Source: Actinomycetota bacterium
GTDB taxonomy: Bacteria; Actinomycetota; Geothermincolia; Geothermincolales; RBG-13-55-18
Direction of reading: 5' to 3'
NCBI GenBank assembly: GCA_013178005.1
Contig: JABLXL010000029.1
Location: 1-43,172 of the forward strand
DNA: 43,172 nt
Shown here: piece after piece, positions 1 through 43,172 of the stretch
How positions within the stretch are numbered: the first letter of the stretch is position 1
Layout: each line of letters starts with the position of its first letter
Program-made: the position numbers and the translations under genes
The notes under the pieces: generated by a model
What the model was told of the DNA's origin: nothing
Databases searched by the model: none
Seen by the model: the letters and a program-made list of their open reading frames with translations, nothing else

Positions 1-1
1 G

Positions 2-112
2 TTCAGGGAAGGAAAGGCGTCGGCGGCCTCCTGCACGTCGTGCAACAAGTGCTTCGCGGAGGTCGTTCACCGCAGGCCCCTGCGCTGCCTCGCCTCGGGG
101 CGCGAGAGTTAA
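2..112 (+). CDS. Old Yellow Enzyme-type NADH:flavin oxidoreductase, C-terminal fragment
   Basis: Reading from base 2 gives 36 residues ending at TAA (110-112); the gene begins outside the window. The fragment contains SCTSCNKCF followed by HRRPLRC. A closely spaced cysteine cluster near the C-terminus is typical of FMN-dependent NADH:flavin oxidoreductases related to Old Yellow Enzyme, whose members often end this way. The substrate cannot be judged from the tail. The next gene is an NAD(P)/FAD oxidoreductase on the same strand 374 bp away; in 2,4-dienoyl-CoA reductases these two activities are fused, so a functional link is possible but not shown. No terminator is visible after the stop. Confidence 0.55.
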   Translation, partial: FREGKASAASCTSCNKCFAEVVHRRPLRCLASGRES

Positions 113-486
113 GCGGTTCCCCGGCCGTGATGACAAGGTGAGGCCAGTCCGTCTCCCTTAGCGCGTGCTCACAAGCCCCCGGACCGACCCCCGCGGTCAT
201 GGCGCGAACCGGCCATTGTGGTAGAATAGCCCGCAGGAGGGGTTCGGCAGGGAGGGCGTGGCTTTCTCGACCGTCGTGGTCGAATCCGGTCGCACAATCA
301 CTCCGCTGCGGCAGACACCGGTCAACGCGCAACCCCCATGCGCGCCGCGAGCCGGGTTTCGAACCGCACCCGGCCCCCGCCGTCGGACCTTAGCTTTGGA
401 GTACAATACGGCGAACCCGCCCGTGCCGCCGCGCCTCTCACGGCATGGGTGCCGGGTGAGCCTGGAGGCAAGAGGAGGTTCGACAG
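113..486. other. Intergenic region without a convincing gene
   Basis: This GC-rich stretch separates the oxidoreductase tail from the next gene. Short open frames on both strands lack a Shine-Dalgarno sequence and have arginine/proline-rich, shadow-like composition. TAGAAT near 222 and TACAAT near 403 could serve as -10 elements for the downstream gene, but neither has a good -35 at proper spacing. A good ribosome binding site (AGGAGG) lies just before the start at 487. Confidence 0.5.
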
Positions 487-2256
487 ATGAGCGATGAGTT
501 GGGAAAGACGCTCGAGGCAAGCTTGCTCTGGAGCGATGGAAAGAGGCGAACCCTGCACAAGGGCGCATCGCCGCTAGTGAACAGCGACCGCTGCGTTAAC
601 TGCGGCACTTGCCTGCGCTCCTGTCCCACCGGGGCCATCCGCGAGGCGCAGCGGCAGATCTGTCGCCTTTGCCCGGATTGCGCCGAGGGCGGGATCATGT
701 TTCCACGCGACATGGAGGCCTTGACCGCCAGGTCCTGCAGCCTCGCCTGTCCCCTGGGCCATTTCCCCGAAGGCTACCTGAACCTCATCTCCAGGGGGGA
801 TTGGAAAGGAGCCTGGAGTCTGGTCAGCGCCGTCAACCCCCTGCCGGGCGTACTGGGCAGGATATGCGCTCGTCCTTGCGAGGAGGAGTGCAAGCGCGGC
901 ATCCTGATCGACCGCCCCATGCCCATCCGCGCCGCCAAGCGCGCCCTGGCTGACTGGGCCTGGGAGAACGGCCTGGCGGAAAAGAGGGTGTACCACCGCA
1001 ACCTGGACATCCGCGTGGCGGTGGCGGGAAGCGGCCCGGCGGGCGTCACGGCGGCGATGGACCTGGCATCCTTGGGATACCGGGTGACCGTTTTCGAGCG
1101 CGCCCCCCGCCCGGGCGGAATGCTTCGCCTGGCCGTGCCCTCGTTCCGCCTACCAGACGAGATATGGGAACGCGAGTTCGCCCTCGCGCTGGGGGATGGT
1201 ATCGAGATGGTCTACGGCGCCACCGTGGGAATTGAGCCGAGCCTGGATGAGCTGGAGCGGGATGGCTTCCGGGCCGTGATCCTGGCCACTGGCGCCCCCC
1301 TGGGCGTGAAGCTCCCCATTCCTGGCAACGATTACCAGGGGGTGCACGACGCCGTATCGTTCATGGCCGCGGTTAAACAGGGACGCCCGGTGGAGTTGGG
1401 CGAGCAAGTGGTGGTCATCGGCGGGGGGAGCGTGGCCACGGACGTGGCGCGAACCGCTTTGCGCAAGGGCGCCCGCGAGGTGCAGCTGGTATGCATCGAG
1501 CAGGAATGCGACATGCCAGCCCTCTCCTGGGAGGTAGAAGAAGCTAAGCGCGAGGGGGTAAAGTTCCTCGCCGGGTTCGCCCCCACCCGCGTCACCTCTT
1601 CCTGGATGCGGGCCGAGGCGGTGGAGCTGGCGCGCGTGAGCGCCATCCGCTGTGACGACTGCGGAAGGCTCACGCCGGAACTGAAGGCGGGAAACGGCAT
1701 GACCGTCAAGGCGGACACGGTCATTTTCGCGGTGGGCCAGGCGGTTGAGAGTCGGCACCTGGAACGCATGGGACTGGAGCTGGACGACGCGGGCAGGCCG
1801 CGTGTCCTCGACGCCATGGGAACGACCTCTCGGCGAGGGGTCTTCGTCGCGGGCGACGTCATCGGGGGAAAAGGATCGGCGGTGGAGGCCATGGCCTCGG
1901 GCAGAAGGGCGGCCCAGGCGGTGGACGCGTACCTGCAGGGAAAGACGGCGCAGAGCGAGGAGAGAAGCGTGACGGGAGCCCCCCTGGACGAGAAGATATT
2001 CCCGGTGCGCCTGGAAAAACTGGAGCCCATGATGCTGCCCCACCTGGGCCGGGAGCAGGCGTTGGCTTCCTTCGCGGAAGTGGAGCTACCGCCCGACGCG
2101 AGCGCGCTGGAAACAGACGCCCGCCGTTGCATGCGCTGCGGGTACGTCGAGGTCGACCACGAGCTGTGCATAGGCTGCGGCGTCTGCCGGCAGGCCTGCC
2201 CGGCGGGAGACGTCATCACCATGGGCGCGCCGGTTTCCGGAGGTGATGGATCATGA
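487..2256 (+). CDS. GltD-like FAD/NAD(P) oxidoreductase with ferredoxin modules at both ends
   Basis: 589 residues; AGGAGG precedes the ATG. In order: a 4Fe-4S motif with C36, C39, C42, C46; a second cluster at C59, C62, C65; the helical Fe-S domain of glutamate-synthase small subunits (C84, C88, C127, C131, C135); an FAD Rossmann motif GSGPAG at 181-186; an NAD(P) site IGGGSVATD near 315; a GDVIGG FAD motif near 457; and a C-terminal ferredoxin with cysteines at 548, 551, 561, 564, 567 and 571. This is the fold of GltD/NfnB-type enzymes that pass electrons between NAD(P)H and iron-sulfur partners. No GltA or NfnA partner is present, so it is probably not a glutamate synthase subunit. Its stop codon overlaps the next flavoprotein start, so the two are translationally coupled and may act on one substrate. 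Confidence 0.85.
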   Translation: MSDELGKTLEASLLWSDGKRRTLHKGASPLVNSDRCVNCGTCLRSCPTGAIREAQRQICRLCPDCAEGGIMFPRDMEALTARSCSLACPLGHFPEGYLNLISRGDWKGAWSLVSAVNPLPGVLGRICARPCEEECKRGILIDRPMPIRAAKRALADWAWENGLAEKRVYHRNLDIRVAVAGSGPAGVTAAMDLASLGYRVTVFERAPRPGGMLRLAVPSFRLPDEIWEREFALALGDGIEMVYGATVGIEPSLDELERDGFRAVILATGAPLGVKLPIPGNDYQGVHDAVSFMAAVKQGRPVELGEQVVVIGGGSVATDVARTALRKGAREVQLVCIEQECDMPALSWEVEEAKREGVKFLAGFAPTRVTSSWMRAEAVELARVSAIRCDDCGRLTPELKAGNGMTVKADTVIFAVGQAVESRHLERMGLELDDAGRPRVLDAMGTTSRRGVFVAGDVIGGKGSAVEAMASGRRAAQAVDAYLQGKTAQSEERSVTGAPLDEKIFPVRLEKLEPMMLPHLGREQALASFAEVELPPDASALETDARRCMRCGYVEVDHELCIGCGVCRQACPAGDVITMGAPVSGGDGS

Positions 2257-3389
2257 CGCGCAAGGAATGGGACGTTATCGTGGTGGGGGCGGGCCCGGGG
2301 GGAAGCACCGCCGCCTCCCGCCTCGCCCTGGCCGGGGTGGATGTCCTTCTGGTGGACAAGGAACGGTTCCCCCGCGAGAAGCCCTGCAGCGATATCTACG
2401 GCCCCTTCGGGGCGCGCACCTACGAGGAGTTGGGGGTGTACGAACGCCTGCTGGAAGCAGGTTACCGCTATCCCTCCGTCATCCTCTCCAGCCCCGACTA
2501 CACCACCATCAGCGGCCCCAACGAGAAAGGGCTCACCTGTCCGCGCCGCATCGGGGACAACCTGCTCAAGGAGAACGCGGCGCGCCTCGGCGCCGAGGTA
2601 TGGGAGGAATGCTGGGTGCACGACCTGGTGATCGAGGACGGCCAGGTCCGCGGCGTCAAAGCCAAGTACCAGGGCGAGTTCATGGAACTGCACTGCAAGC
2701 TGGTCATAGGCGCGGACGGCTCGCATTCCTGGGTGGCCAAGCGCCTGGGCCTCTTCCGCGACGATTACGACCAGGTATACCTCGCTGGGCGCGCCTACTT
2801 CGCGGGGTGCAACCCTCCCCTGCGCGACGTGGAGGTGCATTACGATCCCGGCTTCACGCCCGGCTTCGTCTGCCTCTCCCCCCATCCGGGCTACGGCGAC
2901 GTGGTCAACATGGGCGTGGGCATACAGATGTCCAAGTACGTGGACTCCCCCCTCAACGCCGAGGAGATGGTGATGAAGTTCGTGGCCGAAAGCCCCCACG
3001 GCGAGAAGATGCGCGGCGCCAGGCAGGTCTCCCGCTGGATGGGGTGGCGTGTGCCCAGCGCCGGCCAGATCGGGGTCAACCACGCCGCAGGAGCGTTGCT
3101 GGTCGGAGACGCGGGGAGTTTCGTAGAGCCCTTCATCCTCGAGGGAGTGGCGTCGGCGGTGCGCTCCGCTAACTACGCCGCCCGCACCGCCCTGGAGGCG
3201 CTGGAGGATGGCGATTTCTCGGAAGCCTCCCTCTCGCGTTACGCCGAGAAGTGGGAGGCGAAGATGCTCCCCCAGCTCAAAGCGCTGCAGGGCATGGCGG
3301 TCACCGCCGCCGACCCAGAGGCCTTCAACCAGGCCTTCCTGGCCTTCAAGGACAACCCGGAGGCGATAACCAAGGTCTTCGGCATGTGA
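2253..3389 (+). CDS. Geranylgeranyl-reductase-family FAD oxidoreductase
   Basis: 378 residues. The ATG overlaps the previous stop codon (ATGA), and GGAGGTGAT lies just upstream. The N-terminus carries the dinucleotide-binding motif VVGAGPGGS (residues 10-18). The PREKPCSD segment near 43-50 matches the conserved region after the second strand in geranylgeranyl reductases, and LVGDAGS near 287 is the second FAD motif. The family reduces isoprenoid double bonds or hydroxylates/reduces related lipids, using a low-potential donor. The coupled upstream enzyme with three Fe-S modules is a plausible donor (inference). The gene ends 15 bp before a perfect long hairpin. Substrate unknown; menaquinone or polyprenyl saturation are options. 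Confidence 0.8.
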   Translation: MTRKEWDVIVVGAGPGGSTAASRLALAGVDVLLVDKERFPREKPCSDIYGPFGARTYEELGVYERLLEAGYRYPSVILSSPDYTTISGPNEKGLTCPRRIGDNLLKENAARLGAEVWEECWVHDLVIEDGQVRGVKAKYQGEFMELHCKLVIGADGSHSWVAKRLGLFRDDYDQVYLAGRAYFAGCNPPLRDVEVHYDPGFTPGFVCLSPHPGYGDVVNMGVGIQMSKYVDSPLNAEEMVMKFVAESPHGEKMRGARQVSRWMGWRVPSAGQIGVNHAAGALLVGDAGSFVEPFILEGVASAVRSANYAARTALEALEDGDFSEASLSRYAEKWEAKMLPQLKALQGMAVTAADPEAFNQAFLAFKDNPEAITKVFGM

Positions 3390-3403
3390 TTCGGCCCGGA
3401 AAT

Positions 3404-3440
3404 CGCACCGGCGGGGCGGCACGTACGCCCCGCCGGTGCG
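3404..3440. terminator. 15-bp-stem hairpin between convergent genes
   Basis: The arms 3404-3418 and 3426-3440 are perfect reverse complements with a 7-base loop (core arm GCACCGGCGGGGCG). The hairpin sits between the stops of two convergent genes, where a bidirectional terminator is expected. Neither side has a T-run, so it would be a U-tract-less terminator or an mRNA end stabiliser. Confidence 0.6.
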
Positions 3441-3456
3441 CGCCCCTCTTCGAGCC

Positions 3457-4026
3457 TCAAGAAGGACCGGGGTCGCCGCCCATCTGGGCAAGTCCCTCGA
3501 AGGTCCGGCCGAGGGAAGCCTGCAACGCCTCATCGAATTCCCTCAACCATTTCAAGATGTATTCGCGGTCATAGTGGGGGTTTTTCGCCATGACGATGCG
3601 CGCGTCCTCGAGGTCACGCGGCCTGCCGGCGACGACCTTATGCACGATGAGGTCCTCGAGGGAAGCGAACATGACCTTCGTTCCGCCGATCTCCACCGGC
3701 CTCGCCCGCGCGATGGCTTCCCTTTCGTAGGACGACTGAGAGAAGATAAAATCGACCCGGATGCCAGACTCCTCGTCGATGGTGGGCAGCACGTAGGTTT
3801 CGACGATGAACCTCTCCACCTCGGAGGGGAGCGGCCTCAAGCCGGCCCTCAAGGACACTTCGATTGCCGCTTGCGAACTCTCAACCCCTATGCCCAACGT
3901 TACATCGATATCCCTGGTGAGCCTCGGCTCACCGTAGAGGAGGACCGCCTGGCCACCGATGATCATATAGGGGATTTCCGCTGAATCCAGCTCCCGGGCG
4001 ACCCTCGCTAGCAGTCTACCGAACAC
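3457..4026 (-). CDS. Nucleotidyltransferase-fold protein, possible toxin of a two-gene module
   Basis: 189 residues from a GTG start. The N-terminus has IIGGQAVLLYG (22-32) followed by RLTRDIDV (35-42), with D39 and D41 as the metal-binding pair, and VDFIF near 113 supplies a likely third carboxylate. This is the layout of AbiEii/MNT-like nucleotidyltransferases that modify RNA or protein partners with NTP. The start lies inside the end of the upstream 66-residue gene (11-bp overlap), so the two are coupled. Such pairs often act as toxin-antitoxin or phage-defence modules, but the target is unknown. A house-keeping nucleotidyltransferase role is less likely given the small size and the partner. 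Confidence 0.7.
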   Translation of the reverse strand: MFGRLLARVARELDSAEIPYMIIGGQAVLLYGEPRLTRDIDVTLGIGVESSQAAIEVSLRAGLRPLPSEVERFIVETYVLPTIDEESGIRVDFIFSQSSYEREAIARARPVEIGGTKVMFASLEDLIVHKVVAGRPRDLEDARIVMAKNPHYDREYILKWLREFDEALQASLGRTFEGLAQMGGDPGPS

Positions 4027-4216
4027 TGTTGACGATCCTCGCTACCCTGAGGTCCACCTCTATGCCCTCCATGGGGTCCTCTGGGGGCAACACTCCGAGG
4101 GCCACTGCCTCTTCCCGCATGGCGTCCATTATGGCGAGGTTCCTCGCGTAGTCTACTCCGGCCTGCTTGAGGTAATCCTCCTCGAATCTCGCCAGCTTCT
4201 CTCCGTTCCTGATCAA
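4016..4216 (-). CDS. Small partner protein of the nucleotidyltransferase
   Basis: 66 residues, starting at TTG with AGGGGG seven bases upstream and a TATAAT box about 55 bp upstream. The protein is charged and probably helical, with no recognised domain. It reads into the start of the nucleotidyltransferase gene by 11 bp. Its position as the first, short gene of a coupled pair is what an antitoxin or regulator would show. I do not recognise the family, so this role is inferred from context only. Confidence 0.55.
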   Translation of the reverse strand: MIRNGEKLARFEEDYLKQAGVDYARNLAIMDAMREEAVALGVLPPEDPMEGIEVDLRVARIVNSVR

Positions 4217-4268
4217 CCGGAAACCCCCTGCGCGCCAGTTCGAATCATCATGCTGAATACGTATCCTT

Positions 4269-4274
4269 ATTATA
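4269..4274 (-). promoter_or_regulatory. -10 element of the nucleotidyltransferase operon
   Basis: A perfect TATAAT read on the minus strand, placed so that transcription would begin about 45 bases before the TTG start. No good -35 hexamer is seen at 16-18 bp. Confidence 0.5.
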
Positions 4275-4852
4275 CCAGCCGGGAACGCCGCCGCGCTCCA
4301 TCAGGAGAACCCCGCCATCCGCCTCTTTCCACCTGGAAAACCTACCCAGGGGCTGCACATTATCGGGCTCCATATCGGTATATGGATGCCTGTTCCGTCC
4401 TGAACCGCGTCCCGAATCGTCGCGTCCGCGTAAAGGGCGGCGAGCGGAAGGCGACCTGGAGGCCGGTTTTCCCAACTCAAGCCGGGTCTCCCCGACGGCC
4501 GCTCTTGTCCATGCACGAGGCGCGGGGGCGGGGTTTCCACTCCCCCGTTTCTCACGGTTCATTTCCTTCCTTCCCTCTTTGTGCCGCGTGGTCCTTTCGG
4601 ATATCCTATTCAACAGGCAGCACGGCGAGAAGAATGGGTGTAATAAAGGCCCTAGAAGGTCGAGGCTACTTATATATATTCTTTGCTTTGCGAGGAAGAG
4701 GCGGAAACCTGGAAACGGTTTGCGGTAGCGCGGAAAGCGGCTGGCGGTTAAGGTATGGTTGACCTTCGAGCATGGCGCTTTTTATGGATTGCGCGCCCTC
4801 TATGGCGAAAAGTAAGATTTTGGGATCACGGATGGAGCTGGAGGGGATTTAA
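4275..4852. other. Gene-poor stretch between divergent genes
   Basis: Open frames on both strands here have no ribosome binding sites and arginine/proline/serine-rich composition, so I treat them as chance. The segment around 4668-4690 is AT-rich (TTATATATATTC), unlike its surroundings. A candidate promoter for the downstream peptidase lies near the right end. Confidence 0.45.
4759..4787 (+). promoter_or_regulatory. Candidate promoter of the M20 peptidase gene
   Basis: TTGACC (4759-4764) is followed after 16-17 bp by TTTATGG (4781-4787). The -35 is good and the -10 weak. The start codon is about 66 bp downstream. Confidence 0.35.
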
Positions 4853-6175
4853 ATGGACTGGGACGCAATCGGCGATGCCGCAGTTTCCGCTCTGGCGGAA
4901 TATTTGCGCATAGACACCACCAACCCACCGGGGAACGAGGCGCGGGGTGCCGAGTTCCTGGGAAGCCTTCTCCGGGGGGAAGGGATATCCTTTCAGCTGC
5001 TCGAAACCGCGCCTGGAAGGTCTTCCCTGCTAGCCCGATTGAGGGGAAGCGGCGAGGAGAAGCCCCTGGTGCTGCTCAACCACATCGACGTCGTCCCCGC
5101 GTCCCCGGATAACTGGTCCTTCCACCCCTTCTCCGGCGAGATCGCGGACGGCTTCGTGTGGGGGAGGGGAGCCCTGGACATGAAGGGCATGGGGATCATG
5201 GAGCTTTACGCCTTCATGGCCCTCGCGCGCGAGGGCGTTCCCCTGCGGCGCGACGTGGTCTTCCTGGCGGTGGCCGACGAAGAGGCCGGCGGTTATTTCG
5301 GCGTGAAGGCGCTGCTGGAAGGTCAGCTCGGTGGGCTCGATGCGGGAGTGGTCATCAACGAGGGAGGGTACGCGACCACGGACCTGGTTCCGGGAAGGCC
5401 TTTCTTCATGATCGCCAGCGCGGAGAAATACGGTTACTGGTTGCGGCTCCTTAGACACGGGGTGGGCGGGCACGGCTCCATGCCCACCGGCCAGGGCGCC
5501 CTGGAACGCATGGTTCCCGCCCTGGCGCGGCTGCTGGAGAAGCGTCGTCCCATGCACATCAACCCCACCATGCTCGCCTTTTTCTCGCGCCTGGCGGAGC
5601 ACTGGGATATCCTGGCGCCATTCCGCGAGAGCGGAGACCCCGTGGCACTGATGCGCATTATCGAGGACAACAACCTCGCCGCCCTGCCCGCCCTGGGAGC
5701 GGTCCTGCGCGACACCGTGAGCCTCAACATGCTCAACGCCGGGGTTAAGATAAACGTCATCCCCGACAGGGCGGAAGCCTTCCTTGACTGCAGGCTGCTT
5801 CCCGAAACGGAGGGGGAGGAGTTCCTTTCCTATATCAAGGACGCCCTCGCCGACCCGGAGATGGAGGTCGACGTGTTCATGGACATGGAGAGGGCTCCGG
5901 CCTCACCCCACACGGGCCCGCTCTTCGACGCCATAGCGGAAACCGTGGGCCGCGTCTATCCGGAGGCGGTGGTGAGCCCCTTCATGCTCTCGGGCCTCTC
6001 CGACTCCCGTTTCTTCCGCGCCAGGGGTGTGCCCTGCTACGGCATCATCCCCGCGCGCCTGGGCCTTGCGGACCTCGCGCGCATCCACGGCGTGGACGAA
6101 CGTATAGCGGTGCAGGACATAAAGGAGGGGACGAGGTTCCTCTTCGAGCTCGTCGTCGCCATCTGCGGAGCGTAA
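4853..6175 (+). CDS. M20-family metallopeptidase (ArgE/DapE/carboxypeptidase G2 type)
   Basis: 440 residues; GGAGGGG precedes the ATG. The zinc-ligand pattern of family M20 is complete: H77-x-D79 in LLNHIDVVP, bridging D109 in GRGALDMKG, E143/E144 in ADEEAGG, E170 in VINEGG, and a distal His near the C-terminus in IHGVDERI. The GGHGSMP segment near 205 is the dimerisation-domain histidine that reaches into the active site of the partner subunit. The enzyme hydrolyses an N-acyl amino acid, dipeptide or related amide in the cytoplasm; the exact substrate cannot be assigned. No signal peptide. Single-gene unit with a convergent neighbour downstream. Confidence 0.85.
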   Translation: MDWDAIGDAAVSALAEYLRIDTTNPPGNEARGAEFLGSLLRGEGISFQLLETAPGRSSLLARLRGSGEEKPLVLLNHIDVVPASPDNWSFHPFSGEIADGFVWGRGALDMKGMGIMELYAFMALAREGVPLRRDVVFLAVADEEAGGYFGVKALLEGQLGGLDAGVVINEGGYATTDLVPGRPFFMIASAEKYGYWLRLLRHGVGGHGSMPTGQGALERMVPALARLLEKRRPMHINPTMLAFFSRLAEHWDILAPFRESGDPVALMRIIEDNNLAALPALGAVLRDTVSLNMLNAGVKINVIPDRAEAFLDCRLLPETEGEEFLSYIKDALADPEMEVDVFMDMERAPASPHTGPLFDAIAETVGRVYPEAVVSPFMLSGLSDSRFFRARGVPCYGIIPARLGLADLARIHGVDERIAVQDIKEGTRFLFELVVAICGA

Positions 6176-6440
6176 CCGCCGCTGTGGACGTAAGACCTAC
6201 GGGAGCGGGAATATATATCGGGCTTTATAGGCTGCAAGGGCATGCGATGCCCATGGCGCGGGCGGACGAAGCTGGCATTGCGAAAAAAGCGGATCCGCCG
6301 GGTGCAGGGGATGGGGGGTAGGAATACCCGACGGATGCCGCTTGTCGATCTCCATTTGCTGCGGAGTGTCTTTGCCTCCGGCTCTATAGCGTCTCCTGAC
6401 TGCCCAAGTCTCGCTTTACCTTTTCACTCAGTCCATGCCG

Positions 6441-6878
6441 TCAACCCGATATCATACCCGCCACGAACATCACCGCCCCGCTCATGAAGGGGAAGAACAA
6501 CACCGCCGTGGGAGCCGCGTCCCGCCAACCGAATACGAGCGCCATGATGGTAAGAACCACCAATCCGAACCCGCCCGCGTAATAGGCCCAAGCGGGGGAA
6601 CGCAGGCCTGGAACCTTCTGGAAGGCGAAACGGGCCGCGAGAAGCAGGCCGGAGAAGGCCGCCGTGCCCGCGCAGATCGCCAGCATGGCCACGCCGTACG
6701 GGGTCTGGTATCCCAGCCAACCGCCGAAGAAGTGCGCAAAGCACAGGATGCCCGCCGTGACGCTTGAGACCAGGGCGAGGAAATCTCCCGCGGGCCCAGA
6801 CTCCGCGTAACGCACCACCTCGGGCGGGAAATCGCCCCTCTCCAGATCCTCTTCCCTTACCAATAATTTCTCCAGCAT
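6441..6878 (-). CDS. Small integral membrane protein downstream of padR
   Basis: 145 residues. I chose the ATG at 6878 because GAGGAGG lies seven bases upstream; a longer frame to 6929 has no ribosome binding site. The first 35 residues are charged, followed by about four hydrophobic helices (LVSSVTAGILCFAHF, AMLAICAGTAAFSGLLLAA, WAYYAGGFGLVVLTIMALVF, TAVLFFPFMSGAVMFVAGMI). No recognised catalytic motif. It follows a padR regulator by 93 bp, the arrangement seen for many PadR-controlled membrane proteins, so it is probably co-transcribed and repressed by PadR. Function unknown. Confidence 0.65.
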   Translation of the reverse strand: MLEKLLVREEDLERGDFPPEVVRYAESGPAGDFLALVSSVTAGILCFAHFFGGWLGYQTPYGVAMLAICAGTAAFSGLLLAARFAFQKVPGLRSPAWAYYAGGFGLVVLTIMALVFGWRDAAPTAVLFFPFMSGAVMFVAGMISG

Positions 6879-6971
6879 TTTCCTAACCTCCTCGTGATGT
6901 GTTGGCTTTCCTTCGTTGCCGGGCGACAACTCCCGGCCGCCGCGGAACCGCTCTCCTGGTAAGCGCTTTTC

Positions 6972-7379
6972 TCATGGCCTGGCGCCGAGCAGGGCTTCGC
7001 ACCTCGCTTCGAATGCGTCTATGAACCTCCTTGCCTCCATCATGCTCTCCGCCCACGCGCGGAGCTCCTTCCACCCTTTCTCCGTGAGATAGTAAACCTT
7101 GCGCGCCGGACCCCTGCCTTCCGGCTTCCTGAGCTTGAACTTAACCAGCTTCCTTCCCTCCATCTGAAGCAGTTCGCGGTAGATGACCGGGAGCGGCAGG
7201 CGCTTCTCGGCGACGCCCAGACCCACCAGCTTCTCCAGGAGCGCGTATCCATGCATGGGCTCTTCGCCGAGCAGCAACAGGATGCTGGGAACCAGGAAGC
7301 GCCTGGGGATGGAGCGCCGCTCGGCGAGCGGAGAACCGCCCTGGTTAAATTCCTCCTTGTCGCGCGCCGTCTTTCCCAT
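6972..7379 (-). CDS. PadR-family transcriptional repressor
   Basis: 135 residues; AAAGGAG lies before the ATG. The winged-helix core is clear: RRFLVPSILLLLGEEPMHGYALLEKL (about 26-51), then PVIYRELLQMEGRKLVKF (recognition helix and wing start) and GRGPARKVYYLTEKGWKELR, the characteristic PadR beta-wing. The C-terminal helix is a dimerisation element. PadR proteins repress their own operon and neighbouring membrane or stress genes until a ligand releases them. The promoter directly upstream carries a palindrome between its -35 and -10, fitting autorepression. Confidence 0.85.
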   Translation of the reverse strand: MGKTARDKEEFNQGGSPLAERRSIPRRFLVPSILLLLGEEPMHGYALLEKLVGLGVAEKRLPLPVIYRELLQMEGRKLVKFKLRKPEGRGPARKVYYLTEKGWKELRAWAESMMEARRFIDAFEARCEALLGARP

Positions 7380-7417
7380 CGGCCTGCTCCTTTCGAACCG
7401 TAGTCTCGCTTATGCAC

Positions 7418-7446
7418 ACAATAAATTAATATTAACATTATGTCAA
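7418..7446 (-). promoter_or_regulatory. padR promoter with palindrome in the spacer
   Basis: On the minus strand a consensus TTGACA (7446-7441) is followed after exactly 17 bp by TATTGT (7423-7418). The spacer contains the perfect palindrome TTAATATTAA (7426-7435). A repressor bound there would block RNA polymerase, so this is the likely PadR operator (inference). The local base composition is sharply AT-rich. Confidence 0.65.
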
Positions 7447-7677
7447 TATATATTTATCTGATTATATTGCGTGTTTGTGTTTATATACCTTGGCGTGGAT
7501 GATGCGACCGTCGGCATCTAAAACCAAGGTCTGGCAGAAGAAATCGCGTTTGCGGCGCCGGGTCCCGGCGATCGAGCGCCTTCCCCGGACGTCTACCAGA
7601 CCACCCGGACCGCGCCAAGCGCCTCGAAAAAACCGGTGTCCCGGCGATCTAGTGGCTTCCCCGCGTGCTTAAACGAT

Positions 7678-8745
7678 CTACTGGAGGGCGACCATCTCGT
7701 GCAGGGTGGTGCCGGTCTCCTCGAAATCCCGCCCCTCGTGGCGAACGCGCAAGGTGAAGTCGGATTCGAAACGGAACCAGCCCGGGCGCATGAAGCGGTT
7801 GATGAGGCTGCGCACAACGGGGTTGAGGATGACGGGGTGGCCCAACTCCTTGAGGAGGTCGTTGCAGTCGATGATCCGCTTAACCTCTAGGCGCAGGTTG
7901 ACCTGCCCGGGGATGTCCAGCTCCAGCCACGACGGGTAGGTGCGGTTGGCCTTGGGGTTGAAGACCGCCTCGCCCTCGGTCAAGGCCATCTCTCCCGAGC
8001 TCACGATGACCTTGTCCCTGTAGGCGAGCATGAGCGGCTTGGAGACCACATTGCCGAAGCGCTTCTGGGTGCGCACGTAGGCGTAGAGGAGGGTGAAGTC
8101 GTCGGTGTACAGCCGCCCCCAGTACCACCAGGAGATGATGCGACGCGCGTCGGCGGTGATCACGTTGTGGTCGTGGTAACCGATACCCCTCGCCTCCAGG
8201 GTCTTGCCCTCGAACCTCACCTTGCCCTCCACCCGCGCGCGGGGGATGGGGACCACCCAGCTGAAATATCCGCGGTCGCCGTAACGTGTCCGGCCGTGGC
8301 CCGGCTTCCACCCCGGCACCTCGCTGCGGAAGACGAGGTCGAGCTCCATGCCCTCCTCGGAGATGAAGAGGTAATGCGTGGGGAGGCCGCTATCCTCCGG
8401 CCACTCCGCCCAGCAGTGGTTCTTCCCCACCCACACGTCGCACTTGTCCTCCGCGGCGCGCAGTTCCGTGGTGGGGAACTTCTTCACTACCGAGAGCTTC
8501 TCCCCCGAGGGCTTGTAGACGTGGATCTCGATCCCCGGCTTGCGCGTCATGAGCTCCGAGGCCTGCAGGAAGCCCACCACCACGTGCCCGTCCTCGAGGC
8601 GGGCGTCGAAGTACCACCACTCGCCGTAGAACCTGCTCTTCGCGGCCTCGCGGTTGACCCCGTTCTCCCGCGCGCTTAGGGGGACGATCTCCCCGTCCTT
8701 CTCCCCCGGACCCAGCCACTCGTCGACCACCGGCTCGATTCTCAT
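7678..8745 (-). CDS. CrtC/AttH-like lipocalin-fold protein
   Basis: 355 residues. I prefer the ATG at 8745 (AGGTG eight bases upstream) over the GTG at 8751. The FYGEWWYFDARLEDGHVVVG segment near 38-57, with GIGYHDHNV and ISWWYWGRLY near 190-215, is the tandem lipocalin-like signature of the carotenoid 1,2-hydratase CrtC / AttH group. Characterised members hydrate carotenoid or other polyene chains. There are no carotenoid genes in the window, so the substrate is open; a hydrophobic lipid is likely. No signal peptide is visible. The gene has its own promoter with an inverted repeat over the start site. Confidence 0.7.
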   Translation of the reverse strand: MRIEPVVDEWLGPGEKDGEIVPLSARENGVNREAAKSRFYGEWWYFDARLEDGHVVVGFLQASELMTRKPGIEIHVYKPSGEKLSVVKKFPTTELRAAEDKCDVWVGKNHCWAEWPEDSGLPTHYLFISEEGMELDLVFRSEVPGWKPGHGRTRYGDRGYFSWVVPIPRARVEGKVRFEGKTLEARGIGYHDHNVITADARRIISWWYWGRLYTDDFTLLYAYVRTQKRFGNVVSKPLMLAYRDKVIVSSGEMALTEGEAVFNPKANRTYPSWLELDIPGQVNLRLEVKRIIDCNDLLKELGHPVILNPVVRSLINRFMRPGWFRFESDFTLRVRHEGRDFEETGTTLHEMVALQ

Positions 8746-8772
8746 CTCCACACCACCTCACCGCTTACTAAC

Positions 8773-8794
8773 CTGACACCACGTCAGCATTATA
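8773..8794 (-). promoter_or_regulatory. -10 box and inverted-repeat operator of the CrtC-like gene
   Basis: TATAAT on the minus strand (8794-8789) is followed at once by CTGACACCACGTCAG (8787-8773), a perfect 5-5-5 inverted repeat that would cover the transcription start. A dimeric repressor is the simple reading. No matching regulator gene adjoins it. Confidence 0.5.
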
Positions 8795-9040
8795 GCACGC
8801 GATAGGGTCCCTGCATTGGAGTCGTCTTCCTAAATTGAATTAGTGTTCTTCGCCGCGAAGTGTGGACATTACGCTTCGCCTCTTATTTTCAACCTCATGC
8901 CTGGAGCTCAAACAACGGTTCTCTCAGCCAGAGGCGAGCCCGACCGTATTAAATACCCGCACTTCCGGGAGAAGAACCATAATCCTTAATATATCTGCCG
9001 TGGAGAAGGAGCAGATGCCTTGGCACGAGTGTTTGAGCCA

Positions 9041-9237
9041 GGGTAATCCTTAATATGTCCGCCTGCCGCACATCCGCTAGACACGCAGGAAAAGGCAGTC
9101 TTAAAACCGCTTGAATTGGCCGATGGCCAGCCCTGACCCCCAGGACACAGGGTAATCCTTAATATGTCCGCCTGCCGCACATCCGCTAGACACGCAAGAA
9201 AAGGCAGTCTTACAACCGCTTCAATTGGCCGATGGCC
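9041..9237. repeat. Two 88-bp direct repeats, 109 bp apart
   Basis: Copies at 9041-9128 and 9150-9237 begin with GGGTAATCCTTAATATG and end with ATTGGCCGATGGCC; they differ at about three bases. A further partial copy (ATAATCCTTAATATATCTG) starts near 8979. Between and after the copies the motif CTGACCCCCAGG recurs (9133 and about 9268). The rest of 8795-9251 holds no gene. Only two full copies and no short spacers, so this is not a CRISPR array. Confidence 0.8.
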
Positions 9238-9251
9238 CTGGTCCCCAGGCC

Positions 9252-10127
9252 TCAGGCCGATGGCAAGGCCTGACCCCCAGGCTTTATGGCCTTGATCTTG
9301 GCGCTCCTGACCGCCGCCAACAGGTTGTCCAGCTCCGGACGCGTGAGGCCAAGGTCGGTGACAACCGCTTGCGCGGTTGGGTCGTTGAGCATGCAGTCGA
9401 GGGGGAAGACGCTCTCTTCCACCACCTCCACCTCCACGAATCCCGCCTCCCTGATGGTGTTCAGGTAGTCTTCCCTCCCCATGGCTCCCGAGATGCAGCC
9501 CACGTAGGCGGCAGCCGACTCGCGCACCGCGGGGGGAAGCTCGCCCTCGAGCACGATGTCCGAGACCATCAGGCGGCCTCCCGGCTTGAGGGCGCGGAAT
9601 GCCTCCCGGAAGACCCGCGGCTTGTCGGGAGAGAGGTTGATGACGCAGTTGGAGATGACCACGTCCACGCTCGCGTCCGCCACGGGGAGGTTCTCGATCT
9701 CCCCCAGCCGGAACTCCACGTTTTGATATCCGCCCCGTCGCGCGTTCTCCCGCGCCCTCTCGAGCATCTCGGGGGTCATATCCACGCCGATCACGCGCCC
9801 ATTTTCCCCCACCCGGTTCGCCGCCAGGAAGCAGTCCAGGCCCGGACCGGACCCCAGGTCGAGCACCGTCTCCCCATCCTTAAGGGACGCCAGGGCTACC
9901 GGATTGCCGCATCCCAGGCCGAGGTTCGCGCCCTCAGGGATGGACTCAAGTTCCTCCGTGCTGTAGCCTATCTTGGAGCTTATGTCCTCGGCGAGACCCG
10001 CCCCGCAGCAAGAGGGCACGGCCGGCCCGCAGCAGGAGGGTTCGCTCGGTCCGCAACAGGAAGAATTCCCGGACGCGATGGCCCCGTAACCCTCGCGCAC
10101 CATCTTCTTTATCTCCTTTTCCTCCAT
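9252..10127 (-). CDS. arsM: ArsM-type S-adenosylmethionine methyltransferase
   Basis: 291 residues. The SAM-binding motif VLDLGSGPGLD lies at 88-98. Three cysteines match the conserved positions of arsenite methyltransferases: C73 (LGCGNP), C161 (SNCVINL) and C211 (GCISGA). The N-terminus has an extra tail with three CCG steps (C24-C25, C32-C33, C40-C41) that could bind As(III) or another soft metal. Known family members turn arsenite into methylated arsenicals in the cytoplasm. The gene follows the HgcC-like regulator by 15 bp and shares its promoter. Substrate assignment is by motif only. Confidence 0.8.
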   Translation of the reverse strand: MEEKEIKKMVREGYGAIASGNSSCCGPSEPSCCGPAVPSCCGAGLAEDISSKIGYSTEELESIPEGANLGLGCGNPVALASLKDGETVLDLGSGPGLDCFLAANRVGENGRVIGVDMTPEMLERARENARRGGYQNVEFRLGEIENLPVADASVDVVISNCVINLSPDKPRVFREAFRALKPGGRLMVSDIVLEGELPPAVRESAAAYVGCISGAMGREDYLNTIREAGFVEVEVVEESVFPLDCMLNDPTAQAVVTDLGLTRPELDNLLAAVRSAKIKAIKPGGQALPSA

Positions 10128-10142
10128 ATCCGATTCCCTTTC

Positions 10143-10415
10143 TCACACGATCTCCGCCATCAGCGGACCCAGCTTGTCCTTCACCAAGCCCGCAAGCTCC
10201 TCCGCCCTGATAAGGCTCATGCAGCAGATCTCGCCGTCCCTGCTCCAGCTCACCAGGACTAGCTTGTCCCCGGCCTTGATCCCAGCCCGCTCCCTGAAAT
10301 CCTTGGGAAGGACCATCTGGCCTCGCTCGTCCACGCTGAGCAGGGACTCCACCCGGCACTGGCTCCCCTCGCCCGCGACCTCGCAGCACCCCTGCTTTTT
10401 CGCCCTCGCGGCCAT
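10143..10415 (-). CDS. HgcC-like (HgcAB-associated) AbrB-fold DNA-binding protein
   Basis: 90 residues. AAGGAGG before the ATG at 10415 decides the start; the frame is open further upstream but lacks any signal. LLSVDERGQMVLPKDFRERAGIKAGDKL is the swapped-hairpin AbrB/MazE/SpoVT fold. An extra N-terminal cysteine pair (GCCEVA, C10-C11) and an ICCMSLI segment make this the subgroup annotated as HgcAB-associated protein, often found beside arsM. No hgcA or hgcB (mercury methylation) is in the window. It is first in the operon, so it probably autoregulates and senses a thiol-reactive metal through its cysteines (inference). Confidence 0.75.
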   Translation of the reverse strand: MAARAKKQGCCEVAGEGSQCRVESLLSVDERGQMVLPKDFRERAGIKAGDKLVLVSWSRDGEICCMSLIRAEELAGLVKDKLGPLMAEIV

Positions 10416-10432
10416 TTTTTCCTCCTTAGACC

Positions 10433-10499
10433 TATTGGTCTGATTATTCTGTTTATTCTGACTTATTGGAATATACCACGTCTTCCGCGGCAGGGTCAA
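10433..10499 (-). promoter_or_regulatory. Promoter and repeat-rich operator of the hgcC-like/arsM operon
   Basis: On the minus strand TTGACC (10499-10494), an 18-bp spacer and TATATT (10475-10470) form a good promoter. Just downstream, TTATTCTG (plus strand) occurs twice in 9-bp tandem at 10444 and 10453, flanked by direct copies of TATTGG at 10433 and 10464. The block covers the likely start of transcription and is a candidate binding site for the AbrB-fold protein. The remaining 10500-10715 shows nothing else. Confidence 0.6.
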
Positions 10500-10715
10500 G
10501 GGCGTGGTGAGGTCGCGGCGCGAATGCCAAGTAGCGGGGTGATACAGCCATGAACCCCGGGACGGTGTGGGTGTCTGCATCGTCCTTTTCTCTGCGGACC
10601 GGTTTCCCGGCCGGGGAAGGAGCGGCAATTCTTCCCAGCTCTGTGTAAGGGGGGACGGGAGAGCCCCACCCGATAGCGTTCGTCGTCTACGGGAAGGTCG
10701 CACGGGCGCGTCCCC

Positions 10716-11186
10716 TCAGGCGCTCCTGTCCCCTTTGGGCTTCCTGGGCGGGGCGTACCATAGGGGGTCGCCCTCAGCCCATTCTTTTACCCCGACCTTC
10801 TTGATCTTGCGCAGGTTCTTGAGGTGGGCGTCGCCGTGCACCGGCACCAGGAAATCGAGCTTGGTGCAGGTCGCGAACTCGCCGCATTCCCAGCACCCCT
10901 GGTATCCCAGCTTGGCCGCGCACTGGGCGATGTGGCAGAACTGCGAGCGCGACCCCACCTTGCAGCCCTTGCAGCGCAGCTTGACCAGGGAGCCCAGGAA
11001 ATCATAGGTGCGCCGGTAGTCGTCCGCGTCGAGGAAGGGGATCACCTCCGCCACCTTCTCGAACCTCGCCGCGCGCAGCTCCTTGCGCAGGTCGCGCGCC
11101 AGGTCGGGGATGGCCCCGGTGTGGAACGCGCAGTCCTCGCAGTAAAGGCCGCAGTAGGCGGTCATTCTCTCCTCGTCGCCGGCCAT
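10716..11186 (-). CDS. DUF3795-like cysteine-rich protein
   Basis: 156 residues from the ATG at 11186 (GGGGAG upstream); an in-frame upstream extension is arginine-rich and lacks a binding site. The N-terminal TAYCGLYCEDCAFH and later CKGCKVGSRSQFCHIAQCA and GCWECGEFATC form a series of CxxC pairs that would hold zinc or Fe-S. This layout defines DUF3795-type proteins, common in anaerobes and of unknown function. A second family member lies at 14650. It is the last plausible gene before the flavoprotein pseudogene, on the same strand. Confidence 0.7.
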   Translation of the reverse strand: MAGDEERMTAYCGLYCEDCAFHTGAIPDLARDLRKELRAARFEKVAEVIPFLDADDYRRTYDFLGSLVKLRCKGCKVGSRSQFCHIAQCAAKLGYQGCWECGEFATCTKLDFLVPVHGDAHLKNLRKIKKVGVKEWAEGDPLWYAPPRKPKGDRSA

Positions 11187-11348
11187 GGATCTCCCCTTTC
11201 CCTCGTCCCGGCGCCTGTCGCGCGCCGCCGCATCCCGAGCCGAAGCCGATCTCTCTTCTCCCCTTGCGCGACCCACCCCATGATACACCCTCCGGGAAAG
11301 GGAAACGCTATCGCCGCGGCCGCCGCGATCGGGCGACTCCGCCGGCCC

Positions 11349-12724
11349 TCAGGAGTATTCGCGCAGGACGCGTTGGAAATAGGCGTGTCTCTCTGCGTCC
11401 GCCTTTTTCCAGAGCGGTATCGCCTTCTTTATCCATGCACCGAAGTCCGCCGGGTGCTCCGGGTAGGACTCGTACAGTTTGCGTATGGCCCCCGCCGCCA
11501 CGGCCATTCTCGCCATGCGGGATATGGAAGCAGGGCGCAGCTTGCCCGCAGCCGCGCCTTTCAGCAAGGCGGGAAGGGCTTTGAGCGTCTCGGACGGGTC
11601 CGACCTCAGCTCGTACTCCAGGTTGAGCGCCCGGGTCCCCTCCTCGCTGAAGACGCCCGGAACGGAGTAGAGGAAATCGATCTCGTCCGGCGAGAGGGAG
11701 ACCAGCGCCGGCATCAAGGCGGTGAGGAAGGCGAACTTCGCGCCCTGGTCGCGGAAATAGCGCGCATTGTAGGGCCAGAGCACGTCCCGCGTGAGGTCGT
11801 CGCGGCGCAAGGCCTCGGCCGCGACGTCGGCGGCGATGGCGCAGGCGGCGAAGGCGGAGGTGACCCCCTCGCCGCTGAAGGGCTTGTTCATGAAGGCGGC
11901 GTCCCCCACCACCATGAGGCCGTTGTCCACCAGCGAGTAGGGCGGGCGGCGGTAGGGCACCCTGCCCATGGTGGTACTCCTCGCCTCGCCGCGGAAGGGA
12001 AGGGTCGCCGCGAAGGCCCGGTGGCGTTTCCTCGCCCCCTCGGGGCTCGCGGGCATGCCCACCCCACGATCATCTCGTCGCCGTGGCTGGGGGCGTACCA
12101 ACCCTGGAAGTGCAGGAAGGAGTTGATGTCCGGCTTGAGGTCGCCCGCGAGGTCGCCCCAGGACTCCATGTACACCACCAGGGTGTCCATATCGGCGACG
12201 GGGTCGTTCTCGAACCAGGGGCTCGCGGGGACGCTGGTCCGCACCGCCCCGCCGATGCCGGAGGCGTCCACCACCAGGCGGCAGGCTATCTCCACTTCCC
12301 CTTCCGGCCCTCGGGCCTCGACCCCTGCGGGTATTCCTCTTTCCCGCGCCAGCCGCGTGAACTCCGTCTCCTCCAGCACCTCCACCCCCGCATCCCGGGC
12401 ATAGGAGAGGAGGCGGCGCATGAAGGAGGGCTTGTCCATGTCCAGGGTCACCAGACGCGCCGTGACCTCCCCCTTCATGCACGGCGGCCACATGGTAATT
12501 GTTTCCAGACGATGCAGGAGCTCGTCATCCCCGGGAAGCGGGATGCCGAACCTCTCGAAAGCCGCCTCCTCCATGTGGAAGGGCCCGATGGCGACGCCGA
12601 GGTTCTCCAGCTTATCCTTTTCCAGTATCAGGCAGGAAAAACCGCGCTCTGCCAGCTTCCACCCCAGGTAGGCCCCCGAGGTGCCCGCCCCCACGATGAC
12701 CACGTCCGTCCGCTTCTGCGCCAT
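11349..12724 (-). pseudogene. Geranylgeranyl-reductase-like FAD oxidoreductase split by a frameshift
   Basis: The start at 12724 (GGAGAGG upstream) opens a frame with VVIVGAGTSGAYLGWKLAERG, a typical FAD Rossmann motif. Near 12062-12065 the frame breaks: one frame reads HGDEMIVG and the other resumes VGMPASPEG, then continues through MVVGDAAFMNKPFSGEGV (second FAD motif) to 11349. Adding one G to the GGGG run would join them into about 458 residues. It is either a real inactivating or slippage-prone site or a homopolymer sequencing error. Substrate unknown; related to isoprenoid-reducing and halogenase-like flavoproteins. Confidence 0.8.
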
Positions 12725-12928
12725 GGCCGCCTCTCCGTGTCCCGCGCTCCTTCCCACCAATTCTACCATGGGTTCTTCAATCTCCGGTCCCCGGTGACTT
12801 AGAGCTCCATTCCACGGGCGGTTCCCAGCGCGGAAAGCGCGCACGCTTGCCCGGCCATGACCGCTTGGGAGAGATCAGGTCACGCCTCGCCTAGGGGTAG
12901 GCCGATCGAATTCACGCCCCCGGCCCCT

Positions 12929-12934
12929 TATAAT
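12929..12934 (+). promoter_or_regulatory. -10 element before the FAD-binding oxidase gene
   Basis: A perfect TATAAT lies 39 bp before the ATG at 12973. No clear -35 hexamer is seen at normal spacing. Confidence 0.45.
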
Positions 12935-12972
12935 GGATAGAGGCTGTCGCGTATCGAAGGGGGCTTGGAATC

Positions 12973-14643
12973 ATGACCATCGACGAGGCCTGCGAGGAAC
13001 TCGAAAGCGCCGTCGGACCCGAGAACGTATCCCGCGAACCCGCCGTGCTGGACGGCTACGCCTGGCAGGCCTTCACCGAGGTGGTGGGCCAGACCAGCGG
13101 CTGGTGCCCCGACCGCCCCGCGGCGGTGGTCCTGCCCGGGAACACCGAGGAGGTGCGGGAGGTGGTGCGCATATGCGGCAGGCACGGCCTGCGCTTCAAG
13201 GCCATGTGCACCGGTTGGGGCGTCTGGAACATGGTGAGCGGAGACGACGTGGTCCAGGTGGACCTGCGCCGCATGGACCGCATCCTGGACATCGACGAGA
13301 AGAACATGTACGCGGTCGTGGAGCCTTACGTCATCGGCGCCCAGCTGCAGGCGGAAGCCATGAAGCGCGGCCTCAACTGCCACATCATCGGCGCAGGCTC
13401 CGGCACCTCCCCCCTGGCCAGCGCCACCTCGCTGTGCGGATACGGCTGGTCGGGCCTGACCACCTCCTACAGCGCCCGCAACCTGCTGGCGACGGAATGG
13501 GTCCTTCCCGACGGCGAGCTGCTGAGGCTGGGGACGCTGGGCTCGGGATGCGGCTGGTTCAGCGGCGACGGACCTGGGCCCAGCCTGCGCGGGGTCGCCA
13601 GGGGCTACATCGGCAACTGCGGCGGCCTTGGCGTCTTCACCGCCTGCGCCCTCAAGCTCTTCCCCTGGCCGGGCCCTCCCGCGCCCGAGGTGGAGGGACT
13701 GCTCATGGACGCGGCCGCGGAGGTCCCGGAGACGAGCAAGCTGTTCATCTGCGCCTTCCCATCCTTCGAGGCTTTCGCGGAGGCGACCTACAAGATCGGC
13801 AACGCCGAGATCGGCTACCTGCACTGCAAGAACGCCGTGGGGGCGTTCCTCTCCACCATGACCCCCAGGCTCATGGACAAAATCGTGGCCCACCCCGCGC
13901 TGAAGGCGGCTTTGCGCTCGCAGCAGCACATGTTCCAGTTCCTCATCGCCGCCTCATCCCCGCGGGAGTCCGCTTACCAGGAAAAGGTGCTCAGGCTGAT
14001 CGTGCGGGAGACCGGGGGGCTCTGCCTCGACCTAAGCTCCATGCCCTCCCTGCACGCCTCGCTGTGGTGGGGTTTCGTCCGCGCCTCGCTCCCGCCCCTC
14101 ATCTTCCGGAGAGGGGGGAGTTTCGGGACCTCCTTCGGCGCCCTGGAGGCGTGGGACCACCCCGTGCTGCAGGCTAGGGTGGCGGCCGAGCTCAAGCAGT
14201 CCTTCATCGACCAGGGCAAGCTCATCGACGACCTCGCCGACAACGCCTGGGGAGGCATCTACGAGGGCAGCACCTGCTTCGGGCACCAGGAGGAGCTCTA
14301 CCTCTACGACCCCCGCGACCCGGACATGATGGCCAGCGCCACCCAGTACCTGGCGGAGACGTTCATGGCCACCGTGGGCCACAACCTGGGACCGGGCCTG
14401 GGATTCGCCCTCGGCTCCATCGGGGCGGAGCTCTTCGGGCCCATCATCGGCGATTACCACCACCGCCTGCGCGAGGTCAAGCAGGCCTTCGACCCGGACG
14501 ACGTCAGCGACGCCGGTTTCTACATCTCGCTGGACCCGGTGGGGACCATCCGCGAGGCTATCGCGAGGAGCCCCGAGATGGCCGCCTTCCTCGCCGCGAG
14601 AATGAGGGAGTTGGGTATGGACGACGAGGAAACGAAGGGGTGA
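12973..14643 (+). CDS. PCMH-type FAD-binding oxidoreductase (GlcD / vanillyl-alcohol-oxidase-like)
   Basis: 556 residues. DRPAAVVLPGNTEEVREVVRI (about 46-66) begins the PCMH FAD-binding domain, and GAGSGTSPLASATSLCGYG (near 138-156) is the pyrophosphate-binding loop region. The C-terminus FDPDDVSDAGFYISLDP closes the substrate domain as in 4-cresol or vanillyl-alcohol oxidases and D-lactate dehydrogenases. Such enzymes oxidise a hydroxy acid or phenol with bound FAD. Length fits the VAO group better than D-lactate dehydrogenase. The next gene begins six bases after the stop, so the two form an operon. Confidence 0.75.
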   Translation: MTIDEACEELESAVGPENVSREPAVLDGYAWQAFTEVVGQTSGWCPDRPAAVVLPGNTEEVREVVRICGRHGLRFKAMCTGWGVWNMVSGDDVVQVDLRRMDRILDIDEKNMYAVVEPYVIGAQLQAEAMKRGLNCHIIGAGSGTSPLASATSLCGYGWSGLTTSYSARNLLATEWVLPDGELLRLGTLGSGCGWFSGDGPGPSLRGVARGYIGNCGGLGVFTACALKLFPWPGPPAPEVEGLLMDAAAEVPETSKLFICAFPSFEAFAEATYKIGNAEIGYLHCKNAVGAFLSTMTPRLMDKIVAHPALKAALRSQQHMFQFLIAASSPRESAYQEKVLRLIVRETGGLCLDLSSMPSLHASLWWGFVRASLPPLIFRRGGSFGTSFGALEAWDHPVLQARVAAELKQSFIDQGKLIDDLADNAWGGIYEGSTCFGHQEELYLYDPRDPDMMASATQYLAETFMATVGHNLGPGLGFALGSIGAELFGPIIGDYHHRLREVKQAFDPDDVSDAGFYISLDPVGTIREAIARSPEMAAFLAARMRELGMDDEETKG

Positions 14644-14649
14644 GCGAGG

Positions 14650-15102
14650 ATGGCCGTCGACCGTGACCTGCTGGCGCCATGCGGGCTCTACTGCGGAGTG
14701 TGCGCGGTGCGCATAGCACACCGCGACGACAACCGCAAGTTCAAGGAGAGGCTGGTTTCGGTGTACGGCGTCAGCTCGCCGGAGGACATCCACTGCGGGG
14801 GATGCCTCTCCGACGACCTCTTCTTCTACTGCCGGGTATGCCCCATCAGGGACTGCTGCGAGAGCAAGGGGATCGAGGGATGCCACCGCTGCGACGACTT
14901 CCCCTGCGACCTCATCGAGAACTTCCCCCTCCCGGTGGGGAAGAAGGTGATCATGCGCGCCATCCCTGAATGGAGGGAGCTGGGGACGGAGGCCTGGGTG
15001 GAAGGGGAGGAGAAGCGCTACCGCTGCCCCGAGTGCGGCGCACCGCTCTTTCGCGGGGCAAAGCGATGCCGTGGGTGCGGCGCCGACGTTGACGTGGACT
15101 GA
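14650..15102 (+). CDS. DUF3795-like protein with C-terminal zinc ribbon
   Basis: 150 residues. APCGLYCGVCAVR (residues 9-21) opens the domain, followed by CGGCLSDDLFFYCRVCPIRDCC and GCHRCDDFPC, the cysteine ladder typical of DUF3795. The C-terminus YRCPECGAPLFRGAKRCRGCG is a separate zinc ribbon with two CxxC knuckles. It is coupled to the FAD oxidase upstream (six-base gap). The function of the domain is unknown. It is a diverged relative of the protein at 10716-11186. Confidence 0.7.
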   Translation: MAVDRDLLAPCGLYCGVCAVRIAHRDDNRKFKERLVSVYGVSSPEDIHCGGCLSDDLFFYCRVCPIRDCCESKGIEGCHRCDDFPCDLIENFPLPVGKKVIMRAIPEWRELGTEAWVEGEEKRYRCPECGAPLFRGAKRCRGCGADVDVD

Positions 15103-15176
15103 ACGGGGTCGGATCTTCACTCTACGGGCCCCGGCAACACGACCAGCGGGGTCGATCCACTTGGGTCGCATGATCA

Positions 15177-15203
15177 GCGCCTGATCCCAGATCCCTCAGG
15201 CGC
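15177..15203. terminator. Hairpin between convergent genes
   Basis: GCGCCTGA (15177-15184) and TCAGGCGC (15196-15203) are perfect reverse complements around an 11-base loop. The position between the stops at 15102 and 15325 fits a terminator, but there is no T-run. Confidence 0.35.
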
Positions 15204-15324
15204 CCGCGCCCCGCCGGTTTGAGGACAAGCTGCCCGGGCAAGTTATCCAGAACATGGTTCTTAAACTACATCGCGACCGCTTGGCCGAGATGGACGTGGG
15301 CCGGCGGACCGGATCTGTGAGGGA

Positions 15325-16395
15325 TTATGCCCGGGGCTTCACCTCTATCTCGAGGTCTCCCTCGGGCGAGAGTTCCCACTCAACGGCGCTCTCCTTGCCG
15401 TGGGCCATCTCGTAGATGCCCTGCATCAGCCCCACCACCATGAGGTGGATGGCGGCGTTGTCCAGGCGCATGCGCAGGCCGCTCGGTCCCGCCTCGAACT
15501 CCTTCAGGTCTCCCAGGCCGCGCACGGCGAGCTGTTTGCGCAGCACCTCCACGTCGTCGATTTCCTGCGGCGAGTACATACCCGACTTCGTGAAGCGCCG
15601 CTGGGCCTCCACCACCGTCTCCGGGATGGTCTCCCCCAGCTCCTTCTCCAGCTCGGCGAAGATGGCGTCGATCACCGTGGGGGCGAAGAAGGCCATGCGC
15701 CTTCCGGTCGCGCCCTGGGTGATGACGCCCCGCTCGAGATCCCACCTGAAATCCGACAACTCCCGGGGCGCCCCGCAGGAAGGGCAAGGCTCGAAGTCGA
15801 TGTCGCCCTTGCCATGGTCGTACGGCCTCATGATCAGCCGGTCCTTGTATTCATCGGGATGGCTGGACCTGAAAATGCGCACCTCGTAGGCGTCGCCACC
15901 CAACTCTTTATATTCGAATCCAAGCTCGTACCCGGTAAGGGCCTCCATGGCCGCCGCCGGGTCGCACAATCCGAAGACGGCGGAATACGGTTGCTCCACC
16001 CGCACCACGGCGTAGTCGTCCTCGTCGTGCTCGAAACGGTAATCCAGCAGCTCGAACTTTCCGTATCCCAGGGCGAACCCGATGGCCACGAACCCGTTGA
16101 AGATGTCGGCGAGCTTCAACCGGCCATCCTCCAGCATCTCCCTCACGCCCGCGGGCACCATGCGGGCCATGTAGGCCCGCCCCGCCCGGCGCCGGGTGGT
16201 GAGGACGATCCTCTCTATGGAGACGCCGATCAACTCCTCCACGCCCTTGAAAAGGGGGTCGAGGTTCTCGCTCTCGATGAATATGACCACGTGGCGCTGG
16301 TCCCTTTTCTGGGCGATGAGCCCGCAGTCAAGCCAGAGGTGCTCGGAACTCACGTATTCGGGGACCCCACATTCCCCGCAGGTATTGATGTGCAT
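15325..16395 (-). CDS. Protein of unknown function with two CxxC zinc-binding sites
   Basis: 356 residues from the ATG at 16395 (GGGAGGAAGG upstream; a TTG at 16413 is less likely). It starts MHINTCGECGVPEYV, one CxxC knuckle, and has a second, CPSCGAPREL, near residue 204. Between them is a mixed alpha/beta region with no motif I recognise. RRMAFFAPTVIDAIFAELEKELGE near 235-258 and the segment before it hint at a regulatory or small-molecule-binding fold, but this is only an impression. No membrane segment or signal peptide. It stands alone, convergent with the DUF3795 gene. Confidence 0.6.
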   Translation of the reverse strand: MHINTCGECGVPEYVSSEHLWLDCGLIAQKRDQRHVVIFIESENLDPLFKGVEELIGVSIERIVLTTRRRAGRAYMARMVPAGVREMLEDGRLKLADIFNGFVAIGFALGYGKFELLDYRFEHDEDDYAVVRVEQPYSAVFGLCDPAAAMEALTGYELGFEYKELGGDAYEVRIFRSSHPDEYKDRLIMRPYDHGKGDIDFEPCPSCGAPRELSDFRWDLERGVITQGATGRRMAFFAPTVIDAIFAELEKELGETIPETVVEAQRRFTKSGMYSPQEIDDVEVLRKQLAVRGLGDLKEFEAGPSGLRMRLDNAAIHLMVVGLMQGIYEMAHGKESAVEWELSPEGDLEIEVKPRA

Positions 16396-16653
16396 CTTCC
16401 TTCCTCCCACCAAGACAGCTTCCTACCCGCGACCCCACCGACAATCTATTCTACAATATCGTCTGAAATGGGCCTTTTACTTGAACCGCGGGTCGCCGTC
16501 GCACAATCGCCTCCGGATCCTTGCCGCGGCAACGGGAATAGCGGTAGGGCAACGGCGCCGAAACGGGGTGGATGCGTGCCCGCCACGGTATCGCACCGCT
16601 GGGTGGACCTGCGCGAGAGGATCATGGAGCGCGGCGGATAGGCGGCCTCGTGC

Positions 16654-16683
16654 CTGACCCCCGCGCGAGAGATACATTATACT
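16654..16683 (+). promoter_or_regulatory. Promoter of the CCG iron-sulfur gene cluster
   Basis: CTGACC (16654-16659), an 18-bp spacer and TATACT (16678-16683) precede the first CCG gene by 47 bp. It is the only good promoter seen for the three-gene cluster. The rest of the gap 16396-16653 holds no gene; a minus-strand TAGAAT at 16453-16448 may serve the gene ending at 15325. Confidence 0.5.
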
Positions 16684-16730
16684 TATGAGTCGTGAACCAA
16701 GGGGAGCGATAACCGCGGGGAGGGAGCGTC

Positions 16731-17957
16731 ATGGGCCTGCTCAAGCCAGCCAAGCCGTTCAACGAGGAAGCGTGCACGCGCTGCGGCCTGTGCTTCAGCG
16801 AGTGCCCGGTGATGGGCCTGCCACCGAAGACGGCCCGGGAGGAGATAAAGCGCCTCATCGCCGGCGAGCCCACGCGGCACGTGCTGCGCAAGTGCACCAG
16901 CTGTTTCGCCTGCGACTTCATCTGCCCCGAGGGGTGCAACCCCACGGAGCTGGTGCTCGAGCGCTGGCACGAAAAGTACGAGCGCGACGGGCTGCCCCTC
17001 CGGGCCCGGTACTACTCCCCCCACGAGGAGCTCAACTTCCGCACCTACGTGGTGGCCAGGATGCCCTCGGAGGAGCGCGAGCTAATCCGCTCCTGGGCCG
17101 ACCACTCCCCCGTCGACGAGATCCTCTACCCCGGCTGCAACATCATCACCGCCCCCTTCCTCACCCAGACCAGGGCCCTGGAGGGGCTGAACATCCGCGG
17201 CGCCCTGGACTACTGCTGCGGCGAGACCTATTACCGCATGGGGCTGTTCAACGAGGTGCAGAAGGTGGCCCGCCGCCTGGAGAGGTACTTCAAGACCCTG
17301 GGGGTGAAGCGGGTGAACCTCCTGTGCACCGCGGGGTGCAACATGTTCATGAACGTCCTGCCCTCCTACGGGGTGGACTTCGGCTTCGAGGTGAGGCCCT
17401 ACCTCCCGGTGATCCTCCGTAAACTGGAATCCGGCGAGCTGTCAGTGAAAAAGAGGCTCTCCGGCACCGCCACCGTCCAGGAGTCCTGCTACGGCAAGCA
17501 GCTGGGGGAGGAGTACATGGACGTGCCGCGCAGGATCCTTGAGCTCATCGGCCTGGAGGTGGTGGAGGAGAAGAAGCGGCGCGAGCGCGCCCTCTGCTGC
17601 GGCATCGCGGGCGGGTTCCCGCCCGCTTCCGGCTACCACGTCATGGACATCACCGTGGCCACGGTGAAGAGCCTGCTGCAGTCCCGCGCCACCGGGGCGG
17701 ACTACACCGTGGGTTACTGCGCCGGGTGCCTGCAGATGCTCTCCACCGGCCGGGTCCTCTTCCCCCTCGGGGCCCCTGTATACCATATCCTGGAATTGCT
17801 CTCGCAAGCCCTGGGGGAGGAGCCCCGGCACCCCATGGGGTGGCGGGGGCGCGCCTTCCTGGCCGGGGTGATACGCCACCAGGTCCCCCTCACCCTCTCC
17901 CGCGGCAGGTACCGCGTCCCCGAGATACCCGAGGTCCCGCCCGGGGCGAAGGCCTGA
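16731..17957 (+). CDS. HdrD/CCG-type iron-sulfur protein, paralogue A
   Basis: 408 residues. Two ferredoxin-like motifs come first: C15, C18, C21, C25 and C55, C58, C61, C65. Two CCG domains follow: the first uses C136, C162-C163, C199 and C203; the second C253, C289-C290, C330 and C333. These are the ligands of the noncubane clusters of heterodisulfide reductase subunit B/D and of glycolate- or lactate-oxidase Fe-S subunits. The protein should pass electrons between a flavoprotein or quinone and a thiol/disulfide or other carrier. It is cytoplasmic with no membrane helix. All ligands are present in this copy, apart from a CxxxC in place of CxxC at 199-203. Confidence 0.85.
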   Translation: MGLLKPAKPFNEEACTRCGLCFSECPVMGLPPKTAREEIKRLIAGEPTRHVLRKCTSCFACDFICPEGCNPTELVLERWHEKYERDGLPLRARYYSPHEELNFRTYVVARMPSEERELIRSWADHSPVDEILYPGCNIITAPFLTQTRALEGLNIRGALDYCCGETYYRMGLFNEVQKVARRLERYFKTLGVKRVNLLCTAGCNMFMNVLPSYGVDFGFEVRPYLPVILRKLESGELSVKKRLSGTATVQESCYGKQLGEEYMDVPRRILELIGLEVVEEKKRRERALCCGIAGGFPPASGYHVMDITVATVKSLLQSRATGADYTVGYCAGCLQMLSTGRVLFPLGAPVYHILELLSQALGEEPRHPMGWRGRAFLAGVIRHQVPLTLSRGRYRVPEIPEVPPGAKA

Positions 17958-17970
17958 AAGGAGGCCGGCC

Positions 17971-19362
17971 ATGGACGACGCGCCCGCGCCCTTCCGTTTC
18001 TTCCGCGACTTCCTCTGCGACCGCTGCGGCGACTGCTTCGCCGCCTGCCCCTACCTGGAGCTCTCCCGCGAGGAGGCGAAGAAGGAGATCGCGAGCCTGA
18101 TCGAGCAGGGGAGATCGCGCGCCCTCGAGGTCTGCAACACCTGCCACACCTGCGACGTCGCGTGCCCCAACGGCGCCGACCCCTACGAGCTGGTGCTGGA
18201 GCGCTGGTGGGAGCGCAGGCGGGGAGGCCTCCCCACCACCGCCCGCCTGGTCACCCCCTCGGAGCCCTGCAACATCTGGTCCTGCCTCAAGGCGATCATG
18301 CCCGCCGACGAGCTGGCCCTGCTGCGCTCCTGGGACGATTTCTCCCCCCGCGAGGAGATCTGCCTCACCGGCTTCTACACCAGCGTGGTCCCGTACATCA
18401 TGCGGGCCAGGGTGCTCGAGGGCCTGCCCAAGGTGGTGGGCTCGGAGGCCCTCTTCGGCTGCGCCGGGGACATCTACAAGACGGGCCGCTTCGACCTGGT
18501 GGAGCAGATCGCCCGCAGGCTGGAACGCGTCTTCGGGGAGCTGGGGGTGAAGCGGGTGGTGGCCTCCATGAGCGCTGAGGGCATGGTGCTCAAGCACATC
18601 CTGCCCGAGCGCTTCGGCGCCCGCTTCGGCTTCGAGGTGACCACCCTGGAGGAATGGCTGCTGGAGAGGCTGCTGGCCGGGGAGGTAAAGGTAACCAGCC
18701 CCCTGGGCATGAAGGTCGCCGTGCACGACAACTGCCTCTCCAAGCTGGAGGGCGGCAGGCTGCAGGGGGTGATCCGGGAGATCGTGGAGCGGACCGGCTG
18801 CCGGGTGGTTGAGCCCGCGCACCACGGCGAGCGCTCCATGTGCTGCGGCTTCGGGGCCGCCGCCGCCCGTTTCCGGGTCATGGACATCATGTCCTCGGGC
18901 TACCGCCGCCTGAAGGAGCTCGAGGCCACGGGGGCGGACGCGGCGGTCATCTACTGCCCCGCCTGCCTCTTCATCCTCTCGGTGATCCGGGAGATGGCGG
19001 GGGCGAGGATCCCCTTCTACCATCCCGTCGAGCTGGTGGAGGCGGCGGCGGGGGGGCGACCCGACCGCCGCCACGAGGAGAGGGCCTGGGACATGATGGC
19101 GGTCATCTCCAACCACCTGGTAAAATATGCCTTGTTCCCCAGCCACAGGAGGGATTTCCAGCCCGCGACCGTATCCCCCGAGGTCGAGCCGCTGCCCGAA
19201 CTCCCGCCTTGGGACAGGACGCGCATGAAGGCGCTGGCAACCCTGTATCACAGCCCCGTGGTCCAGAACAGGGCCATGCGGGCGGCCATCTCCCTCGGGT
19301 TCAAGGCTGCGGTGGGTGGCTACGACCTGGCGAGGAAGAGGCGGCTGGGGTTGAAGTCCTAG
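17971..19362 (+). CDS. HdrD/CCG-type iron-sulfur protein, paralogue B with degenerate first CCG domain
   Basis: 463 residues; AAAGGAGG precedes the ATG. The two ferredoxin motifs are intact (C16, C19, C22, C26; C55, C58, C61, C65). In the first CCG domain only C131 and C164 remain: the CC pair has become GCAG and the final cysteine pair reads SMSAEGM. The second CCG domain keeps C255, C291-C292, C329 and C332. It also has a C-terminal extension of about 95 residues that the paralogues lack. It probably carries one noncubane cluster less than A. It starts 14 bp after paralogue A, in the same operon. Confidence 0.85.
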   Translation: MDDAPAPFRFFRDFLCDRCGDCFAACPYLELSREEAKKEIASLIEQGRSRALEVCNTCHTCDVACPNGADPYELVLERWWERRRGGLPTTARLVTPSEPCNIWSCLKAIMPADELALLRSWDDFSPREEICLTGFYTSVVPYIMRARVLEGLPKVVGSEALFGCAGDIYKTGRFDLVEQIARRLERVFGELGVKRVVASMSAEGMVLKHILPERFGARFGFEVTTLEEWLLERLLAGEVKVTSPLGMKVAVHDNCLSKLEGGRLQGVIREIVERTGCRVVEPAHHGERSMCCGFGAAAARFRVMDIMSSGYRRLKELEATGADAAVIYCPACLFILSVIREMAGARIPFYHPVELVEAAAGGRPDRRHEERAWDMMAVISNHLVKYALFPSHRRDFQPATVSPEVEPLPELPPWDRTRMKALATLYHSPVVQNRAMRAAISLGFKAAVGGYDLARKRRLGLKS

Positions 19363-19450
19363 CGGGAGAGGAGGACAGGGGATGAGCGCCGCTTGCAACG
19401 TATATGCCGCCCGGAGAGCCGCGGCTGAAGGTCCAGCGGGAGAGGAGGAC
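19361..19450 (+). repeat. Direct repeat carrying two equal ribosome binding sites
   Basis: AGCGGGAGAGGAGGAC occurs at 19361-19376 and 19435-19450, each preceded within 20 bases by GCGGCTG. Both copies place GGAGG six to seven bases before an ATG. It looks like a short duplication of the translation-start region of paralogue C. Confidence 0.75.
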
Positions 19451-19462
19451 TGCGATGCCTGA
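19382..19462 (+). CDS. Candidate 26-residue peptide upstream of paralogue C
   Basis: The frame ATG (19382) to TGA (19460-19462) has GGAGG seven bases upstream, as good as that of the next gene, whose start it overlaps by eight bases. The peptide is alanine-rich with two cysteines and matches nothing known to me. It may be a coupled leader peptide, or only a by-product of the repeat. Confidence 0.3.
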   Translation: MSAACNVYAARRAAAEGPAGEEDCDA

Positions 19463-20684
19463 CGCGCCGGAGGGATTCGGTTTCTTCCGCTACGAGGACT
19501 GCGACCTCTGCGGCGACTGCCTGGCGCGCTGCCGCTACATGGACCTTTCGCGGGCCGAGGCGGTGGAGGAGATGAAAAGGCTCGTCGCCGGCGAGCCCAC
19601 CAAGGTGGTGCACCGCAAGTGCATCAGCTGCTACGCCTGCGACGCCTTCTGCCCCCGCGGCTGCCGCCCCTACGAGCTCATCACCAGGAGATGGCACGAG
19701 CGCTACCGCGAGCGGGGGCTTCCGGTGCGCGCCTCCTACCTCATGCCCGCCTCGGAGCCGAACTTCCGCACCGACCTGGTGAGGCACATGCGGCCCTGGG
19801 AGCGGGAGCTGCTGCGGACCTGGAGGGAGACCCCGCCCGAGGGGGAACTGGTCCTCTACCCCGGATGCAACGCCCTCACCCTCCCCCACCTGCTGCACGG
19901 GCCCCACATGGAGGGGGTCGTGGTATCGGGCGACTTCGACCTCTGCTGCGGCGAGATGTACTTCCGCATGGGACTCTTCGACGTAGTCGCGGAGACGGCG
20001 GAGAAGAAGTTGACCCGCCACTACCGCGGGCGGGACATCGGCACCATGCTCTTCGTCTGCCCCGCCGGGCTCAACCTCTTCCGCAACGTCCTGCCAAAGC
20101 AGTTCGGCGCGGAGTTCTCCTTCCAGACCAGGTACCTGGGGGAATACCTGCTGGAGAAGATAGAGGCGGGGGAGCTGGAGATAAAGAAGCTCCCGGGCCG
20201 CTCGGTGGCGGTGCACGATTCCTGCCACGGCCGCATCCTGGGCGAGGAGGTCACGGGGTCGTCGCGCCGGTTGTACGAGCTGATGGGCCTGGAGATGCGG
20301 GAGATGGTGAGCGATCCCGTGGAAGGCCTGTGCTGCGGCATGGCCGCGGGATGCAACCGCTACAACCCCCTGGACATGTACCTGGCGGCGGTGAAGGAGC
20401 TGCGCGCAGCGCAGAGGACCGGCGCCGGTGAGCTGGCCACCTACTGCGGCGGCTGCCAGCTCACCTTGTCCCTCATGCGCTGGCTCCACCCCACCCGCCA
20501 GCCGGTGCGGCACCTGCTCGAATACCTCAAGGAGGCCCTGGGAGAGGAACCCTACCACCCCGCGCCCCGGCGCACCCTGCGCATGCTGGGCAACGTAGGG
20601 GTGAAGGCCTTCCCTCAGCTCTTCTCCCGCCGCACCTACCGCATCGACATCTCCCGGGATCCGCGCGGCGATTCACGGCCTTAA
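19455..20684 (+). CDS. HdrD/CCG-type iron-sulfur protein, paralogue C
   Basis: 409 residues from the ATG at 19455, chosen for GGAGG six bases upstream; an earlier in-frame start at 19404 lacks one. Ferredoxin motifs: C16, C19, C22, C26 and C56, C59, C62, C66. First CCG domain: C138, C164-C165 and C202, but the last ligand is replaced by L206 (CPAGL). Second CCG domain is complete (C257, C293-C294, C331, C334). Closest in layout to paralogue A, with the opening MPDAPEGFGFF like that of B. Likely a partner or alternative version of A and B in the same electron-transfer complex. Confidence 0.85.
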   Translation: MPDAPEGFGFFRYEDCDLCGDCLARCRYMDLSRAEAVEEMKRLVAGEPTKVVHRKCISCYACDAFCPRGCRPYELITRRWHERYRERGLPVRASYLMPASEPNFRTDLVRHMRPWERELLRTWRETPPEGELVLYPGCNALTLPHLLHGPHMEGVVVSGDFDLCCGEMYFRMGLFDVVAETAEKKLTRHYRGRDIGTMLFVCPAGLNLFRNVLPKQFGAEFSFQTRYLGEYLLEKIEAGELEIKKLPGRSVAVHDSCHGRILGEEVTGSSRRLYELMGLEMREMVSDPVEGLCCGMAAGCNRYNPLDMYLAAVKELRAAQRTGAGELATYCGGCQLTLSLMRWLHPTRQPVRHLLEYLKEALGEEPYHPAPRRTLRMLGNVGVKAFPQLFSRRTYRIDISRDPRGDSRP

Positions 20685-21095
20685 AAAGCTGGGGTGCGAA
20701 GGGGGCCTCCTGGACTTATTACATCTCGTAGATAGCGGCGCGCTTCAACAACGTTTTTTCAAATGATGAAACCGCGTGTTCGAACATGTGAGTCGCCGCG
20801 TCATCCTGGCTTCGATAGGCGCCTCGCCTTTGAATCGCCGTAAGACCCACCCCTGCGTTATTCCTCCATTCCGGCGCGTGCGTGACGCCAACGCGCGGAA
20901 GCATATTCCCCTGCTGGTTATTCTTGCCATCCCGTGCGACACCATGAAACGTCAATGCCGGCCGTCCCGCCGCGGGCGGACCCTTTTAAGCCCCCGGATC
21001 GCTGAACCCCGGTAGGTTGAAGCGCCGCTCTCCCCCGGATGATAATGGTGACGGTTCAGGCCGGCCGTCCAGGCCCAGACGAGGAGGGAGATGAG
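20685..21095. other. Gap before the acyl-CoA dehydrogenase gene
   Basis: No gene is supported in this stretch; short frames are shadow-like. It holds no terminator with a T-run after paralogue C. The right end carries the promoter of the acyl-CoA dehydrogenase. Confidence 0.45.
21017..21046 (+). promoter_or_regulatory. Promoter of the acyl-CoA dehydrogenase gene
   Basis: TTGAAG (21017-21022), an 18-bp spacer and GATAAT (21041-21046) lie 50 bp before the chosen ATG at 21096. Confidence 0.5.
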
Positions 21096-22238
21096 ATGGA
21101 CTTCGCGTTGACGGACGAACAGAAAGCCCTGCGCGACACGGTGCACGAGTTCGCGGAGAACGAGATAAGGCCCGTGGCCCGCGAGTACGACGAGAAGGGC
21201 GAGTTTGCCTGGGACATAGTGCGCAAGGCCGCCCGCCTGGAGCTCACCTACTCCGGAGTGCCGGAGGAATACGGCGGCCCCGGGCTGGGGATGCTCGACA
21301 ACGTCATCGTCATCGAGGAGCTGGGCTGGGGGTGCGTGGGCATCGCCTCGGCCATCGCCCTCAACCAGATCGCCATCCTCCCCATCCTGCTGGCGGGAAA
21401 CGAGGAGCAGAAGAAAGAGTACCTGGGGCGGCTCACCGACCCCGATAACCCGCGCCTATGCGCCTTCGGCCTCACCGAGCCCGAGGCGGGGTCCGACGCC
21501 GCCTCCCTGAAGACCAGGGCGGTGCGCGACGGGGACGAGTACGTGATCAACGGCCAGAAGTGCTTCATCACCAACGGCGGCGTGGCCGATTTCTACACCA
21601 TCTTCGCCACCGTGGACCCGGAAAAGAAATACCAAGGCATAACCGCCTTCGTGGTGGACGCGGGAACGCCTGGATTCTCCATCGGCAAGATAGAGCACAA
21701 GATGGGCATGCGCGCCTCACAGACCGCGGAGCTCATCCTGGAGGACGTGCGCGTGCCCGCCTCCAATGTGCTGCGGGGCGAGGGGCAAGGCTTCTACGTG
21801 GCCATGGAGACCCTGGACAACTCGCGGCCCGGCGTGGGGGCCATCGGGGTGGGCCTGGCGCGCGCGGCCTTCGAGGAGGCCCTCTCCTATTCCAAGCAGA
21901 GGGTGCAGTTCGGCCGGCCCATCTGCCGCCAGCAGGCCATCGCCTTCATGCTCGCGGACATGGCCACCAAGGTGGACTACGCGCGCCTGCTCTGCTACCG
22001 TGCGGCATGGATGCTGGACCAGGGCATGAACGCCATCAAGGAGTCTTCCATGGCCAAGTACGTGGGCACCGACGTGGCCATGGAGGTGTGCACCGACGCG
22101 GTGCAGATCCACGGCGGCTACGGTTATATGAAGGATTACCTGGTGGAGAAGCTCTTCCGCGACGCCAAGATCCTGCAGATCGTGGAGGGGACCAACCAGA
22201 TCCAGCGCCTGGTGCTCTCGGCCCAGCTCATCGGCTGA
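21096..22238 (+). CDS. Acyl-CoA dehydrogenase
   Basis: 380 residues, the usual length of short/medium-chain acyl-CoA dehydrogenases. Start chosen at 21096 (GGAGGGAG upstream, and MDFALTDEQKALRDTV is a normal N-terminus). FGLTEPEAGSDAA (near 128-140) binds FAD and substrate, YVINGQKCFITNG follows, and the catalytic glutamate is E364 in IVEGTNQIQR. It removes two hydrogens from an acyl-CoA and passes electrons to ETF. No EtfAB is in view; the FixC/FixX-like pair 3 kb away would be the usual next acceptor. Chain length preference cannot be told. Confidence 0.9.
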   Translation: MDFALTDEQKALRDTVHEFAENEIRPVAREYDEKGEFAWDIVRKAARLELTYSGVPEEYGGPGLGMLDNVIVIEELGWGCVGIASAIALNQIAILPILLAGNEEQKKEYLGRLTDPDNPRLCAFGLTEPEAGSDAASLKTRAVRDGDEYVINGQKCFITNGGVADFYTIFATVDPEKKYQGITAFVVDAGTPGFSIGKIEHKMGMRASQTAELILEDVRVPASNVLRGEGQGFYVAMETLDNSRPGVGAIGVGLARAAFEEALSYSKQRVQFGRPICRQQAIAFMLADMATKVDYARLLCYRAAWMLDQGMNAIKESSMAKYVGTDVAMEVCTDAVQIHGGYGYMKDYLVEKLFRDAKILQIVEGTNQIQRLVLSAQLIG

Positions 22239-22253
22239 GAAGATTTCCCGGCG

Positions 22254-22337
22254 CCCCCTTACGGGGGAGAGGAAAGGAAAACCCGCTCAAGCCAGGGTGG
22301 CACCGTGACGCGTCCCCCTTACGGGGGGAGAGGAAAG
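22254..22337. repeat. Two copies of a 23-bp hairpin-bearing repeat, 60 bp apart
   Basis: Copies at 22254-22276 and 22314-22337 contain CCCCCTTACGGGGG followed by AGAGGAAAG. Each can fold into a five-pair GC stem. They lie after the acyl-CoA dehydrogenase stop and could aid termination, although no T-run follows. Confidence 0.6.
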
Positions 22338-22587
22338 AAGGTGCGATCCGGGCTTGAAAACCGGCCGCGGGCCAAGTTCGCCCGTATTGCCCCGATGCCC
22401 TTGGTAGCACAACGCGCCTGAAAGTGCTTACATCAACGCTTATCCGTACGGGGTCCAGAACACCCGTTGCGCCAAATCATGTTCTATTCAAGGAAACTTT
22501 TGTTGCCATAGACAACATACGATCAGTAAATCTACTCAGCTATGGTCGCTATACCGGGCGTGCCCGGGATCGGGCTCGCGCAGGATC

Positions 22588-22677
22588 GGGTCTTGTCTTC
22601 TCTTTCTTATTTTCCGGAGAAGTGATGCGCATCTGCCCTGCGAAACGGCGGAATGGAAAAGCGAAGACGCGACCCCC
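22588..22677. repeat. REP-like palindromic element
   Basis: The left arm GGGTCTTGTCTTCTCTTTC (from 22588) and the right arm CGGAATGGAAAAGCGAAGAC (from 22648, running to about 22677) are imperfect reverse complements around about 30 bases. The same arms occur at 43055-43142, so this is a dispersed family. No gene is supported in 22338-22789. Confidence 0.65.
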
Positions 22678-22789
22678 ATCTCCTTCCAAAGGCATGCTGC
22701 TGAGCAAAAGATCCAACCTCGATAAATCTATTTCAAGCACGCTTCTTCTTGCCCTGCTTCCAGGGCTGAAAAACCGATTCGCGATGCAG

Positions 22790-22795
22790 TATAAT
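22790..22795 (+). promoter_or_regulatory. -10 element giving a leaderless mnt-hepn transcript
   Basis: TATAAT ends seven bases before the ATG at 22803, so transcription should begin at or next to the A of the start codon. There is no Shine-Dalgarno sequence. CTGAAA 18 bp upstream can act as a -35. Confidence 0.6.
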
Positions 22796-22802
22796 CTAAC
22801 GC

Positions 22803-23162
22803 ATGGCGAATGAGAACGAAAGCAAACCCCTAGCCGCGGACGAAATCCTGCGCACCGCCATAGAGATCGTAGAAAAAACCCTTGCCATCCAGGGGGTGCG
22901 GGTAGAAAGGGTTATTCTCTTCGGCAGCCGTGCGAGGGAAGAGTCGATGCCTGAAAGCGACTACGATCTTTACGTGCTGACCGACAGGGACCTGGATTTT
23001 TCCCAACGCCACGCCCTCATAACCCGGATAAAACGAGAACTCGCCGTCCTCCGTATCCCCAACGATATCGTTCTGAGATCCGCCCAGAGTTTTAACCGGG
23101 TAAAAAAAATACCCGGCAACCTGGCTTTTGAGGTAGCCCGGGAAGGAGTTCCCGTTTCATGA
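22803..23162 (+). CDS. MNT-type nucleotidyltransferase, antitoxin of an MNT-HEPN pair
   Basis: 119 residues. ILFGSRARE (38-46) and SDYDLYV (52-58) give the G-S and D-x-D motif (D53, D55), and D88 in NDIVL is the expected third carboxylate, so the active site is complete. In studied MNT-HEPN systems this protein neutralises the HEPN toxin by adding AMP to it. Start at the ATG without a ribosome binding site, apparently leaderless. Its stop overlaps the hepn start (ATGA), so the two are coupled in order. Confidence 0.85.
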   Translation: MANENESKPLAADEILRTAIEIVEKTLAIQGVRVERVILFGSRAREESMPESDYDLYVLTDRDLDFSQRHALITRIKRELAVLRIPNDIVLRSAQSFNRVKKIPGNLAFEVAREGVPVS

Positions 23163-23554
23163 ACCACGACCGCGAAGAGCTCGTTCGGAACTGGTTGATC
23201 AAGGCGGAGAACGACCCGAAAACCGGCCTCGATGAGTTCCGTTCTGAAGACCCTGCCACCGACATGGTCTGTTTTCACATGCAGCAATGCGTTGAGAAAT
23301 ATCTCAAAGCCTATCTCAGCCTCAAGGGAAAGCACTTCCGCAGGACGCATGATATCGCCGAGCTTATCGAGGCCTGCAAAGAGGTGGACCCGGATTTCGA
23401 GAGGCTATTCGCACTGGAGGCCGATCATCTGACCGTTTACGGCGTTGAGATCCGCTACCCCGACGATTTCTACATGCCAACCGTGGAAGAAGCCCATCGC
23501 TGCGTGCTCCTGGCCACGTCCTCGCGGGATTTTATCCGCGGCAAACTCGGGTAG
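23159..23554 (+). CDS. HEPN-domain protein, toxin partner of MNT
   Basis: 131 residues. CVEKYLKAYLSLKGKHF and RRTHDIAELIEAC (near 42-72) are the core helices of the PF05168-type HEPN domain. In relatives HEPN proteins are RNases that are silenced by the MNT partner. The usual RX4-6H catalytic motif is not evident here: the nearest is RRTH. The RNase activity is therefore uncertain, and this may be a substrate-binding or target-recognition HEPN. Overlaps the mnt stop codon by four bases. Confidence 0.8.
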   Translation: MNHDREELVRNWLIKAENDPKTGLDEFRSEDPATDMVCFHMQQCVEKYLKAYLSLKGKHFRRTHDIAELIEACKEVDPDFERLFALEADHLTVYGVEIRYPDDFYMPTVEEAHRCVLLATSSRDFIRGKLG

Positions 23555-23557
23555 CAC

Positions 23558-24895
23558 ATGCGCGATGCCATTACTACTTGCGCGCGGGGACGAGGGGGAC
23601 GCAAATTGACCACGGGGGAAAGGGGCGTTGAGGGAAACCCGGCGCCGTCCCTTCCCGCGGACCCCGGCGGGAGGAAGCCCGGCAAGGGAGGCGTGCTCTC
23701 CGCCTTCGGCTACCGCGACTTCTCGCTCCTCTGGTCTGGGGCCCTGCTCTCCAACATAGGCACCTGGGTGCACATGAGCGCCCTTTTCTGGTACGTGAAG
23801 GAACTCACGGGATCGGACGCCTGGGTGGGTCTGGTAACCGTCGCCAACTTCATCCCCGTCTTCTTCTTCGTGCTCTTCTCCGGCTCCCTCGCGGACGTGC
23901 TCAACCGCAAGGCCCTCATCATCACCACCCAGGCAGCCATGATGCTCGGCGCGCTGGCGCTGGGCGTGCTCTCCTCCCTGGGAGCCGCGGACCTCGTGGA
24001 GATCCTCGCCATCACCGCTTTCATGGGCATAGCCTTCACCTTCAATTTTCCGGCATGGCGGGCCATCATCACCGACCTGGTGCAACCCGGGGATATTCTC
24101 AATGCCGTGGCCCTGGACGCCGCGGAGTTCAACCTGGCTCGTTTCATCGGCCCCTGGCTGGGCGGCATCATCGTCTCCGCCTGGACGGTTGCCGCAGCCT
24201 TCTACATAAACGCCGCGAGCTTTCTAGCGGTTATTGCCGCTCTGCTGCTGATAAGGACAAAGACGCCCCGGAACCCTAAGCCACCCCACGGCACCCTAGG
24301 TCACATGCGCGAGATCCTTGGCTACGTGTGGCGAAACCGCTGGGCCTTCAACCTGCTGGTCGTCCTCGCCGTCGCTTCCGTTTTCGGTCTCCCCTTCATC
24401 GTGCTGCTGCCGGGCATGGCCAGGGATGTTCTGGAGAAAGGCGCCGGCGGATACGGGCTACTGCTCGGATTCGTGGGCCTGGGCGCCGCCGTCTCCGCGC
24501 CCTTCGTAACCTGGATGAACCGCCGTTACCGCGAGAGCGAGATCATAAAGATTACCGCCTTGGTCTCCGGGATCGCCCTGGCCGGCTTCTCGCTTTCCCG
24601 CTTGTTCTGGCTTTCGCTGGTATTGAGCTTTGTTTTGGGGGCGGCTTTCCTGATGCTCTCGGCGGCGGTGAACACCGTGCTCCAGGCGCGCGTGGAGCGG
24701 AACATGCGCGGGCGCATCATGAGCCTGTACATCTTCGTCTTCCAGGGTATGATGCCGGTGGGCGGGATGCTCATGGGGTTCCTGGCCGACCGCTATTCCG
24801 CCCCCTCCGTGCTCCTGGCGGGAGGGCTGGTCTGCCTGGCCATGTCCCTGGCGCTGTTCGCCTTTCCTTCCTACCTGAGGGACGCCGCCACCTGA
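23558..24895 (+). CDS. MFS transporter, enterobactin-exporter (MFS_3) type
   Basis: 445 residues. A polar N-terminal stretch of about 45 residues is followed by about 11-12 hydrophobic helices from FGYRDFSLLWSGALLSNIG onward. The loop GSLADVLNRKALII near 110 is the MFS motif A between helices 2 and 3. ARVERNMRGRIMSLY near 378 is common in EntS-like exporters. It likely exports a small molecule using the proton gradient; the substrate is unknown. The start is uncertain: the ATG at 23558 lies three bases after the hepn stop, and a TTG at about 23606 with GAGGGGG upstream would remove most of the polar stretch. Confidence 0.75.
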   Translation: MRDAITTCARGRGGRKLTTGERGVEGNPAPSLPADPGGRKPGKGGVLSAFGYRDFSLLWSGALLSNIGTWVHMSALFWYVKELTGSDAWVGLVTVANFIPVFFFVLFSGSLADVLNRKALIITTQAAMMLGALALGVLSSLGAADLVEILAITAFMGIAFTFNFPAWRAIITDLVQPGDILNAVALDAAEFNLARFIGPWLGGIIVSAWTVAAAFYINAASFLAVIAALLLIRTKTPRNPKPPHGTLGHMREILGYVWRNRWAFNLLVVLAVASVFGLPFIVLLPGMARDVLEKGAGGYGLLLGFVGLGAAVSAPFVTWMNRRYRESEIIKITALVSGIALAGFSLSRLFWLSLVLSFVLGAAFLMLSAAVNTVLQARVERNMRGRIMSLYIFVFQGMMPVGGMLMGFLADRYSAPSVLLAGGLVCLAMSLALFAFPSYLRDAAT

Positions 24896-24999
24896 CACGC
24901 GCGGAGCGAGGCGGTGTTATACGTGTAGGTTGCGCCGTTACCGCGCCGTGCCCGGCCACCCCATCGATGGGTTTTCCGGTACCGCGGGCAAGGCGAAAA

Positions 25000-25189
25000 G
25001 GCGAAACAGAAGGTGGGTGGATCCTGCAGCCTATTGCCCGGATGGAATCGGCATTCCGGGCGGGGAAAGCGGAAGGGTGAAATAGAAGGTGGAACCCTCT
25101 ACAACCTCGCACGTCACCTGTAAACGACACGAGCGTAATGCTCAACGTGACCGGTGAAATAGAAGGCGGAACCCTCTCCAACCTCGCAC
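25000..25189. repeat. Three tandem copies of a 77-bp repeat
   Basis: GTGAAATAGAAGG begins at 25077 and 25154, and a weaker copy, GCGAAACAGAAGG, begins at 25000, so the period is exactly 77 bp. Copies two and three share 36 bases (25077-25112, 25154-25189) with two differences, ending in CAACCTCGCAC. The rest of the gap 24896-25218 holds no gene. Confidence 0.7.
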
Positions 25190-25218
25190 TTCGCCCGGAA
25201 GGCAGCGATGCCGCGGCC

Positions 25219-25539
25219 CTAGGCGTACCTGTACGACACCCCAGTGCCCCCGGGGGGATAGGTGAAATCCACCGCACCCGCCTCGCAGGCGATATAGCAG
25301 CTACCGCACTCCATGCAGTTCTCCCGGTAGCCCTCCGCGAGCTCCGCCCTTCCCCCGCGCATCCTCCACAGGTCCATGGGGCAGATGGCCACGCAGTTGC
25401 CGCACCCCGTGCACCTCTCGGCGTCCACGAAGATGAAATCGCGTGGAGACGGTACCACCTCCGTGAGGGCGAACCTGTCGATGTCGCTCCCGCCTCCGCC
25501 GCGCGCGTCCTTTCCTGACCTTGGCTTTTCACTAACCAC
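25219..25539 (-). CDS. fixX: FixX-like ferredoxin
   Basis: 106 residues from a GTG at 25539 with GGAGG ten bases upstream; a GTG at 25548 overlapping the upstream stop is possible. ERCTGCGNCVAICP and NCMECGSCYIACEAGAV hold two 4Fe-4S clusters. This is the ferredoxin-like partner of FixC, which takes electrons from ETF and delivers them to quinone or nitrogenase-related ferredoxins. It lies directly behind the fixC-like gene, an arrangement conserved in fixABCX operons, but fixA and fixB are absent here. The N-terminal 30 residues are glycine-rich and unlike other FixX. Confidence 0.75.
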   Translation of the reverse strand: MVSEKPRSGKDARGGGGSDIDRFALTEVVPSPRDFIFVDAERCTGCGNCVAICPMDLWRMRGGRAELAEGYRENCMECGSCYIACEAGAVDFTYPPGGTGVSYRYA

Positions 25540-25544
25540 GTGCC

Positions 25545-26948
25545 TCACGCCTCCGCATCGCCGGATCCCACCGCCCCACCCCCCAGCGCGGCGGCCAGAC
25601 CCTTCAGGACGGCGAGGTGGCCGCGAAGCCTCTCCCCTTCCACCTGCAAAATCATGGGAAGGTAAATCCTGGCAACCTCCATGAGAGCGGGAAGGTTCTC
25701 GGCCAGCACCGGCAGGGCTCGCGCCACGCATTCCGCCTTTGGCTCCTGCGCCGACATGAAGAGGTTTACGGTCAGGTCCACCGCCATCTCGGTGAGCTCG
25801 CGGGACAGGCGCGGGTCGCCCAGGATCTCGAAAAGCCGGCGCAATTCCGCTCCCCCCACGAATTCCTTCCCCACCGGGCTTTCCTCGAGCCGCTCCAGGT
25901 AACGGGCCAGGGAGGCGGCCGACAGGTCGCCCTCCTCCAGGCATTCCATGGCCACCTGGGCGGCGAGCCTCCCCGAGTACATGGCCTGCCAGACCCCCTC
26001 GGCGTACAGGGGTTCGGGAAGGCCGGCCGCATCGCCCACCAGCATCAGCCCCCCGGTGTATATGTTCGTGGGCATGCGGTCCATCCAGGGAAGCAGGTGG
26101 GCCTGCCACTCCCGGGGCCGGGCCTCCAGGGCGCGCAGCAGGCGCCGCGTGGGGGGCGCCGCGATGGTGTCCAGGAGCTCGCGGGCCGGCTTCACGTGCG
26201 AGCGGTTGAGACGTGACACCAGGCTGTTGGTCACCCCCGGCCCCCCCAGGTGCACGCCGTCCGCGTAGGCCACGAGGTAATTCCCCCCGATCCCGGGCCC
26301 GAAATAAGCCTGGAAGCCCGCCTCGTGGATCACGTCGTCCATGCGCTCCCTGGGCGCTTCGAAGTCAACGGCGCACGCGCTGATCACCTGGTCGGGGCGC
26401 CATTTCTCCCTCAGGCCGGAGAGGCGTGCGGTGGCGGAGAGCACCCCGTCTGCTCCTACCACCACGGGGGCCGCGAATTCCTCCCCTCCCTCCAGGACGA
26501 CCCCGGCCACCCGTCCCGACTCCCTCCTCAACCCGGTGACCAGGGACTCGAGCATGAGCGTCGCGCCCGCGGTGCGAGCCTTGTCCGCCAGCCACTGGTC
26601 GAACTCCCGCCGCAGCATGCCCACGGTGAAGAAATCCCTCGCTTCGGGATAACCCATACGCCGGGAAGGGCCCGATGAGATGGAAAACCTTTCCTCCATC
26701 TCCGGGGGCGGGGAGAGGATGTGGGCGACGCAGAAGCGGTTGTAGCGCATGGAGGGGAGATCGAGGTCCGCGATGAATGGAAAATCCCTCCATGCCTTGG
26801 TGGAAAGCGCGAACCCCGAGGCGTTCTTCTCTCCGGGAAAACGCGAACGCTCCAGCAGGAGCACGTCCATCCCCGCCTCCGCAGCGGCCAGGGCCGCGGA
26901 GCTTCCCCCGGGGCCCGCCCCCACCACCACGAGGTCGAACTTTCGCAT
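25545..26948 (-). CDS. fixC: FixC-like electron-transfer flavoprotein:quinone oxidoreductase
   Basis: 467 residues from the ATG at 26948 (GGAGGGCG upstream); an in-frame extension to 27008 has no binding site. LVVVGAGPGGSSAALAAAEAG (6-26) is the FAD motif, GEKNASGF (near 39) the usual family segment, and LMLVGDAAGLPEPLYAEGV (near 302) the second FAD contact. With the FixX-like ferredoxin behind it, the enzyme should carry electrons from ETF-linked oxidations. It can also be read as a geranylgeranyl-reductase relative, as the two groups are close. A palindromic operator lies in its leader. Confidence 0.75.
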   Translation of the reverse strand: MRKFDLVVVGAGPGGSSAALAAAEAGMDVLLLERSRFPGEKNASGFALSTKAWRDFPFIADLDLPSMRYNRFCVAHILSPPPEMEERFSISSGPSRRMGYPEARDFFTVGMLRREFDQWLADKARTAGATLMLESLVTGLRRESGRVAGVVLEGGEEFAAPVVVGADGVLSATARLSGLREKWRPDQVISACAVDFEAPRERMDDVIHEAGFQAYFGPGIGGNYLVAYADGVHLGGPGVTNSLVSRLNRSHVKPARELLDTIAAPPTRRLLRALEARPREWQAHLLPWMDRMPTNIYTGGLMLVGDAAGLPEPLYAEGVWQAMYSGRLAAQVAMECLEEGDLSAASLARYLERLEESPVGKEFVGGAELRRLFEILGDPRLSRELTEMAVDLTVNLFMSAQEPKAECVARALPVLAENLPALMEVARIYLPMILQVEGERLRGHLAVLKGLAAALGGGAVGSGDAEA

Positions 26949-26977
26949 CCCTTGCGCCCTCCGGCATTTCCCCGACA

Positions 26978-27004
26978 TGTCATGCCCGTTATGACACCAT
27001 GATA
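26978..27004 (-). promoter_or_regulatory. Operator palindrome and -10 of the fixCX-like operon
   Basis: TGTCATGCCCGTTATGACA (26978-26996) is a perfect 6-7-6 inverted repeat, adjacent to a minus-strand TATCAT (27004-26999) that can serve as -10. A dimeric regulator bound here would overlap the transcription start. Nothing else is supported in 27005-27342. Confidence 0.55.
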
Positions 27005-27342
27005 GCACTTAGGCGCCAGGCGGTCGGGAAAACGGCGATAAAAGCGACCGGCCGGGGCGTCCAGCCGTAATCCATCCCCGGAGCCAAGGCTGTGCAATCT
27101 CTCCAGTCTCCTCAGAGATATCAGTTGAGAGTATCCGGCCTTAACCCATCCTCGAGGCTATGGCATGCCGCCTCCTTAAGCGCCTCGCTCCGGAAACGTC
27201 CGCCGCCATCTTCCCGCTCAACCGGCACCCGTTGCGAAGCCATGTTCAACGGGCAGGAGGCGCGCTTTCCCACGACATGTCGTGGCAGCCTAGGAGCGCC
27301 TAGCGACGCGATCCCGCATCTACATCCCGCTCGCCCGTCTCG

Positions 27343-28428
27343 TCAATGGGTGGCCACGTGGCCGAATCCGGGTATGGCGAAGGGCATGGGCAGAAGCGGC
27401 TTCTCGCGTTCCGTGAGCCTGATGAGGCGGTTGATGCGCTCTGCCCCAAGCAGGCGGATCTGCCATTCCATGAGCCCGACATGGGGACGGACGAACCTCT
27501 TCCAGGCCTCCTTCAGGTAGAAACTGCGGCGGAACCGCCGCATGAAGCGGTCGAACTCCCTCTGCGCCCCCTCCGGGTCGGAGACCGCCATGGCCGCCAC
27601 CTTGCCCGAGACCAGGGCCCCGCTGATGCCGAAGCCCATGAAGGGGTCGATGGCGCCCGACATGGTCCCGCACATGATCAGGCCGTCGCGGAACAGACGG
27701 AAGTTGTCGGGCACCGCCAGGGGCACGGCGCCCACCTGGTAATCCCAGCTTTCATGCTCCACGCCCTGGTGGCGCAGGGCGAAATCCCGGTAGCGCCTCA
27801 ACGCTTTTTCGTCCACCCGCCTTCCGAAGGAGAAGAGGAGGTCGAAATAATAGTTGTTAACCGCGGAGAGATAGCCGTATTCGGTCACGCACTCGTCGAA
27901 CCACAGCCAGGCGTAATCGCTGAAACCGATCTCCCCCCTGGACATCCACATGGAGACGGTAATGAATGGGATCTCCAGCATCTTGTATGCCCTGGGGATG
28001 AGGCCGCAGGCGATGATGGTGCCGGGCTTAAGCCGGGGTACCTCCTCCTCCTTGAGGGGAGAGGAGAACTCGAACTCCACCCCCGCGTTAAGGCATTCCC
28101 CGTAAAGCAAGGTATCCAGGCTTCCCGGGCGGTCGCCCCTCTCCACGCCGTACACGGAATAGACCGGAAACTGTATCTCGGTCTGGTGGAAAAACGCCGG
28201 GCATTTTATCACCTTGTGGAACACCGGGGAGACGTCTATCCCTATGTACTCGGAGGTCTTAATCGGATCGATGGGGGTCACGTGGGTGGATGGGTTGTAT
28301 ATCCTCGCCCCTCCGTAGGATTCCTCCGCTTCCCTTACCAGTACCCGGTGGCCCTCCCTGGCCAGGTTGATCGCGGCCACCATGCCGCTCATGCCGGCCC
28401 CGACGATCAGCACTTCCCCTGCGGCCAT
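27343..28428 (-). CDS. FAD-dependent oxidoreductase of unknown substrate
   Basis: 361 residues from the ATG at 28428 (GAGGAGG upstream). EVLIVGAGMSGMVAAINLAREG (5-26) is the FAD Rossmann motif, and GLIMCGTMSGAIDPFMGFG near 255-273 is the second FAD site with an unusual sequence. It resembles geranylgeranyl-reductase-like or phytoene-desaturase-like flavoproteins but lacks their substrate motifs. No partner gene adjoins it; the next gene upstream is divergent. It may join the other flavoproteins in lipid or isoprenoid reduction (inference). Confidence 0.65.
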   Translation of the reverse strand: MAAGEVLIVGAGMSGMVAAINLAREGHRVLVREAEESYGGARIYNPSTHVTPIDPIKTSEYIGIDVSPVFHKVIKCPAFFHQTEIQFPVYSVYGVERGDRPGSLDTLLYGECLNAGVEFEFSSPLKEEEVPRLKPGTIIACGLIPRAYKMLEIPFITVSMWMSRGEIGFSDYAWLWFDECVTEYGYLSAVNNYYFDLLFSFGRRVDEKALRRYRDFALRHQGVEHESWDYQVGAVPLAVPDNFRLFRDGLIMCGTMSGAIDPFMGFGISGALVSGKVAAMAVSDPEGAQREFDRFMRRFRRSFYLKEAWKRFVRPHVGLMEWQIRLLGAERINRLIRLTEREKPLLPMPFAIPGFGHVATH

Positions 28429-28721
28429 CCTTACCTCCTCCGGTCCGGACGGCCCCTCCCAGGACGTTCGACGGGAATCCCCGTCGCAACCCCGCCGCCA
28501 ATATATTATGTCACTGTGTGTTGCTGTGCCACCCGCCGCCAGGCCAGACTGGGGCCGAGAGGAGACGCGAGGCCACTTTGAGCGGTTGACCCGCGATGTC
28601 ACTGCCCGGCCTTACAATAACTACTGGATAGCGGCTCCCGCCCGTCTCATGCTTGGGCGCTGCCTTTGGAGGCGCGTGAGAGCGCGCTCGGTAAACTTTG
28701 ATGGATGCACGGAGGAAGACG

Positions 28722-31700
28722 ATGGAGCTCAACCGCCTCGCCGAGGACCTGCGATCGCTCTGCTCCAGCCGCCCGCTGGAGGAGAAGCGGCTGCTCGCGC
28801 CCTCGCTGCGCGTGGGCCGGCAGTGGCTGGACGCCGTCACCTGCGCGGGCACGGCGGTATTTAACGTCCGGATCATGACCGTCACCGGCTTCGCGCTCGA
28901 GCTGGCCGCGCCGGAAATGGAGAGGCGGGGGCTGACCTTCGCCGGGGACACGCGCCTCGGCCTGGTCCTGGAGGAAATGCTCGCACAGCGGAGGGAGGAA
29001 GCGGGCTACCTGGGGCGCCTGGACCAAAGCCCCGGCCTGGCGAGGATGATGGCTTCCTCCTTCCGGGACCTCCGCCTGGCCGGGGTTACGGCGGAAGACC
29101 TCCATCCGAAGCATTTCGAGGTCTCCGCGAAGGGCGAGGAGCTTGCCTCGCTCTTCGCCGCTTATGATGAGAGGCTCCGCTCCCTATCCCTCGCCGACCT
29201 CTCCGCCGTGTTGCGCATCGCCGAACGCCGCCTCAGGGAGGACGCCCGGGCTCTGCCTCCGCAATGTCTGGTCGCGTTGCCCTCGGACATGCTGGAGGAG
29301 ATAAGCGCCCTGGAGCGCGCCCTCTGGGACGCGCTCCCCGAGGGCGTCAAGGTGATCCTGGAATGCGACCGGCCATGCGAGGCCCGGGTGGGGGCACCCA
29401 CGGATGCCGCCCTCCTGGCCTGGCTGCCTAAGCCCGCGGAAGCCCCCATGCCGGCGGGCGACGGCAGCGTGGATTTCTTCCGCGCGGAAGGGGAGGTCAA
29501 CGAGGTGCGCGAGGTGTTCAGGCGCTGCGTCGCCTCCGGCATCCCCCTTGACGAGGTGGAGGTCCTGCACAGCGATTATTCTACTTATGTGCCGCTTATA
29601 TACGAGGTCTGCCGCGCCCTTTTCGGAGACGGCGACGACGTGCCCGTAACCTTCGCGGAAGGTATACCGGTGAGCTACTCAAGGCCCGGAAGGGCGCTCG
29701 CGGGCTGGATCTCCTGGGTCCGCGACGGTTACCCCCAGGAGACCATTGCGCGCATGATCGAGGACGGATTGCTGAAAGCGGGAGACGGGGAAGCGGTGGG
29801 CGGCTTTGCGCGCCTGGCCGCGGCCTTGCGCGCCCTGCCCATAGGCGCGGGTCGCGATCGTTATCTGCACGTCATACGCGGCGCGCTGGATTCCCTCTCC
29901 GCCGGCCCACCCGAAAACGGCGACGAGGACGTCGATGCGTCCGAGGGCGCCGAGGTAACGGAGAGAGAACCTCTTCTCGAATCGCTCGCCTCACTTATAG
30001 AAAACCTGACCGCTGAGTTGCCGCGCGACATCGCGAAGGGCGTTGAACTGCTGGCAGCCGCCGAGGATTTCCTGTCGGACCGAGTGCGTTGCACGAGCGA
30101 GTTCGACGAATACGCCCGCAGGCGCCTGCTCAAGGGGGTGCGCGAGATATCAGCCTGCCTGGAGGAATGCGGCGCCGACCATATCGATATCCAGGGCCGC
30201 CTGTCCGAGATGGCAGCCTCCCTCCGCGTGGAGGGAAAATCTCCCAAGCCGGGCTGCCTTCACGTCGCCCCCCTGCTGGGGGGAGGACACAGCGGACGCC
30301 CACATGTCTTCATACTGGGACTCGACGACGGTCGCTTTCCGGGGGCGGGCCTCCAGGACCCTCTGCTCCTCGACTCCGAGAGGGAGGCCATATCGCGCGA
30401 CCTGCCCACATCGGCCGGGCGTCAGGCCTCGGTCATGGAGGGCCTCGCGCGGGTCATGTCCAGGCTGAGGGCAAAGGTCACCATCGCTTACTGCTGCCGC
30501 GACCTGACCGAGGACAGGGAGATGTTTCCCAGCCAGGCCGTGCTCTCTGCATACCGCGTGACATCGGGCGTGCGGGACGCGGTGCAGGACGACCTCTTAC
30601 GGAAACTGGAGATACCCGAATCCTTCGTTCCCCGCCGGCCCGAGAAATGCCTCGACGAAGCGGAATGGTGGATCAACCGCCTGTGCGGCGAGGCCCCCGT
30701 GGCCAACGCGGAGGAGGCCGTCTTCGCCGCGTATCCCCATCTGGGTTACGGCAGGAAGGCTCGACTCGCGCGCGAAGGGGAGCAGTTCACGGAATACGAT
30801 GGCTACGTCCCGGAGGTCGGCGCGGAACTCGATCCCGCACGGCCAGACGGACCCGTACTCTCCGCCAGCCAGCTTCAGACGCTCGCGAAATGCCCTCTCG
30901 AATATTTCCTGACCTACGTGCTGGGGATAAGCCCCCCCGAGGAATACGTCCCCGATCCGTACCGTTGGCTGGATACGTCCGAGAAGGGTAGCGTGCTTCA
31001 CGCCGTGTTCCGGGACTTCCACCGGCGGCTGATGGAGGAGGGGAGGACGCCTTGCCTGGAGAGCGACTGGGAGACTCTTCGCGGAATGGTGGAGGAGAGG
31101 CTCGCCCTGTGGGAGCGCTTGAAACCGGCGCCTAACCCGGAGACGGCCCGCTTGGAGCGCGAGGATATGCTGCGCTGCGCCCGCATCTTCCTAGCCGAGG
31201 AGGAGCGGTATTGCCGCTTGAACCGCCCCCTCTATCTCGAACTGGCCGTGGGCATGGCAGGCGTGGGCGCGGGGAACCCCGCGGATTCCCCTGATCCGGT
31301 ATGCGTGGAATTGCCCGGCGGCAGGCGCATCCGCGTTCGGGGGCGAATCGACCGCGTGGACGAGATCGGAGAGCGTGGCAGCGAGGTCTTCTCCATCCTG
31401 GACTATAAGATCGGATCCGCCTATGGCTACGACATCGCCGATCCCTTCAAAGGGGGAAGGCGCGTGCAGCATTACCTTTACCTGGTTATGGCGGAGCAAG
31501 CCCTGGCGAGCCGACATCCCCGGGGAAGGGTGGTTTCCTTCCAGTATTTCTTCCCCTCCACCAGGGAGCACGGCGAGCGCCTCACCTGGGACGCGGATTC
31601 CCTGCGCGAGGGACCGCGTTTTCTGGCATGCCTCTCCGAGATGTTGGCCACGGGGTGTTTTCCCTTCACCGACAGCGAGGACGACGTCAGGTACAGCGAT

Positions 31701-31829
31701 TACCTCCCCGCCTTCGGAGACGTGAAGGCGGCCGCGGCGAGGTCCAGGGCGAGGCTGGAGAAGCCCGGCGACGACGCACTCTCCCCCTTCCGCCGCCTGA
31801 GGGGATATACGAGCGAAGGAGCGGATTGA
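28722..31829 (+). CDS. addB: AddB-like PD-(D/E)XK nuclease, Fe-S cysteines replaced
   Basis: 1,035 residues; start at 28722, where GGAGG lies six bases upstream (the frame opens at a TTG 24 bases earlier). The N-terminal half is an inactive helicase-like scaffold typical of AddB and RecC-type subunits. The C-terminal nuclease has LSASQLQTLAKCPLEYFLTYV (one retained cysteine), GRIDRVDE, and DYKIGSAYGYD with QHYLYL. The C-terminal Cys-x2-Cys-x5-Cys staple of AddB reads V989-RY-S992-DYLPA-F998, so all three ligands are gone. Together with AddA (2 bp downstream) it should process double-strand DNA ends. Confidence 0.8.
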   Translation: MELNRLAEDLRSLCSSRPLEEKRLLAPSLRVGRQWLDAVTCAGTAVFNVRIMTVTGFALELAAPEMERRGLTFAGDTRLGLVLEEMLAQRREEAGYLGRLDQSPGLARMMASSFRDLRLAGVTAEDLHPKHFEVSAKGEELASLFAAYDERLRSLSLADLSAVLRIAERRLREDARALPPQCLVALPSDMLEEISALERALWDALPEGVKVILECDRPCEARVGAPTDAALLAWLPKPAEAPMPAGDGSVDFFRAEGEVNEVREVFRRCVASGIPLDEVEVLHSDYSTYVPLIYEVCRALFGDGDDVPVTFAEGIPVSYSRPGRALAGWISWVRDGYPQETIARMIEDGLLKAGDGEAVGGFARLAAALRALPIGAGRDRYLHVIRGALDSLSAGPPENGDEDVDASEGAEVTEREPLLESLASLIENLTAELPRDIAKGVELLAAAEDFLSDRVRCTSEFDEYARRRLLKGVREISACLEECGADHIDIQGRLSEMAASLRVEGKSPKPGCLHVAPLLGGGHSGRPHVFILGLDDGRFPGAGLQDPLLLDSEREAISRDLPTSAGRQASVMEGLARVMSRLRAKVTIAYCCRDLTEDREMFPSQAVLSAYRVTSGVRDAVQDDLLRKLEIPESFVPRRPEKCLDEAEWWINRLCGEAPVANAEEAVFAAYPHLGYGRKARLAREGEQFTEYDGYVPEVGAELDPARPDGPVLSASQLQTLAKCPLEYFLTYVLGISPPEEYVPDPYRWLDTSEKGSVLHAVFRDFHRRLMEEGRTPCLESDWETLRGMVEERLALWERLKPAPNPETARLEREDMLRCARIFLAEEERYCRLNRPLYLELAVGMAGVGAGNPADSPDPVCVELPGGRRIRVRGRIDRVDEIGERGSEVFSILDYKIGSAYGYDIADPFKGGRRVQHYLYLVMAEQALASRHPRGRVVSFQYFFPSTREHGERLTWDADSLREGPRFLACLSEMLATGCFPFTDSEDDVRYSDYLPAFGDVKAAAARSRARLEKPGDDALSPFRRLRGYTSEGAD

Positions 31830-31830
31830 G

Positions 31831-34800
31831 ATGCCCGATGACGCGACGAACACGGATTTCCTTCTTCCTCCCGACCAGGAGCAACGCGAGCTCATCCTCC
31901 GCGAGCTTGACCGCAATATGCTGGTGGAGGCTGCAGCGGGCACCGGCAAGACCACCAGCATGGTGGGAAGGATGCTCGCCCTGCTGGAGAGCGGTAAATG
32001 CGCTGATATACGCCACTTGGCGGCCGTCACCTTCACGCGGAAAGCTGCCGCGGAACTGAGAGGCCGCTTCCAGGTGGAGCTGGAGCGCAGGGTCAGGGAG
32101 GCGGAAGGGGAAGGGGGCGAGCGCCTCGGATCGGCTCTGGATCGAGTGGAGCAATGTTATATCGGCACCATCCATTCCTTCTGCGCCCGCCTGCTCCGGG
32201 AGCGCCCCGTGGAGGCGGGCGTGGGCCTCGATTTCAAGGAGATCGACGACGTCGAGGACTCCCGCCTCCTGGAGGAGGCTTGGGAGGCCTTCGTGGCCGA
32301 GCTCACGGTAAGCGACCCCGCGGGGCTGCTGGAAAGGCTCGTCCGCCTGGGCTTGACCCTCGCGGACCTCAAGACCGCCTTCGCCGATTTCTGCCGCTAT
32401 CCCGACGTGGAGGAATGGCCCACGCCCCCCGCCACGGAAGAACCGGACCTCGAGGAGGCGCGCGAGGAGCTCCTCCGCTATAACGATCACCTGAGAGAGC
32501 TGGTACCCAGGCTGCCGGAAGAAGTCGGAAACGACAACTTCATCCCCCTCCTGAAGCGCCTGTTCCGCTTCCTTTCCCATCTCCACGACATGGACAGGCC
32601 GGAGCGCCTCATAGAGGCCCTCGAATACTTCGACGCTAACCCCAAGATAGTGCAAAAAATCTGGATTGAAAAAGGAGGGTTCAGCGGGGAGGAAGCAAAG
32701 GCGGAGAAAAGCGCCTGGGACGATTTACGCGACCGGGTGGCCCGTCCCGCGCTGCGCGCCTGGCGCGAATACCGCTACCCGACGGTCATCGAAGTCCTCC
32801 AGAGGGCACGCCTCGTATACGACGGACTGCGGCAAGAACGCGGCCTGCTCAATTTCCAGGACCTGCTAATGAAGGCGGCGGCGCTGTTGCGTGACCATCC
32901 CGAGGTCCGGCGGTACTTCCACCATCGCTTCACCCACCTGCTTGTGGACGAGTTCCAGGATACCGACCCCATCCAGGCGGAGGTCATCTTCCTCCTCGCC
33001 TCGAGCGATCCGGAGGAGAGGGACTGGCGAGCCTGCGCGCCCCGACCGGGCTCGCTGTTCCTGGTGGGCGACCCCAAACAGTCCATATACCGATTCCGGC
33101 GCGCCGATATCGCCACCTACGCTGAGGCCAGGCGCGTCCTCGAAGAGCTGGGGGGAGGCCTGACCGTAAACCTGCGGGCGAATTTCCGCTCCTCTCCCCC
33201 CGTCATCTCCTGGGTCAACGAGGTCTTTGAGCCGGGTGAACCGTCTCTTGACGTAAAGGGGCGGGCTTTGCTGCGCTTCCCGGAGGTCGAGGCGCCCGAG
33301 TCTCCGTTCTACGTCCCCCTGCTTCCCGGCAGGAAAGAGGGTGAGTCCGGTGGGTTGTGCGGCGTTTACCGACTCCCGCTTCCCGAGGAATGTTCCAAGA
33401 ATGAGATCGTGAGGGAGTACGAGCCCGACCTGGTGGCCCGCATCATCAGGGACGCCCTGGACAGGGGAATGACCGTGTCCCGTACGCGCGGCGAGATCGA
33501 GGGCGGAAAGGATCCCCGGGTGCGACCTGACGACTTCATGATCGTCACGCGCAAAACCCATAACCTGGGCGCCTTCGCGCGAGCCCTGCAGAGATACGGT
33601 ATCCCTCACCGCGTCACGGGCGGCCAGGCTTTGAATGAGGTCGAGGAGCTGCACCTACTGTACCTTTGCCTGAGAGCCGTCGCGAGGCCGGAAGACCCCA
33701 TCGCCCTGGTGGCGGCGCTGCGAAGCGAGCTCTTCGGGATAAGCGACGCCCGTCTTTACGCGTACCGCAAGGCGGGGGGACTCTTCTCTTTCCGCTGCGA
33801 CCCGCCGGCCGGTTTGGACGAGGATGTCTCTCGGGTGTTCATGGAGGCTTACGCCCGCCTGAGGCGATACGCGCGCTGGCTCGACCGCCTTCCTCTTGCC
33901 TCAGCATGCGAGAGGATCGCCCGGGACCTTGGCTTGTTCGCGCTGGCGGCCGCACGATCAGGCGGGGACGCGCAGGCCGGAAGCCTGGCCAAGGGCATTG
34001 AGCTCCTGCGCGCCACGCTATCCGGGGAGTGGAGCGTCGCGCAGGCAGTGGAATATATCGGTATGCTGGCCCGCGGCGAGGAGAAACACGACGGGACTCC
34101 CGCGCTTGCGGGAACGCGGCCCGAGGTGAGGGTGATGAACCTGCACAAGGTGAAGGGATTGGAGGCGCCGGTGGTCTTCCTCGCCGACCCCTGCGGAGAG
34201 TTCGACCACGGCGCCGAGGTCCACATAGACCGTTCCGGAGAAAAGATCAGGGGGTATCTCGCCATCTACAGCAAATCGGAAAACTCTCGTCGCAAGAAGA
34301 TCCTGGCTCACCCCGCCCGCTGGGAAGACCTGGAAGAGAAGGAAGGGGTTTTCAAGCGCGCCGAGGAGTTGCGCCTCCGCTACGTCGCCGCCACCCGCTG
34401 CGGCGCCGCCGTCATAATCAGCCAGAGAAAGGCCAGGAACGACGACAACCCGTGGTGCTACTTCGACCGCTTCATCCCCCAGGACAGGGTCATTCCCGAC
34501 CCCGGTCCCCAGGAGGCTCCCGCGATTCCCGCCGTCGAGCTCCCCCCGGGCGAGCCCGAGGCGAGCATGGCTAAAATATGCTCACGCCTGGATGCCACCA
34601 CCTCCCCTACCTACGATGTGCTCGCCGCCAAGGAATACGCTCTCTCACAAGCGGGCGGCCCTGGAGCGGCGAGGGCGGTGGGCGTTGGCCAAAGCGACAC
34701 GGAAGGATCCGCGCCGCCGTCGGGCCACGCCGCACCCGCCTCCGCGCCAGATAGCCCCCAAAACGGCGAACATGGACCGGAATGGGGAGAGGTCATCCAC

Positions 34801-35271
34801 GCCCTCCTGCAGGCGGCGATGGCGGAACCGGACCTGGACATGGAGAAGCTGGCTGCGACCCTCCTGGAGGAAAAGGAGATGGAGCCGGGGTTCGCACCCA
34901 GCGCCGCAGCCCTGACACGCTCGGTCATGGCATCCGAGATCTGGCGCCGAGCCCAGGCCGCGGAGAAACGGTTGACTGAGGTGCCTTTTCAAATCCCCTG
35001 GGATGAAGGCGGCCGTCCCGCCATCCTGCGCGGGGTGATAGACCTCGCCTTCCGGGAGGCGGACGGCTGGGTGGTGGTGGACTACAAGACGGACCTGCTG
35101 CGGGAGGGGGAGCTAAAGAGGGCGGCGGAGAAATACGCCCCCCAGGTGCTGCTCTATGCCGAAGCCCTGATGAGGGCGTGCGGAGAGCCCGTGAAGGAAA
35201 CCCTGATCCATTTCACGGCCACGGGCGAACTGGTGAGGGCAGGAGGCAAGGCCCCCTCCCAGGCTCCCTGA
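31831..35271 (+). CDS. addA: AddA-like UvrD-family helicase-nuclease
   Basis: 1,146 residues; AAGGAG precedes the ATG, one base after the addB stop. Superfamily 1 helicase motifs are complete: Walker A AAAGTGKTT (K40), TFTRKAAAELR, Walker B LLVDEFQDTD, VGDPKQSIYRFRRAD, VNLRANFRSS, LHKVKGLEAPVVFLA and RYVAATR. The C-terminal nuclease has LRGVIDLAF and VVVDYKTD with QVLLYAEAL, the PD-(D/E)XK site. The protein unwinds and resects DNA ends for RecA loading, as in AddAB of many bacteria. The pair replaces RecBCD. Helicase motif VI is followed by CG instead of the common RA. Confidence 0.9.
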   Translation: MPDDATNTDFLLPPDQEQRELILRELDRNMLVEAAAGTGKTTSMVGRMLALLESGKCADIRHLAAVTFTRKAAAELRGRFQVELERRVREAEGEGGERLGSALDRVEQCYIGTIHSFCARLLRERPVEAGVGLDFKEIDDVEDSRLLEEAWEAFVAELTVSDPAGLLERLVRLGLTLADLKTAFADFCRYPDVEEWPTPPATEEPDLEEAREELLRYNDHLRELVPRLPEEVGNDNFIPLLKRLFRFLSHLHDMDRPERLIEALEYFDANPKIVQKIWIEKGGFSGEEAKAEKSAWDDLRDRVARPALRAWREYRYPTVIEVLQRARLVYDGLRQERGLLNFQDLLMKAAALLRDHPEVRRYFHHRFTHLLVDEFQDTDPIQAEVIFLLASSDPEERDWRACAPRPGSLFLVGDPKQSIYRFRRADIATYAEARRVLEELGGGLTVNLRANFRSSPPVISWVNEVFEPGEPSLDVKGRALLRFPEVEAPESPFYVPLLPGRKEGESGGLCGVYRLPLPEECSKNEIVREYEPDLVARIIRDALDRGMTVSRTRGEIEGGKDPRVRPDDFMIVTRKTHNLGAFARALQRYGIPHRVTGGQALNEVEELHLLYLCLRAVARPEDPIALVAALRSELFGISDARLYAYRKAGGLFSFRCDPPAGLDEDVSRVFMEAYARLRRYARWLDRLPLASACERIARDLGLFALAAARSGGDAQAGSLAKGIELLRATLSGEWSVAQAVEYIGMLARGEEKHDGTPALAGTRPEVRVMNLHKVKGLEAPVVFLADPCGEFDHGAEVHIDRSGEKIRGYLAIYSKSENSRRKKILAHPARWEDLEEKEGVFKRAEELRLRYVAATRCGAAVIISQRKARNDDNPWCYFDRFIPQDRVIPDPGPQEAPAIPAVELPPGEPEASMAKICSRLDATTSPTYDVLAAKEYALSQAGGPGAARAVGVGQSDTEGSAPPSGHAAPASAPDSPQNGEHGPEWGEVIHALLQAAMAEPDLDMEKLAATLLEEKEMEPGFAPSAAALTRSVMASEIWRRAQAAEKRLTEVPFQIPWDEGGRPAILRGVIDLAFREADGWVVVDYKTDLLREGELKRAAEKYAPQVLLYAEALMRACGEPVKETLIHFTATGELVRAGGKAPSQAP

Positions 35272-35516
35272 TGCGGGAAAGACGGGCGAAAGGCGGGGGC
35301 GCGGTCGGAATCGTGTGAACTTGATCCTCCTCCGAAGCGGCCCGTTAAAGGGAAGGCGCTTGGCCGAGAGTATGAGCCGGAAAATGCGCGTATGAGGCCT
35401 TTCCTCCTGGGACAACCTGATATTTAGCCCAGGCGGGACACGCATGACCAGTCTCCCCAGGTTCAGAGAATGGTAAGATAGCGCTGGCGGCGCATCCAGA
35501 TCAAGCGAGGTGACAT

Positions 35517-36143
35517 ATGCATATCCGTGCCGCGGCACCCAAAGACGCGGAGGCGGTCGCACGCCTCATATACCTGGCGGGCAAGAGCCATCTCGACGTC
35601 TCCATATACGACCTCATGTTCCGGGGTGTGGTGGAGGAAAAGCTGCAAAAACTGGCCGCCCTTTTCACCGCCTCGACGCCGTCCTTCTACCACCACTCCC
35701 ACTACCTGATAGGCGAAGTGGACGGCGAGATCGCGGGCTGCCTCTGCGGCTTCAACGAGGGGCTCGCGGGAGGGAATCTCCTTCGGGAGGCGCTGGCCGA
35801 GATCGGCATCGATCGCGCCGAGGGCAAGGCGATGTACGCCCGCATGCAGCCCTTCTATCGCGTCAACCCCGGCCATTACGAGGACTCCTGGGTGGTGGAA
35901 CACGTGGCGGTCTTCCCGGAGTATCGACGACGCGGTTTGGTAACGTCCCTCCTCGAGGAGATACTGCGCCTGGGAAGGGAACGCGGCTACGGTTGCGCCG
36001 AGCTGAACATGCTCATAGGCAACGAACCAGCCCGGAGGGCATATGAAAAGGCGGGCTTCGTGGCGGTGGAGGAAAAGACCGACGACGAGTTCATGCGTAT
36101 CTTCAACTGCCCGGGAATGTTGAGGATGTACCGCGAGCTCTGA
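35517..36143 (+). CDS. GNAT-family N-acetyltransferase
   Basis: 208 residues; GAGGTG precedes the ATG at normal spacing. The central VEHVAVFPEYRRRGLVTSLLEEIL (about 128-151) is the acetyl-CoA binding motif A with the R-x-x-G-x pyrophosphate loop. NEPARRAYEKAGF near 166 is motif B. The N-terminal half has LIYLAGKSHLDVS, a feature of GNATs acting on small amines or amino acids. The substrate is unknown and no operon partner is seen. Confidence 0.8.
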   Translation: MHIRAAAPKDAEAVARLIYLAGKSHLDVSIYDLMFRGVVEEKLQKLAALFTASTPSFYHHSHYLIGEVDGEIAGCLCGFNEGLAGGNLLREALAEIGIDRAEGKAMYARMQPFYRVNPGHYEDSWVVEHVAVFPEYRRRGLVTSLLEEILRLGRERGYGCAELNMLIGNEPARRAYEKAGFVAVEEKTDDEFMRIFNCPGMLRMYREL

Positions 36144-36316
36144 TGCGCAGTTTTTTCCACGGAGCTGGATGCAGGTATGGGTAGGAGGATTCTATTTATT
36201 CCTGTGAAAACATGCGGCAGGCTTGATAGGCGAAGCAGGCCACGGCGTGGTCGAGGTAAGGAGAGATCGATCGCTGCGCTTCGCTCGACCGGAAACCCGT
36301 CGGCAGCCATACCAGC

Positions 36317-36418
36317 TGTGGCAAGATTTTGGCATGAAGGAAAAGGTGAACGACTGCTCCACACGCCCCGGAACGGTTGAAGCCTTGCATGTGGCAAGAT
36401 TCCGGCATGAAGGGAAAA
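36317..36418 (+). repeat. Two 28-29-bp direct repeats before the lipoprotein gene
   Basis: TGTGGCAAGATT starts at 36317 and 36390 and each copy continues to GGCATGAAGG and an A-run. The second copy lies about 28 bp before the GTG start of the lipoprotein. A regulatory role is possible but unsupported. The rest of 36144-36445 holds nothing clear. Confidence 0.55.
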
Positions 36419-36445
36419 ACAAACAACCGAGAAAGGGGGAGCCAG

Positions 36446-37030
36446 GTGAAAAGAACTATGGCGAGGCTGGTCCTATCGGCCGTTTGTCTGCTGCTCCTCG
36501 CTTCGTTCGTCCAGGCAACCGCCGGCTGCGGTGGCTCGAAGCAAGAGGGCGGCGTCCATGAACCCAGTGAAGAGGAAAAGGCCGCCCAGGACGCTTACGA
36601 AAAGGGGCGCGCGCGGGGACGCGAGGATGGCTACGAGCAAGGTGTTAAGGAAGGGAGGCAAGGCGAATATGACCCGGAGGTCCCCGAGCTGACCGGGGCC
36701 GATGAAGATTACCTGCTGGGTTACGCCGAGGGTTGGTCCGAGGGATACGAAGAAGGACACGCCGAAGGCGCCAAGGAAGCCGGTGCGAGGGCGAATGAGC
36801 TGGCCGAGGTGGAGGCGGCCATGATCGACTTCGTGAAACAGAACGCGGCCCCTGGCCTGGAGTTCAAGATCGAGAACATCGTGATACGCGGCGACGAGGC
36901 AGTGGGCAGGGCAGTATGCACCAACGAGCGCCTGGAAAGCCCCTACGTGGTGATGAAGAAAGGTGCATCGGGGTGGTCTCCGGTGGATTTCGGCACCGGC
37001 ATCGAACCCCCCGAGTGGTATCCGTACTGA
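36446..37030 (+). CDS. Lipoprotein with GxxxG-type helical repeats
   Basis: 194 residues from a GTG with GGGGGAG upstream. A signal peptide of about 26 residues ends in the lipobox TAGC, so the protein is probably lipid-anchored outside the membrane. The middle has two runs of a four-residue pattern with Gly or Tyr: YEKGRARGREDGYEQGVKEG and YLLGYAEGWSEGYEEGHAEG. This spacing resembles the Yae1/Lto1 deca-GX3 motif, here in a secreted context. The C-terminal 70 residues form a compact alpha/beta region of unknown fold. Function unknown. Confidence 0.7.
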   Translation: MKRTMARLVLSAVCLLLLASFVQATAGCGGSKQEGGVHEPSEEEKAAQDAYEKGRARGREDGYEQGVKEGRQGEYDPEVPELTGADEDYLLGYAEGWSEGYEEGHAEGAKEAGARANELAEVEAAMIDFVKQNAAPGLEFKIENIVIRGDEAVGRAVCTNERLESPYVVMKKGASGWSPVDFGTGIEPPEWYPY

Positions 37031-37100
37031 TGCAGGTCTCATCGCTTAGTCCGAGACCTTACGGCCTTTGAGGGCTTTTTGTCTCATGCGGAAATGCACG

Positions 37101-37119
37101 GTGGCAGGGTGCCTGCCAC
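37101..37119. promoter_or_regulatory. Short perfect hairpin
   Basis: GTGGCAGGGTGCCTGCCAC forms an 8-bp stem with a three-base loop after the lipoprotein. No T-run follows, so it may be a weak terminator or a stabiliser. Confidence 0.35.
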
Positions 37120-37136
37120 GTGTGGACTTAGCCACC

Positions 37137-37165
37137 TGCATCGATCCCCCCGAGTGGCGTATCCA
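37137..37165 (+). repeat. Degraded copy of the lipoprotein 3' end
   Basis: GCATCGATCCCCCCGAGTGG here matches the lipoprotein's last codons (GCATCGAACCCCCCGAGTGG, about 36999-37018). The copy reads CIDPPEW and then diverges, so it is a remnant and not a gene. The rest of 37031-37404 holds nothing certain. Confidence 0.45.
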
Positions 37166-37404
37166 TAAGCCCGGTTCCGCGTCCACCGTCGCCGATATAC
37201 ACATGAACACACATCTTTTTCATCAAAAAGAGCTGTTCGCGTTCACCCCGCGCGATTGGGTACCCACCCCCCTTCGCTTCCCATGCTTTATCACCGACGG
37301 CGAACCCATCATAATGGAGGATGTCGGCGCTCAGCATGGCCCCGGGGCCGGCGTGAAGGCGTGAAAAAGAAGCGGGGCGGTCGGCCCCGGAGGTGGAGAT
37401 TCTT

Positions 37405-40164
37405 ATGCGGGGCGGCAGAAGGAAAGCAAAACACGGCCGCGATTACGAACCCCCCGAGGACAAGAACCCCGGGGCGGAAAATGCCACCAGCGGCGGGGAA
37501 AATAAACTGCGGGACGCTTCCGCCATCGATAGGTACGCGCGATCGCTCATCGAGTACACCTTCGACCTCATCCTCCTCCTGGACAGGGAGGGAAAGGTGC
37601 TCTACGCTAGCCCATCCGCGAAGCGCCTGCTCGGATACGATCCAGACGCGGTCACGGGAAGGAGCGTTTTCGAATTCCTGCACCCCGACGACCTGCAGAA
37701 CGCAACGGGGTTCTACCGCTCGAGAGCGGGCTTACTTGGCTTCTCGCCGTACCTGGTGATAAGGGCCCGCCACCAGGACGGCTCCTGGCGCTGGTTCGAG
37801 GCCGTAGGCAATAACCTTCTCGGAGACCCCCTGGTGCGGGGCATCGTGGTCAGCGCCCGCGACATAACCGAGCACCGGCGCCTAGAGGAGGAGCTGGGAA
37901 AGAGCGAGGCGTATTTCCGCTATATAACCGAAAACACAAACGACATCATCTCCGTACTGGATTCAGAGGGCAAGCTGCGCTACGTCAGCCCCTCCATAAA
38001 GAGGATATCCGGTTACGAGCCCGGGGAGTTGCTCGGAAGGTCCCCCTTTGAACTCCTGCACCCGGAGGACATGGAGCACGTGATCGCAGTTTTCTCCCAG
38101 GGGCTTGAGGAAAACCTCCCCTCGGCGAGGGTGGAATACCGCTGGTTGCGCAAGGATGGAACCTGGCAGGTCTTCGAGGCCTTCGGAATAAACGCCCTTG
38201 ACAACCCGGCCATCGGAGGGATCATCGTGCACGCCCGCGATATCACGGAGAGCAAGCGCCTGGAGGAGGAGCTTCACCGCAGCGAGGCATATTTCCGATC
38301 CCTGGTAGAGGGCGCCTCGGATGTGATCGCCGTGCTCGACGCGGAGGGCAGGATCAGCTACGTGAGCCCGTCCGTCAAGCGCACGGCGGGTTATGAACCC
38401 GAAAAGCTGGCGGGAAAGAGCCTTTTCGATTTCGCCCACCCCGACGACATCGGGGACACCGCCCGGGCGCTCGCCTATGCCACCGGCCGGGAGGGGACCA
38501 CGGAATACGCGGAGATCAGGATAAGGCACGCGGACGGCACCTGGCATTACTACGAGGCCACCGCCAGCAACCTCCTGGAAGACGCCGCGATACGGGGCCT
38601 GGTGATACATGCCCGCGATATCACGGAACGCAGGAAATGGGAGGAGGCGCTCCGGGAATCCGAGGAGAAATACCGCCTCATATACGACTTCACGGGCGAG
38701 GCCATCTATACCTACGACAGGAACCTCACCCTCATCGGCGTCAACCGCAAGGCCTGCGAGCTCATCGGCTACAGCGAGGGGGAGCTACTGGGCAAGAACG
38801 TCCTGGAGCTGAACATCCTCCACCCGGACGACTACGAACGGGTCGCGGAGGATATCCAGCGCCTCCTCGCGGGGGAAGTGGTTAACGACGAGCTGCGTTT
38901 CATCAGAAAGGACGGGAGCGTGGCCGTAGGGGAAGTGACGGGGGCTCCTCTCTACGACAAGGATGGAAGCGTGGTCGCCTTCACCAACGTCGCCCATGAC
39001 GTCACGGAGCGCAAGCAGGAGGAATGGCGCCTCGACAAACTCAGGCTCTGCCTGCTCGGCCTGGGCCCCTCTCCCATGGACAACATCGCCAAGATCGTGG
39101 CCGTGGCTGGGGAGGTGCTGGGCGAAGACGCCCTTCGCTACTGCCGGTTGGAGAAAGGCGGCCTCTCCATCCTCTATCCCTCTGGAAAAGGGAAGAAGTG
39201 GGTAGAGCCCGGGGACGCCGCCACCTACTTGTGTTATGAGGCCATGCTCTCCGGCGCCGTGGAGCCGTGCGTGATCGAGAACCTGGAGGGATCCGCTTAC
39301 GCCCGGGATCCTGACGTGGCACGGGAGGGTTTCGGGTCCTTCCTGGGATATCCCGCGCTCCTGAGCGAAAAGGCCGTGGGAATGCTTTGCCTTTTCTCCA
39401 GGGGAACGGGGGGTTTCACTCCCGCGGACATGCATTTTATGGGGATGCTGGCCCGCGCGCTGACCATCGAGGAGGAGCGCCTCGTGCACCTCGAGGGCAT
39501 CAGGCACTTCGTGGACATCGCCTCTCACGAGCTGCGCACGCCCCTTTCCATCATCAAGGGTTATGCCGACGCCTTCCAGCAGGGCGACCTCGCGGGAATC
39601 GATGAAACCAGCCTGGAGAAGATGCGCATCATCAACGCCAAGGCGGACAAAATGGCAAAGATCATCAACGACCTCCTCGACCTCTCGCGCATAGAGAGGG
39701 GCATTTTCACCATCGAGAAACGCGAGACGCGGGTGACTCCCCTTCTCGAGAACGCGGTGCGCCAGATGCGCGACAGGGGCGCCGCCCACACGTTCGAGAT
39801 CCGCGTCGGCGAGGATATCGAGACCCATGCGCTGGATGAGGAAAAGATCTCCGATGCCCTTATCGTCCTCCTGGACAACGCGGTCAAGTACTCGCCCCCG
39901 TCCTCTCCCGTCCTACTGGAGGCAAAGCGCGAGGGCGGCGCCCTGCTCATCTCGGTGTATGACCGCGGCTTGGGAATCCCGCCAAGGGAACGCGAGGTCA
40001 TTTTCGAGCGCTTCCGCCAGTTGGAGGACGCCGCCCACCACTCCTCGGGCGGCCTGGGGCTGGGTTTGTATATCGCCAGGGAGATCGCGTGCGGGCACGG
40101 TGGGCGCATCTGGTGCGAGGCGCGGGAGGGGGGCGGCTCGGTCTTCAGGATCCTCATCCCGTGA
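37405..40164 (+). CDS. Sensor histidine kinase with four PAS domains
   Basis: 919 residues; GGAG lies six bases before the ATG. Four PAS domains of about 125 residues lie in tandem from about 35 to 535, each opening SLIEYTFDLILLLDREG, YITENTNDIISVLD, LVEGASDVIAVLD and LIYDFTGEAIYTYD, and ending in RDITE or HDVTE, the PAC junction. A GAF-like region follows (540-690). H708 in SHELRTP is the phosphorylation site, N825 the N-box, D853 the G1 box and SGGLGLGLYIA the G2 box. It has no membrane helix, so it is a soluble sensor, perhaps redox- or ligand-sensing. No response regulator is in the window. Its 3' end is duplicated just downstream. Confidence 0.9.
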   Translation: MRGGRRKAKHGRDYEPPEDKNPGAENATSGGENKLRDASAIDRYARSLIEYTFDLILLLDREGKVLYASPSAKRLLGYDPDAVTGRSVFEFLHPDDLQNATGFYRSRAGLLGFSPYLVIRARHQDGSWRWFEAVGNNLLGDPLVRGIVVSARDITEHRRLEEELGKSEAYFRYITENTNDIISVLDSEGKLRYVSPSIKRISGYEPGELLGRSPFELLHPEDMEHVIAVFSQGLEENLPSARVEYRWLRKDGTWQVFEAFGINALDNPAIGGIIVHARDITESKRLEEELHRSEAYFRSLVEGASDVIAVLDAEGRISYVSPSVKRTAGYEPEKLAGKSLFDFAHPDDIGDTARALAYATGREGTTEYAEIRIRHADGTWHYYEATASNLLEDAAIRGLVIHARDITERRKWEEALRESEEKYRLIYDFTGEAIYTYDRNLTLIGVNRKACELIGYSEGELLGKNVLELNILHPDDYERVAEDIQRLLAGEVVNDELRFIRKDGSVAVGEVTGAPLYDKDGSVVAFTNVAHDVTERKQEEWRLDKLRLCLLGLGPSPMDNIAKIVAVAGEVLGEDALRYCRLEKGGLSILYPSGKGKKWVEPGDAATYLCYEAMLSGAVEPCVIENLEGSAYARDPDVAREGFGSFLGYPALLSEKAVGMLCLFSRGTGGFTPADMHFMGMLARALTIEEERLVHLEGIRHFVDIASHELRTPLSIIKGYADAFQQGDLAGIDETSLEKMRIINAKADKMAKIINDLLDLSRIERGIFTIEKRETRVTPLLENAVRQMRDRGAAHTFEIRVGEDIETHALDEEKISDALIVLLDNAVKYSPPSSPVLLEAKREGGALLISVYDRGLGIPPREREVIFERFRQLEDAAHHSSGGLGLGLYIAREIACGHGGRIWCEAREGGGSVFRILIP

Positions 40165-40299
40165 TGAGGCGATAAGGGCCCCTTCCTCACTATCTATGCG
40201 CGGTGGATACGGTGGGCGCATCTGGTGCGAGGCGCGGGAGGGGGGCGGCTCGGTCTTCAGGATCCTCATCCCGTGATGGGGCGATAAGGGCCCCTTCCT
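40097..40299 (+). repeat. Tandem 91-bp duplication of the kinase gene's 3' end
   Basis: 40097-40187 and 40209-40299 differ at one base, with a period of 112 bp. The second copy keeps the reading frame (GGRIWCEAREGGGSVF and the stop), but has no start codon. It is a recent duplication or an assembly artefact. Confidence 0.85.
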
Positions 40300-40394
40300 A
40301 ACCGGTCATCTTCGGTGCCGGACTTCGCCAAGAGATCGCCGCGAAAAGAGAACGCGGTTCATGGAGCCCTTGCCCCGTCCCCGCCCGGGCCCGC

Positions 40395-42731
40395 CTACCT
40401 GCCCGTATAAGCCTCGGCGAAAAGCCACGCGGACGCCGGCGAGCTCACTCCCGCCGAGACGTGCCCTCCGCGAATGGGCTCCCTGCCGTCTGCTCCTCTT
40501 CCCAGGTCGAAATACATCGCCCGCTCGACCACCACCGGCAGGTTCGACATTATATCCAGCGCCACCTGGGACGGTCCGTCTTCCGCAGCCAGCGCCGCGT
40601 TCACGTCGATGGTCATCCTGGCATGCGGCCCCACGCGATAGGTCTGTGTGCGCGTGCCCTCGCCGGGGCCCAGCAGGAATCTGGCCTCTATCACCGCGGC
40701 CTCATCGTTGGGATTGAGAACCGCCACGTACTGGTGGATGCCGTCGAAAGCCGATCCCTCGGCGAACATCCACCTCCGGGACGGCTCCGTCACCCCGGGC
40801 GACACATGCCCGTCCTCCCATGCGCCGTTGTAGCGAAAATACATGGCCCTCTCGCAGGCGATGGGCACGTCGGAGCTCACGCGCACCGAGACGTCCGAGG
40901 CCGACGGGAAGAGATCGTCGACCCTTAAGGTACGACGCGTCCCCGGCGGCAGAATGATATCCTTCCGCACCCGCTCCCCCCGAGGCGTGTAGCACGTTAC
41001 GTCCGCGCTCGCCGGCGCGGTGCCGGGGTTGGCAAGCAGGACCCAGGCGTCGAAATCGTCGCCGACCCTCCCCTCGGCGAAATACCATTCCCTGGAAAGC
41101 GAGTTCACTCCCGGTTTCCCGTGACCCCCGTCGGCGGTGAAGGTGCCGTCCGGCGAGCGGTAGAGAAAATACATGGAGCGCTCCGCCACCACGGGGAGGT
41201 CCGTCTCCACCCTTGCCGAAACCGCCCCCTGCGTGTAGGCGTTGACGTGGTAGGTGCGGCGCGTGCCCGGCGGGACCTCCAGCTCGACCTCGGTGGGCTC
41301 TCCCTTCTCCGGCAGCAGCTCCAGGACGCCGCGAGCGGTGCCGGTCCCGAAGTTGGCGACGCAGATATACTCATGGAAGGGCTGCGAATCCGACGCGTAT
41401 CCCTCGGCGAAATACCACGAGGTGTGCGCCTCCGTCCGCCCGAAAGCGACGGACCCGCCATCCATCCAGCCGTGATAGCGGAAATACATGGGTCTCTCCG
41501 CCAGCAGCGGCGCGCCGTCCACGGAGCGCACCTCCACCGCGAGGTTCTTGTCCCGCAGGTAAGGGTTGGCGTTGAGGTCCAGGGTGATGCGGGACGCCGC
41601 CTCCACCTCGCGGTATATCTTCAGGTATTCGCCCGCTTCGTCGCGGAAGGTTATCTCGGCCCAGGTGGACAAAGATCCCGGGTTGGCGATGCTCAGAAAG
41701 GGGAAGAAGTTGTAGGAAGCGTCCTCTCCCGGGAACGTGTCCCGCTTGTCATGGGGAAAACAGGGCTCTCCCAGGTCGGTGTTGTCGCCGTCGGCGTTTT
41801 TATCGCCCGGCACCATACCGCATACCCCTTCCGCCGTCAGGAGGGGATCGCCGGCCCAGGCCGGCTGTCCCCACACGGCGCCGTTGCCGCTGCCGGGGAA
41901 ACGGTTCTTGCGGTAAACCATTCCCTCCGACCCCAGACGCTGGTGCCGCCCCTGGAGCAACTCGTACCCGCTTCCCGCCGCGTAGGATGCCGAGAGGTCG
42001 GGGACGGTGAGCTCGCCTATGGCCCGGTGGTGTTCGCGGAACAGGGATTCCAGGTAGGATGGCGTGGAGCCAACGTTGATGCTCGCGGTGAAGGAACGCG
42101 CCCCGGGCCCTTCCTGCAGGAAGGTGTAGGAGTACTCGTTCAGGCGCCTGAGCACCTCCTCTTTCGAAAGCAGCGCGGCCCCGTTTCCCATATCCGCGGC
42201 CTGCAAACCGTTCGCGAAGCAGGTATGGCGCATGACGACCATGGCGTTGGGGGCAAGCCTTATCTCGTCCCTCCAGTGGGCCCTGAAATCACCGAACTCC
42301 CGGGCCTCGTCCCGTCCCTCGGGCGTGTCCGTGCGAGATGCCCAGGCCGTATCCTGCGGAAGGCAGAACCCCCAGCGCTCGTCGTTGCCATGGCCGTAAT
42401 AGACCACGAGATTATACCTGCGGTCGGAGACATGGCGGTGCAACTGGTAATGCGGGCAGGGACTCAAAGACCCGTCCTCCTCGTAGGCATCCAGGATGTA
42501 GACCTCGAAACCGTACTTCCACAGCGTCTGCACCGTGGACTGGAGGTCGGGCACCGAGGTCGAGCGCAGGTTCTCCCCCGGCGCGAAGGCCATGACCAGG
42601 AGGGCCTTGGGGGCGGATCCCGCAGCGCTTGTCGTTTCCGCTAATCCCTTCCATGGCACCGGCAAGATAAGGCAGAGGAGCAGGAGCACGACCGCGCAGC
42701 GTATCACGGCCCCCGTCAGCGTGAACCTCAT
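40395..42731 (-). CDS. Secreted protein: caspase-like N-domain plus FAEG-repeat modules
   Basis: 778 residues from the ATG at 42731 (GGAGG upstream). A signal peptide ends near A31. The N-domain has LVVYYGHGND (H114) and MRHTCFANG (C171), a His-Cys arrangement like clostripain/gingipain-type peptidases. From about residue 340 come repeated modules of about 105 residues marked by W-Y/M-FAEG (about 439, 547, 652), a NPG segment and ERxMYFxY. The last repeat is cut off after WLFAEAYTGR. Such modules occur in large secreted proteins of uncultured actinobacteria. A role in surface binding and protein cleavage is inferred. No membrane anchor is seen. Confidence 0.75.
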   Translation of the reverse strand: MRFTLTGAVIRCAVVLLLLCLILPVPWKGLAETTSAAGSAPKALLVMAFAPGENLRSTSVPDLQSTVQTLWKYGFEVYILDAYEEDGSLSPCPHYQLHRHVSDRRYNLVVYYGHGNDERWGFCLPQDTAWASRTDTPEGRDEAREFGDFRAHWRDEIRLAPNAMVVMRHTCFANGLQAADMGNGAALLSKEEVLRRLNEYSYTFLQEGPGARSFTASINVGSTPSYLESLFREHHRAIGELTVPDLSASYAAGSGYELLQGRHQRLGSEGMVYRKNRFPGSGNGAVWGQPAWAGDPLLTAEGVCGMVPGDKNADGDNTDLGEPCFPHDKRDTFPGEDASYNFFPFLSIANPGSLSTWAEITFRDEAGEYLKIYREVEAASRITLDLNANPYLRDKNLAVEVRSVDGAPLLAERPMYFRYHGWMDGGSVAFGRTEAHTSWYFAEGYASDSQPFHEYICVANFGTGTARGVLELLPEKGEPTEVELEVPPGTRRTYHVNAYTQGAVSARVETDLPVVAERSMYFLYRSPDGTFTADGGHGKPGVNSLSREWYFAEGRVGDDFDAWVLLANPGTAPASADVTCYTPRGERVRKDIILPPGTRRTLRVDDLFPSASDVSVRVSSDVPIACERAMYFRYNGAWEDGHVSPGVTEPSRRWMFAEGSAFDGIHQYVAVLNPNDEAAVIEARFLLGPGEGTRTQTYRVGPHARMTIDVNAALAAEDGPSQVALDIMSNLPVVVERAMYFDLGRGADGREPIRGGHVSAGVSSPASAWLFAEAYTGR

Positions 42732-43054
42732 GCTTTTACCTCCGTTATCAAGCCTGGGGAAAGGGAGGTAGACCACTTCCCCCGCCGGAGCCCGGACACA
42801 TCGAGCGCCTCGCGCGCATCACCCTTGGGGCTCGGACGCCGCCATACTATATCAACGGACGCTGTTTGTATATGTTATTTGACCAACCAGCCGTAATCCC
42901 TCGCCGGGAAGGGCTGGAACAGGGACGGTGCCGGGAAGGCGCCGCCCGATGCCGGCGCTTGCCATCAAGGGTACGGGGATGACGATGGGTGTTTGCCTTG
43001 CTGCGCGGCGGAATGAAAAAGTAAAGATACGACCCTGCGTGCGGGTATGAACCC

Positions 43055-43142
43055 GGGTCGTGTCTTGACTTTTTTTGTTCCGGGGAGAGGTTGGGTGTTT
43101 GACTTGCGCTGCGGCGGAATGAAAAAGTAAAGATGCGACCCC
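43055..43142. repeat. REP-like palindromic element, with a tandem partner
   Basis: The left arm GGGTCGTGTCTTGACTTTTT (from 43055) and the right arm CGGAATGAAAAAGTAAAGAT (43115-43141 overall) pair as an imperfect hairpin. A half-copy of the right arm lies at 43009-43035, with TGGGTGTTTG at 42986 and 43092, a period of 106 bp. No gene is supported in 42732-43172. Confidence 0.7.
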
Positions 43143-43172
43143 TCGTCCGGGTATGCAACCGGGTATGAACCA

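Follow-up and report, generated by a model that had tools for sequence, protein, structure and literature searches.

The gene at positions 40395 to 42731 of the window (the whole 43,172-nucleotide stretch of contig JABLXL010000029.1 that was analysed) encodes a protein that we read, with a probability of about 65%, as a secreted clan CD cysteine peptidase that a sugar-binding tetrad anchors to the cell envelope. The computed basis of this reading consists of the fold of the head, a His-Cys dyad in the register of peptidase family C14, the invariance of that dyad, the fold of the tail modules and a tail shared with other proteins. Sec would export the 778-amino-acid enzyme, four ASRAH/DUF5719 modules acting as a tetrad would bind cell-wall or surface-layer glycans, and the bound tetrad would keep the enzyme on the cell surface, where the head would cut extracellular or envelope proteins via the H114–C171 dyad; calcium may play a role at a DxNxDGD loop, as its motif hints. 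Peptidase activity of the head is likely (about two in three), and we infer glycan binding and anchoring by the tail as well as the class of substrate. We see in the protein a new family of an established clan, fused to a module that is likewise known; the surprise is moderate.

The Gene and Its Product

The reading frame starts at an ATG (42731) and has no internal stop (Table 1). Orthologues with 57–80% identity over the full length were found in seven other genomes of the family and all of them end in ..YTGR or YTGN; full-length homologues in seven genomes, the lack of a stop and the common end together indicate that the frame is more than a product of chance. A frameshift behind the abrupt C-terminus was considered and was ruled out by the identical end in all orthologues.

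The strongest hydrophobic 19-residue segments of the entire protein begin at residues 5–8, as for a signal peptide, and residues 1–31 look like a Sec signal peptide, with no lipobox visible by eye in the signal region. This hydrophobic stretch fits the description of the protein as secreted in an earlier note on this DNA, which had also placed H114 in YYGHGND and C171 in RHTCFANG with a numbering that proved exact in the translation. Approximately 10 residues separate the signal peptide from the caspase-fold domain. An N-terminal propeptide is absent from the 778-amino-acid protein, and any latency of the enzyme would thus need another source.

TABLE 1. Features of the gene and its predicted product, in positions of the window.
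Feature	Residues	Positions	Strand	Basis
Whole gene, secreted caspase-fold protein with FAEG/DUF5719 tail	1-778	40395..42731	-	Frame reading, orthologues
GGAGG, ribosome-binding-site-like, 7 bases 5' of the ATG		42739..42743	-	Direct sequence reading
Putative signal peptide, cleavage at about GLA|ET by eye	1 to about 31	42639..42731	-	Hydrophobic stretch VIRCAVVLLLLCLIL
Caspase-fold (clan CD) domain	41-305	41817..42611	-	AlphaFold2, VIA-align
Predicted catalytic His (YYGHGND), end of third core strand	114	42390..42392	-	Invariant; aligns with C14 catalytic His
Predicted catalytic Cys (RHTCFANG), after fourth core strand	171	42219..42221	-	Invariant; aligns with C14 catalytic Cys
DxNxDGD calcium-binding-like loop at the head-tail junction, VPGDKNADGDNTDLGEP	307-323	41763..41813	-	Most residues invariant in 9 sequences
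Module 1, ASRAH-like beta-sandwich without FAEG motif	342-431	41439..41708	-	Model strands, alignment
Module 2, W439 YFAEG, H453-E-x-x-C457-x-x-N460 ASRT ligand signature	432-541	41109..41438	-	Model, Pfam ASRT
Module 3	542-646	40794..41108	-	Pfam DUF5719 at 561-621; 2iia, rmsd 1.5, 26% identity
Module 4	647-761	40449..40793	-	2ii8, rmsd 1.9, 24% identity
Lone C-terminal strand, SAWLFAEAYTGR	762-778	40398..40448	-	Model strand 768-775; YTGR/N end kept

Fold and Dyad of the Head

An AlphaFold2 model of residues 41–305, built on an alignment of 8 sequences only, reached a pLDDT of 80 and a pTM of 0.83, with low confidence for the loop after C171. Its core runs strand-helix-strand-helix-strand and continues with strands four and five. 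VIA-align was run over Foldseek's top 1000 PDB chains, and all 50 entries listed for the head belonged to clan CD (Z 8.7–11.3). Among these the best match was the SAVED-CHAT protease (8tl0; Z 11.3), followed by RgpB, gingipain R (4ief; Z 10.1, rmsd 3.6, 172 aligned residues), with legumain (Z 9.6), caspases (about 9), a metacaspase and the GPI transamidase (9.1) and MALT1 (8.7) also listed. The best rows for the full-length model were again clan CD, with Z up to 11.6. Foldseek on the full-length model also returned many long beta-protein matches with a query TM under 0.15, which were ignored. A clan CD caspase-like alpha/beta fold of the head is thus well supported by the models; structure prediction had been proposed in the earlier note as a check on this domain, and no non-peptidase fold emerged.

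In the caspase fold, the dyad consists of a His after strand 3 and a Cys after strand 4. In the head model H114 sits two residues past strand 3 and C171 three past strand 4, and both residues were invariant in every homologue covering them, that is, the orthologues, a paralogue of 41% identity and a relative of 24–29% identity (L020) from outside the family. An hhalign comparison of the family plus L020 with eight C14 domains gave an E-value of 2.4e-5, placing H114 on the catalytic His and C171 on the catalytic Cys, and its score of 28.3 was reached by none of 60 column shuffles (≤8.7). The His-Cys dyad in caspase register, predicted from sequence and model, is well supported, and the caspase-like dyad first recognized in the letters alone was borne out by the clan CD fold, the C14 register and the invariance.

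A clan CD fold could also serve as a binding protein, with a pseudoenzyme or adhesin as the head and the dyad kept for structure. The head has no family model in Pfam or NCBIfam, and the same FAEG tail is also carried by non-catalytic FG-GAP, TIG and beta-propeller heads, both of which would fit such a role; however, the two catalytic residues stay invariant at 24–29% identity, including in L020 with its different tail, and we regard this explanation as unlikely.

Place of the Head Among Clan CD Families

No peptidase model matched the protein in the Pfam and NCBIfam searches, and NCBIfam gave nothing at all. Matches over cut-off to C14 (PF00656) were absent from the protein, its relatives and its own genome; there was none to C11 (PF03415) for the protein, and none to C25 (PF01364), for which the best E-value was 0.15 in one homologue. 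Searches of PDB sequences, by the protein and by a domain profile, gave nothing credible for the head and only a weak match to TM1070 in one module. Lacking a match to any of these family models, the head looks by sequence like an unlisted clan CD family rather than a member of C11, C14 or C25.

The head might instead belong to C25 (gingipain) or C11 (clostripain) and have escaped the models, given that RgpB ranked second in VIA-align, that the weak C25 match in one homologue points the same way and that the local hhalign alignment to C25 beat 60 shuffles. The global alignment to C25 was, however, no better than shuffles, and the genome itself had no match to the C25, C11 or C14 models, though members were found elsewhere in the class and phylum. 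The likeness to RgpB is real, yet legumain and the caspases are tied with it within Z 1, and the sole C11 structure listed scored Z 5.9. Membership of a known family is thus improbable. The gingipain likeness suggested in the earlier note holds in structure but not as a family-model match, and its clostripain link found no C11 match; of the models that it had named for an HMM search, DUF5719 matched (50.1 bits) and the C11, C14 and C25 family models did not.

Compared with clan CD enzymes (C14, C25 gingipain, C13 legumain, CHAT), the protein has the same fold, strand order and placement of His and Cys, whereas it differs in having no family-level sequence match, in being a predicted secreted protein without a propeptide and in ending in ASRAH modules. 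If this assignment is right, an unlisted clan CD family is added to the exported proteins of bacteria.

Architecture of the Tail

In the full-length model the tail consists of four beta-sandwich modules and a lone last strand, the first module being without the FAEG motif, which occurs three times (441, 551, 656) together with one FAEA (771). The count of four to five FAEG modules made from the sequence was therefore close. Its suggestion of DUF5719-like repeats also agreed with Pfam, in which DUF5719 (PF18986) matched with an E-value of 2.9e-13, above its curated cut-off of 26.2 bits, and ASRT (PF07100) with 31.1 bits (E 2.6e-7; curated cut-off 25). VIA-align of the full-length model matched TM1070 (1nc7) to the tail with Z 7.5 and an rmsd of 2.3. 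Two hallmarks of the ASRAH superfamily were present, with an opening Trp at W439, W549, W654 and W769 and an Asn closing strand 2 at N350, N460, N568 and N673. Only module 2 of the four carries an ASRT-like H/C ligand signature (HEYICVAN, 453–460), and the combination of both H and C is rare, occurring in 3 of the 115 modules scored in the genome.

The ASRAH superfamily was defined by De Souza, Iyer and Aravind, who predicted sugar binding and described the ligand-contact signature SHExxCxxN of the ASRT-like family (PMC2739507). Its secreted forms occur as dyads or tetrads, and the tetrads, fused to secreted N-acetylmuramoyl-L-alanine amidases, are predicted binders of peptidoglycan sugars (PMC2739507). 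The tail shares with ASRT, TM1070 and DUF5719 the beta-sandwich, the opening Trp, the strand-2 Asn, the four copies and export, but has FAEG after the Trp and the H/C signature in module 2 only; and where those tetrads are on amidases, this one is on a caspase fold.

The DxNxDGD loop between head and tail (residues 310–319) was invariant in an alignment of 9 sequences, and its motif suggests calcium binding.

The Tail as a Class-Wide Module

DUF5719 was detected in all 30 genomes of the class that were searched, with 16 to 70 matches each. The source genome (G000) had 70 matches, whose positions place them in about 45 open frames; these counts of FAEG proteins rest on profile matches and inspected regions (L061–L100), with 35 of the ~45 frames recovered and inspected. 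The heads on FAEG tails in this genome included subtilases S8 (three), L,D-transpeptidases YkuD (two), SpoIID (two), CAP, Amidase_3, NlpC/P60 with an S-layer (SLH) domain and a glycoside hydrolase, as well as the non-catalytic FG-GAP, TIG and beta-propeller domains. Some other FAEG proteins likewise end in a lone strand (..WYFAEGYTGG). The architecture, for which the earlier note knew of no characterised counterpart, is consequently not an isolated oddity, as dozens of exported proteins across the class have an FAEG tail. The same tail probably holds these on the cell too.

No paper naming DUF5719 was found in a literature search. A module that was predicted in 2009 to bind sugars, in a few architectures, appears here as a standard tail on the exported proteins of Candidatus Geothermincolia. 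The broader point is the shared tail, which offers one testable prediction, glycan binding, for many functionally uncharacterised proteins of an uncultured class.

A common tail could also point to an enzyme that acts on its bearers. A secreted clan CD enzyme outside the catalogued families that matures or transamidates the class's own FAEG-tailed surface proteome is an improbable reading, and so is a transamidase or sortase with a caspase fold that would process FAEG-tailed proteins or attach them, as PorU does with T9SS cargo. The structural matches include RgpB and the GPI transamidase, and tens of proteins of the class share one C-terminal module, as T9SS cargo does (PMC4560394). Four genomes without a homologue of the gene (G006, G007, G009, G010) nevertheless show 26–51 DUF5719 matches; FAEG proteins are abundant there, so they can do without the enzyme, and this argues against a sortase role. 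In addition, the enzyme itself bears an FAEG tail, and no cleavage motif was seen in FAEG tails. A peptidase anchored by its tail is the reading that we keep.

In genome G020, from a different family of the class, an FAEG-module gene (G020:C41:185645-185947) has a true C25 peptidase gene (L102) beside it.

Relatives and Distribution of the Gene

The source genome comprises 3.6 Mb in 98 contigs. A scan of genome contigs gave a single locus, in Candidatus Solincola daggyaiensis; a genome of the same genus as the source carries an identical copy of the gene, and the NCBI taxonomy places Candidatus Solincola within Candidatus Geothermincolia, Actinomycetota, which gives a name to the uncultured lineage that had been surmised from the sequence. 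The gene is patchy in the family, being missing from the four near-complete genomes named above (96–99% complete). The 41% identical paralogue (L002, contig 56 of G000) has the same caspase-fold domain and dyad but carries a separate FAEG array and lacks the AYTGR end.

The only relative found outside the family was L020 (G166; E 1.3e-8), in another family of the phylum. It shares the caspase-fold domain with its dyad, whereas a copper amine oxidase N-terminal domain takes the place of the FAEG modules; the head, in other words, swaps tails. A search with an enlarged profile around G166 gave no further relatives. A weak match from the phylum search (L021; E 6e-4) was dropped due to an internal stop and overlap with unrelated genes. 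No relatives were found in the plasmids and viral contigs searched, and there is thus no sign of mobility.

Genomic Context

Within the genus, the gene is convergent to genes for a histidine kinase, a small secreted protein, a GNAT acetyltransferase and two AddAB-like nuclease/helicase proteins; more distantly related genera retain the AddAB-like portion of the arrangement. The neighbourhood was considered as a functional link and set aside: because the gene faces its neighbours, the conserved order was read as shared position only and not as an operon. The neighbours (AddAB-like, GNAT, histidine kinase) hint at no substrate.

Several repeats were observed in the window. A 112-base tandem duplication (98%) at 40097–40299 spans the histidine kinase gene's 3' end, so that roughly the final 22 codons recur past the stop; this may be genuine or an artefact of assembly. 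Another tandem duplication, comparable in length (109 bases, 96%), lies at 9039–9237. Two 86-base copies (86%) occur near the end of the contig, on the upstream side of the gene (42974–43058 and 43081–43164).
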